This document shows positions 1 to 59,212 of a DNA stretch of 59,212 nt, piece after piece. The DNA comes from Planotetraspora kaengkrachanensis (lineage in GTDB: Bacteria > Actinomycetota > Actinomycetes > Streptosporangiales > Streptosporangiaceae). The position numbers and the translations under genes are program-made. Within the stretch, counting starts at the first letter, position 1. Every line of letters begins with the position of its first letter. The stretch spans positions 1 through 59,212 of the forward strand of contig NZ_BONV01000029.1 of the NCBI RefSeq assembly GCF_016862895.1, read 5' to 3'. The notes beneath the pieces were generated by a model. It did no database searches. It saw only the letters and a list, made by a program, of their open reading frames with translations, and was not told the origin of the DNA.

Positions 1-10
1 CAACGTTCAT
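1..10 (-). CDS. Start of a gene running out of the window (partial)
   Basis: On the minus strand an ATG lies at 10-8, six bases after a GGGGGAG ribosome-binding sequence and just past the stop of the MinD-like gene. Only three codons (Met-Asn-Val) are visible, so the product cannot be named. Same strand and tight spacing suggest it continues the SAF/MinD operon. In other actinobacteria such operons often continue with pilus or secretion ATPase genes, but nothing here proves that. Confidence 0.45.
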
Positions 11-13
11 CGC

Positions 14-814
14 TCACTCCCCCGTGTACGCGATCGCCTCAGACCCGCGAGCAGTGGCGGACAGGCGCGAGACGATGGTCGCGGCCACCTCGCGCGCCGA
101 GCGGATGAGAAGCGTGCGGTCGAGCCGGCCGCCCCACTCCCCGCGCAGCAGGTCGGCGCCCTTGACGTCGAAGGCCAGGCCGCCCAGGACCACGTCGGGC
201 AGGCCGGCCGCCTGCATGACCCGGCGCACCTCGGCGAGCGACTTGCCGTACTCCCGTTGCTCGGCGATGACGACGACACCGATCTGCGACGGTTTCTGAC
301 TGCGCTGGCGAAGCGTGCGCTGGAGCGCGATGACGCGTTCGCGCAGGTGCGCGACCTGCTCCAGAGTCGGTCGTGCGAACAGGAGCACCATGTCCGCCTG
401 CGCGACCAGGCCCAGGGTCTCGGGATTGGATCCGACGCGGCCGCAGTCGGCGAGGACGTCCGCTGGCATCGTGCTCAGAGCCTGGCCGAGGGGTTCCCAC
501 AACCAGGCGAGACCGCCGGCCTGCTCGCTCGTCTGAACCCCGACCAGTACCTCGAGGCCGCCGACCAGGTGTTGCGTGTGCTCCTGGATCTGCTGCGGGT
601 GAAGGCCACGACGGGCGGTCGCACCCAGGCTGAGCAGACCACGGGACGGGTCGAGCGCCGTCCCGTCCTCTGCGGGCAACCGGTACACGAGGTCGCCTCC
701 CGCCGCGTCGCACTCCGCCACGAGGACGGGACGCGGCCACACGGCGCCGAGAGCCGTGGCAGCGGTCGTCACGCCGGGGGCGCCCTTGTCCGCGGCCAAT
801 GCGATCAGCGCCAT
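14..814 (-). CDS. MinD/ParA-like P-loop ATPase
   Basis: 266-residue SIMIBI-class ATPase of the MinD/ParA/CpaE type, normally a membrane- or pole-associated partner of secretion or pilus machines. The N-terminus carries a deviant Walker A, KGAPGVTT, at about residues 10-17, preceded by a beta strand (MALIALAAD). A Walker B-like strand with DCGR lies near residue 120. It starts two bases after the stop of the SAF gene on the same strand, so the two are surely cotranscribed. The product is probably cytoplasmic and may organise the envelope complex to which the SAF protein belongs. It could equally be a Tad/Flp-pilus CpaE relative. No receiver domain is visible. Confidence 0.75.
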   Translation of the reverse strand: MALIALAADKGAPGVTTAATALGAVWPRPVLVAECDAAGGDLVYRLPAEDGTALDPSRGLLSLGATARRGLHPQQIQEHTQHLVGGLEVLVGVQTSEQAGGLAWLWEPLGQALSTMPADVLADCGRVGSNPETLGLVAQADMVLLFARPTLEQVAHLRERVIALQRTLRQRSQKPSQIGVVVIAEQREYGKSLAEVRRVMQAAGLPDVVLGGLAFDVKGADLLRGEWGGRLDRTLLIRSAREVAATIVSRLSATARGSEAIAYTGE

Positions 815-816
815 GG

Positions 817-1722
817 TCAGCCCTGTCCGTTCGCGGGAGGGGAGTTGCGCGGAGTCTGAGACTGCTGGCCGTTCTGGGTGTTCTGACCGTTCTGGCCGTT
901 CTGGGTGTTCGACTGAGTGCCCTGCTGATTACCCTGCCCGGTCGTGGACCCCGTGCCGGTGGCCCTGCTGGACGGCGTCGTCCGGGGAGTGGGAGCCGTC
1001 GCCGGATCGGATTGCGCCGAGGGCTTGGCCCCGGGCAGGTAGGCGAGAGCGATCCGCCCGCTCGCGGCGTACCCCACGACCTGCGGAGAGATGCTGTCGT
1101 TCACCACGACGGAGACCGTGACGTTGGCCGAGCCGGTCGCACTGTCCCCGCCGCGCACCGAGTTCACCAGCGCGCTGCGCGCGAGGAGCCTGGACGAGCC
1201 GTCACCGTTGTCGCCTGGCACGTAGACGACCTGGACCCGCTGCCCCGCCTGGAGGTTGGGCGGCATCTGGTTCGGCTTGAGCGAGAGACCCACGACCGCC
1301 TTGCCGGGGACCAGCTCCGCCGAATCCTCACTGATCATGTTCTGGTTCAGCAGGGTGCCCGGCATGAGGTCGACCGCGGCGTAGTACCGGGTCATCTCCT
1401 CCGCGGCCGACCAGTAGACGAAGGCCGGGCCGTCCTGTGCGATCTGCACCTCTTTCATGGCGCTGATCGGGATCGGCTGCCCCGCACCCACCCGCTGGCT
1501 GATCTCGATCGCGGCCACCCGGTCCCCGCTGCGCAGGACCAGCGTCACGGTCAGCAGCGCGCCCCCCACGATCAGCAGGACGGCCAGAGCGGCGAGGCCG
1601 GGCTTTCGGTCCCGGGGCGCCGTGGGGAGCCCACGTCCGGACCTTGAGGGCTTCGACGGCGTCTGGTCGGCCAGACGTTGTGCCTCAGGACTGCGCGACG
1701 GCGCTTGTTCCGTGACCCTCAT
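817..1722 (-). CDS. SAF-domain membrane protein (CpaB/RcpC-like)
   Basis: About 301 residues: a charged cytoplasmic N-terminus, one membrane segment (GLAALAVLLIVGGALLTVTL) near residues 45-65, then an extracytoplasmic SAF domain (RVGAGQPIPISAMKEVQIA region). A low-complexity tail rich in Asn, Gln, Gly and Thr holds repeated NGQ units. SAF proteins of this layout occur as CpaB in Flp pili and also next to actinobacterial T7SS genes. The ATG at 1722 (MRVTEQ) is preferred over an upstream ATG at 1767, which would add 15 uncharacteristic residues. Divergent from the T7SS genes at 1938 and upstream of the MinD-like gene. Confidence 0.7.
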   Translation of the reverse strand: MRVTEQAPSRSPEAQRLADQTPSKPSRSGRGLPTAPRDRKPGLAALAVLLIVGGALLTVTLVLRSGDRVAAIEISQRVGAGQPIPISAMKEVQIAQDGPAFVYWSAAEEMTRYYAAVDLMPGTLLNQNMISEDSAELVPGKAVVGLSLKPNQMPPNLQAGQRVQVVYVPGDNGDGSSRLLARSALVNSVRGGDSATGSANVTVSVVVNDSISPQVVGYAASGRIALAYLPGAKPSAQSDPATAPTPRTTPSSRATGTGSTTGQGNQQGTQSNTQNGQNGQNTQNGQQSQTPRNSPPANGQG

Positions 1723-1925
1723 CAGCAGGACTCCACAGCCGGGGACGCTGGTGCCGAAAACAGACAATAGCGAGACAAGAGCGTGTACGTATCTCTGGCC
1801 CCGTCAGACGATATTTCCACATGACGCATGAAAGTACTTGCCCCCACAATCCCGCCCTCGGAAGCACTTAAATTGACAAACCGGACAAACAGCCCAACTC
1901 ACCCTCTCGACCAAGCGGAGGTGGC

Positions 1926-1931
1926 TATGCT
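1926..1931 (+). promoter_or_regulatory. -10 box of a leaderless promoter
   Basis: TATGCT ends six bases before the GTG at 1938, the usual geometry of actinobacterial leaderless genes, so transcription would begin at or next to the GTG. No convincing -35 is seen. The same bases overlap an ATG at 1927 that has its own Shine-Dalgarno (GGAGG, five bases away) but encodes only MLRLWRK before a stop. Confidence 0.45.
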
Positions 1932-1937
1932 GCGGCT

Positions 1938-2198
1938 GTGGCGGAAGTAACGAATCCCCTGTATAGCCATTTGACGCAACTTCTAACCCGAGTCCACAAA
2001 GTACAGGATGAACTCCGGACGAAGCTGGATAATCCCACTAAGAACATGGCCGGGGGCGGGGTGTGGACGAGTCCCACAGCTCAACAGTGGGGCGGCCGAC
2101 TTTCTGACCAGCGCAATAAGTACAACAGCGCTGTCGACCGCCTCGATGACGAACTGGTTGCGATGATCGCGAGGACACCGGAGAACTCGTCCCGCTGA
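1938..2198 (+). CDS. WXG100-like T7SS small protein
   Basis: 86 residues, helical, with a central VWTSPTAQQWGGRL segment (W43, S45, W51) where ESAT-6-like proteins have W-x-G. Flanking helices are rich in Leu, Asp and Arg, and there is no signal peptide, so it would be a secreted or substrate-like subunit of the T7SS. It sits directly upstream of the EccC motor gene. The GTG start is chosen because a TATGCT -10 box lies six bases upstream (leaderless). The strict W-x-G is not met (W-T-S), so it may be a diverged member rather than a canonical substrate. Confidence 0.65.
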   Translation: MAEVTNPLYSHLTQLLTRVHKVQDELRTKLDNPTKNMAGGGVWTSPTAQQWGGRLSDQRNKYNSAVDRLDDELVAMIARTPENSSR

Positions 2199-2284
2199 TG
2201 CCCGACGGTCTCCCGGACGCCGATGTCGCGGGGATCGCCGCGTACCTGACGGACGAAGGCGAGCGGAAGCCCGGCGAGCCCTAG
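2198..2284 (+). CDS. Possible translationally coupled 28-residue micro-ORF
   Basis: The TGA of the WXG100-like gene overlaps an ATG (TGATG at 2196-2200) that opens a 28-codon frame, MPDGLPDADVAGIAAYLTDE and eight further residues, ending in TAG at 2282. The overlap is typical of translational coupling. The peptide is acidic with no membrane segment or known motif. It could be a remnant of a longer gene or simply chance in GC-rich DNA; conservation would decide. Confidence 0.3.
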   Translation: MPDGLPDADVAGIAAYLTDEGERKPGEP

Positions 2285-2340
2285 CAGCCCCCGAACCGCG
2301 AGCGACCCCCCGACCACCAGAGACTTCAGGAAATCGAACG

Positions 2341-5300
2341 TTGCGTATCTCTCTTACGGCGCTCACCCCCGACGGCCCGCGGGACGTCCTGGCCAGCGCC
2401 GACGACCAGGCCACGGTGAGCGGGCTCGCCGAGGCGCTCGCGCGGACGCTGGACGTGCGCGGGGAGCGCCTGGCCGAGGTGGTCCGGCATCCCCGCTGGG
2501 GCGGCGACGAGCGCATCCCCGCCCGCGTGGACCTGTGGGCCAACGGGCTGCGGCTCGACCCGCAGGCCATCGCGGGCCAGGCGCTGCGCGACGGCGACCT
2601 GGTCACGCTCGACTCCGGCGCGGCCGCGGCGACCCGGCTGGACGAGCCGCGGGGCGTCGTCGAGATCAGGATCTCCGGCGGGCCGTCCGCGGGGAGGGTC
2701 CACCGGCTCGGCTTCGGCACGGCCGCCCTGGGCGGCGCCGGCGCGATCGCGGTCGACGACCCGCTGATCCCGCAGACGGTCGCCCACGTGCACGTGTCCG
2801 CCGGTCAGGCCGTGGTCGAGCCCGTGGCGGGAGCCGTGCTCACCCTGGACGCACGGCCGCTGACGGAGGCCGCCCCCTGGCCGGACGGCGGGGTGCTGCG
2901 CGCCGGCGCGTCGACGTTCACGCTCCGGACCCCCGAGAACCCCGACGCCCATCTGACGCCGCTCCCCGACGGAGGGCGAGCCTACAACCGGCCGCCCCGG
3001 CTGGTCGGCCCTGCGCGGACGCGGAGCATCGAGGTGCCGGTGGAGCCCAGACGTCCAGAAGGCCACCGGCTGCAACTGCTGTCCACCATGATCTTCGCCG
3101 TCGGCGGCATCGTCATGGCGACCGTGTTCCACCAAGCGCTGTTCCTGCTCATGGCCCTGCTGACCCCACTGGGCATGGTGGGGCAATGGTGGAGCGACCG
3201 CCGCTACGGCAGGAAGCGGCACCGGCAGGCGCTCAAGGAGTACCGCGAGAAGAGGGCCAGCTTCGCCGCCGAACTCGACCGCCTCACCGACGTCGACCAG
3301 GCGGAACGCAGGGCTGAGTGCCCCGACCCCGCCGAGGTGCTGCTCACGGCGACCGGCCCGCGCAGAAGACTGTGGGAGCGGCGGATCCACGACGTGGACA
3401 CGCTGAGCCTGCGCGTCGGCCTGGCCGACCAGCCCGCCAACATCGAGCTCGTCCCCGAGCGGGGCTTCGGCGACGACAAGGACCTGCCCGAGGTTCCCCT
3501 CTCGCACGCCGTGCCGGTCACCGTGCCCCTGGCCCGGCTCGGCGTGATGGGCGTCACCGGTGCGCGGCCGGCCTCCAGGGCACTGGCACGCTGGCTCGTC
3601 GCCCAGGCGGCGGCGCTGCACAGCCCCCGCGACCTCGCCATCGTCGTGTTGTCCGCCGACCCTGAGGCGGAGCGCAGCTGGAGCTGGGTCCGGTGGCTGC
3701 CGCACTGCGCTCCGCACGAGGGAGAGGACTGCGTCGCTCTGGTCGGAACCGACCAGGAGTCGGCGGCGCGCCGGGTCACCGAGCTCGTCAACAAGATCAA
3801 CGAACGCCGGGCGGCCGCCTCGTCGGCCACCGGGTTCTCGGACGCGCCCCAGGGATACGCGAACGCCCGGCCGTACAACATCCTGGTGGTGCTCGACGGC
3901 GCCCGCGTGCTCCGCGGCCTCCCGGGCATGCCCCAGGTGCTCCAGCTCGGCCCGACCGCGGGCGTACACGCGATCTGCGTGGACGACGACCAGCGGTTGC
4001 TGCCGGAGGAGTGCGCCGTCGTCGCGGCCTGCGACGTCGAGCGCCCCTGGCTCGTACGGCTGCGCGGCGCCGGGCTCGACCTGCAGCAGGAGATCCTCGG
4101 CGACCAGGTGACCCTCGGCTGGTGCGACCGCACGGCCCGCGCGATGGCCGCCGTGCGCGACGTCAGCCGGGAGGACGCCGACTCGGCCATCCCGAACTCC
4201 GCCCGGCTTCTCGACCTGCTCGGCATGCCCGATCCCCGTCCCGAGCAGATCGAGTCCTTCTGGCGGCACGGGCGCACGACCAAGGTGCCCATCGGCCTGG
4301 GCGCCGACGGGCCGTTCCTCGTCGACCTCCGTCTGGACGGCCCGCACGGCCTGGTCGCCGGCACCACCGGCGCCGGAAAGTCCGAACTCCTTCAGTCGAT
4401 CATCGCGTCGCTCGCCGTGGCCAACCGGCCGGACGAGATGACGTTCGTCCTCATCGACTACAAGGGCGGCAGCGCGTTCAAGGACTGCGCCAAGCTGCCT
4501 CACACGGTCGGCATGGTCAGCGACCTCGACGGCCACCTGACGATCCGCGCGCTCGAATCGCTGGCGGCCGAGCTCAAACGGCGTGAGCACCTCCTGCTCG
4601 ACGCCGACGCCAAGGACATCGAGGACTACAACGACCTGCGCGACCGCGCCATGGCCTCCCCCCAGTACGGCCAGGCCGAACTGGAGCCGATGCCGAGACT
4701 GCTGCTCGTCATCGACGAGTTCGCGGCGATGGTTCAGGAGCTGCCCGACTTCGTGGTGGGCCTGGTCGACATCGCCCGGCGTGGACGCTCGCTGGGCGTG
4801 CACCTCATCCTGGCCACGCAGCGGCCCGCGGGTGTCGTCACCCCGGACATCGCCGCCAACACGAACCTGCGCATCGCGCTGCGGGTGACCAGCGGCGGCG
4901 AGTCGAGCGACGTCATCAACTCCCCCAACGCGGCGGCCATCTCCAAGTCGACGCCGGGCCGCTGCTACGTGAGGTCGGGGGCGTCGTCGCTGCACGCCGT
5001 GCAGTCCGCCCGGATCGGTGGGAGGCGCCCAGGTAACGGACCGGCGAAGGCCGAGCCGATCGACGTGCTCCCGCTCGGCTGGACCCGCCTCGGCCTCCCC
5101 CTCCCCGCGCGGAAGGACGACGACGGCGACGAGTCGATGGTGACCGACCTCGCCGTCCTCGTGGACACGATCGGCCAGGCCGCGCGTGCGGCCGGCGTGC
5201 CCGTCCAGCGCAGCCCCTGGCTTCCGCCGCTGCCCGACGCGCTCACGCTCGGCTCGCTGCCTCTGGAGCACTGGAGCCGGCTGCCGTTCGGCCTCGCCGA

Positions 5301-6780
5301 CGTCCCCTCGCAGCAGAAGCGCGCACCGGAGTGTTACGACCTCGCGGCCTCGGGCCACCTGCTCATCAGCGGCGCGAGCCGCAGCGGCCGCTCGACGGTT
5401 CTGCGGGCGCTCGCCGGCGCGGTCGGCGTCCACACCGACCCGCGTGACGTGCACCTGTACGCGGTCGACTGCGGGAACAACGCCCTGCTGCCCCTCGTCG
5501 GCCTGCCCCACACCGGTGCGGTGGTCGGCCGTGACTCCCCCGAACGGCTCAGCCGCCTCACCGACCGGCTGCTGGCCGAGATCTCGCAGCGGCAGCAACT
5601 CCTCGCCACACAGGGGTTCGCCGACGTGTCCGAGCAGCGCGCCGCCTCCGACGTGCCGCTGCCGTACGTGCTGGTGTTGTTCGACCGGTGGGAGGGCTTC
5701 ATGGCGGCCTTCGAGTCCTACGACAACGGCACCCTGGTCGACAAGTGGCTGCAGATCCTGCAGGAAGGCGCGGGCGCGGGCATCAAGGTCATCATGTCGG
5801 GCGACCGCTCGACTCTGGTGGGCCGGATCTCCACGCAGTTCGACGACCGGCTGGTGCTCAAGCTGACCGATCCCATCGACTACTCCTACGTCGGCATCAA
5901 GGCCAAGGACGTGCCAGAACACCTTCCGCCTGGGCGCGGTTTCCGGGCCGCGACCGGCATCAGGGAGGTACAGATCGCGTTGCTCGCCGAAGACCCGGCC
6001 GGCACCGCCCAGGTCGCCGCCCTGCACGAGATAGCCCGTACGGCACGGGCACGCGCGGGCGACGTGCCCCGCGCCGCGCGGCCGTTCCGCGTCGACGCGC
6101 TGCCGGCCGTCATCGACCTGCCGGAGGCGCTCAAGCTCGCGGAGGGCCCGGTGCCGCAGGACGCCGTCGTGTTCGGCGTGGGAGGCGACACGCTCGGCCT
6201 GCGCTACTTCCGCGCGGAGGAGCACGGCCCCGGCATCGTGGTCGCCGGGCCGCCGAAGACCGGCCGCAGCACGGCGCTGTGCACCATGTTGTGCCGGCTG
6301 CTCGACCATTCGTACGAGGCCGTGCTCATCACCCCGCGGCGCAGTCCGCTGCGTGACTTCGCGGACCGTCCGGGTGTGCGGGGCTCCTTCACGGCCGAGG
6401 CATCCGTCGACGAGGTCAGGCAGGCGCTCGGATCAGGCAGGCACGTGCTGATGATCGACGACCTGGAACTCCTGGGCAGCGACAGTGAACTGGCCGAGTG
6501 GGTGACCGAGCACGTCGGGCTGCTGCGCGACACGGGCTCGCTGGTGATCGGCGCGGGCAGCGCCGACGACCTCGACTCGATGTATCGGGGGCCGATCGTC
6601 GCGATGAAGAAGTCCCGCACCGGCCTGCTCCTGCGCCCCAGTTCGACCGGGCAGGGCGACCTCCTCGGCGTACGGCTGCCGCGCAGCCTGGCCAGTGGAG
6701 CCGGCCCGGCCGGACGCGGACTCATGGTGATCGGCGGATCCTGGGAGCAGATCCAGGTCGCCGCGCCGTCGGCGACGTGA
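2341..6780 (+). CDS. eccC: Type VII secretion motor ATPase EccC (EccCa-EccCb fused)
   Basis: 1479-residue FtsK/SpoIIIE-family ATPase that powers ESX/T7SS export at the cytoplasmic membrane. The N-terminal about 200 residues look like FHA/ubiquitin-like modules as in Firmicutes EssC. Two membrane segments follow at about 244-282, then three ATPase domains. D1 has a full Walker A GTTGAGKS at 674-681 and Walker B LLLVIDE (D792, E793). D2 has GASRSGRS at 1011-1018 with Arg in place of the Walker Lys and D1115-R1116 for DE. D3 has GPPKTGRS at 1303-1310 and D1373-D1374. Intact D1 with degenerate D2/D3 is usual for EccC. TTG start with a weak AGGA upstream. No EccB, EccD or MycP is in the window; they may lie to the left. 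Confidence 0.9.
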   Translation: MRISLTALTPDGPRDVLASADDQATVSGLAEALARTLDVRGERLAEVVRHPRWGGDERIPARVDLWANGLRLDPQAIAGQALRDGDLVTLDSGAAAATRLDEPRGVVEIRISGGPSAGRVHRLGFGTAALGGAGAIAVDDPLIPQTVAHVHVSAGQAVVEPVAGAVLTLDARPLTEAAPWPDGGVLRAGASTFTLRTPENPDAHLTPLPDGGRAYNRPPRLVGPARTRSIEVPVEPRRPEGHRLQLLSTMIFAVGGIVMATVFHQALFLLMALLTPLGMVGQWWSDRRYGRKRHRQALKEYREKRASFAAELDRLTDVDQAERRAECPDPAEVLLTATGPRRRLWERRIHDVDTLSLRVGLADQPANIELVPERGFGDDKDLPEVPLSHAVPVTVPLARLGVMGVTGARPASRALARWLVAQAAALHSPRDLAIVVLSADPEAERSWSWVRWLPHCAPHEGEDCVALVGTDQESAARRVTELVNKINERRAAASSATGFSDAPQGYANARPYNILVVLDGARVLRGLPGMPQVLQLGPTAGVHAICVDDDQRLLPEECAVVAACDVERPWLVRLRGAGLDLQQEILGDQVTLGWCDRTARAMAAVRDVSREDADSAIPNSARLLDLLGMPDPRPEQIESFWRHGRTTKVPIGLGADGPFLVDLRLDGPHGLVAGTTGAGKSELLQSIIASLAVANRPDEMTFVLIDYKGGSAFKDCAKLPHTVGMVSDLDGHLTIRALESLAAELKRREHLLLDADAKDIEDYNDLRDRAMASPQYGQAELEPMPRLLLVIDEFAAMVQELPDFVVGLVDIARRGRSLGVHLILATQRPAGVVTPDIAANTNLRIALRVTSGGESSDVINSPNAAAISKSTPGRCYVRSGASSLHAVQSARIGGRRPGNGPAKAEPIDVLPLGWTRLGLPLPARKDDDGDESMVTDLAVLVDTIGQAARAAGVPVQRSPWLPPLPDALTLGSLPLEHWSRLPFGLADVPSQQKRAPECYDLAASGHLLISGASRSGRSTVLRALAGAVGVHTDPRDVHLYAVDCGNNALLPLVGLPHTGAVVGRDSPERLSRLTDRLLAEISQRQQLLATQGFADVSEQRAASDVPLPYVLVLFDRWEGFMAAFESYDNGTLVDKWLQILQEGAGAGIKVIMSGDRSTLVGRISTQFDDRLVLKLTDPIDYSYVGIKAKDVPEHLPPGRGFRAATGIREVQIALLAEDPAGTAQVAALHEIARTARARAGDVPRAARPFRVDALPAVIDLPEALKLAEGPVPQDAVVFGVGGDTLGLRYFRAEEHGPGIVVAGPPKTGRSTALCTMLCRLLDHSYEAVLITPRRSPLRDFADRPGVRGSFTAEASVDEVRQALGSGRHVLMIDDLELLGSDSELAEWVTEHVGLLRDTGSLVIGAGSADDLDSMYRGPIVAMKKSRTGLLLRPSSTGQGDLLGVRLPRSLASGAGPAGRGLMVIGGSWEQIQVAAPSAT

Positions 6781-6850
6781 GCTCTTGGGGAGGGGCCTCT
6801 CGGTAGGGCCTCACGCGGCCATCGGGTGAGAGTAGACGCCTCTCAGGGCC

Positions 6851-6894
6851 GGAAAACGAAAAAAGGGGCCGCGGCCTGATCGGCCGGGGCCCCC
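6851..6894 (-). terminator. Rho-independent terminator of the WXG100 gene
   Basis: Inverted repeat at 6865-6893: arms GGGGCC-g-CGGCC and CGGCC-g-GGCCCC (11 pairs, one mismatch) around a short TGAT loop. Read on the minus strand it is followed by a T-rich run (complement of GAAAACGAAAAAA at 6852-6864). It lies between the convergent eccC and WXG100 genes and best serves the minus-strand gene. Confidence 0.75.
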
Positions 6895-6907
6895 TGCGTC
6901 CCGAGAT

Positions 6908-7180
6908 TCACGAACCGGTCGCGGCGGCGATCGCCTCACGGTTCTTCTTGATGCCGTCCTGCGCCTCGATCAGGGTCTGCTGGACGTTCTCGAAGGTCTT
7001 CTTGTAGCTCTCCCACGCGTCGAGGAACTTCTGGGCGTTCGGGCCGGACCAGGCGACCGGGATCTTCTTGGCCTCGGCGTCGAGCGCCTTCTGGACCGAG
7101 ATCACGGCGTCCCCCTGCGCGCGGAAAACCTGGGCCATCTTGTCCATGTCCGGCAAGATTCCGCCGACCTTGTCGCTCAT
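6908..7180 (-). CDS. WXG100 family (ESAT-6/EsxA-like) T7SS substrate
   Basis: 90 residues with the helix-turn-helix hairpin of the ESAT-6 family: W44-S45-G46 at the turn, flanked by amphipathic helices (DMDKMAQVFRAQGDAV and KKTFENVQQTLIEAQ). No signal peptide, as expected for a T7SS substrate recognised by EccC. The ATG at 7180 is chosen over 7231 because GAAGGGGG lies upstream at good spacing and the shortened protein has the standard family length. It is convergent with eccC, not in its operon, and has its own terminator. Confidence 0.88.
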   Translation of the reverse strand: MSDKVGGILPDMDKMAQVFRAQGDAVISVQKALDAEAKKIPVAWSGPNAQKFLDAWESYKKTFENVQQTLIEAQDGIKKNREAIAAATGS

Positions 7181-7369
7181 TGGAATTACCCCCTTCGTCC
7201 CATTTGTCTCATGGTCAATCCGGACCCACAATAACGAGTTAGATCGACTTGGGAGGCTTTTCAGGAAATCTGAGCAGACGCGCTATATCGGGGCCGCGGA
7301 TCTCACGCCAGGGGTGGCCGCTTACACTCCATGGAGGCTCGCCAGGCCGAGAAGGAAGGTAAGACGCCG

Positions 7370-9115
7370 GTGCACAAGGTCCTGATCGCCAACCGTGGCG
7401 AGATCGCCGTACGGATCGCCCGCGCCTGCAAGGACGCGGGACTGGCAAGCGTCGCGGTGTACGCCGACCAGGACCTGGACGCCCTGCACGCCCGGGTCGC
7501 CGACGAGGCGCACGCGCTCGGCGGCCAGACCCCCGCGGAGACCTACCTCAACATCGGCAAGCTCCTCGCCGTCGCGAAGCAGACGGGCGCCGACGCCGTC
7601 CATCCCGGCTACGGCTTCCTGGCCGAGAACGCGGACTTCGCCCAGGCCGTCCTCGACGCGGGCCTGATCTGGATCGGCCCGCCGCCCGCCGCGATCACCG
7701 CGCTCGGCGACAAGGTCCAGGCCCGCCACATCGCGCAGCGCGTGGGCGCGCCGCTCGTGGCCGGGACGCCCGACCCCGTCTCCGGAGTCGAGGAGGTCGT
7801 CGCCTTCGCCGAGCAGAACGGCCTGCCCGTCGCCATCAAGGCGGCGTTCGGCGGCGGAGGCCGCGGGCTGAAGGTCGCACGGACGATGGAGGAGATCCCC
7901 GACCTCTACGAATCGGCGGTCCGGGAAGCCGTGACCGCCTTCGGCCGCGGAGAGTGCTTCGTCGAGCGCTACCTCGACCGCCCGCGGCATGTCGAGACGC
8001 AGTGCCTCGCCGACCAGCACGGCGACGTCGTCGTGGTGAGCACGCGCGACTGCTCGCTGCAGCGCCGCCACCAGAAGCTCGTCGAGGAGGCCCCCGCGCC
8101 CTTCCTCAGCGACGAGCAGCTCGAACTGCTCTATTCGTCGTCGAAGGCGATCCTCCGCGAGGCGGGGTACGTCGGGGCCGGCACCTGTGAGTTCCTCGTC
8201 GGCCAGGACGGCACGATCTCCTTCCTCGAGGTCAACACCCGCCTGCAGGTCGAACACCCGGTCACCGAGGAGGTCTCGGGGATCGACCTGGTCAGGGAGA
8301 TGTTCCGCATCGCCGACGGCGAGCCTCTCGGCTACGGCGACCCCGTGCTGCGCGGGCACTCCATCGAGTTCCGGATCAACGCCGAGGACGCGGGCCGCGG
8401 GTTTCTGCCCGCTCCCGGCACGCTGACGGCGATGCGCACCCCGTCGGGCCCGGGCGTGCGACTCGACTCCGGCTACGAGACCGGGATGACGGTTCCGCAG
8501 TCGTTCGACTCCCTCGTGGCCAAGCTCGTCGTCACCGGCGCCTCCCGCCGCCAGGCCCTGGAGCGGTCGCGGCGGGCGCTGGCCGAGTTCGAGATCGAGG
8601 GCATGCCCACCGTCCTGCCGTTCCACCGCGCCGTGGTCGAGGACCCGGCCTTCACCTCTGAGCCCTTCTCGGTCCACACCCGGTGGATCGAGACGGAGTT
8701 CGCCAACGACATCCCGCCCTTCGAGGGACCCGCACTGGAGGCCGAACCCGCGGCGCGCGAGCGGATCACGGTCGAGGTCGGCGGAAAGCGCCTGGAGGTC
8801 GTGCTGCCCGCAGGCCTCGGCGGCGCCGGCCGTACGCAGGCGAAGGCGTCGCCGCGGCGAAGCGCCCGCGGCGGCGGCAACCAGGCAGCGGCGGGCGGTG
8901 ACGCGCTGGTGAGCCCGATGCAGGGCACGATCGTCAAGGTCGTCGTGTCCGACGGGGACACCGTGGCCGCCGGCGACACCATCGTCGTGCTCGAGGCGAT
9001 GAAGATGGAGCAGCCCCTGCAGGCGCACAAGCCCGGCACCGTCACCGGCCTGGCCGCCTCGGTCGGGCAGACCGTCTCCGCCGGCGCCGTGATCTGCGAG
9101 ATCAAGGACGTGTGA
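7370..9115 (+). CDS. accA2: Acetyl/propionyl-CoA carboxylase alpha subunit (biotin carboxylase-BCCP)
   Basis: 581-residue biotin-dependent carboxylase subunit. It carboxylates its own biotin with ATP and bicarbonate and passes CO2 to a separate AccB/PccB beta subunit to make malonyl- or methylmalonyl-CoA. An N-terminal biotin carboxylase ([17 protein letters not shown], Gly-rich loop [24 protein letters not shown]) is followed by a C-terminal biotinyl domain with EAMKMEQ, where the Met-Lys-Met Lys is biotinylated. GTG 7370 is preferred over ATG 7331: GGAAGG lies upstream, homologues begin with KVLIANRGE, and a TACACT -10 box at 7323-7328 sits so close to 7331 that transcription would start inside the longer form. 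No beta subunit is nearby. Confidence 0.92.
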
Positions 9116-9325
9116 GCCGCTCGGGCCGTACGGCATGACCCGGGCCGGACAATCGCAGGGTAAATGTCCGTTATGGCGCTTTGCTGCACATTTTCATTAA
9201 ACGGTGCTCGTGGGGCGCCTGAGGGTTGAACGCGTTGTCCGCGAGACCCGTGATGCCGACGCGCGCTCATCGCCGTCGGGAACATCGAGGCGGTTCCGCC
9301 ACGAGAGCCGATAGCGTTTTCCCGA

Positions 9326-9352
9326 GGAACTATCGCGCCCTGTCGTTCGTCC
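9326..9352 (+). promoter_or_regulatory. Candidate ECF-sigma-type promoter
   Basis: GGAACT at 9326-9331, a 16-base spacer, then CGTCC at 9348-9352. This resembles the GGAAC-N16-CGTC/CGTT pattern of stress-type ECF sigma factors such as SigE. The expected start of transcription near 9358-9360 leaves room for exactly the GAAGGAGG ribosome-binding site and the GTG at 9378. Match is by eye only. Confidence 0.4.
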
Positions 9353-9377
9353 AGTAGGGCGAAGGAGGCTTGAAGCC

Positions 9378-10766
9378 GTGACGATCAATCATCCGCTGAG
9401 CCGCGTGGGGGCCACGCTAGCGGCGCTAGCCGTCGGTCTCTTGGCGTTGTTCGCGTTCTCCCCGGCCGCCCTGGCCGCGGCCCCGCCCGACCCCGCCACC
9501 GTGCTCGCGGGATGGCGAGGCGGAGACCCGCTCTTCGTCCAGAGCGGTTCGCCTCTGTCAGGTGGCCAGCAGGGCGACATCCGCAAGGCGCTGGAGGAAT
9601 CCAAGTCCAAGATCTACGCGGTCGCAATGCCCGACGGCACCGTGACCACGGCTCAGGCCGGGCAGTTCATCACCACCCTGGGCACGGAGCTCGACAAGGC
9701 CGGCCGGTCGAGCGCGACAGTGATCGTCCTTGACGGCACCAGCGTCTTCGCCGGCTCGAGCGCCCTGCCGCGCGGCGTCACGGCGGGCCAGCTGGCCAGG
9801 CTCTCCACGGGTAACAACCCCGGGGAACTGGTCACCGGCATCCAGGACTTCGTCAACCGGGTGAACAAGGCCGTTGAGGGCGACGTCAACGGCGCCCGCG
9901 AGAGTGGCAGTGCGGCAGGCGGCGGTGGCGGCACCGGCATCCTGGTGGGCATTCTCGGAATCGCCGTCGTCGGAGGTGCCGGTTTGTGGGTCGTGTCGCG
10001 CCGGATGAAGCGCAAGCGCGAGGAGCGGGAGGCCGCCGGACTCGCCGCCGTGAAGCAGACCGTCGAGGAGGACGTCACCAAGTTCGGTGAGGAGATCACC
10101 GCCCTCGACGTCGACGTCAAGATGCTGCCGCAGGCCGAGACCTCGGGCGACTGGCAGCGCGCCCTCGACTCCTACGAACGCTCGAAGACCGAGCTGGCCG
10201 CGGTCAAGCGCCCGGATGACCTGCGGGCCGTGACCTCCTCCCTCGAGGACGGCCGCTACGCCCTCGCGTGCGTCAAGGCCCGCGTGAACAACCAGCCGCT
10301 GCCCGAGCGGCTCCCGCCGTGCTTCTTCAACCCGCAGCACGGTCCGTCCGTCCGCAACGTGCGCTGGGCTCCGCCCGGCGGCGCCGTCCGCGAGGTCCCG
10401 GCCTGTGCCGCGGACGCCGAGGCGGTCGAGCGCGGCTTCGACCCGCAGATGCGCGAGGTCGTCGTCAACGGTCAGCGGCGGCCGTACTGGGACGCGGGCC
10501 CGGCCTACCAGCCCTACGCCTACGGCTACTACGGCGGTTTCGGCGGCGACCTCATGACCGGAATGCTGGTCGGCACCATGCTGGGCGGCGCCTTCGGCGG
10601 CTGGGGCGGCGGTTACGGCTACGGCGGCGGATACGAGGCCGGCTACCAGGACGGCGTCGACGCGGGCGGAGGCGACTTCGGAGGCGGCGGCGACTGGGGC
10701 GGCGGAGGCGGCGACTGGGGTGGCGGCGACTTCGGCGGAGGAGACTTCGGCGGCGGCGACTGGTGA
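9378..10766 (+). CDS. Membrane protein: extracytoplasmic TPM-like region, TM, shared cytoplasmic domain, Gly-rich tail
   Basis: 462 residues. Signal peptide or anchor (LAALAVGLLALFAFSPAALAAA), then an extracytoplasmic region to about residue 180 that loosely recalls TPM/Rv1476-type domains. A TM segment lies at about 188-208. The cytoplasmic domain begins with EEDVTKFGEEITALDVDVK at about 230 and contains CFFNPQHGPS and WAPPGG with a second Cys (VPAC), possibly a metal site. The tail is Gly/Asp/Trp/Tyr repeats (GGGDWGGGGGDWGGGDFGG). GTG start with GAAGGAGG. The TGA stop lies at the edge of the first 53-bp repeat array. The pentapeptide gene downstream has the same TM plus EEDVT domain. Function unknown; an envelope stress sensor is an inference. 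Confidence 0.7.
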   Translation: MTINHPLSRVGATLAALAVGLLALFAFSPAALAAAPPDPATVLAGWRGGDPLFVQSGSPLSGGQQGDIRKALEESKSKIYAVAMPDGTVTTAQAGQFITTLGTELDKAGRSSATVIVLDGTSVFAGSSALPRGVTAGQLARLSTGNNPGELVTGIQDFVNRVNKAVEGDVNGARESGSAAGGGGGTGILVGILGIAVVGGAGLWVVSRRMKRKREEREAAGLAAVKQTVEEDVTKFGEEITALDVDVKMLPQAETSGDWQRALDSYERSKTELAAVKRPDDLRAVTSSLEDGRYALACVKARVNNQPLPERLPPCFFNPQHGPSVRNVRWAPPGGAVREVPACAADAEAVERGFDPQMREVVVNGQRRPYWDAGPAYQPYAYGYYGGFGGDLMTGMLVGTMLGGAFGGWGGGYGYGGGYEAGYQDGVDAGGGDFGGGGDWGGGGGDWGGGDFGGGDFGGGDW

Positions 10767-10902
10767 CCCAGCCCCACCCTTGGGTGTGATCATGCACAGG
10801 TTCGGGATCGTGCCGGTCGACCTGCGGTCATCTTGTTCGTGATCATGCACAGATTCGAGATCTTGGGCTTCTACCAGCGGATTCACAGTTCGTGATCATG
10901 CA
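10764..10902 (+). repeat. 53-bp tandem repeat array, forward arm (three GTGATCATGCA heads)
   Basis: Heads GTGATCATGCA start at 10786, 10839 and 10892, exactly 53 bases apart. The first two units share GTGATCATGCACAG-TTCG and are similar across much of the rest. The innermost unit breaks off right after the head. Before 10786 lies a partial unit (TGACC to CCCCACCCTTGGGT) matching the end of a unit in the opposite array, and it includes the stop codon of the upstream gene. The units diverge gradually rather than having identical repeats with unrelated spacers. Confidence 0.9.
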
Positions 10903-10941
10903 AAAGCCCCGAGCGGGCGGGCATTGACCCACCGCACCAAC

Positions 10942-10982
10942 CGTGTGGCCTTGCACTCCATTCGAGAGTGCAAGGCCACACG
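10942..10982. repeat. Perfect 17-bp hairpin between the two arrays
   Basis: Arms CGTGTGGCCTTGCACTC (10942-10958) and GAGTGCAAGGCCACACG (10966-10982) pair without mismatch around a 7-base loop. There is no T-tract on either strand, so it is not a typical intrinsic terminator. A structural or protein-binding role is possible. Confidence 0.85.
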
Positions 10983-11003
10983 TGTTCCATGGCATCGCGT
11001 TCC

Positions 11004-11072
11004 GACCTGGCCCGCGCATCAACCTGACCCGCGCATCTCAACCTGACCCGCGCTCCCAACCTGGCCCGCGCT
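11004..11072 (+). repeat. Four short direct repeats
   Basis: Four copies of a 14-base unit, (A/G)ACCTG(A/G)CCCGCGC, start at 11004, 11021, 11040 and 11059 with 3- to 5-base spacers. They lie between the hairpin and the inner end of the reverse 53-bp array. Confidence 0.8.
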
Positions 11073-11294
11073 GCATGATCACCAAATGAGACACCCCCGG
11101 TCAGCTGTCCCGCAGCCGAATCCGTGCATGATCACGAGCTGAGAATCCGCAGGTCGAGCGGCGCGATCCCGAACCTGTGCATGATCACGCCGGGTGAAGG
11201 CGCAGGTCACGAGCCGCGACCGCGAATGTGTGCATGATCACGCCCAAGGGTGGGGGTGGTCAGACGGCTCGATCCCGAACCTGTGCATGATCAC
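11072..11294 (-). repeat. 53-bp tandem repeat array, reverse arm (five heads)
   Basis: On the minus strand, heads GTGATCATGCA begin at 11294, 11241, 11188, 11135 and 11082, each exactly 53 bases from the next. Units beginning at 11294 and 11188 share GTGATCATGCACAGGTTCGG and the next GATCG with the first forward unit. As in the forward arm, the innermost unit is truncated. The outer end reaches to ten bases from a TAGGAT -10 box of the pentapeptide gene. Confidence 0.9.
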
Positions 11295-11303
11295 CACCAG
11301 CGG

Positions 11304-11309
11304 TAGGAT
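11304..11309 (+). promoter_or_regulatory. Candidate -10 box of the pentapeptide gene
   Basis: TAGGAT lies 39 bases before the TTG start. The last GTGATCATGCAC head (11283-11294) falls in the position of the spacer and part of the -35 region, so a protein bound to the repeat would affect this promoter. No good -35 consensus is seen. Confidence 0.35.
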
Positions 11310-11347
11310 CGGGTGAGACACTCGGGGGGTTTGTTCAGGAGGCCCCT

Positions 11348-12547
11348 TTGCGTCGCGTCACCCCCCTTGTTCTCGCCGCATTCCTCGCAATCGCCCCGGC
11401 GACGGCCGTACTCGCGGCTTCGCAGGCCGCCGCAGCGTCGGCGGCGCCGTGCAAGAAGGGCAGCGGGCCCCATCTCCGCGGCAAGGACTTCACCGACGGC
11501 ACTCCCCTCCCCTCCGACCTGCGGTGCGCGGACCTCACCAGGGCCAAGCTCGACGAGGTGGACCTGACGCGGACGGACCTCACCGGGGCCGTCCTGCGAG
11601 ACGCCTCCCTCAAGGAGGCGGATCTGACGCAGGTCCACGTGGAGTACGCCGATCTCCGCGGCGCCGACCTCAGCGAAGCGGACCTCGGCCAGTTGCGGGC
11701 CAAGCAGGCCGATTTCCGCGGGGCCGTCCTCATCGACGCGGAGGCGGGCCAGGCCGAGTTCCCGCACGCGGACCTCACCGAGGCCGTCCTCACCAGGACC
11801 GTGCTGACCCAGGCCGATCTCACCGACGCCACGCTCAAGGCGGCCGACCTCCGGGGCGCCGAGCTCGGCCAGGTCAGGGCGCGTACGGCGGACTTCACGG
11901 GAGCCCGTCTGCGGGACGCCACCTTCGACCAGGCGGAGCTGCAGTACGCCGTGTTCAAGGACGCCGACCTGACGAAGTCCTCGTTCACCCAGGCCAACCT
12001 CCAGGGGGCCGACCTGCGGGGGGCCGACGTCGAGGACGCGAGCTTCACCCAGGCCGACGACCTCAATCTCACCGGGGCACGGGGCTCGGCCGAGGACGTC
12101 CCCGACGACGCGATCGTGCCCGACGGCGCAGGCAACCCGATCACCGGCGTGCTCGGCGGCTCAGGCCAGGGCCCGTCGACGGCCGTGGTGCTGATCGTCC
12201 TCAGCACGCTCGGGCTGGGCGCGACGCTCATGATCTGGGGGGCGGCCCATCGGCACCGGCGGCGCTCCGCGGCTGCCTACGCGGCCGCCCGCCGGGCGGC
12301 GGAGGAGGACGTCACCCGGTTCGGCGAGGAGATCGACGCGCTGGACTTCGACATGAAGATCAACCAGCTCAACGGGCCCAACGGCGAATGGCAGGCGGCC
12401 CTGGACGCCTACGAGGCCGCCAAGCGGTCGCTGCTCATCGCGCAGACGCTGCAAGAGCTCGACGGCGCCGCCGCGGCCGTACGGCACGGGCGGCAGGCGC
12501 TGGAGGCGGTCAGGAGACGGCTGTCAGATGTCCACCGACAGGGGTGA
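11348..12547 (+). CDS. Pentapeptide-repeat membrane protein with shared C-terminal cytoplasmic domain
   Basis: 399 residues. Signal peptide (MRRVTPLVLAAFLAIAPATA), then about 180 residues of A(D/N)Lxx pentapeptide repeats (ADLTRAKLDEVDLTRTDLTG and on) that should form a right-handed quadrilateral beta helix outside the cell. A TM segment follows at about 277-300. The cytoplasmic domain (EEDVTRFGEEIDALDFDMK near 318-336, then a GEWQAALDAYEAAK helix) matches that of the gene at 9378. TTG start with CAGGAGG four to five bases upstream. Its last 24 bases overlap the convergent lpdA gene. Role unknown; the paired architecture suggests related sensors or scaffold proteins. Confidence 0.8.
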   Translation: MRRVTPLVLAAFLAIAPATAVLAASQAAAASAAPCKKGSGPHLRGKDFTDGTPLPSDLRCADLTRAKLDEVDLTRTDLTGAVLRDASLKEADLTQVHVEYADLRGADLSEADLGQLRAKQADFRGAVLIDAEAGQAEFPHADLTEAVLTRTVLTQADLTDATLKAADLRGAELGQVRARTADFTGARLRDATFDQAELQYAVFKDADLTKSSFTQANLQGADLRGADVEDASFTQADDLNLTGARGSAEDVPDDAIVPDGAGNPITGVLGGSGQGPSTAVVLIVLSTLGLGATLMIWGAAHRHRRRSAAAYAAARRAAEEDVTRFGEEIDALDFDMKINQLNGPNGEWQAALDAYEAAKRSLLIAQTLQELDGAAAAVRHGRQALEAVRRRLSDVHRQG

Positions 12548-13924
12548 CGTGAGCCGCCGGGCAGCCTCGGGGATCGAGCCGGACAGCGAGGGGTACACGG
12601 CGAAGGTGTGAGCGAGCTGGTCGACGGTCAGCCGGTGCTGGACGGCGACGGAGACGGCGAAGATCAGCTCGGACGCCCTGGGCGCGACCACGACGCCGCC
12701 GAGGACGATGCCCGTGTTCGGCCGGCAGAACAGCTTGACGAAGCCGTCGTTGAAGCCCTGCATCTTGGCCCTGGCGTTCGTGGCGAGCGGCAGTTTGACG
12801 ACGTTGGCCTCGATGTCGCCGCACTCGATCTGCTTCTGCGAGATGCCGACGGCGGCGATCTCGGGGTCGGTGAAGATGTTGGAGGCGACCGTGGCGAGCC
12901 TGATCGGCTGTACGGCCTCGCCGAGGGCGTGCCAGACGGCGATCCTGCCCTGCATGGCCGCCACGGAGGCGAGCATCTGCACGCCGGTGCAGTCGCCCGC
13001 CGCGTAGACGCCCGGCGCCGAGGTCCTGGAGACCTTGTCGACCTCGATGAAGCCGTTCTTGTCCAGCCGCACGCCGTTGTCCTCGAGGCCCAGCCCGGCG
13101 GTGTTGGGGATCATGCCGACGGTCATCAGGCAGTGGGTGCCCTCGGCTGTCCTGCCGTCCTCGAGGGTGACGACCACGCCGTCCTCGGTCCGTTTGACCG
13201 ACGCGGCCCGTGAGCGGCCCATGACGTTCATGCCTCGGCGGCGGTAGACCTCTTCGAGGACCTCGGCCGCGTCGGCGTCCTCGTTCGGCATCATCCGGTC
13301 GCGGGAGGACACCAGTGTCACCTCGGAGCCGAGGGACCGGTAGGCCCCGGCGAACTCGGCGCCGGTCACGCCGGATCCGACGACGATGAGGTGCTCGGGG
13401 AGCTCCTTCAGGTCGTACAGCTGCCGCCAGCTCAGGATGCGCTCTCCGTCGGGCTCGGCGCCGGGCAGCACGCGAGGGTGCGCTCCGGTGGCCACGATGA
13501 CGACGTCGGCGCGGACGGTCCGGTCGCCCGCGCGGACCCGCTGCGGGTCGACCAGCCGGCCCTCCGCCTTGATCACCTCGACGCCTTCGGCGGCCAGCCG
13601 GGCCGCGACGTCGCCGGACTGCGCCTGGGCGAGCTCCTTGACACGCTTGTTCACCAGCGGCATGTCCGCGAGGACGCCGCCGACGTCGCCGTCCTCGCCG
13701 CCGCTGAAATGCACGCCGAGCGACGGCGCGTCGAGCAGTGCCTGTTTGCGGACCGATGTGGCGATCAGGGTCTTCGACGGCACACAGTCGGTCAGCACAC
13801 AGGCCCCTCCGGGGCCCTCCCGCTCGACCACTGTGACCTGTGCTCCCAGTTGCGCGGCGACGAGCGCCGCCTCATATCCTCCGGGTCCGCCGCCGATGAT
13901 CACGATTTTCGTCACGCCGTCCAT
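12524..13924 (-). CDS. lpdA: NAD(P)H-quinone/flavoprotein disulfide reductase, LpdA type
   Basis: 466-residue flavoprotein of the pyridine nucleotide-disulfide oxidoreductase family, closest by memory to mycobacterial LpdA (Rv3303c), which reduces quinones. FAD-binding IIGGGPGGYEAA, NAD-binding IVVGSGVTGAEFA and second FAD motif YAAGDCTG are all present. It keeps both cysteines of a CxxxxC pair (GGACVLTDCVPSKT), but the C-terminal catalytic His is replaced (AVYPSLSGSIPEAAR), so true disulfide reductase chemistry is doubtful. ATG 13924 is used; a GTG at 13912 giving MTKIVIIGGG is an alternative. Convergent with and overlapping the pentapeptide gene by 24 bases. Confidence 0.88.
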   Translation of the reverse strand: MDGVTKIVIIGGGPGGYEAALVAAQLGAQVTVVEREGPGGACVLTDCVPSKTLIATSVRKQALLDAPSLGVHFSGGEDGDVGGVLADMPLVNKRVKELAQAQSGDVAARLAAEGVEVIKAEGRLVDPQRVRAGDRTVRADVVIVATGAHPRVLPGAEPDGERILSWRQLYDLKELPEHLIVVGSGVTGAEFAGAYRSLGSEVTLVSSRDRMMPNEDADAAEVLEEVYRRRGMNVMGRSRAASVKRTEDGVVVTLEDGRTAEGTHCLMTVGMIPNTAGLGLEDNGVRLDKNGFIEVDKVSRTSAPGVYAAGDCTGVQMLASVAAMQGRIAVWHALGEAVQPIRLATVASNIFTDPEIAAVGISQKQIECGDIEANVVKLPLATNARAKMQGFNDGFVKLFCRPNTGIVLGGVVVAPRASELIFAVSVAVQHRLTVDQLAHTFAVYPSLSGSIPEAARRLTSPLSVDI

Positions 13925-14021
13925 TCTTCCGTATCCCGCCGGGCTGCTCCCGAACAGGGCCGCGTAACCACCCGACTACACCGATTTCCCTCCGACACCG
14001 GGTGTCCGGGCGCTCTCTTCG

Positions 14022-14049
14022 TTCAACTTTCGGGATCTTGGATTAATCT
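14022..14049 (+). promoter_or_regulatory. Promoter of a leaderless gene
   Basis: TTCAAC at 14022-14027, 16 bases, TAATCT at 14044-14049. The GTG at 14058 lies eight bases past the -10 box, where transcription should begin, and there is no Shine-Dalgarno. Confidence 0.55.
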
Positions 14050-14057
14050 TGTGTGCC

Positions 14058-14510
14058 GTGCCTGTTTACGCCGCCTATGGCAGCAACATGGACCCGAAGC
14101 AGATGGCGGAGCGTGCTCCGCACTCACCGGTGCGCGGCACCGGCTGGCTGTCGGGCTGGCGACTGACGTTCGGCGGGGAGGACGTCAGCTGGGAGGGCGC
14201 GCTCGCCACGATCGTCGAGGACGCCTACGATCAGGTCTTCGTCGTCCTCTATGACGTCCCCGAGTGGGACGAGACGTCCCTCGACAAGTGGACGGGCACC
14301 GAGCTGGGCTATTACCGCAAGGTACGGCTCCGCGTCGCCACGCTGGACGGCGACGTGCTGGCCTGGTCCTACGTGCTCGACTCCTATGAGGGCGGCCTGC
14401 CCTCGGCGCGCTATCTCGGCATCCTGGCCGACGCGGCGGAGAAGGCGGGCGCCCCCGACGACTACGTGAGCGCGCTGCGGACCCGCCCCTGCAAGTCCCT
14501 CGGCGACTGA
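14058..14510 (+). CDS. Gamma-glutamylcyclotransferase-like (AIG2/GGCT fold) protein
   Basis: 150 residues with the N-terminal YAAYGSNMD signature of the GGCT/AIG2 family (the YGSN loop binds the gamma-glutamyl group). The family releases 5-oxoproline from gamma-glutamyl amines or peptides. The substrate here is unknown. GTG 14058 gives [12 protein letters not shown], the usual family start, and fits the leaderless promoter; a TTG at 14049 would add three residues. Stands alone between lpdA and pnp, in the same direction as pnp. Confidence 0.82.
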
Positions 14511-14583
14511 TGCCGTCACGGGCCGGGAGCATCGTTCAGGTGTCCTGGTCGGGATGCTTCGCACCTTCTGTACGCTCACTAAA

Positions 14584-15387
14584 GTGACCAACGACGCTTA
14601 CGGCTTGGCGGCAGAGGCCGCGACCACGCTGAGGAATCTGACCGGTATCGGATCCTTCGACGTCGCCATCGTCCTGGGGTCGGGCTGGGTGCCCGCCGCG
14701 GACGCCATCGGCGAGACCGTCGCCGAGTTCCCCGTGACCAAGCTGCCCGGTTTCACGCCCCCCTCCGTCGCGGGGCACGCGGGCACCCTGCGGGCCGTAC
14801 GCACCGCCGCCGGCCTCAACGCGCTGATCTTCCTCGGCCGCACGCACCTCTATGAGGGCAGGGGCGTCGAGCCGGTGGTCCACGGAGTCCGTACGGCCGT
14901 CGCGGCCGGAGTCCGCACGGTGGTGCTGACCAACGCGGCGGGCGGGCTCCGCCCGGAGACGCAGCGCGTCGGGGAGCCGGTGCTGATCAGCGACCACATC
15001 AACCTGACGGGCAGCAACCCGATCACCGGCGCGACCTTCGTCGACCTCACCGACGTCTACACGCCGCGCCTGCGCGAGCTCGCCAGGGAGGTAGACCCGT
15101 CACTGGCCGAAGGCGTCTACGTGGCGTTCCGCGGCCCGACCTACGAGACCCCGGCCGAGATCCGCATGTTGCGGACGCTGGGCGGCGACCTGATCGGCAT
15201 GTCGACCGTGCTCGAGGCGATCGCCGCCCGCGAGGCGGGCGCCGACGTGCTGGGCGTCTCGCTGGTCACCAACCCGGGCGCCGGCCTCGTCGGCGAGCCG
15301 CTCAACCACGAGGAGGTCCTCGAGGTGGGCCGGGCCACCGCGGCCCGCATGGGCGGGCTCCTCGCCCAGGTCGTCGACAAGCTGTAG
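14584..15387 (+). CDS. punA: Purine nucleoside phosphorylase (trimeric type)
   Basis: 267 residues of the PNP/PunA family: phosphorolysis of inosine and guanosine to base plus ribose 1-phosphate. Phosphate-binding LGSGWVP near the N-terminus, [17 protein letters not shown], the [15 protein letters not shown] segment and the base-binding [15 protein letters not shown] with ...TNPGAG are all present. GTG 14584 is preferred over the ATG at 14554 because TACGCT eight bases upstream is a -10 box for a leaderless start. The phospho-sugar mutase 28 bases downstream could convert ribose 1-phosphate to ribose 5-phosphate; add and the nucleoside operon are nearby. Confidence 0.92.
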
Positions 15388-15415
15388 CCCCGTTTCCGCG
15401 CACTGGAGAACGACG

Positions 15416-17065
15416 TTGACCTCCACCGACTTCGTACGGCCGGCTCTCGAATGGCTCGCCCAGGACCCCGACCCCGCGACCCGGGCGGAACTCGAGGACA
15501 TCCTCGGCCGGGAGGACCACGCCGAGCTGGCGGAGCGGTTCGGGGCCAAGCTGGAGTTCGGCACCGCGGGGCTCCGCGGTGAGCTGGGCGCCGGGCCCAA
15601 CCGGATGAACCGGGTCACCGTCATGCGGGCCGCGGCCGGGCTCGCCCGCGTGCTCGGGCCGGGCAGTCACGTGGTCGTCGGGTACGACGCCCGGCACAAC
15701 TCGGACGTCTTCGCCGCCGACACCGCCGCGGTCCTGACCGGAGCGGGCCTGCGGGCGTCGGTCATGAAGAGCCACTGGCCCACGCCGGTGCTGGCCTTCG
15801 CCGTGCGGCACCTCGGCGCGGACGCGGGCGTCATGGTCACCGCCTCGCACAATCCGCCGCGGGACAACGGCTACAAGGTCTACTGGGGTGACGGGGCGCA
15901 GATCGTGCCGCCGATCGACGCCGACATCTCCCGCGCCATCGACGCGGTCGGCCGCGTGGACGAGCTTCCCCGGGGCGAGGGCTGGACGACGCTGGGATAC
16001 CAGGACATCGTCGAGCCGTACCTCGACGCGGTCACGTCCCTGCCGATCGGGGAGGCCCGGGAGCTGACGATCGCCTACACCCCGCTTCACGGCGTGGGCG
16101 GGCAGGTCCTCTCCGACGCCATGGTCAGGGCCGGTTTCAAGGCGCCGGTGATGGCGGAGCGGCAGGCGGCGCCCGACCCGGACTTCCCCACGGTGTCGTT
16201 CCCCAACCCGGAGGAGCCGGGCGCGATGGACCTCGCGCTCGAACTGGCCGGTGAGTCGGGCGCGGACCTCGTGCTGGCCAACGACCCGGACGCCGACCGG
16301 TGCGCCGTCGGCACTCCCCTGCCCGGCGGCGGCCACCGGATGCTCACCGGTGACGAGGTGGGCGGCCTGCTCGCCGAGCACGTGCTGACGCACACGTCGG
16401 GCGACGGGCGTCGCGTGGCAACGACCATCGTCTCCTCGTCGCTGCTCGGGAAGATCGCCGCGGAACATGGCGTGGCGTACACCGAGACCCTCACCGGCTT
16501 CAAGTGGATCATGAAGGCGGGGGCCGGGCTCGTCTTCGGATACGAGGAGGCACTCGGGTACAGCGTCGGCTCGGACACGGGCCTGCCCGTCCACGACAAG
16601 GACGGCATCGGTGCCGCGCTCGCGATGGCGGGCCTGGCGGCCCAGGCCAAGCGGGACGGCAGGACGCTCATCGACCTGCTCGACGACCAGGCGCGCCGCC
16701 ACGGGCTGCACGCGACCGCCCAGCTCTCCGTCCGCGTCGGCGACCTCTCGCTGATCACCGACGCGATGGCGCGCCTGCGGGCCGTGCCGCCCGCCGAACT
16801 GGCGGGCCGCGCCGTGGTCTCGGCCGAGGACCTGGCGGCGGGTACGGCAGGCCTGCCGCCGACCGACGGGCTCCGCTACCACCTGTCCGGCGACGCCCGC
16901 GTCGTCGTACGGCCCAGCGGCACCGAGCCCAAGCTCAAGTGTTATCTGGAGATCGTGATCCCGGTCGGGGACGACTCCGAAGGCGGCGTGGCCGCCGCGC
17001 GGGCGCGAGCCGTCCGGGACCTCGACGCCCTCAAGAGCGACGTGGCCGCCGTACTGGGGCTGTAG
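15416..17065 (+). CDS. Alpha-D-phosphohexomutase family (phospho-sugar mutase)
   Basis: 549 residues with all four landmarks of the family: catalytic phosphoserine TASHNPPRDNGYK, metal-binding loop DPDADR, sugar loop FGYEEALGY and phosphate-binding RPSGTEPKLKCY. The length and motif spelling resemble the PMM/PGM proteins encoded next to pnp in Streptomyces, which may act as phosphopentomutases or phosphoglucomutases. Substrate cannot be read from sequence; its place behind punA favours ribose 1-phosphate. TTG start with GGAGAA upstream. Ends seven bases from the convergent PH-like gene. Confidence 0.9.
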   Translation: MTSTDFVRPALEWLAQDPDPATRAELEDILGREDHAELAERFGAKLEFGTAGLRGELGAGPNRMNRVTVMRAAAGLARVLGPGSHVVVGYDARHNSDVFAADTAAVLTGAGLRASVMKSHWPTPVLAFAVRHLGADAGVMVTASHNPPRDNGYKVYWGDGAQIVPPIDADISRAIDAVGRVDELPRGEGWTTLGYQDIVEPYLDAVTSLPIGEARELTIAYTPLHGVGGQVLSDAMVRAGFKAPVMAERQAAPDPDFPTVSFPNPEEPGAMDLALELAGESGADLVLANDPDADRCAVGTPLPGGGHRMLTGDEVGGLLAEHVLTHTSGDGRRVATTIVSSSLLGKIAAEHGVAYTETLTGFKWIMKAGAGLVFGYEEALGYSVGSDTGLPVHDKDGIGAALAMAGLAAQAKRDGRTLIDLLDDQARRHGLHATAQLSVRVGDLSLITDAMARLRAVPPAELAGRAVVSAEDLAAGTAGLPPTDGLRYHLSGDARVVVRPSGTEPKLKCYLEIVIPVGDDSEGGVAAARARAVRDLDALKSDVAAVLGL

Positions 17066-17072
17066 CGGGGCC

Positions 17073-17672
17073 TCAGATCGAGGCGACGATCGTCACCACG
17101 ACGAGCACGGCGGCCGCGGCCACGGCGGCGATCGCGTAGGGCGACCAGGTCACCGTCGTCTCGCCCGTCGAGTCCGCGGCCTTGGAGACGCTCAGCTCCG
17201 TCAGCTGCAGCGCGACCCAGTCGGCGTGCGTGCGGCCGACCAGCAGTTCCGCGGCCGCCTGCTCGCCCTTGGAGACGTTCGCCTCCATGACCGGCTTCTT
17301 GCCGCGCTCGGCCCGGCGGGTCGCCTTGGCCCGCTCACGGGCCGTGGTCTGCGGCGTCCAGCACCGGATGGCCGCGTGTCCCGTCTCGATGATGATCGCG
17401 TGGGTGACGAGCACCTCGCCGACGTCCTTCCAGGGGACGTAGGCGTCCCTGAGCGGATTGCGGACGCGGACGCCCCCCGCCTCGGCCACGATCGCGGGGC
17501 GCAGCGCCAGCAGGAACACCAGCGCCGTGAGAACGCCGAGCACCGCACCCGCGATCAGCGCCGAGGGCATCGTGCCGTGGGCGACGAGGTCGTAGACGTT
17601 CCAGGCGACGAACACCAGCCACACCCAGCCGAACAGCCAGGCCACCTTCGACCGGAAGATCTGCTTTTTCAC
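17073..17672 (-). CDS. PH-domain-like membrane protein
   Basis: 199 residues: two N-terminal membrane segments ([40 protein letters not shown]), a soluble PH-like stretch ([20 protein letters not shown]), an acidic/basic helix and a C-terminal membrane segment. The GTG start overlaps the TGA of add (GTGA at 17669-17672), so translation is coupled to add. Function is not known; there is no evident link to adenosine metabolism beyond position. An alternative reading extends the frame to 18095 but that would run antisense to nothing and lie inside add. Confidence 0.72.
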
Positions 17673-18757
17673 CCGCGCCGCGCCATCTGGGCGAAGCCCG
17701 GCTTGATCACGTCGTTGATGAGGGCGAGCCGTTCGTCGAACGGGATGAAGGCCGACTTCATCGCGTTGACCGTGAACCACTGCAGGTCGTCCCAGCCGTA
17801 CCCGAACGCGTCGACCAGTGAGGCGAACTCCCGCGACACGCTGGTGTCGCTCATCAGCCGGTTGTCGGTGTTGACGGTGACGCGGAAGTGCAGCCGCCGC
17901 AGCAGCCCGATCGGATGCTCGGCGATCGACGGAGCGGCCCCCGTCTGGACGTTGGACGCGGGGCACATCTCGAGGGGGATGCGCTTGTCGCGCACGTACG
18001 CGGCCAGCCTGCCGAGCTTGGCCTCGCCGTCGCCCGACACCGCGACGTCGTCGATGATGCGGACGCCGTGGCCGAGCCGGTCGGCGCCGCACCACTGGAT
18101 GGCCTGCCAGATCGAGGGCAGCCCGAAGGCCTCACCCGCGTGGATGGTGAAGTGCGCGTTCTCCCGCTGCAGGTACTCGAACGCGTCGAGGTGACGCGTG
18201 GGCGGGTAGCCCGCCTCGGCGCCCGCGATGTCGAAGCCGACCACGCCGACGTCGCGGTAGCGCACCGCGAGCTCGGCGATCTCCATCGACCTCGCCTGGT
18301 GCCGCATCGCGGTGAGCAGCGTGCCGACCCGGATCCTGGGCCGGCCGTCCGGGCCCGCCGACCCCGCGCGGAAGCCCTCCAGCACGGCCTGTACGACCTC
18401 GTCGAGGCTGAGGCCCCCGGAGGTGTGCAGCTCCGGGGCGTACCTGACCTCCGCGTAGACGACACCGTCGTCGGCCAGGTCCTGGGCACACTCCGCGGCG
18501 ACCCTCTCGAGCGCCTCGCGTGTCTGCATGACACCCACGGTGTGCGTGAAGGTCTCCAGGTAACGCTCGAGCGAGCCCGAGTCCGAGACCTCACGGAACC
18601 AGGACCCGAGCGCGCCGGCGTCGGTCGTCGGCAGCGTGTGACCGCAGTCGCGGGCCAGATCGATGATCGTCGCAGGACGGAGACCGCCGTCCAGATGGTC
18701 GTGCAGCAGCACCTTGGGGACCGCGCGGATCTCCTCAAGAGTCGGCAGCCGGCTCAT
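17669..18757 (-). CDS. add: Adenosine deaminase
   Basis: 362-residue metal-dependent hydrolase converting adenosine or deoxyadenosine to inosine, which the nearby PNP can split. Zn-binding HDHLDGG near residue 19, HAGEAFG, the catalytic DRLGHG and the NTDNRLMS motif are present; length is normal. ATG with GAGGAGG eight bases upstream. Coupled by a 4-base overlap to the PH-like gene downstream; the cupin and lipoprotein genes lie upstream on the same strand. Confidence 0.95.
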
Positions 18758-18836
18758 GCGCCCTCCTCGCTCCCGTCACTCATCCCTCAACCCTACCTTC
18801 GCCGACATGGGCGATCTCGCAGGATATGACGGGAGA

Positions 18837-19190
18837 TCACTCGTCCCGGTTGGCCGTCTCGGGCGAGAAGGCGGGAAGGCAGATGGCGACGTATTCGGCG
18901 CCGGAGGGCCCCGAGCTGTACCGGATCTTCTCCCCCGCGTCGCTGGAGAACGCCTGACCGGCCTCCACGACCGTGGTGCCCCCGGCGTGCTCGACGATCA
19001 CCGATCCCTTGAGGACCACGGTGTACTCGGCGAACCCCGGTGTCTGCGCCGGCTCCTCCCATCCGGGGGGCGCCACCATGTGCGCGATGGACACCTGGTC
19101 GTCGCCGCTGTTCACGCGGCCGAAGTACTCATCTATCAGCTTGCCGCCGGGCACGGGAACGCGTGCCGGCGCGTCGATCTTCCTGACCAT
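18837..19190 (-). CDS. Small cupin-domain protein
   Basis: 117 residues forming a single cupin barrel: FAEYTVVLKGSVIVEHAG for the first half and VEAGQAFSSDAGEKIRYSS for the second. The usual metal-binding His residues of cupin motif 1 are not evident, so it may bind a ligand rather than catalyse. It starts 13 bases after the stop of the lipoprotein gene on the same strand, suggesting an operon. No specific function can be assigned. Confidence 0.75.
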   Translation of the reverse strand: MVRKIDAPARVPVPGGKLIDEYFGRVNSGDDQVSIAHMVAPPGWEEPAQTPGFAEYTVVLKGSVIVEHAGGTTVVEAGQAFSSDAGEKIRYSSGPSGAEYVAICLPAFSPETANRDE

Positions 19191-19203
19191 GCCGTCCAGT
19201 GTG

Positions 19204-19878
19204 TCAGTGCGCCACGTCGATCACGAGCCGGGTCGGCGACGACTGCTCGGACACGCGGAAGCCGGCCTTGTGCTTGAGCACGAGCCCGACGCCGACCACG
19301 CCTTCGAAGTCGCCGGTCTTGACGACGTGGGTGACGTTCGGCAGCTTGGCGGCGACCTCACGCGGGCCCTTCCAGGTCGGCCGGCCCGCGTCGTCGTGCG
19401 CGTAGGCGGGGAACAGCGTCACCTGGAGGTAGGCACCCCCCTTGATCTTGACGACGGCTCCCGAGCCGTCCTGGACGAGCCTGGGCACGAACTTGACCGC
19501 GTAGCCGGTCCTCGCCCCCGCGAAGTCGACGACGACACGGTCGAAGGCCGGGTGGCGCGCGTACCTGACTCCGGTGACCGTGGGAGGGGGCACGGGGGAA
19601 CGTTCCACACTGATCGGCGCCGTCGAGGACGGCGGCGGAGGGGCGGCGGGCCTGGGCTGAGTGACGGGCTTCGCCGACGCGGTCGGCGTGGTCGGGACGC
19701 CCTCGGCGGGTGACTCGACGGGCTCGGGCGTGTCCTCTCCGCCCGTGTCCGGGGATGTGGGGGCGGACGCGGCCGGAGTCCCTCCCTGGGACGGCAAGGC
19801 CGACGACTCCGCCGAGGTGCCTGCGCAGGCCACCAGGCCGGCGAGGGGCAGCGCCGCAAGGGCGAGACGGGTCTTCAT
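19204..19878 (-). CDS. AMIN-like domain lipoprotein
   Basis: 224 residues. Lipoprotein signal with lipobox LVAC at residues 16-19 (MKTRLALAALPLAGLVAC), a Pro/Ser/Thr/Ala-rich linker of about 80 residues, then a beta-rich AMIN-like domain (FDRVVVDFAG to RLVIDVAH) of the type that binds peptidoglycan or cell-surface glycans. ATG 19878 is chosen over 19974 because only this start gives a lipoprotein signal. Likely anchored on the outer face of the membrane. Confidence 0.8.
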   Translation of the reverse strand: MKTRLALAALPLAGLVACAGTSAESSALPSQGGTPAASAPTSPDTGGEDTPEPVESPAEGVPTTPTASAKPVTQPRPAAPPPPSSTAPISVERSPVPPPTVTGVRYARHPAFDRVVVDFAGARTGYAVKFVPRLVQDGSGAVVKIKGGAYLQVTLFPAYAHDDAGRPTWKGPREVAAKLPNVTHVVKTGDFEGVVGVGLVLKHKAGFRVSEQSSPTRLVIDVAH

Positions 19879-20016
19879 GGCGAACGGCTCTCTTTCTCCT
19901 GATCCTGACCCATTAGACGTGATGATCAAGCGCTCGGTTCGCGAGTTCGCCGGAAAACATGGCCTGAGCAGCAAAGATCAGCTATATGCTTTTCCGGCTA
20001 GAAAGCGAGGAAAGCC

Positions 20017-22206
20017 GTGAACGTCCCACCTGGTGCCCGGCCCTTCCCGAACGCTCCGACGGGAGCGGCCGCCAGGGACCTCCCCGGCTTCGACGCCTTC
20101 GCCGCGGACCAGGCCCCCGCCCTCGCCCGTACGGCTTTCCTGCTCACCGGGGACGGCAGGGCCGCACGCCTGCTGGTCGTCGCGGCGGTCACCTCGGTCG
20201 CCAACCGGTGGAGCACTCTGCGGTGGTCCTCACCCGCCCGGGCGGCGACGAGGGAGCTGTTCGCGGCCTTCCTGACCCGCCCCCCGAAGGCGGTGCCGAT
20301 CGTGACCCGGCCTCCGAGCGGCGAGCCGGGGACCTGGCAGGGGGCACGGCAGGACGACGAGGGCCTCCTTCCGCTGGCAGAGGCGCTGGGGGCGCTGACC
20401 CCTCGCCGCCGTGCGCTGATCGTGGCGCGCTTCCACGTGGGCGTGCCGGTGGAACTGGCGGCCGCCCTGTGCCGCGTGGACGTCCGCACGGCCTGGGCAG
20501 AGATCGGCGCCGCCCTGTCCGAGCTGATCGGCCGACTGCCCGTCCTCACGGCCGCTCCCGGTCCGGCCCCGGCCTCCGCCGCGCCCGCCGAGCCGCTACC
20601 TGCCGAGCCGCTACCTGCCGAGCCGGACGAGAGCGGCGCCACCGAAGCACCGGCCGCGGCGAGCATGGCGACCCGGGAAGGCGCCGCCGGCCCTGAGCCC
20701 GCGAGCACCCCCTGGGCTGCCCCTGAGCCCTCGAGTTCGCCCTGGGCGCCCCCCGCGCCCCAGAGCGCGCGCTGGGCCGCCCCCGAGCAACGGAACACCC
20801 CTGCGGCCTCCTGGGCGCCGCCGGCGCCCCCGGTGCCCCACAGCGGCCCGCACGGCGTCCCCGCCGGCCCGCACGGCGTCCCGGCCGGCCCGCCTCCGGT
20901 CGCCGCCACGCGGCCACCTGTCGCCGCCCCACCGCACGCGAGGCCGCACCCGGCCCCCCTCCCGGGGCCTCTGGTGGCCGAGGACCCTGCGCACGAGGCG
21001 CTGCGCCGCCACATCCACCTGCTCGCCGCGCAGGCCCCCGCCGTCGACGTCCCCGGTGTCACCGGCGAGATCCTCCGTACGGCACGGCGGCGGCGCATAC
21101 GGCGGCGCGTGGTGGGCGCGACGGCCGGGATCACGGTGGCGGCGCTCGTCGGCACCGCCGTCATCGCGGGGATGTCCGCCCTGGTCGACGGGGTCCGCGA
21201 CAGCGCCCGCCGTGCGGACCCCGGCCTTCAGGCCATCGACGACGGCGGCGACCACGGCGAGGACGGCGGCGCCCGATCCAAGCTCGACGATCTGCCCGGC
21301 ACGGTCGCCGGCTCGTTCCAGTACGCCTACCGGCCTTACTGCGACCCCGACGACTCGATGTTCGGCGAGGAGACGGGCGACTGCACGAGCTGGCGTGTCC
21401 TGGGCGGGGCAGTCGAATGGCGCATCCCCGATGCGGAGACCCGCGCCGACCGCGCGTTGTTCGCGATCAGCTCGAACGGCCACCGCCTGGCCTACTACGA
21501 CACCCGGCTGTCCTCCCTGGTCATGGCGGACGTGGACGACACCCGGCCGCAGACGACCGACCTCGTCCCGGACCCCGGCCAGATGGACTACGGCACCGAT
21601 CTGCTGTTCTCGCCCAAGGGGCGGTGGCTTGCCGTCGACTTCGGACAGGACAGGGGCGCACCCGCGCCCCGGCTGCACGACTTCTCCACGCACCGGACCT
21701 GGCCCCTGCCGCTGTACATGGATCTCCTGGCCGTCTCCGACGACGGCACGGTCACCGCCACGATGACCGACGACGTGAAGAACGAGGCCGGCCGCGTACA
21801 CACCACCACCCTCGTCCGGATGCGGCCGGACGGCCACGTGCTGAGCCGCGTACGTGTGGAGCCTGAGTTGTTCGACAACGGTGAGGCGCTGTCCGGCGAC
21901 GGCAGGGTCCTCGCCCTCTCCGTGGAGTCGGCCCATCCGAGAGACGACGGGCAGAACCGGCTGGTCATGCTCGACGCACGCACCGGAAAGGTCCGCGCTC
22001 TGCTGGATGCGGCCCTTCCGATGTACACCTACATCGACGACATCCGTGGCTGGGTGAACGATCGCGAGGTCCTCGTCGACGTTTCCGACGACGATGACGA
22101 GTACTACACCTACGTCGTCGACGTGACCACGGGATCCGTACGGGAGATCAGCGACACCGCCCAGTACGGCACCACCGAGGTGTGGGCCGCCGGGACGCTC
22201 GAATAG
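20017..22206 (+). CDS. ECF-sigma-like protein fused to a TM segment and beta-propeller
   Basis: 729 residues in three parts. Residues about 25-95 resemble region 2 of SigE-type ECF factors (ALARTAFLLTGDGRAARLLV) and about 117-175 resemble region 4 (ALTPRRRALIVARFHVGVPV...AAALCRVDVRTAW). A Pro/Ala linker with small internal repeats follows, then a basic stretch (TARRRRIRRRVV) and one membrane segment at about 365-390. About 310 extracytoplasmic residues hold repeated DG/blade-like strands (SSNGHRLAYYD, SPKGRWLAVDFG, SDDGTVTATM, SGDGRVLAL) like a TolB/WD40 propeller. GTG start with GAGGAAAG. The region 2 motifs are degenerate, so it may be a membrane-tethered regulator rather than an active sigma factor. 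Confidence 0.75.
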   Translation: MNVPPGARPFPNAPTGAAARDLPGFDAFAADQAPALARTAFLLTGDGRAARLLVVAAVTSVANRWSTLRWSSPARAATRELFAAFLTRPPKAVPIVTRPPSGEPGTWQGARQDDEGLLPLAEALGALTPRRRALIVARFHVGVPVELAAALCRVDVRTAWAEIGAALSELIGRLPVLTAAPGPAPASAAPAEPLPAEPLPAEPDESGATEAPAAASMATREGAAGPEPASTPWAAPEPSSSPWAPPAPQSARWAAPEQRNTPAASWAPPAPPVPHSGPHGVPAGPHGVPAGPPPVAATRPPVAAPPHARPHPAPLPGPLVAEDPAHEALRRHIHLLAAQAPAVDVPGVTGEILRTARRRRIRRRVVGATAGITVAALVGTAVIAGMSALVDGVRDSARRADPGLQAIDDGGDHGEDGGARSKLDDLPGTVAGSFQYAYRPYCDPDDSMFGEETGDCTSWRVLGGAVEWRIPDAETRADRALFAISSNGHRLAYYDTRLSSLVMADVDDTRPQTTDLVPDPGQMDYGTDLLFSPKGRWLAVDFGQDRGAPAPRLHDFSTHRTWPLPLYMDLLAVSDDGTVTATMTDDVKNEAGRVHTTTLVRMRPDGHVLSRVRVEPELFDNGEALSGDGRVLALSVESAHPRDDGQNRLVMLDARTGKVRALLDAALPMYTYIDDIRGWVNDREVLVDVSDDDDEYYTYVVDVTTGSVREISDTAQYGTTEVWAAGTLE

Positions 22207-22212
22207 GCCGAA

Positions 22213-22238
22213 GGGGCGCCCCGGCACCGGGACGCCCC
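22213..22238. terminator. Hairpin between convergent genes
   Basis: GGGGCG and CGCCCC arms with an inner CCC/GGG pairing and one mismatch, loop of six bases. No strong T-run on either side. Position between the convergent sigma-like and MFS genes favours a bidirectional terminator. Confidence 0.4.
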
Positions 22239-22251
22239 CACGATCCGGCGA

Positions 22252-23667
22252 TCAGATCATCTCGTAGACCTTCTCCTCCGAGGTGGTCCGCACGCGGGAC
22301 CGGAACCGCACGCCCGTCAGGGCGACGACGAGCCCGACGAGCGCGAACGCGACCGACACCGTGATCGCCGCCTTGAAGCCCCCGATCGGGTCGGACTGCG
22401 TGCCAGACGTCAGCACCGCGGTCACGACCGCCAGGACGACGGCTCCTCCGACCTGGCCCGACGTGTTGAGCAACCCCGAGGCGAGGCCCTGCTCCTCGTC
22501 GCGGACGCCGTTCGTGGCCTGGATGTTGAGCGAGGGGAAGGTCAGCGCGAACGCGATGCCGAGCAGGACCATGCCGGGCAGCACCATCGTGGCCAGGCTG
22601 GGGTGCTCGTCGATCCTGAGGAACTGGACGTAGCCGGCGATCAGGGAGAGCGTGCCGAGGGCGATCAGCTTGGCCGTACCGAACCGGTCGGCCAGCTTGC
22701 CCATCTTCGTCGAGGTGATCGCCACCAGAAGGCCGGCCGGCAGGAACGCGAGGGCGGTGTGCAGGGCGCTCCAGTCGAGCAGGTTCTGGAAGTACTGCAT
22801 GGCGACGAACTGGAAGCCCACGTACGAGCCGAACAGGATCACGAGCCCGATGTTCGCCCGTACGAGCGGCGCCGAACGCAGGATGCCCAGGCGGACCAGG
22901 GGATGCCTCACCCGGCGTTCGATCACGACGAACAGGGCGATCAGCGCGACGACCCCGACGGCGGACAGGGTGGTGCGGACCACGCTGACCTGCGGCGCCT
23001 CCACGACGGTGAAGACCAGGAGCAGCATGGCCGCCGTGATCGCGGCCGCGCCCAGCAGGTCGTGCCCGCCCTCGCCGCGTTCCCCATCGCGGCGGAGCAG
23101 TCGCAGGCCCGCGACGAGGGCGATGATGGCGAACGGCACCGGCATGAGGAACGTCCAGCGCCAGCCGATCTCGGTCAGCAGGCCCGACAGCACCAGGCCG
23201 AGGGAGAAGCCGCTGGCGCCACAGGCGGAGAAGATGCTCAGCGCCCGGTTGCGGGCGGGCCCCTCGGCGAAGGTCGTCGTGATGATGGACAGGGCGGCCG
23301 GAGCGGTGAAGGCCGCGCTGACGCCCTTCACGAAGCGGGCGGCGATCAGCAGGGTTCCGTCGGTCATGAGCCCGCCGAGCAGCGAGGCGACGGCGAAGAC
23401 GGCCAGGGCCGTGAGGAACACCCTGCGCCGGCCGAGCAGGTCGGCGGTCCGGCCCCCGAGAAGCAACAGGCCGCCGTACCCCAGCACGTAACCGCTCACC
23501 ACCCACTGCAGCGACGAGGTGGTCATACCGAGGTCGGACTGGATGGCGGGCAGGGCGACGCCCACCATCGAGACGTCGAGGGCATCGAGGAACAGGACTA
23601 CACACAGAACCGAGAGGGCACCCCACAGGCGCGCCCCCCAGCGCTCATCCTTAACAGGAGGGGTCAT
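22252..23667 (-). CDS. MFS drug-resistance transporter (EmrB/QacA type)
   Basis: 471 residues with about 14 hydrophobic segments and the DHA2-family signatures LDALDVSMVGVALPAI (first helix) and GYGGLLLLGGRTADLLGRRRVF (motif A loop between helices 2 and 3). A proton-driven exporter of toxic compounds is expected; substrate unknown. ATG 23667 has AACAGGAGGGGTC just upstream. Divergent from a MarR gene with palindromic operators between, so expression is probably induced by the substrate. Confidence 0.88.
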   Translation of the reverse strand: MTPPVKDERWGARLWGALSVLCVVLFLDALDVSMVGVALPAIQSDLGMTTSSLQWVVSGYVLGYGGLLLLGGRTADLLGRRRVFLTALAVFAVASLLGGLMTDGTLLIAARFVKGVSAAFTAPAALSIITTTFAEGPARNRALSIFSACGASGFSLGLVLSGLLTEIGWRWTFLMPVPFAIIALVAGLRLLRRDGERGEGGHDLLGAAAITAAMLLLVFTVVEAPQVSVVRTTLSAVGVVALIALFVVIERRVRHPLVRLGILRSAPLVRANIGLVILFGSYVGFQFVAMQYFQNLLDWSALHTALAFLPAGLLVAITSTKMGKLADRFGTAKLIALGTLSLIAGYVQFLRIDEHPSLATMVLPGMVLLGIAFALTFPSLNIQATNGVRDEEQGLASGLLNTSGQVGGAVVLAVVTAVLTSGTQSDPIGGFKAAITVSVAFALVGLVVALTGVRFRSRVRTTSEEKVYEMI

Positions 23668-23688
23668 GGGGTAGAAGGTACATGCACA

Positions 23689-23731
23689 TGCATTGAATGC
23701 ACAAACATTTAATGCTTTTGCATATATTGCA
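23689..23731. promoter_or_regulatory. Two MarR-type operator boxes with overlapping promoter
   Basis: Two TGCA-N5-TGCA boxes, TGCATTGAATGCA (23689-23701) and TGCATATATTGCA (23719-23731), start 30 bases apart, about three helical turns. A plus-strand promoter, TTGCAT (23718-23723), 17 bases, TATGGT (23741-23746), overlaps the second box, so binding would shut off marR. The region is AT-rich against its surroundings. Confidence 0.6.
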
Positions 23732-23775
23732 CAATCATGGTATGGTCGCGCGCAGAAAGGCGGTCGTGAAGACGC

Positions 23776-24246
23776 ATGGATGACACCGGCTTCGTGGTTA
23801 TGGCATGGCGTGAGCTGCTCGCCCGGCACGCCCAGGTGTCGTGCGCGCTGGATCGCGAGCTCGGCGACAAGCACGGGCTCGGGGTGAGCGAGTTCGAGGT
23901 GCTCGACCGGATGGCCGAGGCCAGGAGCTGCGGCGACGACACGGCCAAGTTCAAGTTCCGGGTGCAGGAGCTGGCCGACCAGGTTCATCTCAGCCAGAGC
24001 GCGATGTCGCGGCTGATCGCCCGCCTGGAGCGCGAGGGCCTGGTCGCCCGGGCGATGTGCGCCGACGACCGGCGGGGCGTGTTCGTCCAGATCACCGAGG
24101 ACGGCCTCCGGCGGCAGGCCGAGGCCGCCCCGACACACCGGGCCGTGCTCAGCTCGGAGCTCTTCCCCCACCTCGCGAACGTGCGATGCCTGGACAACGC
24201 CCCGGACGCGGAGCACAGCGGCTCCGCGCCCGTCCCCTCCGCCTGA
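23776..24246 (+). CDS. MarR family transcriptional regulator
   Basis: 156 residues with the winged helix-turn-helix of the family: VQELADQVHLSQSAMSRLIARLEREGLVARAMCADDRRGVFVQITEDG, including the DxR wing. It probably represses itself and the divergent MFS exporter through the boxes at 23689-23731. ATG 23776 with weak GTGAAG; an internal ATG eight codons on is possible. The C-terminus (DAEHSGSAPVPSA) is longer and more polar than usual. Confidence 0.88.
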   Translation: MDDTGFVVMAWRELLARHAQVSCALDRELGDKHGLGVSEFEVLDRMAEARSCGDDTAKFKFRVQELADQVHLSQSAMSRLIARLEREGLVARAMCADDRRGVFVQITEDGLRRQAEAAPTHRAVLSSELFPHLANVRCLDNAPDAEHSGSAPVPSA

Positions 24247-24255
24247 CGGTGACGG

Positions 24256-25542
24256 CTACGCGGTGATCCGGCCGATGACCAGGGGAAGCAGGTCTGCTTC
24301 GCCGTCCGCGCCGATCGTGTAGGCGCCTTCCAGCGCCTCCAGCGCCCGCTCGAACCTCGCGGTCTCGTCCGCGTGCAACGTCATGAGGGGCTTGCCCTCG
24401 GTGACGACGTCGCCCGGCTTGGCGTGCAGCATGACGCCGGCTCCCGCCGACACCGGGTCCTCCTTGCGGGCCCTTCCCGCTCCCAGCCGCCAGGCGGCCA
24501 CGCCGACGGCCAGCGCGTCCAGCTTCGTCAACACCCCCGACGCGGGCGCGGTGATCTCGACGAACTCGCCCGACTTGGGCAGGGCCGCGTCGGGGTCGCC
24601 TCCCTGTGCGCTGATCATGCGCCGCCAGGCGTCCATCGCCGAGCCGTCCTTCAGCGCCTCCTCGGGGTCCTTGGCGCCCCGGACGCCCGCGGCCTCCAGC
24701 ATCTCCCGTGCCAGCCGTACGGTCAGCTCCACCACGTCGGAGGGGCCGCCTCCGGCGAGGACCTCGACCGCCTCCTCGACCTCCAGTGCGTTGCCCACGG
24801 CGTATCCCAGGGGGCGGTCCATGGCGGTGAGCAGGGCGACGGTCCGCACGCCCGCGTCCGTGCCGAGCTCGACCATCGTCCGCGCCAGTTCCCTGGCGTC
24901 GTCCACGTTCTTCATGAACGCGCCGGAACCCGCCTTCACGTCGAGCACCAGGGACCCGGTGCCTTCGGCGATCTTCTTCGACATGATCGACGACGCGATC
25001 AACGGGATCGACTCGACGGTGCCGGTGACGTCCCGCAGGGCGTACAGCTTCTTGTCCGCTGGGGCCAGGCCGCTGCCCGCCGCGCAGACGACCGCCCCTG
25101 CGGCGCGGATGACGTCCAGCATCTCGGCGTTGGACAGGGACGCGCGCCAGCCCGGAATGGACTCCAGCTTGTCGAGCGTGCCCCCGGTGTGGCCGAGCCC
25201 GCGGCCGGACAGCTGCGGGATGTAGGCGCCGCACGCCGCGACGAGCGGAGCCAGCGGCAAGGTGATCTTGTCGCCGACTCCGCCGGTGGAGTGCTTGTCC
25301 GCGGTGGGCCGGTCGAGGACGGACCAGTCCATCCGCTCCCCCGACCGGATCATGGCCTGGGTCCAGTCCGCGATCTCCCTGCGGTCCATCCCGTTGAGCA
25401 GGATCGCCATCAGCAACGACGACATCTGCTCGTCGGCCACCGCGCCCCGCGTGTACGCGTCGATCACCCAGTCGATCTGGGCGGTGGACAGCGCGCCACG
25501 CTCCCGCTTGGTGATGATGACGTCGATCGCGTCGAAACCCAT
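24256..25542 (-). CDS. deoA: Thymidine phosphorylase
   Basis: 428-residue pyrimidine nucleoside phosphorylase: thymidine (and probably uridine/deoxyuridine) plus phosphate to base and (deoxy)ribose 1-phosphate. The family signature SGRGLGHTGGTLDKLESIPG is present, as are phosphate-binding KHSTGGVGDK and the KAGSGAFMK loop. ATG 25542 gives MGFDAIDVI and has AGGGGGAAG upstream, so the longer frame to 25608 is rejected. Eight bases behind cdd, last gene of the nucleoside operon, convergent with marR. Confidence 0.94.
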   Translation of the reverse strand: MGFDAIDVIITKRERGALSTAQIDWVIDAYTRGAVADEQMSSLLMAILLNGMDRREIADWTQAMIRSGERMDWSVLDRPTADKHSTGGVGDKITLPLAPLVAACGAYIPQLSGRGLGHTGGTLDKLESIPGWRASLSNAEMLDVIRAAGAVVCAAGSGLAPADKKLYALRDVTGTVESIPLIASSIMSKKIAEGTGSLVLDVKAGSGAFMKNVDDARELARTMVELGTDAGVRTVALLTAMDRPLGYAVGNALEVEEAVEVLAGGGPSDVVELTVRLAREMLEAAGVRGAKDPEEALKDGSAMDAWRRMISAQGGDPDAALPKSGEFVEITAPASGVLTKLDALAVGVAAWRLGAGRARKEDPVSAGAGVMLHAKPGDVVTEGKPLMTLHADETARFERALEALEGAYTIGADGEADLLPLVIGRITA

Positions 25543-25550
25543 GCTTCCCC

Positions 25551-25940
25551 CTATCGCGACAGGTCGTCGGGGCCGAAGGCGAACGGCACGAGGTCCGCGA
25601 GCCGCCACGGCCCCTCAGGCGTCTCCACCAGCAACTCCGGCCCGCCGTGCTCGAAGAGCAGCTGGCGGCAGCGGCCGCACGGCATCAGCAGCTCACCGTG
25701 GCCGTCCACGCAGGTGAACGCCACGAGACGGCCGCCTCCGGTCGCGTGGAGCGCGGAGACCAGCCCGCATTCCGCGCACAGCCCGAGGCCGTACGACGCG
25801 TTCTCGACGTTGCACCCGGTGACGACGCGCCCGTCGTCGACGAGCGCTGCCGCGCCCACCGGGAACTTGGAGTACGGAGCGTACGCCTTCGCCATGGCCT
25901 CCCTGGCCTCGGCGTGAAGCGTCTCCCAGTCGATGGTCAT
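25551..25940 (-). CDS. cdd: Cytidine deaminase
   Basis: 129-residue zinc enzyme converting cytidine or deoxycytidine to uridine or deoxyuridine, which DeoA can then phosphorolyse. NVENASYG (substrate), CAECG (Zn Cys and catalytic Glu) and PCGRCRQ (two Zn Cys) are all present, typical of the short homotetrameric form. ATG overlaps the TGA of the upstream permease (ATGA, 25937-25940), showing translational coupling with the transporter. Confidence 0.95.
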   Translation of the reverse strand: MTIDWETLHAEAREAMAKAYAPYSKFPVGAAALVDDGRVVTGCNVENASYGLGLCAECGLVSALHATGGGRLVAFTCVDGHGELLMPCGRCRQLLFEHGGPELLVETPEGPWRLADLVPFAFGPDDLSR

Positions 25941-27208
25941 GTCGTCTGCCCCCTCCGGTACGGAATGCCGTCGGCGGCCGGCGGACGCAGCCGTTGCGAG
26001 GCCAGCGACAACACCAGCAGCGTGGTCAGGTAGGGGGTGAACGAGGTGAACTGCTCGGGCACCGTGTCCGTCACCGCGAACACCACGAAGACCACGACCG
26101 CGCCGATCCCCGTGATCAGCGCCGCCTTGTTGCGCCTCTGCCGTACGAGCTGGTAGACCGCCACGGCGGCGAGCAGCAGCGCGACGACGAACAGCAGCGC
26201 GTGGACCGAGGTCCCGCCCTGCCGGAGTTGCAGCGCGTCGGTGTATCCGAACAGTGCCGCGCCACCGGCGAGGCCTCCGGGCCGCCAGTTGCCGAAGATC
26301 ATGGCCGCGAGGCCGATGTATCCGCGGCCGCCTGTCTGCCCATCACGGTAGATACCCGCCGCCACAAGGGACAGGAACGCGCCGCCCAGCCCGGCGAGGC
26401 CGCCGGAGAAGAGCACCGCGATCCACTTGTACAGGTAGACGTTGACGCCGAGGGACTCCGCGGCGACGGGCCGCTCGCCGACCGACCGCACCCGCAGGCC
26501 GAACGCGGTGCGCCACAGCACGTAGTACGTCAGCGGCACGAGCAGGATCGCCAGGATCGTGAAGGCGGACACGTTCTGGGTGAGCCCGCGCAGCACTCCG
26601 GCGAAGTCGGAGAGCACGAACCAGTGCTTCGCCTCGAGCGTCCGCAGCGGTTCGCCGATCCACGGGACGCTCAGCGTGCTCATCGAGGGGAGCGGCGGGG
26701 ACTGCTTGGCGCCGCCGCCCGGCATCCCGTCGAAGACGAGCTTGGACAGGTACTGCGTGAAGCCGACGCCGACGATGTTGATCGCCACACCGGAGATGAT
26801 GTGGTCCACCCCGAAGGTGACGGTCGCGACGGCGTGGATCGCGCCGCCCAGCGCACCGCCGATCGCGCCCGCGACGACCCCGGCCCAGGGGTTGTCGAAC
26901 TGGAGCGCGCCCCAGGCGCCGAACCACGTGCCGAGGATCATCATGCCTTCGAGGCCGATGTTGACCACGCCGGCCCGCTCCGACCACAGGCCGCCGAGGG
27001 CCGCCAGCCCGATCGGCACGGCCAGGCCCAGCGCCGCGCTGACGGTGCCGCCCGAGGTGATGTCGTTCGCCCCCGTGACCATCCGCGCGACGGACAGCAG
27101 CACGATGAGGCCCGCGACGCCGAGCAGCAGCATCGGGAAGGTCAGCCTGAACCGCCGGTTCGGCGGCGCCTCCACGGGACGGTCCGCAGTGAGGCCCGTC
27201 GCGCTCAT
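25937..27208 (-). CDS. BMP-type nucleoside ABC transporter permease (second)
   Basis: 423 residues, about ten hydrophobic segments, of the inner-membrane permease family that pairs with PnrA/BMP lipoproteins. Typical strings are GGLWSERAGVVNIGLEGMM, FGVDHIISGVAINI and the C-terminal YIGLAAMIFGNW. ATG 27208 (GAGGAG seven bases upstream) is used; a start at 27289 would add a basic tail overlapping the first permease gene. Works with the permease at 27276 as a heterodimer. Operon with ATPase, cdd and deoA. Confidence 0.92.
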   Translation of the reverse strand: MSATGLTADRPVEAPPNRRFRLTFPMLLLGVAGLIVLLSVARMVTGANDITSGGTVSAALGLAVPIGLAALGGLWSERAGVVNIGLEGMMILGTWFGAWGALQFDNPWAGVVAGAIGGALGGAIHAVATVTFGVDHIISGVAINIVGVGFTQYLSKLVFDGMPGGGAKQSPPLPSMSTLSVPWIGEPLRTLEAKHWFVLSDFAGVLRGLTQNVSAFTILAILLVPLTYYVLWRTAFGLRVRSVGERPVAAESLGVNVYLYKWIAVLFSGGLAGLGGAFLSLVAAGIYRDGQTGGRGYIGLAAMIFGNWRPGGLAGGAALFGYTDALQLRQGGTSVHALLFVVALLLAAVAVYQLVRQRRNKAALITGIGAVVVFVVFAVTDTVPEQFTSFTPYLTTLLVLSLASQRLRPPAADGIPYRRGQTT

Positions 27209-27275
27209 GACTGCTCCTCGGTGAGCGTTCCGGCGGCGCTCACCGGCCGCCGGCAGTCTTGTGTGGGTCGCTGGC

Positions 27276-28400
27276 TCATGCCGCGGCACCTTCCGCCTGC
27301 TGGGGGGTGGCCAGCTCGCGGCTGACCCGCCGTTGCTCCGCCACGATGCGGTACCGATGGACCAGCTCGTACGCGATGATCACGGAGAGCACGATGACTC
27401 CCTGCATGATCGCCACGATCTCCTTGGAGATGTCGAGCAGCTGGAGCGTGTCGGACGAGTTGTCCAGGAAGCTCCACAGCAGCGCGCCGATCGCCATGCC
27501 CACCGCGTTGTTGCGGCCGAGCAGGGCGATCGCGATGCCGGTGAATCCGAGGCCCGTGGGGAAGTTGGTGCTGTACTTGTACGACGCGCCGAGCAGCTCG
27601 GGCATGCCGATCAGTCCCGCGACCACGCCGGAGACGACCATCGTGATGACGATCATCTTCTTGACGCTGATCCCGCTGGCCACCGCTGCCGTCTCCGACT
27701 GTCCCGTGGCCCGCAGCTCGAACCCGAACCTGGTCCGGTTCAGCAGGACGTAGTAGGCGACGCCGAGGACGAGCGCCAGCACGATGAAGCCGGTGACCTG
27801 CAACTGGGTTCCGGGGATGAGCGCCATGCCCGGCACTCGGGAGTCCCCGGGGATCTCCTTGGTGGCGAGCTCGTTGCCCCTGAGGACTCCGAAGTGGTTG
27901 GTCACCAGCCACGAGCCGATGCCGGTGGCGATGGAGTTCAGCATGATCGTCGAGATGACCTCGCTCACGCCGCGGGTCACTCTCAGCAGGCCCGCGATCG
28001 CGGCCCACAGGGCGCCCACGACCACCGCGACCACGACGATCAGGATGATGTTGAGCACGCCGGGGAGCAGGGCCGCGCCGCCGACGCCCGCCGCCACCAC
28101 GGCGGCCAGCCGGTACTGGCCGTCCACGCCGATGTTGAACAGATTCATGCGGAAGCCGATGGCCACGGCCAGGGCCGAGATGTAGTACTCGGTGCCCGTG
28201 TTGACGATGACGGCCATCGTCCGCGGCTGGGAGCCGTACTGCGCGAGGGCCTGGAAGGTCTCCAGCGGAGCCTTGCCCGTGGCGAGGAGCACGACAGAGG
28301 TGATCACTACGGCGAACAGGACGGCGAGCAGCGGGGCGACCAGGGCCAGCCAGCCGCTCAGCTTCACCCGTCCGAGGAGCCGGTCGACAAAGGTGCTCAT
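27276..28400 (-). CDS. BMP-type nucleoside ABC transporter permease (first)
   Basis: 374 residues with about eight to ten membrane segments. Landmarks: AIGFRMNLFNIGVDGQYRL, TRGVSEVISTIMLN and the cytoplasmic coupling region GFELRATGQSETAAVASGIS. Forms the membrane channel with the permease encoded next. The ATG at 28400 overlaps the TGA of the ATPase gene (ATGA), so it is translationally coupled. A longer frame to 28943 only reads through the ATPase gene. Confidence 0.92.
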   Translation of the reverse strand: MSTFVDRLLGRVKLSGWLALVAPLLAVLFAVVITSVVLLATGKAPLETFQALAQYGSQPRTMAVIVNTGTEYYISALAVAIGFRMNLFNIGVDGQYRLAAVVAAGVGGAALLPGVLNIILIVVVAVVVGALWAAIAGLLRVTRGVSEVISTIMLNSIATGIGSWLVTNHFGVLRGNELATKEIPGDSRVPGMALIPGTQLQVTGFIVLALVLGVAYYVLLNRTRFGFELRATGQSETAAVASGISVKKMIVITMVVSGVVAGLIGMPELLGASYKYSTNFPTGLGFTGIAIALLGRNNAVGMAIGALLWSFLDNSSDTLQLLDISKEIVAIMQGVIVLSVIIAYELVHRYRIVAEQRRVSRELATPQQAEGAAA

Positions 28401-29929
28401 GCGCCCTCCCCGGCGCCCGTCATGGCCGAGCCGAGCCGCTCGGGAGTCACGGAGGTCGGGTCGATGTCCGCGACGATCCTTCCGCGAAGGATCACCTTGA
28501 GTGAGTCGGACAGGCCGATGAGCTCGTCGAGGTCCGCCGAGATCAGCAGCACGGCGAGACCGGCGGCTCGTGCCGTCCTGAGGTGGTCCCAGATCGCCGC
28601 CTGCGCGCCCACGTCGACGCCGCGCGTCGGGTGGCTGGCGATGAGCAGGACGGGGTCGCCGCTCATCTCCCGGCCCACGATCAGTTTCTGCTGGTTGCCG
28701 CCGGACAGCGCGGCCGCGTCCACCTCGATGCCGGGGGTGCGGACGTCGTAGTCCTGGACGATCCTGCGGGTGTCCGCCCGCGCTCCCGCGCGGTCGACCC
28801 ACAGGCCCTTGACGTTGGGCCGCCGGGTCTGGTGGCCGAGGATCCGGTTCTCCCAGAGCGGCGACTCGAGCAGCAGCCCGTGCCGGTGCCGGTCCTCCGG
28901 GATGTACCCGATGCCCGCCTCCCGCCGTTTCAGCGTGGACCACTGGCTGATGTCCTCGCCGGCGAGGGTGATGTCGCCGGTCGAGCCGCGCATCCCCATG
29001 ATCGCTTCGACGAGTTCGGCCTGCCCGTTGCCCTCGACGCCCGCGATGCCCAGGACCTCGCCCTTGTGGATCTCCAGGGTGACGCCGTCGACGATCGCCC
29101 GGCCCGTGTCGCTGCGTACCGTCAGGTCCCGTACGGCGAGCGCCACGACGTCGGTGACGGTCGACTCGCGGGTCTCGGGGCTGGGCAGCTCGCTGCCGAC
29201 CATGAGCTCGGCGAGCCGGCGCGCGGTCACGCCCTTGGGATCGAGCGTCGCGACGGTCGTGCCGCGGCGGATGACCGTGATCGCGTCCGCGACCCGCAGC
29301 ACCTCGTCGAGCTTGTGGGAGATGAACAGGATCGTGAGGCCCTCGCGGACCAGTCCTCGCAGGTTGTCGAAGAGCTCGTCGACCTCCTGGGGAACGAGGA
29401 CGGCGGTCGGCTCGTCGAGGATGAGGATGCGGGCGCCGCGGTAGAGGACCTTGAGGATCTCGACTCGCTGGCGGGCACCGACCCCGAGCTCCTCGACGGG
29501 GACGTCGGGCTCGATCGCGAGGCCGTACGCGTCGGAGATCTCCTTGATCTTCTTGCGGGCGGCGCGGAAGTCGAGTGCGACGCCGCCGCGGCGGGGCTCG
29601 CTGCCGAGGACGACGTTCTCGAGCACGGTGAGGTTGTCGGCCAGCATGAAGTGCTGGTGGACCATGCCGATGCCGTGGGAGATGGCGTCACCGGGCGTGT
29701 GGAAGACGACGGGGGAACCGTCGACCTTGATCTCGCCCTCGTCCGGACGCTGCATGCCGTAGAGGATCTTCATGAGGGTGGACTTGCCGGCGCCGTTCTC
29801 TCCGACGATGGCGTGGATCCGGCCCTTCGCGACCTGCAGATCGATGTCTCGGTTCGCGACGACTCCGGGGAATCTCTTGGTGATTCCGGCGAGCTCTACA
29901 GCAGGTTCTGTGGCGGTCGCGGTGGAAAT
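28397..29929 (-). CDS. BMP-type nucleoside ABC transporter ATPase, apparent ATT start
   Basis: About 510 residues with two fused ABC domains, as in ribose/nucleoside importers. The first has Walker A VGENGAGKST and ILILDEPTAVL; its signature is VGARQRVEI. The second has a modified P-loop (GVEGNGQAE) and signature LSGGNQQK. No ATG, GTG or TTG precedes the Walker A in this frame back to an in-frame stop. The only start giving a full domain is ATT at 29929-29927, with AAGGAGGAGG upstream (GGAGG, five bases away), reading (M)STATATEPAVELAGITKRFP, just where homologues begin. The first ATG (29773) would delete the Walker A. Operon with the lipoprotein upstream, two permeases, cdd and deoA. Confidence 0.9.
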   Translation of the reverse strand: MSTATATEPAVELAGITKRFPGVVANRDIDLQVAKGRIHAIVGENGAGKSTLMKILYGMQRPDEGEIKVDGSPVVFHTPGDAISHGIGMVHQHFMLADNLTVLENVVLGSEPRRGGVALDFRAARKKIKEISDAYGLAIEPDVPVEELGVGARQRVEILKVLYRGARILILDEPTAVLVPQEVDELFDNLRGLVREGLTILFISHKLDEVLRVADAITVIRRGTTVATLDPKGVTARRLAELMVGSELPSPETRESTVTDVVALAVRDLTVRSDTGRAIVDGVTLEIHKGEVLGIAGVEGNGQAELVEAIMGMRGSTGDITLAGEDISQWSTLKRREAGIGYIPEDRHRHGLLLESPLWENRILGHQTRRPNVKGLWVDRAGARADTRRIVQDYDVRTPGIEVDAAALSGGNQQKLIVGREMSGDPVLLIASHPTRGVDVGAQAAIWDHLRTARAAGLAVLLISADLDELIGLSDSLKVILRGRIVADIDPTSVTPERLGSAMTGAGEGA

Positions 29930-29988
29930 GGCGGCCTCCTCCTTGCGGAGTGCCTGGTGACGGACATTGTTTTGTGACAGTAGACCAA

Positions 29989-30016
29989 GGGGCCCGGGGC
30001 TATGCCCGCGGGCCCC
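29989..30016 (-). terminator. Intercistronic hairpin after the BMP lipoprotein gene
   Basis: On the minus strand GGGGCCCG pairs with CGGGCCCC, with four further pairs after a one-base bulge and a three-base loop, followed by TTGGTCT. Placed between the binding-protein gene and the ATPase gene, it could attenuate or protect the transcript so that more lipoprotein than transporter is made. Confidence 0.55.
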
Positions 30017-30029
30017 ACGTCAGTGCAGA

Positions 30030-31088
30030 TCAGGAGGAAGGAACCGTGATCTCGCCGCTGATGATCTTCTGCTTGTAGTCGTCGAGCTGCGACTTGATGT
30101 CGTCGAGCTGGCCACCGGTCACGGAGTAGTCGACGCCGCCGGCCTTGAGGTCGTAGATGGTGGGGCCTTCCTTGACCGTGTTGGACACGTAGTGCTGGAG
30201 GAAGTCGAAGACCGCGACGTCGACCTTCTTGATCATGGAGGTCATGATGACGTCCTTGACGCCGCTGTAGGCCGGGAGCGCGCCCTGGTCGGAGTCGACG
30301 CCGATCGCGAGGCCCTTCGCGGCCTTGGCCGCGTCGAAGACGCCGCCGCCCGAGCCGCCCGCGGCCTGGTAGACGATGTCGGCGCCCGCGTCGAACATGC
30401 CCTCGGCCGCGGTCTTGCCCTTGGCCGGGTCACCGAATCCACCGAAGTCCGGGGGCTGGGTGAGGTACTTCGACTGGATCTTGATGTCCGGCTTGACCGC
30501 CTTGGCGCCGGCCTCGTAGCCCGCCTGGAACTTGTGGATCAGCGGGACGTCGACGCCGCCGACGAAGCCGATGTTGCCCGACTTCGACTTGAGCGCGGCC
30601 GCCGCGCCGACCAGGAACGAGCCCTGCTCCTCGGCGAACAGCAGGTTGGAGATGTTCGGGGCCGCGACCGGGTCGTCGACGATGGCGAACTTCGTGTCGG
30701 GGAACTCCTTCGCCACCTTCCCGAGCGGCACGGAGTAGGCGAAGCCCACCGCGATGACCGGGTTGTACCCGCCGGAGGCGAGCAGCCGGAGGCGCTCCTC
30801 CTTCTGGGCGTCGGTCTCGCCCTGGGTCGCCTCCAGTTCCTTCTTCTCGACCTTGAGTTCGGTCACGGCCTTGTCCAGGCCGGCCGCGGCGGCGTCGTTG
30901 AAGGACCCGTCTCCGCGACCGCCGATGTCGTATGCGAGACCCACCTTGACCGCGGCGGCGGCAGGCGCCGAGGCACCGGTGGTGGATTCCGATGTCGTGC
31001 TGTCACTACCTCCACACGCGGCGGCGGCCATGAGCATGGCCCCCGCGGCAGTGGCGGCGGCCATCTTGCTAACTCGATTGCGGAGCAA
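30030..31088 (-). CDS. BMP/PnrA-family nucleoside-binding lipoprotein (first copy)
   Basis: 352 residues. Lipoprotein signal ending AAAAC at residue 25 followed by a Ser/Thr-rich linker, then a periplasmic-binding-protein fold with family strings KVGLAYDIGGRGDGSFNDAA, LLFAEEQGSFLVG, GFVGGVD and AGADIVYQAAGG. It captures nucleosides for the ABC transporter downstream. The TTG at 31088 is chosen because GAAGGGGAG precedes it and it gives a short signal; the longer frame to 31202 would prefix a cysteine-rich non-signal sequence. Close paralogue of the gene at 31254. Confidence 0.9.
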   Translation of the reverse strand: MLRNRVSKMAAATAAGAMLMAAAACGGSDSTTSESTTGASAPAAAAVKVGLAYDIGGRGDGSFNDAAAAGLDKAVTELKVEKKELEATQGETDAQKEERLRLLASGGYNPVIAVGFAYSVPLGKVAKEFPDTKFAIVDDPVAAPNISNLLFAEEQGSFLVGAAAALKSKSGNIGFVGGVDVPLIHKFQAGYEAGAKAVKPDIKIQSKYLTQPPDFGGFGDPAKGKTAAEGMFDAGADIVYQAAGGSGGGVFDAAKAAKGLAIGVDSDQGALPAYSGVKDVIMTSMIKKVDVAVFDFLQHYVSNTVKEGPTIYDLKAGGVDYSVTGGQLDDIKSQLDDYKQKIISGEITVPSS

Positions 31089-31163
31089 GGTGTACTCCCC
31101 TTCCGTGTCCGCGCCGTCCAACTTCCGGTGCACGCACGCAGAACGCACGGCAACCCTGCACGG

Positions 31164-31192
31164 AAGATAGTTGTTTGACCTGCATAGACCAA
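31164..31192 (-). promoter_or_regulatory. Promoter of the first BMP gene
   Basis: On the minus strand TTGGTC (31192-31187), 17 bases, TATCTT (31169-31164). This would give a leader of about 70 bases before the TTG at 31088, and means the ABC operon can be transcribed separately from the second BMP gene. Confidence 0.5.
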
Positions 31193-31253
31193 ACCCGCAC
31201 ACAAGTCCGCAATAGGTCCGTTATGCAGCTCACGCCGCCCCGTGACCAGGAGG

Positions 31254-32273
31254 TCAGGCGGCACGCACCTTGATCTTGCCGACGATGATCTGCTGCTTGA
31301 GCTCCTCGAGCCGTGGCTGGATGTCCCGGATGTGGCCTCCGGTGGTCGAGTAGTCCACTCCGCCCAGCCTCAGATCGTAGACAGTCGGGCCCGACCTCAC
31401 CGTGCCGTCCAAGATGTTCGCGATGTAGTCGTAGACGGCCACGTCGACCTTCTTCAACATCGAGGTCAGGATGTTGCCGCGGACGTCGGGCGCGGCCGTC
31501 CTCGCCTGGTCGGAGTCGACGCCGATGGCCCACGCGTGATGCTCGTACGCGGCCTCGAACACGCCGGCCCCCGATCCCCCGGCGGCCTGGTAGACCACGT
31601 CGGCCCCGGCGTCGTACATGCCCTGGGCGGCCAGCCGGCCCTTGGCCGGGTCGTCGAACCCGGTGAGGTCGGGCGGCTGGGCCAGGTACTTCACGTCGAC
31701 GGTGTCCTCAGGTTTGATGTGCTTGACCCCCTGGACGAAGCCGATCTCGAACTTCTTCACCAGAGGCGACTCGACGCCGCCCACGAAGCCGACGTGTCCC
31801 GTGCGCGACTTCAGCGCGGCGGCGGCGCCGACGAGGAACGAGCCCTGCTCCTCGGCGAACAGCAGATTCGAGATGTTGGGCCCCCTGGCCATCGTGTCGT
31901 CCACGATGGCGAAGCGGGTGGCGGGGAAGTCGGGGGCGACCCTTTTCATCGGTTCCGAATAGGCGTAACCCACCGCGATGATCGGGCTGTATCCCGCCTC
32001 GGCCAGAACACGCAGCCGCTCGGCCTTCTGCGCGTCGGTCTCCCCGTGAGTGGCCTCCAGTTCCTTCACGGTCCGGAGTCCGAGGTTTCTCTTGGCGTCG
32101 TCGAGCCCGGCCGCGGCGGCGTCGTTGAACGACTGGTCCCCGCGCCCGCCGATGTCGTACGCCAGCCCCACCTTCATCGAGGAGGCGTCCGATCCGGAGA
32201 ATTCAGGCGGTTTGCCACCGCACGCGGCGGCTACGACCAGAGTTCCGGCCATGAGCACGGCGATCGACCGCAA
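31254..32273 (-). CDS. BMP/PnrA-family nucleoside-binding lipoprotein (second copy)
   Basis: 339 residues. Lipoprotein signal MRSIAVLMAGTLVVAAAC (Cys 18), almost no linker, then the same fold and strings as the neighbour (KVGLAYDIGGRGDQSFNDAA, LLFAEEQGSFLVG, AGADVVYQAAGG). TTG start with a perfect AAGGAGGT seven bases away. Arose by tandem duplication of the 30030 gene; the two differ clearly in linker and in the segment after GRG, so ligand preference may differ. First gene in the salvage and transport run. Confidence 0.9.
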   Translation of the reverse strand: MRSIAVLMAGTLVVAAACGGKPPEFSGSDASSMKVGLAYDIGGRGDQSFNDAAAAGLDDAKRNLGLRTVKELEATHGETDAQKAERLRVLAEAGYSPIIAVGYAYSEPMKRVAPDFPATRFAIVDDTMARGPNISNLLFAEEQGSFLVGAAAALKSRTGHVGFVGGVESPLVKKFEIGFVQGVKHIKPEDTVDVKYLAQPPDLTGFDDPAKGRLAAQGMYDAGADVVYQAAGGSGAGVFEAAYEHHAWAIGVDSDQARTAAPDVRGNILTSMLKKVDVAVYDYIANILDGTVRSGPTVYDLRLGGVDYSTTGGHIRDIQPRLEELKQQIIVGKIKVRAA

Positions 32274-32604
32274 GAGACCTCCTTCACTGACGTTGACCCA
32301 CTAATGTGGCTTATGTCGGGTAAGAGATAACTAGCGACCAATACAATATTTGTCCAAATTTGTGGACTTTATTCCGAATTGTGGGTGACCGCGGGCCTGG
32401 CGGCACCACCGGCGTCCCACTCTTCACCTGAGAACGCCTTTTCTCGCGCCGTACGGCGAAGCCGGCCGTGATGTGCCCGTTATCGGCAATTTCACGCGTT
32501 TCTCATCGGTCACCGCCGCGAATTCCGGTTCGGACCGACCGCCCGTCCTCGAGGTAGAGCGACCGCCTCGGGATGGCGAGGCGTCGACGAGAGGAAGTGC
32601 CGCC
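32274..32604. promoter_or_regulatory. 331-base divergent intergenic region with an AT-rich core
   Basis: Between the BMP gene (left, minus) and the AI-2E-family gene (right, plus). The stretch 32305-32390 is far more AT-rich than the rest of the window and contains GTCCA-N6-TGGAC (32353-32368) as a small inverted repeat. On the minus strand TTGGAC-N18-TAGTTA is a possible promoter for the BMP gene. No coding frame with normal codon use was found. Confidence 0.4.
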
Positions 32605-33852
32605 ATGGCGGACGAGCACGCCACCGGCAAGGGAGTGAATCCGGCCGACAGCGGCACCGCGCAGGAGGGCGGCACCGGACGGCAGACGGACGAGACCGGC
32701 TCACCGCCGGCACGGCCCACCGCGCAGGGACACGGCCGCACGGACCCGGCCGCCGCACAGCCTGCGCAGGTCGCCGCGGACGCCCGCGCCGGCGACGACC
32801 GGCCGCTCGGCAGGCTCGGCCGCCCCTTCAACCACCGGTCGCCCTTCTTCATCGGGATGGCCGGCGCCGCCGGGATCGCGGTGACGTACGCCCTGATCCA
32901 ACTGGTGATCAGCGTGCGCGACGTCCTGGTGCTGATCGGGCTCGCGATGTTCCTGGCCATCGGCCTCAACCCGGCGGTCGAGTGGCTGGTGGGCAGACGC
33001 CTGCCGCGATGGGCGGCGGTGACCGCCATCGTGCTGGCGACGCTGGGACTGGCGGGCGGATTCCTCGCCCTGGCCATCCCCGCCCTGGTCGACCAGGGCG
33101 GCCAGTTCGCCAAGCAACTCCCCGGCTACGTCCACAGCCTGCAGGACCGTCACTCCGTGCTCGGCAGCCTCAACCAGCGCTTCCAGATCGAAAGGCGCAT
33201 CACCGAACTGACGACGTCCGGGACCGGGCTCTCGCTGGCGGGCGGCCTGCTGGGCGCCGGCCGGATCGTCCTGAGCACGGCCGCGTCCTTCCTCATCGTC
33301 TGCGTGCTGATGATCTACTTCCTGGCGGACCTGCCGCGCATCACCGGCACCGTCTACCGGTGCATCCCCCGCTCCCGGCGGGCGAGGGCCGTCCTCATCA
33401 CCGACCAGGTCCTGATGAAGGTCGGCGCGTACGTGCTGGGGAACCTGATCACCTCGGTGATCGCCGGCGTGGCCACCTTCCTGTGGCTGGTCATCTTCGG
33501 AGTGCCGTACCCGGCGCTGCTCGCCCTGTTCGTCGCCCTCGTCGACCTCGTGCCGGTGGTGGGGTCCACGATCGGCGGAGTGGTCGTCTGCCTCGTGGCG
33601 CTCCTGGTCTCGTTCCCGGTCGCGCTCGCCACGCTGGGCTTCTACCTCGCCTACCGGTTCGTGGAGGACTACCTGATCGTCCCCAAGATCATGGGGAAGG
33701 CCGTCGACGTGCCCGGAGTGGTCACGGTTCTGGCCGTCCTGATCGGCGGAGCCCTGCTCGGCATCGTCGGCGCGCTGATCGCGATCCCCGTCGCGGCCGC
33801 CATCCGGCTGCTGCTGAACGAGATCGCCTTCCCACGCCTGGACCGCTCGTGA
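32605..33852 (+). CDS. AI-2E family transporter (permease)
   Basis: 415 residues. A hydrophilic N-terminal 75 residues rich in Gly, Thr and Ala, then seven to eight membrane segments with the family pattern (IGLAMFLAIGLNPAVEWLVGRRLPRW, DLVPVVGSTIGG, RFVEDYLIVPKIMGKAV). Members of this family export autoinducer-2 or act as Na+/H+ antiporters; which applies is unknown. ATG 32605 is preferred over 32473 because GAGAGGAAG precedes it and the extra residues are not family-like. Confidence 0.85.
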   Translation: MADEHATGKGVNPADSGTAQEGGTGRQTDETGSPPARPTAQGHGRTDPAAAQPAQVAADARAGDDRPLGRLGRPFNHRSPFFIGMAGAAGIAVTYALIQLVISVRDVLVLIGLAMFLAIGLNPAVEWLVGRRLPRWAAVTAIVLATLGLAGGFLALAIPALVDQGGQFAKQLPGYVHSLQDRHSVLGSLNQRFQIERRITELTTSGTGLSLAGGLLGAGRIVLSTAASFLIVCVLMIYFLADLPRITGTVYRCIPRSRRARAVLITDQVLMKVGAYVLGNLITSVIAGVATFLWLVIFGVPYPALLALFVALVDLVPVVGSTIGGVVVCLVALLVSFPVALATLGFYLAYRFVEDYLIVPKIMGKAVDVPGVVTVLAVLIGGALLGIVGALIAIPVAAAIRLLLNEIAFPRLDRS

Positions 33853-33926
33853 CCGCCCCGCGCCGGGGCGGCCGGCCAGCGTCAGTTCTTGACCGCCCCG
33901 CGCCGGGGCGGCCGACCGGCGTCAGT
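33851..33926 (+). repeat. Two tandem 40-bp repeats each with a GC hairpin
   Basis: A 40-base unit starting GACCGCCCCGCGCCGGGGCG at 33851 recurs at 33891 with a few differences. Each copy contains CCGCCCC-gcgcc-GGGGCGG, a 7-bp stem with 5-base loop, and ends near GTCAGT. They sit just past the AI-2E gene stop and run into the 3' end of the convergent M20 gene, so a double bidirectional terminator is the likely role. Looks like a local duplication. Confidence 0.8.
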
Positions 33927-35166
33927 GGGCGTCGGCCCCCCAGAGCGCGGTCAGTGTCGTCGCGGCCATGACCTTCACCCCGTAGCCGATCGCCCGCTCG
34001 TCGACGTCGAACTCCGGACGGTGGATGTCGACCTCGTCGATCGCGCCCGGCGACCTGGTGCCGAGCCGTGCCAGAGCGCCGGGCACCGACTCGACGTACC
34101 ACGAGAAGTCCTCGCCGCCGAGGCTCTGCGGCGTGGGGACGGCCGCTCCCTCTCCGAGGATCTGGTCGATGGCGTCGTGCAGCATCTGGATGCTCGTGGC
34201 CTCGTTGACCGTGGGAGGCGTGCCGCGCTTGTAGTTCAGCTCCGCGTCCACGCCGTACGCCCCGGCGACCGAGTCGAGCAGCGCCTTGACGAGGTCGGGC
34301 GCCTGGTGCCAGGCGTTCTCGTCCAGGGACCGGATGGTCCCCTGCGCAGTGCCGACGTCCGGGATGGTGTTGAAGGCATAGCCGGCGGTGATCTGACCCC
34401 ACACCAGGCTGAGGCTCGACCGCGGGTCGACCCGGCGGGACAGGGCGGCGGGAAGCTCCGTGATGATCTTGCTGAGCGCGTAGACGAGGTCGACGGTCAG
34501 GTGCGGGCGGGCGGTGTGCCCGCCGGGGCCGGACACCTTGATCTGGATGTGGTCGCAGGACCCGGTGATGGGACCGGTGCGCAGGCCGATCTGCCCGACG
34601 TCGATCCTGGGGTCGCAGTGGAGGGCGAAGATCCGGTCGACCTCGTTGAGGCCGCCGTCACGCATGACCTCGAGGGCGCCGCCCGCGACCTCCTCGGCCG
34701 GCTGGAAGATCAGACGCACGCGGCCGGGCAGGGCGCCGGCGTCCGCCTGCGAGGCGAGGAACAGCCCGGCTCCGAGGACGACCGCGGTGTGCACGTCGTG
34801 CCCGCACGCGTGGCAGGCCTCCGGGTTCGTCGACCGGTACGGAACGTCCTTCTCGTCCTCCATGGGCAGCGCGTCGATGTCGGCGCGCAGCGCCACCGTG
34901 GGCCCGCTGGCCTCGCCGAGGTCGACCCACAGGCCCGTGCCACGGGACAGCAGCCGGGGCGTCAGGCCCGCGTCCGTCAGCCGCTCAGCGATCTTCTCGG
35001 TGGTGCGGTGCTCGCTGAAGGCGATCTCCGGGTGGGCATGGACATCGCGCCGGAACTCGATCAGCTCATCGTTGTGCTCGCGAAGGAAGCCCGCCAGCTG
35101 CCCAGCCAGGTCGTTTCCCCCGGGCGGAGCCATGTCAGGCGGGGCGAGCTTCGATGAGGTGGTCAC
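33922..35166 (-). CDS. M20-family amidohydrolase (aminoacylase/carboxypeptidase-like)
   Basis: 414 residues of the M20D/IAA-amino-acid hydrolase-like family, which cleaves N-acyl or amide bonds on amino acids. The metal motif ACHACGHDVHTA and QPAEEVAGGALEVM, with the dimerisation-domain entry SGPGGHTARPHL, are all present. Cytoplasmic, no signal. GTG start with GAAGGGAAG upstream. The physiological substrate cannot be told from sequence. Its last bases lie within the second 40-bp repeat. Confidence 0.88.
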   Translation of the reverse strand: MTTSSKLAPPDMAPPGGNDLAGQLAGFLREHNDELIEFRRDVHAHPEIAFSEHRTTEKIAERLTDAGLTPRLLSRGTGLWVDLGEASGPTVALRADIDALPMEDEKDVPYRSTNPEACHACGHDVHTAVVLGAGLFLASQADAGALPGRVRLIFQPAEEVAGGALEVMRDGGLNEVDRIFALHCDPRIDVGQIGLRTGPITGSCDHIQIKVSGPGGHTARPHLTVDLVYALSKIITELPAALSRRVDPRSSLSLVWGQITAGYAFNTIPDVGTAQGTIRSLDENAWHQAPDLVKALLDSVAGAYGVDAELNYKRGTPPTVNEATSIQMLHDAIDQILGEGAAVPTPQSLGGEDFSWYVESVPGALARLGTRSPGAIDEVDIHRPEFDVDERAIGYGVKVMAATTLTALWGADAH

Positions 35167-35408
35167 AGGTCTTCCCTTCTCCGGCGAGCCGTCCAGCCAC
35201 GGATCGCGGGATCGTCGAAAGCAATCGAGCCGAGGAGATCGCGCTGAAAGCTCGAAAGGGTCGTGCGGGCGTCACGCCACCACCGACCCTTCCTTCACAA
35301 TCTTTCCACGCATCGACCGTCCTAGGCGGTGGATTGCCCAGTATTTACACCGGCAACTGCGTGATGCCAGAAGTCGGTTTCCTTTGACGTACAAATCAGA
35401 CATACGTA

Positions 35409-36581
35409 TCAGGCACTCGAATGTCCGGACCCTCGGTTGGGGTTCGAGGTCACGAACCGGTCCTCGGCGAGTTCGATCAACGTCGCGTCCACGATGTCCT
35501 CGAGAGTTCCCCCTTCAGCGAGGATCGCCCGCTGGCGCTCACAGGAACTCCCTTGTTCCAGCACGTCGGTCATGACGGCGAGCTCCTCGGCACAGCCGAG
35601 TCTTTCTGCCACCGGTTCCAGTTCGCGCTGAAGTTCATACAATACGTCGCGCATGGGCGCGGTGCTGCCATGGTCGTCGGTGATGACGTCCGCGTCGAGG
35701 CCGTAGCGCGTGGCGCGCCACTTGTTGTCGCGCACGACCCAGGCCGCGGGATGCGGCAGCTTGTACCCCCGGTCGATCTGCTGGTCGAACTGGTGCACGA
35801 GGCACTGGCTCAGGGCGACCACCATGCCGACCTCGCGCGGTGTGGGGATGCCGTCGAACATCCGCACCTCGATCGTGCCGAAGTCGGGATGCGGCCGGAT
35901 GTCCCACCACACCTCCTTGATGCTCCTGATCGTCCCCGCGCGGAGCAACGTGCTCATGTACTCCTCGAACTCGGCCCAGTCGGCCAGCAGGTGCGGCGGG
36001 CCCGCGGTCGGCAGGGCGCCGAAGACGATGGCGCGGCTCGAGGACAGCCCCGTGTCCTGCCCTCCCCAGTAGGGGCTGGACGACGTCAGGGCGAGGAAGT
36101 GCGGCAGGTGCGCCGCCAGGGCGTTGACGATCGGGATGACCTTCTCCCGATCCGTGACGCCCACGTGGACGTGCACCCCGAACGTCTGGATCCGCCACGC
36201 GAGCCACTGCATCTCCTCGACCAGCTCGGCGTACCGCTGCACCGGCGCGTAGACCGCGTCCCGCCAGTCGCTGATGGCGTGCGTCCCGGTGCAGGCCAGG
36301 CCCGTTCCGCGCGGCTCCACCACCTCCTGGAGGCGCCGGAGGCTCCGCTTGAGGTCCTCCACGGCCTCGCCCGCCGTGTTGCAGACGTCGGTGACGATCT
36401 CGATCTGCGACTGCATCAGCTCGTGCATCGCCTTGGGACGCCGGCCCTCGCTCAATTCGGGAACGGCGGCGAGCACCTCCTTGGCGTCCTGCCGGAGCTG
36501 ACGGGTGTGCCTGTCGACGAGCTGAAGCTCCCACTCCACACCGAGCGTCGTACCGCGCGAAGGGTTGAATTCGATCGCCAC
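35409..36581 (-). CDS. Carboxylate-amine ligase, glutamate-cysteine ligase 2 (YbdK) family
   Basis: 390-residue ATP-dependent ligase family (GCS2). Characteristic strings are LGVEWELQLVD at the N-terminus, QSQIEIVTDVC, FGVHVHVGV and the DIRPHPDFGTIEVRMFD motif. Some members join glutamate to cysteine weakly; the true product is usually unknown. GTG start with CGGAGG. Follows the small SCO4848-like gene by 28 bases on the same strand. Confidence 0.88.
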   Translation of the reverse strand: MAIEFNPSRGTTLGVEWELQLVDRHTRQLRQDAKEVLAAVPELSEGRRPKAMHELMQSQIEIVTDVCNTAGEAVEDLKRSLRRLQEVVEPRGTGLACTGTHAISDWRDAVYAPVQRYAELVEEMQWLAWRIQTFGVHVHVGVTDREKVIPIVNALAAHLPHFLALTSSSPYWGGQDTGLSSSRAIVFGALPTAGPPHLLADWAEFEEYMSTLLRAGTIRSIKEVWWDIRPHPDFGTIEVRMFDGIPTPREVGMVVALSQCLVHQFDQQIDRGYKLPHPAAWVVRDNKWRATRYGLDADVITDDHGSTAPMRDVLYELQRELEPVAERLGCAEELAVMTDVLEQGSSCERQRAILAEGGTLEDIVDATLIELAEDRFVTSNPNRGSGHSSA

Positions 36582-36609
36582 CGCATGCCTCCGTGACTCG
36601 GGATCTCGT

Positions 36610-36810
36610 CTATGGCCTACCCCTCTTCCACGCCCGCACGCCGATGGTCCCGAGCACGAGGGCGAGGATGATGTTGACCGCGATCAGCACGCCGTGGACG
36701 ACATAGAAGGCGGTCGGATGCCCGTCCGCCAGGTTGAATCCCAGGTTGATCCATTCAAAGATCATGAAAGCGGCGAGGGCCAACAGAAAGCCCGATACAC
36801 GTCTCGTCAT
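36610..36810 (-). CDS. SCO4848-family small membrane protein
   Basis: 66 residues with two membrane segments (SGFLLALAAFMIFEWINLGF and FYVVHGVLIAVNIILALVLG) and a basic C-terminus (RAWKRGRP). Matches by memory the SCO4848 family, encoded next to the D-Ala-D-Ala carboxypeptidase in Streptomyces; the same neighbour is present here, divergently. The ATG at 36810 lies six bases past a GATACT -10-like box, suggesting a leaderless start; a GTG at 36816 is possible. Function unknown. Confidence 0.78.
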   Translation of the reverse strand: MTRRVSGFLLALAAFMIFEWINLGFNLADGHPTAFYVVHGVLIAVNIILALVLGTIGVRAWKRGRP

Positions 36811-36908
36811 CCTCACAGTATCGGCGGAGGCCTCCGGGGACTGTGTCTTCGATCTTTGGGGGACATGTCCTCACATGCGAAAAGACGCGAAGCTAGGCTG
36901 ATCCCCCT

Positions 36909-38219
36909 ATGGGGACGAACCACCGGGCCCTCGTGGCCGCGCTCATGACGACGACGCTGATCGGGCTGACGGCCGCACCCGCCGCCGGCGCGACGATCGT
37001 CCGCGGAAGTCTGGCCGACGGGTCCGGCCTCGAGACCGGCGCCCCCGACACGGCGACCCTCGACGCCGAGAGCTCCGCGTCCGCCAGTCCCGACACCGGG
37101 AGGCTGAACGGCACTCAGACGGCGGCGAACCCGATCGGCGGGCAACTGCTGGGCCGCCGCGGCCTGATCGTCCCCGCGGGGATCGCCCCGCCGCCCAAGA
37201 CCGAGGCGTCGGCATTCCTCATCGCGGACGCCGACACCGGCCAGGTGCTCGCGGCGAAGGACCCGCACGGGCACTACCGGCCGGCGAGCACGCTGAAGAC
37301 CCTCACCGCGGTGACGCTCATCCCCAAGCTCGACAAGGACCGCTGGGTGAAGCCGAGCCAGTGGGCCTGCAACGAGGAGGGCAGCGCCGTCGGCATCGTC
37401 CCCGAGCCGATCTACCAGATCGACGACCTGATGCGCGCCATGCTGATCGTCTCCGGCAACGACGCGGCCGACGCCCTCGCCGAGGCCAACGGCAGCCTGG
37501 CCAAGACGCTGGCCGACATGAACAAGGAGGCCAAGAAGCTCCAGGCGTACGACACGGTCGCCAAGACGCCGAACGGCCTCGACAAGCCGGGGCAGCGCAG
37601 CTCGGCCTACGACCTCGCCCTGATCGCCAGGGCCGGGCTGGCCATGCCCGACTTCCGCAAATACGTCAGCACCAAGACCGCCAAGTTCCCCGCGCCGAAG
37701 GACCACGGCAAGAAGAAGGATCGCGACAGGCAGGGCGACGACGACCGTGAGTCACCCACCCCGACGACTACCCCGCCCGCCTACTACGAGATCGCCAACC
37801 ACAACAAGCTGCTCGGCAAGTACAAGGGCATGATCGGCATCAAGAACGGCTACACCACGAAGGCGCTCGGCAGCTTCGTGGGGGCGGCCACCCGCAACGG
37901 CCACACGATCATCGTCGTGATCATGCATCACCCCGGCGGGTTCTGGGAGGAGGTCGCGAAGCTGCTCGACTGGGGCTTCGCCGCCGACGGCAAGGTCACC
38001 CCGGTGGGCGAGCTGGTCAAGCCCGCTGCCCCGCCAACGCCCAAGCCCTCGTCCCTGGCCGTACGGCACTCGCCCGCGGCGCAGGCGCCGGTCTCCGGCG
38101 GCGGGTGGACCGACCACGCCCCGCTGGTGACCGCCGCGGTCCTCGGCGTGGGGCTCGCCGGAGCGCTCGCCCTCGGGTACGGCCTGCGCCGCCGCAGGCG
38201 GGCCGCCGATCAGCCCTGA
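36909..38219 (+). CDS. dacC: D-alanyl-D-alanine carboxypeptidase (PBP, S11 family)
   Basis: 436 residues. Signal peptide, a 70-residue linker, then a serine-type penicillin-binding fold: S127-T-L-K130 (SxxK), S182-G-N184 (SxN) and K312-N-G314 where the classical motif is KTG. A Lys/Asp/Arg-rich insertion (DHGKKKDRDRQGDDD) interrupts the domain before YYEIANHNKLLGKYKG. A C-terminal membrane segment with RRRRR follows, so it is anchored outside the membrane and trims peptidoglycan stem peptides. Leaderless: TAGGCT ends nine bases before the ATG. Overlaps the convergent yihY by ten bases. Confidence 0.9.
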   Translation: MGTNHRALVAALMTTTLIGLTAAPAAGATIVRGSLADGSGLETGAPDTATLDAESSASASPDTGRLNGTQTAANPIGGQLLGRRGLIVPAGIAPPPKTEASAFLIADADTGQVLAAKDPHGHYRPASTLKTLTAVTLIPKLDKDRWVKPSQWACNEEGSAVGIVPEPIYQIDDLMRAMLIVSGNDAADALAEANGSLAKTLADMNKEAKKLQAYDTVAKTPNGLDKPGQRSSAYDLALIARAGLAMPDFRKYVSTKTAKFPAPKDHGKKKDRDRQGDDDRESPTPTTTPPAYYEIANHNKLLGKYKGMIGIKNGYTTKALGSFVGAATRNGHTIIVVIMHHPGGFWEEVAKLLDWGFAADGKVTPVGELVKPAAPPTPKPSSLAVRHSPAAQAPVSGGGWTDHAPLVTAAVLGVGLAGALALGYGLRRRRRAADQP

Positions 38220-39151
38220 CCTCCGAGGGCGGACGGCACGGGCGTCGGCTCGGGAGGCGGGCCCAAGGTGGCCGTCGCCGTCCAGGCCGCGGAGTAGAGG
38301 ATCACCCTGGCCGCCAGGTTGATCCACAGCAGCAGGCCCACGATCACGGCGAAGGCGCCGTAGACCGGATTGCGCAGCGTGCCCGCGAGGATCAGCGCCG
38401 CGAGCTGCTTGAGCAGCCCGAACATCACGGCCCCCAGCAGTGAGCCCTTGAGGATCACCAAGAAGGGCTGCGCGGGCTTCGCCAGCCAGCCGAGCATGAT
38501 GAGGAACAGCAGGATGTCGGCCGCGAGACTCACGAGAAGTCCGGTGATCCACACGGACGGCCCCGAGAGGATCGTGCCGCCCAGCCCGAGCCAGCCGGTG
38601 ACCGTGCTGGTCGCGCTGGTCGCGAATCCGCCCACGGCCACGGAGACGAGCATGGTGACGCCGACGAGCACGAGCGCGACCAGGTCCCTGAGCTTGCCCA
38701 GGAAGTAGTTGAGCGGCGGCTCGGCCACCATCCAGATTTCCCGCAGGGCGGAGCGCAGCGCCTCCATGGCGCCCAGGCCCGCGTAGAAGAGGCCGACCAG
38801 GCCGAAGACGCCCGCGCTCGTCTGGACGTCCTTCAGCTTGTCGATCTGCAGCCTCGACGCCAGCCCGGGGAGCTGCTCGTTGATCGCCTTGATGAGCGTC
38901 TCCACCACGTCGGGCGTGAAGAACTGGATCACCGCGAAGGCGAGCGCGATCAGCGGGAAGAACGACAGGAACGCGAAGTAGGTGAACGCCCCGGCCAGCC
39001 GGTCGCCCGACTGCACCTGGTACCGCTGGACCGTCCGGATCAGATGGTCGATCCAGCGGTGACGGATGCGCTGGGTCTCGATGACGTCGCGGCCCCGCGC
39101 CCTCAGCGCGTCGGCGCGCCGCGTGACCCGCTGGACGATTCCTGTTCCCAC
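38210..39151 (-). CDS. YihY/virulence factor BrkB family membrane protein
   Basis: 313 residues with five to six membrane segments and the family opening (GDRLAGAFTYFAFLSFFPLIALAFAV). C-terminal segment YGAFAVIVGLLLWINLAARVILYSAAW is also typical. A flippase or transport role has been suggested for some members, but function is not settled. It lies 75 bases behind trpS on the same strand and overlaps the end of dacC. Confidence 0.88.
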   Translation of the reverse strand: MGTGIVQRVTRRADALRARGRDVIETQRIRHRWIDHLIRTVQRYQVQSGDRLAGAFTYFAFLSFFPLIALAFAVIQFFTPDVVETLIKAINEQLPGLASRLQIDKLKDVQTSAGVFGLVGLFYAGLGAMEALRSALREIWMVAEPPLNYFLGKLRDLVALVLVGVTMLVSVAVGGFATSATSTVTGWLGLGGTILSGPSVWITGLLVSLAADILLFLIMLGWLAKPAQPFLVILKGSLLGAVMFGLLKQLAALILAGTLRNPVYGAFAVIVGLLLWINLAARVILYSAAWTATATLGPPPEPTPVPSALGGQG

Positions 39152-39226
39152 GGCCGGTGCCTACCCCACGAGGCGGTCACGACGCAAGGGCGCGGCTCTG
39201 TGTGGGTGCCCGCCGCTCATGAGCCG

Positions 39227-40231
39227 TCAGGGCGTGGGGAGCAGCCCCAGCCGGTCGCGGACCTTCTCCATGGTCTCCTGGGCGACCGCACGAGCCTTGG
39301 CGGCGCCCGCGGCGAGCAGCCGGTCGAGCGCGGGCTCGTCGGCGAGCAGTTTCTCCGTACGCTCGCGGATCGGCCCGAAGGCCTCCACGACGAGCTCGGC
39401 GATCTCCTTCTTGAGGGTGCCGTAGCCCTGGCCGGTGAACCGCGCCTCCAGGTCGGGGATGGAGACGCCCGAGATCGCCGAGTGGATCCTGAGCAGGTTG
39501 GTGACGCCCGGCTTGTTCTCCTCGTCGGCGACGATCTCGCTGCCGGTGTCGGTCACGGCCCGCATGACCTTCTTGCGCAGCGCCGCCGGGTCCTCGAGGA
39601 CGTCGAGGATGCCCTGCGGGCTCGACGACGACTTCGACATCTTGGCCGTCGGTTCCTGGAGGTCGCCGATCTTCTCGACCTCCTTCAGGATGTACGGGTT
39701 CGGCACCTTGAAGGTCGGGCCGTACCGGCTGTTGAACCGCTGCGCGAGGTCGCGGCTGAGCTCGAGGTGCTGTTTCTGGTCGACGCCCACCGGCACCTGG
39801 TCGGCCTGGTAGATCAGGATGTCGGCGGCCTGGAGGATCGGGTAGGTGAACAGGCCGACGCTGGCGGCGTTCTCTCCGTACCTGGCGGACTTGTCCTTGA
39901 ACTGGGTCATCCGGCCGGCCTCGCCCATCCCGGTCTGGCAGATGAGGTACCACGCGAGCTCGGAGTGCTCGCGGACGTGGCTCTGCGCGAAGACGGCGGC
40001 CCGCTCCGGGTCGAGCCCCGCCCCGAACAGCTGGGCGGCGGCGACCCTCGTCCGCCGGCGCAGCTCGTCCGGCTTGGGAGTGACGGTCAGCGCGTGGAGA
40101 TCGGCGATGAAGTAGAACGCCTCATGCGTCTCCTGGAGCGCGACGTACTGCCGCACCGCGCCGAGGAAGTTGCCCAGGTGAAAGGAGTCGGCGGTGGGCT
40201 GGATGCCGGACAGAACGCGAGGTCGGGCCAT
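39227..40231 (-). CDS. trpS: Tryptophanyl-tRNA synthetase
   Basis: 334-residue class I synthetase charging tRNA-Trp. ATP-binding HLGN ([14 protein letters not shown]) and KMSKS ([12 protein letters not shown]) are present, length normal. The ORF begins at ATG 40231 ([16 protein letters not shown]). Encoded between the CNNM protein and YihY, all on the minus strand, possibly an operon. Confidence 0.95.
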
Positions 40232-40274
40232 GACATCCCATTCTGGCAGGGTTCGACGGGTAGCCGCGACAGGG

Positions 40275-41609
40275 TCACTCCCCGGCCTGCGGCGCGTCGC
40301 CCTCGGTGTGCCCCTCGACGGGCGGAGCCGTCGCCGTCGGGGCGACGCGGACCCGGGACACCCGCCTGCCGTCCATCTCGGTCACGGTGAGCCTGACGCC
40401 GGGCGCGTCCGCTGAGTCGCCGTTCTGCGGCAGATGCCCGAGGGCGGCCATCATGTACCCGCCGAGCGTCTCGTAGGGCCCGTCGGGGAGCCTGACCCCG
40501 GTCTGGTCGGCGAACTCGTCGAGGTTGACCAGCCCCTCGACCTCCATCTCGCCGGCGATCACCCGGACGGCCCGGCCGTCGTCGTCGTACTCGTCCCTGA
40601 TGTCGCCGATGAGTTCCTCGACCAGGTCCTCCAGGGTGACGATGCCGTCGGTCCCGCCGTACTCGTCGACGACGATCGCCAGGTGGTGACCCTCGTCGCG
40701 CATCTCGGCCAGGGTCACCAGCACCCGTTTGCTCGCGGGGACGAGTTTGACCGGCCGGATCGGGATCAGCTCGCTGATCGGCTCGATCCTGCCGGTCAGC
40801 ACCGGATCCAGAAGGTCCCGGACGTGGACGAAGCCGATGATGTCGTCGTAGGAGTCCCGGTAGACGGGGAAGCGGGAGTGCGGGAGGCCGGCGGCGAGGA
40901 TCGCGGCCTCGGCGAGCGGGGTGTCCGCGGCCATGAACTCGACCTCGGTGCGGGGTAGCAGCACCTCCCTGAGCTGCCGCTTGCCCGCGGCGAAGACCTC
41001 GGCGATCACGTCGCGCTCGTCCTGGGTGAGCTCCTTGTGGCCCACCACGATGTCCCTGAGCTCTTCCGTGGTCATCGCGGCGCGGTCGGCCAGCGGGTTG
41101 CCGCCGAGCAGCCGGACGATCCCGTTGGTCGACTTGGACAACACCCAGATCACCGGCCTCGACAACGTCGCGATGCGATCGAGCAGCGGCGCGACCAGGA
41201 GGGAGAACGACTCGGCGCGCTGGCGCCCGAGGCGCTTGGGCGCGAGTTCGCCCAGCACGAGCGACACATAGGAGATGGCGAGGGTCACGATCACGAACGC
41301 CACCGGGGCGGCCACGGCCTCCCTGAGGCCCCAGCCGGTCAGCACCGGCCGCAGCCTGTCGGCCAGCGCGTCGGCGCCGAGCGCGGCGGACAACACCGTG
41401 GCGACGGTCACGCCGACCTGGATGGCGGACAGGAACCTGTTCGGGTCGCGGGAGAGCTTCTGGACCCGCGCACCCCGGCGGCCGGCCCCGCTCAACCGCC
41501 GGATCTGGCTCTCCCGCAGTGAGACCAGGGCCATCTCCGCGGCGGCGAAGAAGCCGCCGATCAGAATGAATATCAGGACCAGTGTGATGGTCAACGCGAC
41601 GTTGTCCAC
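40275..41609 (-). CDS. CNNM/CorC-HlyC family membrane protein with CBS pair
   Basis: 444 residues: a CNNM membrane domain with four hydrophobic segments ([24 protein letters not shown]), then two CBS domains ([14 protein letters not shown] and [38 protein letters not shown]) and a C-terminal CorC_HlyC domain. The family is linked to Mg2+/Co2+ efflux or homeostasis; hemolysin is a historical label. GTG 41609 is chosen because it starts the hydrophobic helix directly ([10 protein letters not shown]); the upstream frame adds non-family sequence. Confidence 0.9.
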
Positions 41610-41775
41610 GTCATCAGTCCGTTCACATGCTTGGGATCGCGCCTGCTGGCCATTCGCGATCTCGTGCCGGCGTCTTAGATCACGGTACTGCCTGGGGCCC
41701 CGACCCTCTCCCCCGCGAAGCGCGTAAGCTAGGGCCAGCCGTACATAATCAAACAAAACCCAACAGGAGTACACA

Positions 41776-42738
41776 GTGAAGCTGCTGGTTACTGGTGGAG
41801 CAGGGTACATCGGCAGCGTCGTGGCGTCCCAGCTTGCCGAGGAGGGGCACGACGTCACGGTGCTGGACGACCTGTCGACCGGGCACAGGGACGCCGTACC
41901 GGCCGAGGCCCGGTTCGTGGAGGGCTCGATCACCGAGGCGCACGGCCTGCTGACCGAGGGCTTCGACGCGGTGTTCCACTTCGCGGCCAAGTCGCTCGTG
42001 GGCGAGTCGGTCGAGAAGCCGGGGCTGTACTGGTCGCACAACCTGGGCGGCACCCTGACCCTGCTCGACGCCATGCGCCAGGCGGGAGTCGGCCGGATCG
42101 TGTTCTCCTCCACCGCCGCGACGTACGGGGACCCGTCCGCCGACGGCACCGCCGCCCGGCCGATCGTGGAGACCGACCCCACCCGGCCGACCAACCCCTA
42201 CGGCGCGTCGAAGCTGGCCGTCGACACCGCGCTGACCGCGTTCGCCGGTCTGTACGGACTGGCCGCGGTGAGCCTGCGCTACTTCAACGTGGCCGGCGCC
42301 TACGGCCGGTACCGCGAGCGCCACACGGTCGAGACCCACCTGATCCCCAACGTCCTCAAGGTCGCCCTGGGCGAACGGGAGTCGGTGAGCGTGTTCGGCG
42401 ACGACTACCCGACCCCCGACGGCACCTGCATCCGCGACTACGTGCACGTCTCCGACCTCGCCCGCGCCCACCTGCTCGCCCTCGACGCCTGTACGGCCGG
42501 CACCCACCGGATCTTCAACCTCGGCAACGGCACGGGCTTCTCCGTGCGGGACGTCATCGACGTGTGCAAGGAGGTCACCCGGCACGAGATCCCCGTGGTG
42601 ACGGCGCCGAGGCGGCCCGGCGACCCCGCCTTCCTGGTGGCGTCGTCGGACAAGATTCAGCGGGAGCTCGGCTGGAAGCCCGACCACACCTCACTGGAGG
42701 GCATCGTCGCCGACGCCTGGGCGGCGCTCACACGCTGA
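41776..42738 (+). CDS. galE: UDP-glucose 4-epimerase
   Basis: 320-residue extended SDR enzyme interconverting UDP-glucose and UDP-galactose (Leloir pathway, cell-wall and exopolysaccharide sugars). NAD-binding TGGAGYIGS at 7-15, DDLSTGH, catalytic Ser/Thr region (FSSTAATYG) and YGASK motif are present, with LRYFNVAGA typical of GalE. GTG start with AGGAGT seven bases upstream. Single gene; CATAAT and TAAGCT upstream are possible -10 boxes. Confidence 0.92.
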
Positions 42739-42747
42739 CCTCGCGGA

Positions 42748-42776
42748 CCGTGCCGGAACCGGCCGTCTCGGCACGG
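42748..42776. terminator. Hairpin after galE
   Basis: CCGTGCCG (42748-42755) pairs perfectly with CGGCACGG (42769-42776), loop of 13 bases, between convergent galE and the DUF11-like gene. There is no T-run, so the assignment rests on position and pairing. Confidence 0.4.
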
Positions 42777-42787
42777 ACGGCACGGGT

Positions 42788-43618
42788 CTAGCCGCGGCGG
42801 AGCGCGACCCGCATCCGCGCCTTGTTGTTGGCCGGCCGGCGGTCGCCGAGACGGCGGGAGTACACGGTGGCCATCGTGGCCACCGCGTGCGACGCCCGGG
42901 ACGGCACCCGGAACACCAGTTGCAGCAGGCCGGTCGACCCCGACCTGATCGGCGGGAGGGAGCACCCGACGAAGGCGGGACCGCGGCGGCACCTGCCCCC
43001 GGTCGCCGACTCGAGCCTGGCCTCCCGCGGCTGCAGGAAGACGTAGGCGTCGCGGACGACCCGGGGCCCGCGGTTGCGCACCTCGGCGCGCACCGCGAAC
43101 CAGTGGCCGGGCCTGGTGAACCTGGTGGACCGGCCGAACCGCACGGCGAGGTCGGCGCCCCCGTCGACCTTGGTCACCGTCTCCGCGGTGTTGTCCGACC
43201 TGTCGGAGTCCACGATCTCCGACGACAACGTCGCCTCCGCGCGGAGCGGTCCTTCCGCGCCCGGCTTGATGAGCCCGGTGATCGTCATGCTTCCCGAGCC
43301 GCCCGCCAGGACGTCCTGCGACGCCCTGCAGATCACCTCGTTCATCCCCCGGCCCGGCGTGCATTCGGCGACGTCGACGTTGATGATCTGAAAGTCGCGG
43401 GGCGTGTGGACCCGCAGAACCGGCAGCACCGCGTCTCCGGGGCCGTCATTGTGCACCTTGATGCGATAGGTCAGCGGCTGGCCCGGCTGTGCGACCTTCG
43501 GCGAGGCGGCGATCCCGACCGAGAGGTCGGCGGTTCCCCATTGCTCCCCAGCGAGCGCCGGTTGCGGCGCTCCTGCGACCAGAACGCACATCAAACCCGT
43601 GACGACCCTGCGACCCAT
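42788..43618 (-). CDS. Secreted protein with two DUF11/CARDB-like beta domains
   Basis: 276 residues. Signal peptide (VVTGLMCVLVAGAPQPALAG), then two Ig-like repeats: ADLSVGIAASPKVAQPGQPL...YRIKVHNDGPGDA and ADLAVRFGRSTRFTRPGHWFAVRAEVRNRGPR. Each has a pair of cysteines likely to form a disulfide. No membrane anchor or sortase signal is visible, so it is probably released or wall-associated. Function unknown; such domains are adhesive or structural. ATG start MGRRVV. Confidence 0.78.
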   Translation of the reverse strand: MGRRVVTGLMCVLVAGAPQPALAGEQWGTADLSVGIAASPKVAQPGQPLTYRIKVHNDGPGDAVLPVLRVHTPRDFQIINVDVAECTPGRGMNEVICRASQDVLAGGSGSMTITGLIKPGAEGPLRAEATLSSEIVDSDRSDNTAETVTKVDGGADLAVRFGRSTRFTRPGHWFAVRAEVRNRGPRVVRDAYVFLQPREARLESATGGRCRRGPAFVGCSLPPIRSGSTGLLQLVFRVPSRASHAVATMATVYSRRLGDRRPANNKARMRVALRRG

Positions 43619-43714
43619 ACCGTTTCCCCCGAAACACTCGAGATCAATTCAATCGTGTGCGGGCGCGCTCCCATCCGTTCGACACGCTGGGGAGACCTTC
43701 GTTCTCCCGGGATG

Positions 43715-45160
43715 TCACACCGGTTCCGGACGGACCTGTGCGGCTGCGAGGTCGGGAGCGGTCGACGAGCGCCGCAGGCCGCCCTCCGGCATCAGCGCGA
43801 GCGCCAGCAGGGCGATGACGGCCCCCGCGACGCCGAGCCACGGGATCACGGTCGCGGTCGCCGCGGCGTGCGCGGACGGAAGGCCGTGCAGCGGGGCCTC
43901 CCTGACCACCACGGAGCTGTAGGCCGTGCCCGCGAGGGCCAGCGCGACCGAGCCCCCGATCTGCCGGAAGAAGGTCAGGTTGGCGCTGGCCGTCCCTGTG
44001 TGGCGGGGCGGGACGGACCCCTGGATCGCCACCGTGAGCCCGGACAACATCGGGCCCATCCCGAGGCCGATGAGGGCCATCCACACGACGAGCGCCGGCG
44101 TCGCCGTGTCGACGGCCAGGTTCGCGCACAGCAGCGTGCCGGCGATGAGGAAGACCGGCGCGACGAGGAGCCAGGGCTTGTAACGGCCGGTCCTCGAGAT
44201 GAGCGCACCCGTCAGCCCGCTCCCGACGACCATGGCGAGCATCAACGGGTAGATGTGCAGGCCCGATGAGGTGGCGCTGAGCCCGTGCGCCTCCTGGAAG
44301 TAGCGGGGCAGGAACACGACCCCCGCGAACAGGCTGAACGCCGTGGAGAACGAGGCCACGTTGACGAGCGTGTAGGTCCGGTTGGCGAACAGCTCCAGCG
44401 GGACGATGGGCTGCTCCGCGCGCCGTTCGACGCCGACGAAGACCGCGAGCAGCACGAAGGCCGCCGCGATCGGTCCCAGGACCGGTGCGCTCGCCCACGT
44501 GTGGTCGTCGAGGCCCTTCTCTGTGAGGCCGAGCAACAACGCGCTGATCGCGGCCGCGAAGATCGCGATGCCGAGGTAGTCGGGGCGCGCGCCGCGCCCG
44601 GTCCCCGGCCGGTGGGGCAACCTCAGCCAGATGATCACGAGCAGGGCGACGCCGATCGGCACGTTGACGTAGAACGCCCACCTCCAGCTCGCGTGATCGG
44701 TGAACAGGCCGCCGAGGAAGGGGCCCGCCACGTAGCTGAGCGCCATCACGCCGCCGAGCGCGCCCTGGACGCGCCCGCTGCGCTCCGGCGGGAACAGGTC
44801 GACCACCAGCGCCAGCGACAGCGGGAGCAGCGCGCCGGCGCCGAGCCCCTGGAGCCCGCGGAAGGCGATGAGCTGGCCCATGCTCTGCGCGGCCCCGCAG
44901 AGGATCGAGCCCACGAGGAAGACCACCACACCGATGAGCAGCAGCGGCTTGCGGCCGTGGACGTCGGACAGCCGGCCGTACAGGGGGACGGTGATGGTGG
45001 AGGTCAGCAGGTAGGCGGTCACGACCCAGGTGTAGAGGTCCGTGCCGTCGAGTTCGGCGGTGATCCGGGGCAGCGCGGTGCCCACGATCGTCTGGTCGAG
45101 CATCGCGAGGAACATCCCGCCGAGCACGGCGAGGAGGAGGATTCCGTTCTTGCGTGGCAT
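43715..45160 (-). CDS. MFS drug-resistance transporter (DHA2, 14-TM)
   Basis: 481 residues with about 14 membrane segments. First helix LGGMFLAMLDQTIVGTALPRI and motif A GRLSDVHGRKPLLLIG are typical of EmrB/QacA exporters. Substrate unknown. ATG 45160 (MPRKNG) follows a run of possible upstream ATGs that lie in the operator region and are rejected. Divergent from a PadR regulator with three shared ACATGT palindromes, so it is probably de-repressed by its substrate. Confidence 0.9.
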   Translation of the reverse strand: MPRKNGILLLAVLGGMFLAMLDQTIVGTALPRITAELDGTDLYTWVVTAYLLTSTITVPLYGRLSDVHGRKPLLLIGVVVFLVGSILCGAAQSMGQLIAFRGLQGLGAGALLPLSLALVVDLFPPERSGRVQGALGGVMALSYVAGPFLGGLFTDHASWRWAFYVNVPIGVALLVIIWLRLPHRPGTGRGARPDYLGIAIFAAAISALLLGLTEKGLDDHTWASAPVLGPIAAAFVLLAVFVGVERRAEQPIVPLELFANRTYTLVNVASFSTAFSLFAGVVFLPRYFQEAHGLSATSSGLHIYPLMLAMVVGSGLTGALISRTGRYKPWLLVAPVFLIAGTLLCANLAVDTATPALVVWMALIGLGMGPMLSGLTVAIQGSVPPRHTGTASANLTFFRQIGGSVALALAGTAYSSVVVREAPLHGLPSAHAAATATVIPWLGVAGAVIALLALALMPEGGLRRSSTAPDLAAAQVRPEPV

Positions 45161-45170
45161 GTGTCGAAGA

Positions 45171-45221
45171 TGACATGTAAGGATTGACATGTCAATTCTC
45201 AGATAAGGTGAGGACATGTCC
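45171..45221. promoter_or_regulatory. PadR operator region with three ACATGT cores
   Basis: A perfect 14-base palindrome ATTGACATGTCAAT (45183-45196) is flanked by TGACATGTAA (45171-45180) and GGACATGTCC (45212-45221), the last covering the padR start codon. On the minus strand TTGACA-N17-CATCTT forms a promoter for the MFS gene inside this region, so repressor binding would block it. Confidence 0.65.
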
Positions 45222-45779
45222 CTGCGGATCGCGCTGCTCGGGCTGCTCACGGCCTCCGGGCCCTCGAGCGGCTACGACCTGGCCAAGAAGTTCGAGACGT
45301 CGGTCGCCCACGTGTGGCAGGCCGGGCACAGCCAGATCTATCCGGAGCTGGCGAAGATGTCGGCCGACGGGCTCGTGGCCGTGGAGGCCGAGGGAGCCCG
45401 GGGCCGGAAGATCTACCGGGTCACTCCTGACGGCGACGCCGAGCTGCGGCGGTGGCTCCTCGCGCACGATCCCTCCACGACGGTGCGCAGCGAGACGGCC
45501 CTGCAGTCCTTCCTCGTGCCGCTGCTCGAGCCAGGCGAGGCGCTGACGGTGATGCGACGGCTGAAGGATCGGGGCGAGGCGCACCTGTCCGAACTCGAGG
45601 CGCTGCGCGTCAGGAAGGACGCTGTGATGGACCCCGCGCACCGGTGGGGCATGTTCGGCGCGTACGCCCTCGACCTCGGCCTCCGTCAGGCGCGCTGCTT
45701 CGTGGAGTGGGCCGACGACTCGATCGCCGACATCGAACGGCGAGCGGGCGCGGGTCAGGGAGCGCCGGACCCGACCTAG
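45216..45779 (+). CDS. PadR family transcriptional regulator
   Basis: 187 residues: winged helix (LRIALLGLLTASGPSSGYDLAKKFETSVAHVWQAGHSQIYPELAKMSADGLV, with EGARGRKIYRVT wing) and a C-terminal dimerisation helix domain. Probably represses itself and the MFS exporter through the palindromes at 45171-45221. ATG 45216 has AGGTGAGG upstream. Its TAG and the TAG of the convergent kinase gene share the four bases CTAG. Confidence 0.9.
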   Translation: MSLRIALLGLLTASGPSSGYDLAKKFETSVAHVWQAGHSQIYPELAKMSADGLVAVEAEGARGRKIYRVTPDGDAELRRWLLAHDPSTTVRSETALQSFLVPLLEPGEALTVMRRLKDRGEAHLSELEALRVRKDAVMDPAHRWGMFGAYALDLGLRQARCFVEWADDSIADIERRAGAGQGAPDPT

Positions 45780-47899
45780 CGGCAGAGCAACATCGGCGGC
45801 GCCTTCTGCTCCATGTCGAACCTGACGTGCGCGAAGTGCTTCTTGGCGAGGGTCCTGAAGGTCCCGTCCGCGTACATCTCCACGATGGCGTCCCGGACGG
45901 CCTCGCAGGTGCGGGCGTCGCCGGCCGGCAGCCCGACGGAGTAACGCTGGTCGGTCAGCCCGAGCCCGAGGACGGCGAGATTCATGCCCTGTGCCCGGTC
46001 GGCGAACCCGGCGAGGATCAGGTCGTCACCGGGGACGCCGTCCACCCGGCCCTGCGCGAGCAGGTCCATGCAGACCGCGTAATTCGCCGCCGGCAACCCC
46101 TCGACGTCGCCTTCCTCGACCGCCTGCTGGACGATCCGGTAGGCGTCCGTCCCCTGCGGCGCGCACAGGACCTGTCCCTCGAGGTCCTTCAGCCCGCGGA
46201 TCCCTGAGTCCTCACGCACGAGCACGTCGGAATGGGCGGTGTAGTACGGCCCGGCGAAGGTGACGCCGTCGCCGCGGCTCTCGTCGTAGGCGTATGTGGC
46301 CAGGACCATGTCGGCCTCGCCGTTCTTCAGCACCCCGCCCCTCTCGCTTCTGGCGACCCGGCGGAAGGTGATCCCGCTCGCCGGCACCCCGAGCTTGCCC
46401 GCGATGTACGTGGCGACGTCAACCTCGAAGCCGGTGTAGGCCCCGCCGGTCTCGAGGCCGACCCCGGGCAGGTCGCCCTTCACCGCGACGGTCAGCCGGT
46501 GCGTGCTCCGCGCCTTGTCGATCACCGGGACGATCGCGGCCGGGCTCGTCGCACCGCTCGTGGCGGACCCGCTGGGATCGGCGCCGCCGCCCTTGTCGGA
46601 CGCGAGCTTGTTGGACAGCACGATCGCGCCGGTCGCGGCCAGGGCCACCACCGCCGTGGTGACGGCGATCCATCGTGCCCGGCCTCCGGTCCGGCGCGGC
46701 CGGGACCCGCCGCCGCGGCCCCCCGGCGGCGAGCCCGCGCGGAACTCGGTGGAGGCCGGGATACGGGGGGCCGGCCGATCGGCGATGTCCGGGCTGCCCC
46801 TGAAGATGGCGATCCAGTCCGGGCTCGTGGTCTCGGCCGGCCCCTCCTCGGCTGCGGGCGCGGCGGTGAGCTCGCGGGCGGATTCCGCGACGGGGGCGGC
46901 GGTGGATTCGGCGGCCCGGTCGACGGCGAGGCCGTGCCCGGGCTCCTGGACGACGCCTTCCACCGGTGCCGGGGCCCTGTCCTGAGCGGACGCGGCGCCC
47001 GAGCTCACGCCGACGCCCGTGCCGGCGGCGACGGCCGTCAGGCCGGCGTTCCCCGACGCGCCCGGCTCGTCCGCGGCCGGCCCCTGCGACTCGGCGTGGC
47101 CGAGCAGGCGGAGCAGCAGTTGCTCCGCGGTGGGCCGGTCCGCGGCCGACTTGGTGAGACAGGAGCTCACGACACCGCGGATCGGCTCAGGCAGCAGGCT
47201 TTCGTCGATGTCGTGGTTGAGGATGCGGTTCAGCACGGCCGCGATCGACGATCCGCCGAACACCGCCGTGCCCGTAGCGGCGAACGCCATGGTCGAGCCC
47301 CACGCGAAGATGTCGGCGGCCGGCCCGACAGGTTCGCCGGAGATCTGCTCGGGGGCCATGTAGGCGGGCGTCCCGACCGCACGGCTGGTGACCGTTCCTG
47401 TGGAGTCGATGATGCGCGCGATTCCGAAGTCGACCACCCGCGGCCCGTCCTCGGCGATGAGGACGTTGTCCGGTTTGAAGTCCCTGTGCACGATCCCGGC
47501 TCGATGGATCGCGATCAAGGCGGTCGCCGTGCCGACCGCGAGACGCTCCAGGGCCGCGCCGTTCAGCGGGCCATGCGATTCGACGGTCTCCCGCAGGGAT
47601 CTCCCGTCGATGTACTCGCTCGCGATGTACGGCGCGTCGCCGTCCAGGTCCGCGGCGATGACACGCGCGGTGCAGAAGCCGGCGACCCGCTGGGCGGCCT
47701 TCAGCTCCCGGGCGAAGCGCGACCTCGCGATCGTGTCTCCGCTGAACTTGATGTGCAGCAGCTTGACCGCGGCGCGGTCCCCCGCCTCGTTCTGCCCGAG
47801 ATAGACCACACCCTGGCCGCCCTCGCCGATGCGCCCGGACAACACGAACGGGCCCAGGTGTGTCGGATCACCCCGACCGAGCGGTTCGACCTCCGGCAT
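45776..47899 (-). CDS. Ser/Thr protein kinase fused to an extracellular solute-binding sensor
   Basis: 707 residues. The N-terminal Hanks-type kinase has a P-loop GRIGEGGQGVVYLG, catalytic Lys in AAVKLL, H138-R-D140-F-K-P-D-N catalytic loop, DFG in VVDFGIA and APE in YMAPEQ. An Ala/Pro/Glu linker of about 120 residues and one membrane segment (WIAVTTAVVALAATGAIVLS, about 406-430) follow. The outside domain resembles family 3 amino-acid-binding proteins (LTVAVKGDLPGVG, YTGFEVDVATYIA, GEADMVLATYAYDESR) in place of PASTA repeats. It likely couples binding of a small solute to kinase activity in the cytoplasm. All catalytic residues seen are intact. Confidence 0.92.
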   Translation of the reverse strand: MPEVEPLGRGDPTHLGPFVLSGRIGEGGQGVVYLGQNEAGDRAAVKLLHIKFSGDTIARSRFARELKAAQRVAGFCTARVIAADLDGDAPYIASEYIDGRSLRETVESHGPLNGAALERLAVGTATALIAIHRAGIVHRDFKPDNVLIAEDGPRVVDFGIARIIDSTGTVTSRAVGTPAYMAPEQISGEPVGPAADIFAWGSTMAFAATGTAVFGGSSIAAVLNRILNHDIDESLLPEPIRGVVSSCLTKSAADRPTAEQLLLRLLGHAESQGPAADEPGASGNAGLTAVAAGTGVGVSSGAASAQDRAPAPVEGVVQEPGHGLAVDRAAESTAAPVAESARELTAAPAAEEGPAETTSPDWIAIFRGSPDIADRPAPRIPASTEFRAGSPPGGRGGGSRPRRTGGRARWIAVTTAVVALAATGAIVLSNKLASDKGGGADPSGSATSGATSPAAIVPVIDKARSTHRLTVAVKGDLPGVGLETGGAYTGFEVDVATYIAGKLGVPASGITFRRVARSERGGVLKNGEADMVLATYAYDESRGDGVTFAGPYYTAHSDVLVREDSGIRGLKDLEGQVLCAPQGTDAYRIVQQAVEEGDVEGLPAANYAVCMDLLAQGRVDGVPGDDLILAGFADRAQGMNLAVLGLGLTDQRYSVGLPAGDARTCEAVRDAIVEMYADGTFRTLAKKHFAHVRFDMEQKAPPMLLCR

Positions 47900-48082
47900 C
47901 CAGGATCCCCACGATTCGGCAAAACGATGACGAGAAAACTTTACGTCCCACCGGGCTCGTACTCAGCCTTCCGAGACCGCGCCGTAACTTTCGGATTCGT
48001 GGTGTTTTATGCGGCGGAAACCGTTATGGCGAGCCGTAATCATTGTTCCGCGCCCTGATGAATTGGTGTCCGAAAACCCGAA

Positions 48083-48104
48083 AGGGCCGCCCGAAGGCGG
48101 CCCT
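48083..48104 (-). terminator. Intrinsic terminator of icd
   Basis: On the minus strand AGGGCCGCC-TTCG-GGCGGCCCT, a 9-bp stem closed by a UUCG tetraloop, followed by TTCGGGTTTTC. Lies 17 bases past the icd stop. Confidence 0.85.
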
Positions 48105-48120
48105 GAGGGAAAACGACGGC

Positions 48121-49338
48121 CTAGAGGGCCATCTTCTTCTTCAAGTTCTCGTCCAGAGCGGCGAGGAAGTCCTGCGTGGTCAGCCACTCGGCGTCGCCGC
48201 CGACCAGGAGCGCGAGGTCCTTGGTCATCTGGCCGCCTTCGACGGTCTCGATGCAGACCTGCTCGAGCTTCTCGGCGAATTCGATCACCTCGGGCTGGTT
48301 GTCCAGCTTGCCGCGGTGCTGCAGGCCGCGAGTCCACGCGAAGATCGAGGCGATCGGGTTCGTGGAGGTCGGCTTGCCCTGCTGGTGCTGGCGGTAGTGC
48401 CGGGTCACCGTGCCGTGGGCGGCCTCGGCCTCGACGGTCTGGCCGTCCGGCGTCATGAGAACGCTGGTCATCAGCCCGAGCGAGCCGAAGCCCTGCGCGA
48501 CGGTGTCGGACTGGACGTCGCCGTCGTAGTTCTTCGCCGCCCAGACGTAGCCGCCCTCCCACTTCAGGGACGCGGCGACCATGTCGTCGATCAGGCGGTG
48601 CTCGTAGGTGATGCCGGCGGCCTCGAAGTCGGCCTTGAACTCGGTCTCGAAGACCTCGGCGAACAGGTCCTTGAAGCGGCCGTCGTAGGCCTTCAGGATC
48701 GTGTTCTTCGTCGACAGGTAGACCGGGTAGTTGCGGGCCAGGCCGTACCGCATGGAGGCGCGGGCGAAGTCGCGGATGGACTCGTCCAGGTTGTACATGG
48801 CCAGCGCGACGCCGCCGCCGGGGAAGTCGAAGACGTTGAGCTCGATCGGCTCGCTGCCGTCCTTCGGCGTGAAGGTGAGCGTGAGCGTGCCCTCGCCGGG
48901 GATCTTCAGGTCGGTGGCGCGGTACTGGTCGCCGAAGGCGTGACGGCCGACGACGATCGGCTTCGTCCAGCCGGGAACGAGCCGCGGCACGTTCGACATG
49001 ATGATCGGCTCACGGAAGATCACACCGCCGAGGATGTTGCGGATGGTCCCGTTCGGGGACTTCCACATCTTCTTCAAGCCGAATTCCTCGACCCGCGCCT
49101 CGTCCGGCGTGATCGTGGCGCACTTCACGCCGACGCCGTACTTCTTGATCGCGTGAGCGGCGTCGATCGTGACCTGGTCGTCGGTGGCGTCCCGGTGCTC
49201 GATGCCGAGGTCGTAGTACTTCAGGTCAACGTCCAGGTAGGGCAGGATCAGCTGGTCCTTGATGAACTGCCAGATGATCCGGGTCATCTCGTCGCCGTCG
49301 AGCTCGACGACCGGACCCGCTACCTTGATCTTGGGCAT
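48121..49338 (-). CDS. icd: NADP-dependent isocitrate dehydrogenase (homodimeric, eukaryote-like)
   Basis: 405 residues of the subfamily II dimeric type ([55 protein letters not shown]), unlike the monomeric 740-residue enzyme of Streptomyces. Oxidatively decarboxylates isocitrate to 2-oxoglutarate in the TCA cycle. ATG 49338 with AAGGGGAATTCC upstream. Followed by a clear terminator. DUF3017 and citrate synthase genes lie just upstream on the same strand. Confidence 0.95.
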
Positions 49339-49431
49339 GCGTGGAATTCCCCTTCTGAACTAACTCGGCCATACAGTCCTTTTGAGGCTCACTGGCCGTG
49401 AGGCTATCGGACGGGCGTGTTGCGCCCGTGA

Positions 49432-49719
49432 CTAGGTGTTGTGCAGCTTGAGCAGCAGGCTGAGCGATCCGCCCACGAGAGCGAGCCCGAGGACGGCGAA
49501 CACGACCACGTCCGTCTTCTTGGTCCTGATCGCCAGTGCGCCCGCCCGGCCCTCGGACAGGATCAGCCTCATGGCCGAACCCAGCAGCAGAGCACCTCCG
49601 GCGATCACGCCGCCGACCCAGGGTGTCCCGCCGAAGGCGATCACACCGAGGCCGGCGGCCACGCCCACCACCACCAGCAGGTACGACCCCCAGGTCGTGC
49701 CGTTGTCCCTTGTCTTCAA
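49432..49719 (-). CDS. DUF3017 small membrane protein
   Basis: 95 residues, three membrane segments (WGSYLLVVVGVAAGLGVIAF, VGGVIAGGALLLGSAMRLIL, VVVFAVLGLALVGGSLSLLL) and a conserved positively charged loop (IRTKKTD). Of unknown function; from memory it usually sits next to folD in Streptomyces. Here it is separated from folD by citA and the second T7SS-like locus. Starts ten bases after the stop of citrate synthase. Confidence 0.85.
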   Translation of the reverse strand: MKTRDNGTTWGSYLLVVVGVAAGLGVIAFGGTPWVGGVIAGGALLLGSAMRLILSEGRAGALAIRTKKTDVVVFAVLGLALVGGSLSLLLKLHNT

Positions 49720-49729
49720 TTCGTCGCAC

Positions 49730-50851
49730 TCATCGCTCGTCGATCGGGACCCACTTCTGATCGCGCTCGCCGATGTACTCGCTGTCCGGCCGGATCAGAC
49801 GGTTGTCGGCGTGTTGTTCGATCACGTGGGCGGTCCATCCCGACATCCTGCTCACCGAGAACACCGGCGTGAACAGATCGGTCGGAATGCCAAGGTAGTG
49901 GTAGACGGTCGCGGCGTAGAAGTCCACGTTGGGATACAGGCCCTTCTCCGCGAAGACGACCTCCTCCATCTCCTTGGACATCCGGTAGAACGTGTCGTCC
50001 CCGGACGCCTCGCCGAGCTCCTGCGACATCTTCCGCAGATGCGTCGCCCGCGGGTCCTCGGTCTTGTACACGCGGTGCCCGAATCCCATGATCTTCTCGC
50101 CCGCGGCCAGCTTGTCCCGCACGGCCTGGGCCACCCCGTGGGGGTCCAGCCCTTCCAGGGTACGCATGACCTGCTCGTTGGCACCGCCGTGGAGGGGGCC
50201 CTTGAGCGTCCCGATGGCCGCGACGATCGCCGAGTGCATGTCCGACAGGGTGGCCGCGCACACGCGGGCGGCGAAGGTGGAGGCGTTCATCGTGTGGTCC
50301 GCGTGCAGCACGAGGCACTCGTCGAAGATCGCGACCTCGCGCGCGGACGCCTCGCGCCCGGTGATCTGCCGCAGGAAGTTGGCGGCGACGCTCAGCTCCG
50401 GATCGGGCTCGAGCACGGGCCCGCCCGTACGTGCGGCGTGATACCTGGCCACCAGGATCGGTTGCTGCGCGGTCAGCCGCGCCGCCTTGCGGCGGTTGGC
50501 CTCCGGCGTGTTGGAGTCCTTCTCCGGATCCTCGGCGCCGCTCAGCGAGACCAGGGTGCGCAGCGCCTCCATCGGTCCCTGCTTGGCGGCGATCTCGGGG
50601 ATGTTGCTCTCGACGAGCGCTCCCAGACTCCGGCCCCTGACCAGCTCGGCGCCGTAGTCCGCCAGTTGCGCGCGGGTGGGCAGCGAGCCGTGCTGCAGCA
50701 GATGGGCGGTCTCTTCGAAGGTCGTGCGGCCGGCCAGATCGTGGATGTCGTAGCCACGATAGAAAAGGCGACCGGCCTTGCCGTCGATGTCGCTCAGCGC
50801 TGTGGACGCGGCGACGACATCGGCGAGGCCTTTGGTGGGCTTGTCCGCCAT
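49730..50851 (-). CDS. citA: Citrate synthase (or 2-methylcitrate synthase)
   Basis: 373-residue type I-size bacterial enzyme condensing acetyl-CoA (or propionyl-CoA) with oxaloacetate. Active-site strings: HADHTMNASTF, LKGPLHGGANE and IMGFGHRVYK (catalytic His), and the C-terminal arginine region. Citrate and methylcitrate synthases cannot be told apart by eye; location near icd favours citrate. ATG 50851 (MADKPTKGLAD) with GGAAAC upstream. Confidence 0.92.
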   Translation of the reverse strand: MADKPTKGLADVVAASTALSDIDGKAGRLFYRGYDIHDLAGRTTFEETAHLLQHGSLPTRAQLADYGAELVRGRSLGALVESNIPEIAAKQGPMEALRTLVSLSGAEDPEKDSNTPEANRRKAARLTAQQPILVARYHAARTGGPVLEPDPELSVAANFLRQITGREASAREVAIFDECLVLHADHTMNASTFAARVCAATLSDMHSAIVAAIGTLKGPLHGGANEQVMRTLEGLDPHGVAQAVRDKLAAGEKIMGFGHRVYKTEDPRATHLRKMSQELGEASGDDTFYRMSKEMEEVVFAEKGLYPNVDFYAATVYHYLGIPTDLFTPVFSVSRMSGWTAHVIEQHADNRLIRPDSEYIGERDQKWVPIDER

Positions 50852-51032
50852 AACTGTTTCCTCCGCTTATCTTGGCCCGAAGTCTACCCGTGAGCAGGTA
50901 AACCGCTCCTCAGAGGTCCAGACCAATTTCACGAATCATTCTCCTTATGGCAAAGGCGATTCCCCATCGCCACGTCTGGGTAAGCCGGAGCTGTAGCGAA
51001 AGTAACGGCGGGCTACCTGGGGAGGAACTGCC

Positions 51033-51689
51033 GTGGAGGGGCCGTTCATTCGGATCGAGGACAGCGGTGAGGTCGTCCCGCTCCGTCCCGAGGTAACCAC
51101 GATCGGCCGAGGCCGCGGCGTGGACATCCGGTTGACGGATCCGAGCGTGTCCCGGCTGCACGCCGAATTCGTCCGCCGAGGGCCCTACCTGTACGTCGTC
51201 GACCTGGGCCTTTCCCGCAACGGCACCCGTGTGAACGGCAGGCCGATCGCCAGGAGGGTGCTCGACGACGGCGACGTCGTGTCGTTCGGCGCGGCCCGCG
51301 CACGGGTCGGCGGCATCCCGCGGGAGGACTTCACACCCGAGGTCGAGCTGCGCAGGGCCGCGGCGCCCGAGCTGACCCGCCGCGAGGTCGACGTGCTGAC
51401 CTCCCTGTGCCGTCCCGCTCTGTCCGACGAGGCCTTCGTGGCCCCCGCGACGGCCCGGGAGATCGCCGACGACCTCGTGGTGACGGAGGCGGCGGTCAAG
51501 CAGCACCTGCTCCGGCTCTACCAGAAGTTCCGCATCCCCGAGGGCACCAACCGGCGGACGCGTCTGGCCAACGAGGTCGTGGCCCTGGGCCTGGTCCGGC
51601 CCACCCCCGTGGTTCCGCCGCAGCGGGCGACGGGACCGGCCGAGCCCGAGCAGCAGCAGCGTGCTCCCGTGGGCCGCCGGGCCTCCTAG
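51033..51689 (+). CDS. FHA domain protein with C-terminal helix-turn-helix
   Basis: 218 residues. Forkhead-associated fold at about 20-75 (TIGRGRGVDIRL, SRLHAEF, LSRNGTRVNG, i.e. the G-R, S-x-x-H and N-G phosphothreonine-binding residues). Residues 110-190 hold a HTH (ELTRREVDVLTSLC, APATAREIADDLVVTEAAVKQHLLRLYQKFRI) of the sort found after FHA domains in SARP/LuxR-like regulators. It may read kinase-dependent phosphorylation and bind DNA. GTG start with GGGGAGGAAC. Adjoins the T7SS-like locus on the opposite strand. Confidence 0.82.
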   Translation: MEGPFIRIEDSGEVVPLRPEVTTIGRGRGVDIRLTDPSVSRLHAEFVRRGPYLYVVDLGLSRNGTRVNGRPIARRVLDDGDVVSFGAARARVGGIPREDFTPEVELRRAAAPELTRREVDVLTSLCRPALSDEAFVAPATAREIADDLVVTEAAVKQHLLRLYQKFRIPEGTNRRTRLANEVVALGLVRPTPVVPPQRATGPAEPEQQQRAPVGRRAS

Positions 51690-51699
51690 CGTAAGTGCG

Positions 51700-52170
51700 T
51701 CAGCCCTGCGAAGACTGCGGGATCACGCGTCCGAGAGCGGCGAGGAACGCCTCGGGGTGACCCGTCGCCACGAGGTGACGTTCCCCGCCGGACCCGCCGA
51801 GGACGACCTCACGCATGCCCATCGGCACGCCCGGGGCCCCGCCCAGCAGGCGAGCCGGCCTGCCGGAGTCCGGCGGGTCGAGCGTGATGCCCTCCACGGG
51901 TAACGTGTCCCGGCCGACGCGTAGCGTCCCAGACGTCAGGGTGATCGTGTGATAGCGGCGCTTGCTGTACGACACCAGTCCGGGAATGGAGAAGACGGCG
52001 AAGAACAGCGGGCCGAGGATCAGCAGCGCGCCGACGTCGACCTCTCCGGTCCGCGCCCAGTGATCCCAGAAGCTCCAGATCATGAGGACGGCCCAGGCGC
52101 CCCAGGGAACGCCGAACCACAGTCCCGGCCTGCCGGGCCGCTCCCGGTACACCACATCCGTGTCAGACAT
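51700..52170 (-). CDS. Membrane protein of unknown function (T7SS-like locus)
   Basis: 156 residues: two membrane segments near the N-terminus (GVPWGAWAVLMIWSFWDHW, VGALLILGPLFFAVFSIPGLV) and a cytoplasmic beta-rich domain (HTITLTSGTLRVGRDTLPVEGITLDPPDSG) that resembles a PH fold. The start overlaps the previous gene's end by eight bases (ATGTCTGA), indicating translational coupling. No family was recognised. Confidence 0.7.
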   Translation of the reverse strand: MSDTDVVYRERPGRPGLWFGVPWGAWAVLMIWSFWDHWARTGEVDVGALLILGPLFFAVFSIPGLVSYSKRRYHTITLTSGTLRVGRDTLPVEGITLDPPDSGRPARLLGGAPGVPMGMREVVLGGSGGERHLVATGHPEAFLAALGRVIPQSSQG

Positions 52171-52735
52171 CGGCCTTGCCGTTGTTGAGGAACGACAGGA
52201 CGCCGGAGACGGCCGACTGGGTGAGCGTCAGCCCGGTCCGGTCCGCGCCCTGCAGGACGAGAGCCAGCGCGAGATCGCGCGCGTCGGCGGCCGCCATGAC
52301 GGCGACAGTGACCTTCGACGACGCGAAGGGGCTGCTCACGCGCACCAGCGGGCCGCGGTCCCGGTCGCGCAACTCCTCCTCGGCGACGGCGGAGCTGACG
52401 TAGGTGTAGTCGCGGTCCTCCAGCCTGATCCCGATTCCGCGGCCCTTCTTGCCGAGGGAACGCCGGTTCTGGCTGAGGACCGCGGAAACTCCGCCGACGC
52501 TGAGCCGGGTGCGGTCGTCGACCGAGATCAGCCCCTGTCTCTGCGTGTCGGGATGGGAGACGGAGGCCTCCGGCAGGCCCGCCGCCGCGAGGTCCGCCTG
52601 CCGGGGAACCCTGCCCACCGTGACCGTCACCTCCCCGTACGGCCCCGCCGTACCGGTCAGGACGAGGTGGGCGACCCGCATCTCGGCGGGCCGGGTGGGC
52701 GTCCGCCGTACGAGCTCGAAGGTGAAGCCGGACAT
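52163..52735 (-). CDS. Unknown protein (T7SS-like locus)
   Basis: 190 residues, mostly beta with no signal peptide or membrane segment. Opening MSGFTFELVRRTPTRPAEMRV and later LVRVSSPFASSKVTVAVMAA contain no motif I recognise. ATG is preceded by AGGTGAGATG. It stands between the EspG-like and membrane-protein genes with a seven-base gap upstream and an overlap downstream, so it is part of a tight four-gene operon. Confidence 0.65.
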   Translation of the reverse strand: MSGFTFELVRRTPTRPAEMRVAHLVLTGTAGPYGEVTVTVGRVPRQADLAAAGLPEASVSHPDTQRQGLISVDDRTRLSVGGVSAVLSQNRRSLGKKGRGIGIRLEDRDYTYVSSAVAEEELRDRDRGPLVRVSSPFASSKVTVAVMAAADARDLALALVLQGADRTGLTLTQSAVSGVLSFLNNGKADV

Positions 52736-52741
52736 GTCATC

Positions 52742-53569
52742 TCACCTTTCGACGGGGACGGGCAGGTCCCCGGCGTCGGGCAGGAGGTCGGTGATCAGTT
52801 CCCACACCTGCCGGACGTCGGTGTAGACCAGCCGGAGGTCGCTGTCGGGGGTGACCGTCCCCGGCCCGATCGGCTCGGCCGGGAGCTCGCGCACCCAGTA
52901 GCCGAGTGGCCCGCAGTCGAGGACGGCGATGCCGCGGATGTCGGTGCCCCTGCCCTCCCGGTTGTTCCAGGCGACGGTCATCCGCCAGTTGCCGTTGAGC
53001 TGGAGCAGCAGATGCGTGAAGACGGTCAGCTCGGGATCGGCGAGCCCGGTCTCGGAGAACAGCGCGCGCAGCCGTTCGGCCGCCTCCACCACGTCGTCGC
53101 TTTCCAGCTCGGTCAGGGCGGTGAAGCCGGCGTCCATCACGCCGATCTTCGTGGTGACGACCGGCGCGGCGGGCGGCTTGGCCTCCTTGTCGCGCAGTCC
53201 GACGATCCGGGCGAGCGACCACACCAGCATGCTGAGGTCGGTGCGGACGTACTCGGACTCGATCTCGCCCGGCCACGTCTCGTACGTGTAGACGGCGTCG
53301 TTGCCGATGACCGCGCCGTGGTTGGTCAGCCCATGTGCTCCGGTGATCTCGATCACGACGAGCACGATCGGCTCCGCGAGGGCGCCCGTGAGGTCGGCCA
53401 GCTCGGGAAGGACAGCGTCGTCGTCGCTGATGAGACCGGCGGCTCTCAGTTCGTCATGGGCGTCCGCCAGGTCGGAGGTGACGCGCTTCCCCTCGTACAG
53501 GCAGCCCAGCACGCCCAGATGGGCCGGGCTGAGCCGGAAACGGTCACGTGCGCTGTCGAAGGACGGCAT
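52742..53569 (-). CDS. EspG-like T7SS chaperone candidate
   Basis: 275 residues, alpha/beta, cytoplasmic. The first 80 residues (LGVLGCLYEGKRVTSDLADAHDELRAAGLI...LPELADLTGALAEPIVLVVIE) loosely follow the EspG pattern of an N-terminal Leu-rich helix then repeated beta strands. EspG proteins bind secreted substrates in the cytoplasm. The likeness is weak and a plain hypothetical is possible. It lies 21 bases after the gene at 53591. Confidence 0.5.
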   Translation of the reverse strand: MPSFDSARDRFRLSPAHLGVLGCLYEGKRVTSDLADAHDELRAAGLISDDDAVLPELADLTGALAEPIVLVVIEITGAHGLTNHGAVIGNDAVYTYETWPGEIESEYVRTDLSMLVWSLARIVGLRDKEAKPPAAPVVTTKIGVMDAGFTALTELESDDVVEAAERLRALFSETGLADPELTVFTHLLLQLNGNWRMTVAWNNREGRGTDIRGIAVLDCGPLGYWVRELPAEPIGPGTVTPDSDLRLVYTDVRQVWELITDLLPDAGDLPVPVER

Positions 53570-53590
53570 TGGTTGATCTTCCTACCTGCG

Positions 53591-54967
53591 CTAGCCGAAC
53601 GGATTGAGACTCTTGAACAGTTTCTTGGCGCCGTCGCCGACCTTCTTGGCGCCGTCGCCGATCGCGTCGCCCACCTTCTTGGCGCCGTCCTTGATGTCGT
53701 CCCAGTGCTCGACGACCTTCGCGCCGACGTACACGGCTCCGAAGACGACGGTAGCGCCGATGGTGACGGGATTGGGGCAGACCATGGCGGCGGTGAGGGA
53801 GGCGTTGAAGCCCAGCTCGGCGACGTCGGCCACGTAACCCGCGCCGTTGCGTTTGAAGGCGTCGACCGGATTGCCCTGCGAGATCACGTTGGCGCCGCTG
53901 TAGAGGGTGGAGGCGACGCCGCCCACGACTCCGAGCGTCCGCAGGGCGCCCGCGCTCTTGGCGACCAGCCCCAGCCTGCCCATCGAACCCAGCCGGCTCA
54001 GGGCGGCGGCATCCACATTGAGAGCCCTGGCCGCGTTCGCCAGTCTCGTGGAGTCGGCCGTGCCGGCCCAGACCTTGAGCAGGCTTGCCTGGCCCGCGGC
54101 CTTCACCGGCACGCCCGAGTGAGTGGTCACGGCGAGGGCCTTGGCGAGCTCGGTGTTGCCGAACGTCATGTTCAGGAAGCTGTTCACCCGGGCCCCGAGC
54201 AGGGCCCTTCCCGCGTCCGCCGCCCGGCCGACCTGGTCCATCTCCATATATTCGGGAAGCATGGACACGTAGTCGCGGTAGAGGCCGCTCTTCATGAACA
54301 ACTGGCGGGTGAGGGAGGCCACGCCGGTGCCCGGCGATGCGGCGGACCTCGTCTGCAGTGTCCACCGGCCGCCTGTGGCCAGGTTGGAGAGCGGTCGCCA
54401 GGCGTAGTTGTTCAGCAGAAGCCGGCTCAGCGACGCGCCCTGGGCGATGACGATCGGGCCCGTCGTCGTCACCCCTCGGACGTCGCCGGCGATCTCGAGC
54501 ACCTGCGCGAGGGTCTCCTCGTGCGGCTTGAGGTCAGGGATGACCTTGGTGATGACCCCGGCTTCCAGCCGCTTCAGGTAGTCGTCGAGCGACTCACCGG
54601 ACTGGCGCTCGAACGTGATGTTCCCGGTCTTGTTCGCCCAGTCCGCCACGGTGTTGATGAAGACGAGCGTGGTCGGGTCCAGCTTGTCGCCGCTCGCCGC
54701 GATCTCGACCGGATCGAATCCCGCCCAGGCGAGCCCGGAGAAGGGGTCGCCGGTCGACAACCGTCCGAGTGCCGCGCGTTTGGTCAGGTCCTTCGAGGTG
54801 TCGGTTCCCCACCTGGGCATTTCCCGAAGCGAATTGAGGAATTGGGACGCCTGCAGGGAAGACGCGCGTTTGAACATCTCATCTGTGGAGGTGGTGAGAT
54901 CGGCCATCAGGCCTGCGAGGCGCTCCAGTTGGTCGGGTTTGAAAGCGCGCTTGTCATCTCCACCCAC
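53591..54967 (-). CDS. Large T7SS-effector-like protein with DGAKKVGD repeats
   Basis: 458 residues, no cleavable signal. It begins GGDDKRAFKPDQLERLAGLMADLTTSTDEMFKRA..., a helical opening like WXG/LXG proteins, continues with alpha-helical Ala/Leu/Gly-rich sequence and ends in a small hydrophobic region (TAAMVCPNPVTIGATVVFGAVY) and DGAKKVGDAIGDGAKKVGDGAKKLF, about three tandem DGAKKVGD copies. No toxin domain recognised. GTG 54967 is chosen because TACACT eight bases upstream fits a leaderless promoter; an ATG 24 codons on (MADLTTS) is an alternative. Confidence 0.6.
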   Translation of the reverse strand: MGGDDKRAFKPDQLERLAGLMADLTTSTDEMFKRASSLQASQFLNSLREMPRWGTDTSKDLTKRAALGRLSTGDPFSGLAWAGFDPVEIAASGDKLDPTTLVFINTVADWANKTGNITFERQSGESLDDYLKRLEAGVITKVIPDLKPHEETLAQVLEIAGDVRGVTTTGPIVIAQGASLSRLLLNNYAWRPLSNLATGGRWTLQTRSAASPGTGVASLTRQLFMKSGLYRDYVSMLPEYMEMDQVGRAADAGRALLGARVNSFLNMTFGNTELAKALAVTTHSGVPVKAAGQASLLKVWAGTADSTRLANAARALNVDAAALSRLGSMGRLGLVAKSAGALRTLGVVGGVASTLYSGANVISQGNPVDAFKRNGAGYVADVAELGFNASLTAAMVCPNPVTIGATVVFGAVYVGAKVVEHWDDIKDGAKKVGDAIGDGAKKVGDGAKKLFKSLNPFG

Positions 54968-55025
54968 GAGCGGCGAGTGTACATGTAACTTATCGGCTGA
55001 ATGCGTGTTTTGACGAGGAGGTAAT

Positions 55026-55274
55026 GTGCCGCCGCCCGAGGTGGAGGAGCTCAAGAGCAGGGCCCTCAAAATCCACAAATTAGCCGATGACGTGGAGAAA
55101 CTCGCGAATGTGGTGCATACCGAAGCCGGCAGGATGGAGTGGTCCGGCCCGTTGACCGACCGCGTCCGCGGCGAGATCAGGACCTGGAAGACACGCTGCG
55201 GGAACGCGGCGGAGTTGCTTCGCGAGGAGGCCGACCGGCTGAACAGCCAGGCCCGCGACATGCTGAAACCCTGA
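55026..55274 (+). CDS. WXG100 family (ESAT-6-like) protein
   Basis: 82 residues with two amphipathic helices around W39-S40-G41 (GRMEWSGPLTDRVRGEIRTW), all-helical, no signal peptide. GTG start with GAGGAGGT and five-base spacing. Divergent from the gene at 53591 with only 58 bases between the starts, so the two are likely co-regulated. Presumably a substrate or partner exported by a T7SS; no EccC is in this locus, so it may use the one at 2341. Confidence 0.8.
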   Translation: MPPPEVEELKSRALKIHKLADDVEKLANVVHTEAGRMEWSGPLTDRVRGEIRTWKTRCGNAAELLREEADRLNSQARDMLKP

Positions 55275-55390
55275 CACGCGGACAGGGACGACCAGAGCGG
55301 GGGCTGGAGCGTCGGCATGTTCCACACGCGCGCCCTGAGATCCGTCGTGCGCCCGCCGCGGAAGGCCGCGGCGGGCGCGTCGGACGCCGA

Positions 55391-56236
55391 TCAGAGCCGC
55401 TCGGCGGCTTCCACCACGTTGACCAGCAACATCGCCCGCGTCATCGGGCCGACGCCACCCGGGTTGGGGGCGACGAACCCCGCGACCTCCCTGACGTCCA
55501 GCGCCACGTCGCCGGCGAGCTTGCCGTCCAGACGCGAGACGCCGACGTCGAGGACTGCGGCGCCGGGCTTCACCATCTCAGCGGTCACCAGACCGGGCAC
55601 CCCCGCGGCCGCCACGACGATGTCGGCATTGCGCACGTGCTCGGCCAGATCCCGCGTGCCGGTGTGGCAGAGCGTCACCGTGGCGTTCTCCGACCGGCGG
55701 GTGAGCAGCAGGCCGAGCGGACGGCCCACTGTGATGCCACGCCCGACCACCACGACCTCGGCGCCCTTGATCGGCACGCCGTACTCCCTGAGCAGCACGA
55801 CGATGCCGCGCGGGGTGCACGGGAGGGGGGCATCGACCATGTGGACGAGCCTGCCCAGGTTGATCGGGTGCAGGCCGTCGGCGTCCTTCTGCGGGTCCAT
55901 CCGCTCGATCAACGCCTGCGTGTCCAGGTGGCGAGGCAGCGGAAGCTGGACGATGTACCCGGTACAGGCCGGATCGGCGTTCAACTCGTCGATCGCGGCC
56001 TCGACCTCGGCCTGCGTCGCCGTGGCGGGCAGATCCTTGCGGATCGAGGCGATGCCGACCTCGGCACAGTCGCGGTGCTTGCCCGCGACGTAGATCTGGC
56101 TGCCCGGGTCGTCACCGACCAGGATCGTGCCAAGACCCGGCGTCACGCCCTTCGCCGCCAGCGACTTCACCCGTACGGCCAGGTCGCCCTTGATCTTGGC
56201 CGCCGTGGCCTTGCCGTCCAGAATCTGCGCACTCAT
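55391..56236 (-). CDS. folD: Bifunctional methylenetetrahydrofolate dehydrogenase/cyclohydrolase
   Basis: 281 residues interconverting 5,10-methylene-, methenyl- and 10-formyl-tetrahydrofolate, the formyl donor for PurN and PurH. Catalytic YVAGKHRDC (Tyr-x-x-x-Lys), [27 protein letters not shown] (NADP loop) and PGGVGPMT are present. ATG 56236 (MSAQILDG). 62 bases behind purH on the same strand. Confidence 0.95.
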
Positions 56237-56298
56237 GACTCGTCATCCTTCCATGTGTCCGTTTGGGTGCCTTCGCGACGCCCGTGTCGCTCAGTGCA

Positions 56299-57843
56299 TT
56301 AATGGAAGAAGTGACGCGTCCCCGTGAAGTAGAGCGTGATGCCCGCCGCCTCGGCCGCGGCGACGACCTCCTCGTCGCGGACGGACCCGCCCGGCTCGAC
56401 GATCGCCTTCACCCCGGCCTCCGCCAGGACTTCCAGGCCGTCCGCGAACGGGAAGAACGCGTCCGACGCCCCGACGGACCCGCGGGCGCGCTCACCCGCC
56501 CGGCTGACGGCCAGCCTCGCCGAGTCGACCCGGTTGACCTGGCCCATCCCGACGCCCACGGTCGCCCCGCCGGACGCCAGCAGGATGGCGTTGGACTTCA
56601 CAGAACGGCAGGCCCGCCAGGCGAACGCCAGGTCGGCGAGCACCTCCGGCGAGGCCGCAGAGCCCGACTTGAGCTCCCACGTGGCGGGGTCGTCCCCCTC
56701 GGCGTCCACCCGGTCGACCGTCTGGACGAGCAGGCCGCCGTCGATCCGGCGGAACTCGGTCGCGTTCACCGGTCCGGCCGGGCACACGAGGAGCCTGATG
56801 TTCTTCTTCTCCATCAGGACGGCCACGGCCTCCGGAGCGAACGACGGGGCCACCACGACCTCCGTGAAGATCGGCGCGATCTGCTCGGCCAGCTCTCCGG
56901 TGACCTCACGGTTGACGGCGATCACACCGCCGTACGCCGAGACGGGGTCGCACGCGTGGGCCTTACGGTGTGCCTCGGCCACGTCCGCGCCCACCGCGAC
57001 GCCACAGGGGTTGGCGTGCTTGATGATCGCCACACAGGGGTGGGCGAAGTCCCAGGCCGCCCGCCACGCGGCGTCGGCGTCCACGTAGTTGTTGTACGAC
57101 ATCTCCTTGCCGTGCAACTGCTCGGCGTTGGCGAGGCCGCCGGCCTGCACGGAGTAGAGCGCGGCCGCCTGGTGCGGGTTCTCCCCGTACCGCAGGGCCG
57201 TCTTGCGCTTCCAGGTCGCGCCCATGAACGCCGGCCAGCGCTCGTCGTCTGCCGCGTAGCCGCTGGCGAACCACGAGGCCACGGCCACGTCGTACTGCGC
57301 GGTGTGCGCGTAGGCGGTCGCCGCCAGCCGGCGCCGGTCCTCCGTCGTGAACCCCCCCTCGCCGACCGCCGCGAGCACGTCGCCGTACGCCGAGGGGTCG
57401 ACGACCACGGCCACCGTGTTGTGGTTCTTGGCCGCCGCCCGGATCATGGCCGGACCGCCGATGTCGATCTGCTCGACGCACTCCGCGGCGGAGGCCCCGG
57501 ACGCGACCGTCTCCGCGAACGGGTAGAGATTGACCACCGCGAGCTGGAACGGCTCGATCTCGAGCTCTTCGAGCTGCTTGACGTGCGAGGGATTGTCGCC
57601 GTCGGCGAGCAGGCCCGCGTGGACCCGGGGGTGCAGGGTCTTGACCCGCCCGTCCAGGCACTCGGGGAAGCCGGTCAGGGACTCCACCTTGGTCACCGGC
57701 ACGCCGAACGACGCGATCGCGGCGGCCGTGCCGCCGGTCGAGACGATCTCCACGCCCGCGGCCTCGAGTCCTCGGGCCAGCTCCTCCAGCCCCGTCTTGT
57801 CGTATACCGCGATCAGCGCGCGGCGGATGGGGGTGCGGGTCAC
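56299..57843 (-). CDS. purH: Bifunctional AICAR transformylase/IMP cyclohydrolase
   Basis: 514 residues for the last two steps of IMP synthesis. N-terminal MGS-like IMP cyclohydrolase ([39 protein letters not shown]) and C-terminal transformylase with [14 protein letters not shown] and catalytic Lys-His in [16 protein letters not shown] start with GGGAGG eight bases upstream. Between purN and folD, same strand. Confidence 0.96.
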
Positions 57844-57910
57844 TTCTTGGTCCTCCCTCGTTGCCGGGAATGGCTGATCTCAGCCGGCTCCCCTACGGCC
57901 TTACCTGTCC

Positions 57911-58528
57911 TCAAGAGCGGCGGGTCGGCCGGCCCAGACGGACCGTACGGCCAGAGACCGTCCAGCCGTCCCTCGCCATGCGGCCGACGATCTCGACCAG
58001 CAGCCGTCGCTCGACGGTCTTGATCCGCTCGTGCAGCGAATCCTCGTCGTCCCCGTCCTGTACGGCCACGGCCTCCTGCGCGATGACCGGGCCGGTGTCC
58101 ACGCCCGCGTCCACCAGGTGCACGGTGCAGCCCGTGAGGCGGACGCCGTACGCCAGCGCCTCGCGCACGGCGTGGGCGCCCTGGAAGGCGGGCAGCAGCG
58201 CCGGATGCGTGTTCACCACGGGAAACGAACCCAGCACGCGTGAGCCGAGGATCTTCATGAACCCCGCCGAGACGACCAGGTCGGGCTTGAAGTCGGCGAT
58301 CCGCGCGGCGAGCGCCTCGTCCCACTGGTCGCGGGTGGCGTGGTCGCCCACCTTCTGGACGAACGTCGGCACACCCGACCGCTCGGCACGCGAGAGCCCC
58401 TCGATGCCGTCACGATCGGCGCCGACGGCGACCACGCGTGCGCCGAACGCCTCGTCCGCCGAGGCGTCGAGTAGCGCTTGTAGGTTGGTCCCCGAACCGG
58501 AGACGAGGACCACGAGCCGGAAGGACAG
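57911..58528 (-). CDS. purN: Phosphoribosylglycinamide formyltransferase, apparent CTG start
   Basis: About 205 residues transferring formyl from 10-formyl-THF to GAR. VLVSGSGTNLQALL, catalytic Asn-His in PVVNTHPALLPAF and Asp in HLVDAGVDTGPV are present. The frame is closed by TGA at 58543-58541. Past it only ATC (58531), CTG (58528) and a GTG (58513) could start. AAGGAG lies seven bases before the CTG (four before ATC) but 22 before the GTG, and homologues keep RLVVL, which needs a start upstream of the GTG. CTG 58528 is therefore preferred. Upstream of purH, with which it likely forms an operon. Confidence 0.9.
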   Translation of the reverse strand: MSFRLVVLVSGSGTNLQALLDASADEAFGARVVAVGADRDGIEGLSRAERSGVPTFVQKVGDHATRDQWDEALAARIADFKPDLVVSAGFMKILGSRVLGSFPVVNTHPALLPAFQGAHAVREALAYGVRLTGCTVHLVDAGVDTGPVIAQEAVAVQDGDDEDSLHERIKTVERRLLVEIVGRMARDGWTVSGRTVRLGRPTRRS

Positions 58529-58605
58529 GATGGAACTCCTTCATGTGCGGGCTTCGTTTTGCTGGTGACTGCGAAGAGATGATTCTTTAGAAGCATGCGA
58601 GCGCG

Positions 58606-58621
58606 GAGGGTGATGACCCTC
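58606..58621. promoter_or_regulatory. Small inverted repeat upstream of purN
   Basis: GAGGGT-GATG-ACCCTC, perfect 6-base arms, in the 172-base region between purN and the divergent small membrane protein. It could be an operator for either gene. No known regulator motif is recognised. Confidence 0.3.
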
Positions 58622-58700
58622 GATGCAGCACAAAGGGTATCGGGCCGCGGTCACCACGACCCACGACGGTCGGGTGCGGCGCAAGGTGAGCGAGGAGACT

Positions 58701-59105
58701 GTGACAACACCCATCCAGATGTCCATGCCGGAGATGGGCGGCCGGAGGGCGCTCGGTCTCGCCCTCATGGCGTTGATCTTCTCGCTGTACATCCCCGCAG
58801 GCGGGCTGGCGCTGGCCGTGTTCGGGCTCATCATCGCCGTCCGCGACCTGCGTGCCCTGCATCGGAAGAAGCAGCGGACCGGGATGGCGACCACCGCGGT
58901 CGTGATCTCCTCCGTCTCCCTCGTGCTGGGGACGTTCGCGCTGGTCGGTCAGGTGTACCTCTCCGCGGAGATCACGGCGTACGGCGAATGCAGCAAGGGC
59001 GCGGGCACCGTCGAGGCCCGGCAGGACTGCTCTGAGCAGTTCAAGCGGGCGATCGAGCAGAAGACCGGCATCCCCTGGCCGGCCGACATCCCGTTCCCCG
59101 CGTAG
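58701..59105 (+). CDS. DUF4190-like small membrane protein
   Basis: 134 residues with two membrane regions (GLALMALIFSLYIPAGGLALAVFGLII and TTAVVISSVSLVLGTFALVGQVYL), a Lys/Arg loop between and an acidic C-terminus with two Cys (GECSKGAG, RQDCSEQF). Such DUF4190-type proteins are common in actinobacteria; function unknown. GTG 58701 (MTTPIQMSMPEMGG) is used because AGGAG precedes it closely; the longer frame from 58623 has no such site. Confidence 0.7.
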   Translation: MTTPIQMSMPEMGGRRALGLALMALIFSLYIPAGGLALAVFGLIIAVRDLRALHRKKQRTGMATTAVVISSVSLVLGTFALVGQVYLSAEITAYGECSKGAGTVEARQDCSEQFKRAIEQKTGIPWPADIPFPA

Positions 59106-59125
59106 CCGGTCACCCGGTTGTTTCA

Positions 59126-59212
59126 GGCGCGTGTTCCTGGCGCGTGTTTCTGGCGCGTGTTCCTGGCGCGTGTTTCTGGCGCGTGTTCCTGGCGCGTGTT
59201 TCTGGCGCGGCC
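59126..59212 (+). repeat. 13/26-bp tandem repeat, cut by the window end
   Basis: Six full 13-base units alternate GGCGCGTGTTCCT and GGCGCGTGTTTCT, so the true period is 26 bases (three copies), starting at 59126. The final unit breaks off at GGCGCGGCC at the end of the window. It lies 20 bases past the preceding stop; no coding role is seen. Confidence 0.9.

Follow-up and report, generated by a model that had tools for sequence, protein, structure and literature searches.

Dispersed arrays of oriented 11-bp sites, mostly at 53-bp intervals, behind genes of Planotetraspora and related actinomycetes

Results

An ordered array between two genes of P. kaengkrachanensis

The window, by which we mean the whole stretch of 59,212 nucleotides analysed (Planotetraspora kaengkrachanensis contig NZ_BONV01000029.1, positions 1 to 59,212), carries an array of short repeats in the gap between two genes of the forward strand. 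The left flanking ORF (9378..10766) has 462 amino acids in the ORF list, our own gene caller, a simple codon-score script from which the gene calls are taken, placing its start further in; its product has no Pfam match and it ends in the TGA at 10764-10766. To the right lies a gene for a pentapeptide-repeat protein of 399 amino acids recognised by Pfam (11348..12547, forward strand). The two flanking proteins have, as predicted, a common stretch, of 76 residues at 42 % identity (E 1e-14), and since such arrays adjoin many other genes this domain looks irrelevant to the array.

The repeats begin with an 11-bp word that we call the head, GTGATCATGCA, and the eight predicted heads are all present, three in a left arm on the forward strand (10786..10796, 10839..10849 and 10892..10902) and five in a right arm on the reverse strand (11072..11082, 11125..11135, 11178..11188, 11231..11241 and, outermost, 11284..11294), every step being 53 bp. 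A C-rich leader resembling the tail of a repeat unit (10767..10785, forward strand) fills the 19 bp between the stop codon and the first head. Both arms had been thought to touch the flanking genes, but they do not do so equally, for the right arm stops 53 bp short of its neighbour's called start.

The original prediction placed between the arms a 169-base centre with a hairpin and four 14-base direct repeats. The centre (10903-11071) and the perfect 17-bp hairpin (10942-10958/10966-10982) are there, as are the direct repeats (11002..11071), which are 16 bp long as called and spaced by 17, 19 and 18. The hairpin, however, does not stand apart from the array: its left arm contains a degenerate head, GTGGCCTTGCA (10945..10955, forward strand), exactly 53 bp after the third head at 10892, so that the left arm counts four heads, and its right arm contains a degenerate innermost right-arm head, TGCAAGGCCAC (10969..10979, reverse strand), leaving a true centre of 13 bp (10956..10968). 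The step from this inner head (ending at 10979) to the next right-arm head is 103 bp, not 106, and houses the direct repeats. The central hairpin is thus the degenerate innermost head pair of the array. At the orthologous place our script found a variant head one 53-bp step after the previous one in G104, G059 and G186 (genomes are given by our own handles), and in G077 once a chance two-mismatch head is set aside; in G125 the distance is 46 bp, and G022 gave no match to the script's pattern. Rfam returned nothing above threshold for 10600-11500. Three sub-threshold microRNA matches fall on the hairpin, the best with E 0.016 and 25.3 bits, where the gathering score is 83.

The arrays form a dispersed family with a nearly constant pitch

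The head GTGATCATGCA occurs 786 times in the genome of P. kaengkrachanensis (G000; 384 forward and 402 reverse copies) against none for the reversed control, which excludes a chance origin. Pairs of heads at exactly 53 bp number 389 in this genome, 445 in G022, 652 in G077, 367 in G125, 74 in G104 and 238 in G059. Over G000, G022, G077, G125 and G059 together there are 2,091 exact pairs at 53 bp compared with 63 at 19-49 bp and 90 at 54-84 bp, counts that cover these distances, with 50-52 bp outside them, and in which some of the 54-84 bp pairs span two shorter steps. The P. kaengkrachanensis genome was read over 480 kb of its 8.77 Mb in tiles, together with three stretches of 9-10 kb and the window. 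Neighbouring heads on the same strand in the first tiles were separated by 53 bp in 167 of 189 cases and by 52 bp in 6, and all 19 clusters of mixed orientation ran forward-then-reverse. Within a larger Planotetraspora set of 95 stretches, each with three exact heads at 53 bp, a selection that favours intact arrays, 84 of 88 mixed clusters had no reverse head to the left of a forward one, with four exceptions.

Counts of dialects, gene context and linker complementarity rest on 80 of these 95 stretches, referred to below as the listed stretches. Orthologous arrays of different species were counted separately in the orientation, dialect, location, arm and centre counts, so the numbers and p-values do not stand for independent events. 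The listed stretches contain 119 arrays, 62 with two arms and 57 with one; symmetry is therefore not required, and the arrays are a dispersed family of oriented elements, inverted and two-armed in about half of cases.

Scattering over many unrelated intergenic regions with varying spacing had been named in advance as the mark of a common dispersed repeat. Dispersal over many such regions is what we found, but the spacing is nearly constant. Iterons, parS and operator arrays are helically phased direct repeats, each at one locus next to a replication, partition or regulator gene; we rejected an iteron or partition array here, given 786 heads genome-wide and a Pfam-less protein and a pentapeptide-repeat protein as neighbours in the window. 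A CRISPR was likewise rejected, the loci being widely dispersed and the linkers inherited vertically with gradual drift.

Arrays lie at conserved loci behind genes

Flanking genes could be located in 125 of 180 species comparisons, with an array between them in 100, one head in 5 and none in 20; the arrays are mostly at conserved loci. Among the 119 arrays of the listed stretches 51 lie in convergent gaps, versus 83 of 578 background gaps of at least 100 bp (p 5e-11), and 9 in divergent gaps, versus 174 of the same 578 (p 4e-8). Outer array ends in these stretches are at the 3′ end of a gene in 128 of 181 cases, at a median distance of 18 bp compared with 124 bp for those facing a 5′ end, and in 26 of the 128 the called stop codon is the head's own TGA. 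One-arm arrays between tandem genes of the listed stretches are oriented along transcription in only 19 cases versus 10 (p 0.14), and a polar block to transcription is for this reason not demonstrated.

The head is followed by lineage-specific tags

Across 72 units flanked on either side by exact heads, conservation covers bases 0-11 (the head plus one base), a purine (A or G) at base 12, TTCG at 15-18 and C at 52, with YGACCWGS near 32-39 and AC.C near 44-47; the rest is variable. The bases that follow the head differ between copies (CAGG, GAAG, GTTT and others, with CGTC in many f28 copies), and in the listed stretches they form dialects. After the head P. thailandica has GAAG, base 11 being G in 182 of its 188 units, and the others have mostly CAGG; A-T 1434 has TTCC, with C at base 18 in 46 of 46. 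G104 and P. phitsanulokensis contributed only 8 units to this comparison. Orthologous units of P. thailandica keep the species' own dialect in place, linker similarity being retained in several and near-random in others. The site is probably best read as the 11-bp head plus a species-specific tag of ~8-10 bp.

A search of the family with a relaxed pattern matched 15 of 341 genomes, the single hit in G087 looking like chance; the other matches are 5/5 genomes of the own genus, 5/15 of genus g65, 2/2 of genus g34 and one each of g59 and g51. A class-wide sample matched 6 of 394 genomes: that of P. kaengkrachanensis, G119, G428 and G487 from other families, and G366 and G087, which look like chance. 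Heads number 328 in G428, 90 in G487 and 45 in G367, and G384, from the genus of G428, has 0. In 26 stretches of G428 and G487 other tags follow the head (CRTCCTGGG; CGTTCGCCCC), and the heads near genes stand mostly in inverted pairs or short arrays whose spacing varies; outside Streptosporangiaceae the spacing is mostly not 53 bp, and forward-then-reverse order is violated in 4 of 24 mixed clusters. Among the genomes sampled the 53-bp pitch is chiefly a Streptosporangiaceae trait, and the 11-bp word is wider, with inverted pairs and short arrays of it in two further families.

Viral contigs contained neither a 53-bp array nor an inverted head pair; heads paired at other spacings occur in six viral-contig stretches, which have a G+C content of 0.42-0.50 and look unrelated. 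At E 1e-5 no plasmid matched the array of the window, to which two phage records show weak similarity (best E 7e-6). An array of G428 had one weak plasmid match, in Variovorax (E 0.01), and no phage match at E 0.1. Short queries from G487 and G428 gave only weak plasmid matches, one of them 19/19 bases on a Nocardia plasmid with two places, of which the one examined adjoins the stop codon of a gene.

Copy number, dialects and inverted pairs are also what a species-recognition signal would display if it resembled DNA uptake sequences, which are short and abundant, have lineage dialects and form inverted pairs near terminators. Ordered 53-bp arrays confined to gene ends are no known trait of uptake sequences, and we regard such a signal as very improbable here. 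Uptake sequences of Neisseriaceae and Pasteurellaceae do resemble the heads in their short strict core, inverted pairs and species dialects, the last of which have been described (PMC3630211).

Head and unit length are conserved while linkers drift

Units of G125 and G022 differ by 265 substitutions and 4 indels, against 227 and 30 in array-free convergent gaps (Fisher p 1e-6), and units of G000 and G125 by 686 and 3, against 548 and 61 in the array-free convergent control (p 1e-17), where reference units were only those with the next head at 53 bp and units with large gaps (whole-unit losses) were dropped; because a reference unit had to be 53 bp long, only indels of the other species are visible, and with control indels halved p is 0.008 and 4e-8 for the two pairs. 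Between G000 and G022 we counted 771 substitutions and 10 indels (p 3e-5 against the halved G000-G125 control), and between G000 and G104 470 and 12, against 2,261 and 203 over the whole set of array-free gaps.

Between G125 and G022 we counted differences at 4 of 460 sites in head bases 0-9 and at 11 of 46 in the last head base (10), whereas the linkers are ~15 % different. Linker identity for this pair is 0.845, compared with 0.859 in array-free convergent gaps and 0.955 in all array-free gaps; linker hypermutation, which the second control suggested, is gone against the first and was set aside. Linkers of G000 and G125 are 0.66 identical in units at least half alike and ~0.55-0.62 in all units, some of which are perhaps not orthologues, versus 0.691 in the convergent control. 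Linkers thus drift about like array-free convergent DNA or somewhat faster. G104 differs in that its arrays are short and its heads (0.75) little better kept than its linkers (0.62), to which misaligned units may contribute; the shrunken arrays look as they might after the need for them had been lost. No gene missing only from G104 was found in ~355 kb of tiles searched.

A conserved word and length, drifting filler, nearly strict order and dialects are together best read as the trace expected of oriented protein-binding sites. The phased protein-binding array of the original prediction gains strength as the best reading, since the drifting linkers give a measure of how well head and 53-bp length are conserved; what falls away is its local role as iteron, partition site or operator. 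The accompanying idea that all heads fall on one face of the helix fits a 53-bp step, but the few spacings other than 53 bp have no significant 10.5-bp periodicity (p ~0.1).

Base pairing in centres and arms

The excess of arrays in convergent gaps and their closeness to stop codons would also suit elements acting in RNA as hairpins, either bidirectional intrinsic terminators or stabilisers of mRNA 3′ ends. In G487 the inverted pairs form hairpins with as many as ~21 bp, in many cases 13-28 bp past a stop codon, and inner heads able to pair lie at most 20 bp apart in 28 of 73 two-arm Planotetraspora arrays, 13 bp being the commonest gap (17 of 73) and its sequence varied. The 11 two-arm arrays from G186, G084 and G034 (genera g65 and g34) have inner heads 2 bp apart in 6 cases and three heads per arm in 6, their commonest step being 53 bp.

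Long centres, however, have an unusually long stem in only 7 of 29 cases, with z < -2 in 8 of 29 versus 2 of 29 control segments, and the 57 one-armed arrays counted above lack a second arm altogether. In the listed stretches, restricted to clusters in the usual order with at least two heads and a unit in each arm, linkers from opposite arms resemble each other (0.39) no more than linkers of one arm do (0.39), the value for random units being 0.34; inter-arm base pairing is therefore not what is kept, and we ruled out a full-length foldback between arms, the linkers having no special complementarity. Nor did a hairpin within the unit (CAGGT/ACCTG) find support in the listed stretches: it has no covariation, its pairing equals expectation and the P. 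thailandica dialect breaks the stem. Base pairing is thus not the conserved feature in Planotetraspora, and there is no evident reason at the RNA level for a strict 53-base step while the linkers drift; we consider an RNA-level role unlikely.

Copying of elements to new gene ends

Sixteen loci of A-T 1434 were chosen for a centre of ~29 bp, one of them (L246) more divergent and another (L247) cut by a contig end. By eye, 14 of the 16 have a similar whole element, alike in unit order, ~29-bp centre and C-rich leaders, in different gene contexts; the C-rich leader is only loosely conserved. At three arrays of P. thailandica the orthologous gap is array-free in the other four species, two such gaps being short, with 68 and 46 bp from anchor to anchor. 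The thailandica-only arrays may instead reflect loss in the ancestor of the other four. No target duplication was visible by eye at the 14 A-T 1434 copies or in the three array-free comparisons. Elements are occasionally copied to new gene ends and spread somewhat like REP elements.

The similar elements at the 14 loci, the array-free gaps opposite the P. thailandica arrays, the patchy occurrence across and within genera and the shrunken arrays of G104 are compatible with a REP- or MITE-like selfish repeat, non-autonomous, mobilised by a putative enzyme that reads head and tag, and merely tolerated at gene ends. Inert copies would not be expected to keep head and length conserved at loci that are inherited vertically, and the Y1 transposase PF01797 had no match in G000, G022, G125, G104 or G059 and only four partial or broken pieces in G077. 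The genes between distant arms look ordinary when their translations are read by eye, and a transposon with the arms as its ends was rejected. A selfish repeat is in our judgement a possible explanation, if a rather doubtful one.

Discussion

REP elements are dispersed extragenic copies that lie downstream of genes, in the gaps of convergent or unidirectional pairs (PMC3733652), and in the main text of that paper on REPs the words Actinobacteria, Streptosporangi and Streptomyces do not appear. The arrays resemble REP, BIME and REPIN elements in their hundreds of dispersed extragenic copies, inverted partners, location at gene 3′ ends and occasional copying, and like REP/BIME they are in excess behind genes and in convergent gaps. 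They differ in a 53-bp unit without supported palindrome or GTAG tag, an exact tandem pitch with drifting linkers and the lack of an intact Y1 transposase in the six array-bearing Planotetraspora genomes searched; the 20-40 bp palindromic unit with a GTAG/CGTC tag that defines REP/BIME is not found in Planotetraspora, though CGTC follows many f28 heads, whose inverted pairs do form hairpins.

MIRUs are actinobacterial tandem units of ~53 bp that are intergenic, touch stop codons and are near-identical direct repeats. The present arrays resemble them in unit length and location, but their units have only the head and some further parts in common, and the arms are often inverted. In TTF-I/Sal-box arrays and Tus-Ter, a polymerase is stopped by oriented sites for a protein, arrayed behind genes; these belong to eukaryotic rDNA or replication termini, and the likeness is architectural. 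We found no description of the element itself in the literature searched, mostly at the level of titles and abstracts.

The reading that we favour, with moderate confidence, is that of dispersed, phased and oriented sites for one putative DNA-binding protein, forming a boundary complex at gene ends and occasionally copied. Each element would be a set of sites for this protein. The exact five-turn spacing suggests a docking platform: in Planotetraspora and its kin, sites at exactly 53 bp (five helical turns) would put the protein molecules on one face of the DNA, touching one another, and neighbouring molecules would build a nucleoprotein complex, mirror-symmetric where both arms exist. The complex would most likely be a boundary that blocks or ends transcription, since the elements follow stop codons closely and are over-represented in convergent gaps, and now and then an element is copied to a new gene end. 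We infer the protein, its binding to one face and the boundary function from the pattern of conservation and location in the genomes compared.

A wider picture, which we put forward tentatively, is that several actinobacterial families may mark gene ends by the invariant 11-bp word, and that a patchily inherited putative protein may read this word with a lineage tag. In Streptosporangiaceae the five-turn-phased and often mirror-symmetric arrays might then assemble large boundary complexes, which would keep neighbouring transcription units apart and divide the chromosome into sections, like insulators or Sal-box terminator arrays, with the dialects as the sign of co-evolution between protein and site.

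The arrays present a dispersed repeat that is held to one length while its filler drifts. If the favoured reading is true, many gene ends per genome would share a phased protein platform unnamed in the literature searched. A pull-down with the head would offer a route to the protein, the dialects would form a series for the study of protein-site co-evolution, and G104 would be a natural case of shrinkage. The arrays would then provide a model for insulating convergent genes or organising the nucleoid, with spacing set by helical turns.

Flanking genes and the gap between them

The proteins encoded on either side of the array of 53-bp-spaced heads (10786-11294), by the ORF at 9378..10766 (+) on the left and by the pentapeptide-repeat protein gene at 11348..12547 (+) on the right, have in common a 76-residue stretch (EEDVT.FGEEI.ALD.D.K) with 42 % identity. 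A Pfam search with the left flanking protein returned no match. At the orthologous gap in one genome (G215, locus L063) a different repeat was found, roughly GGTTCCCGGATCGCC and present in several copies about 30-50 bp apart as judged by eye, while in relatives this gap is occupied by the 53-bp array. Other tandem repeats within the window include a GC-rich 40-bp repeat in about two copies (33850-33939) and a near-perfect array of a 13/26-bp unit at its very end (59119-59209).

Distribution of the head

Heads appear to be unevenly distributed along the P. kaengkrachanensis genome, with most of the first 100 places listed falling on one contig of 606 kb (C1) and four on a second (C2). Many arrays of Planotetraspora sp. 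A-T 1434 (loci L238-L253) have a similar centre of ~29 bp, and these arrays apparently represent a subfamily of recent spread. A plasmid of Nocardia sp. NBC_01503 carries, at 1501-1519, a head together with a tag resembling that of another family (f28), and the TGA of this head is the stop codon of an annotated gene. The Pseudomonas phage record OP917824.1 matched 10764-11300 weakly (E 7e-6, 79.7 % across query bases 235-303).

Outside the Streptosporangiaceae, two genomes of a single genus differ sharply, one (G428) containing 328 heads whereas the other (G384) contains none. Comparison of gene content between this close pair could point to a candidate for the proposed head-binding protein.
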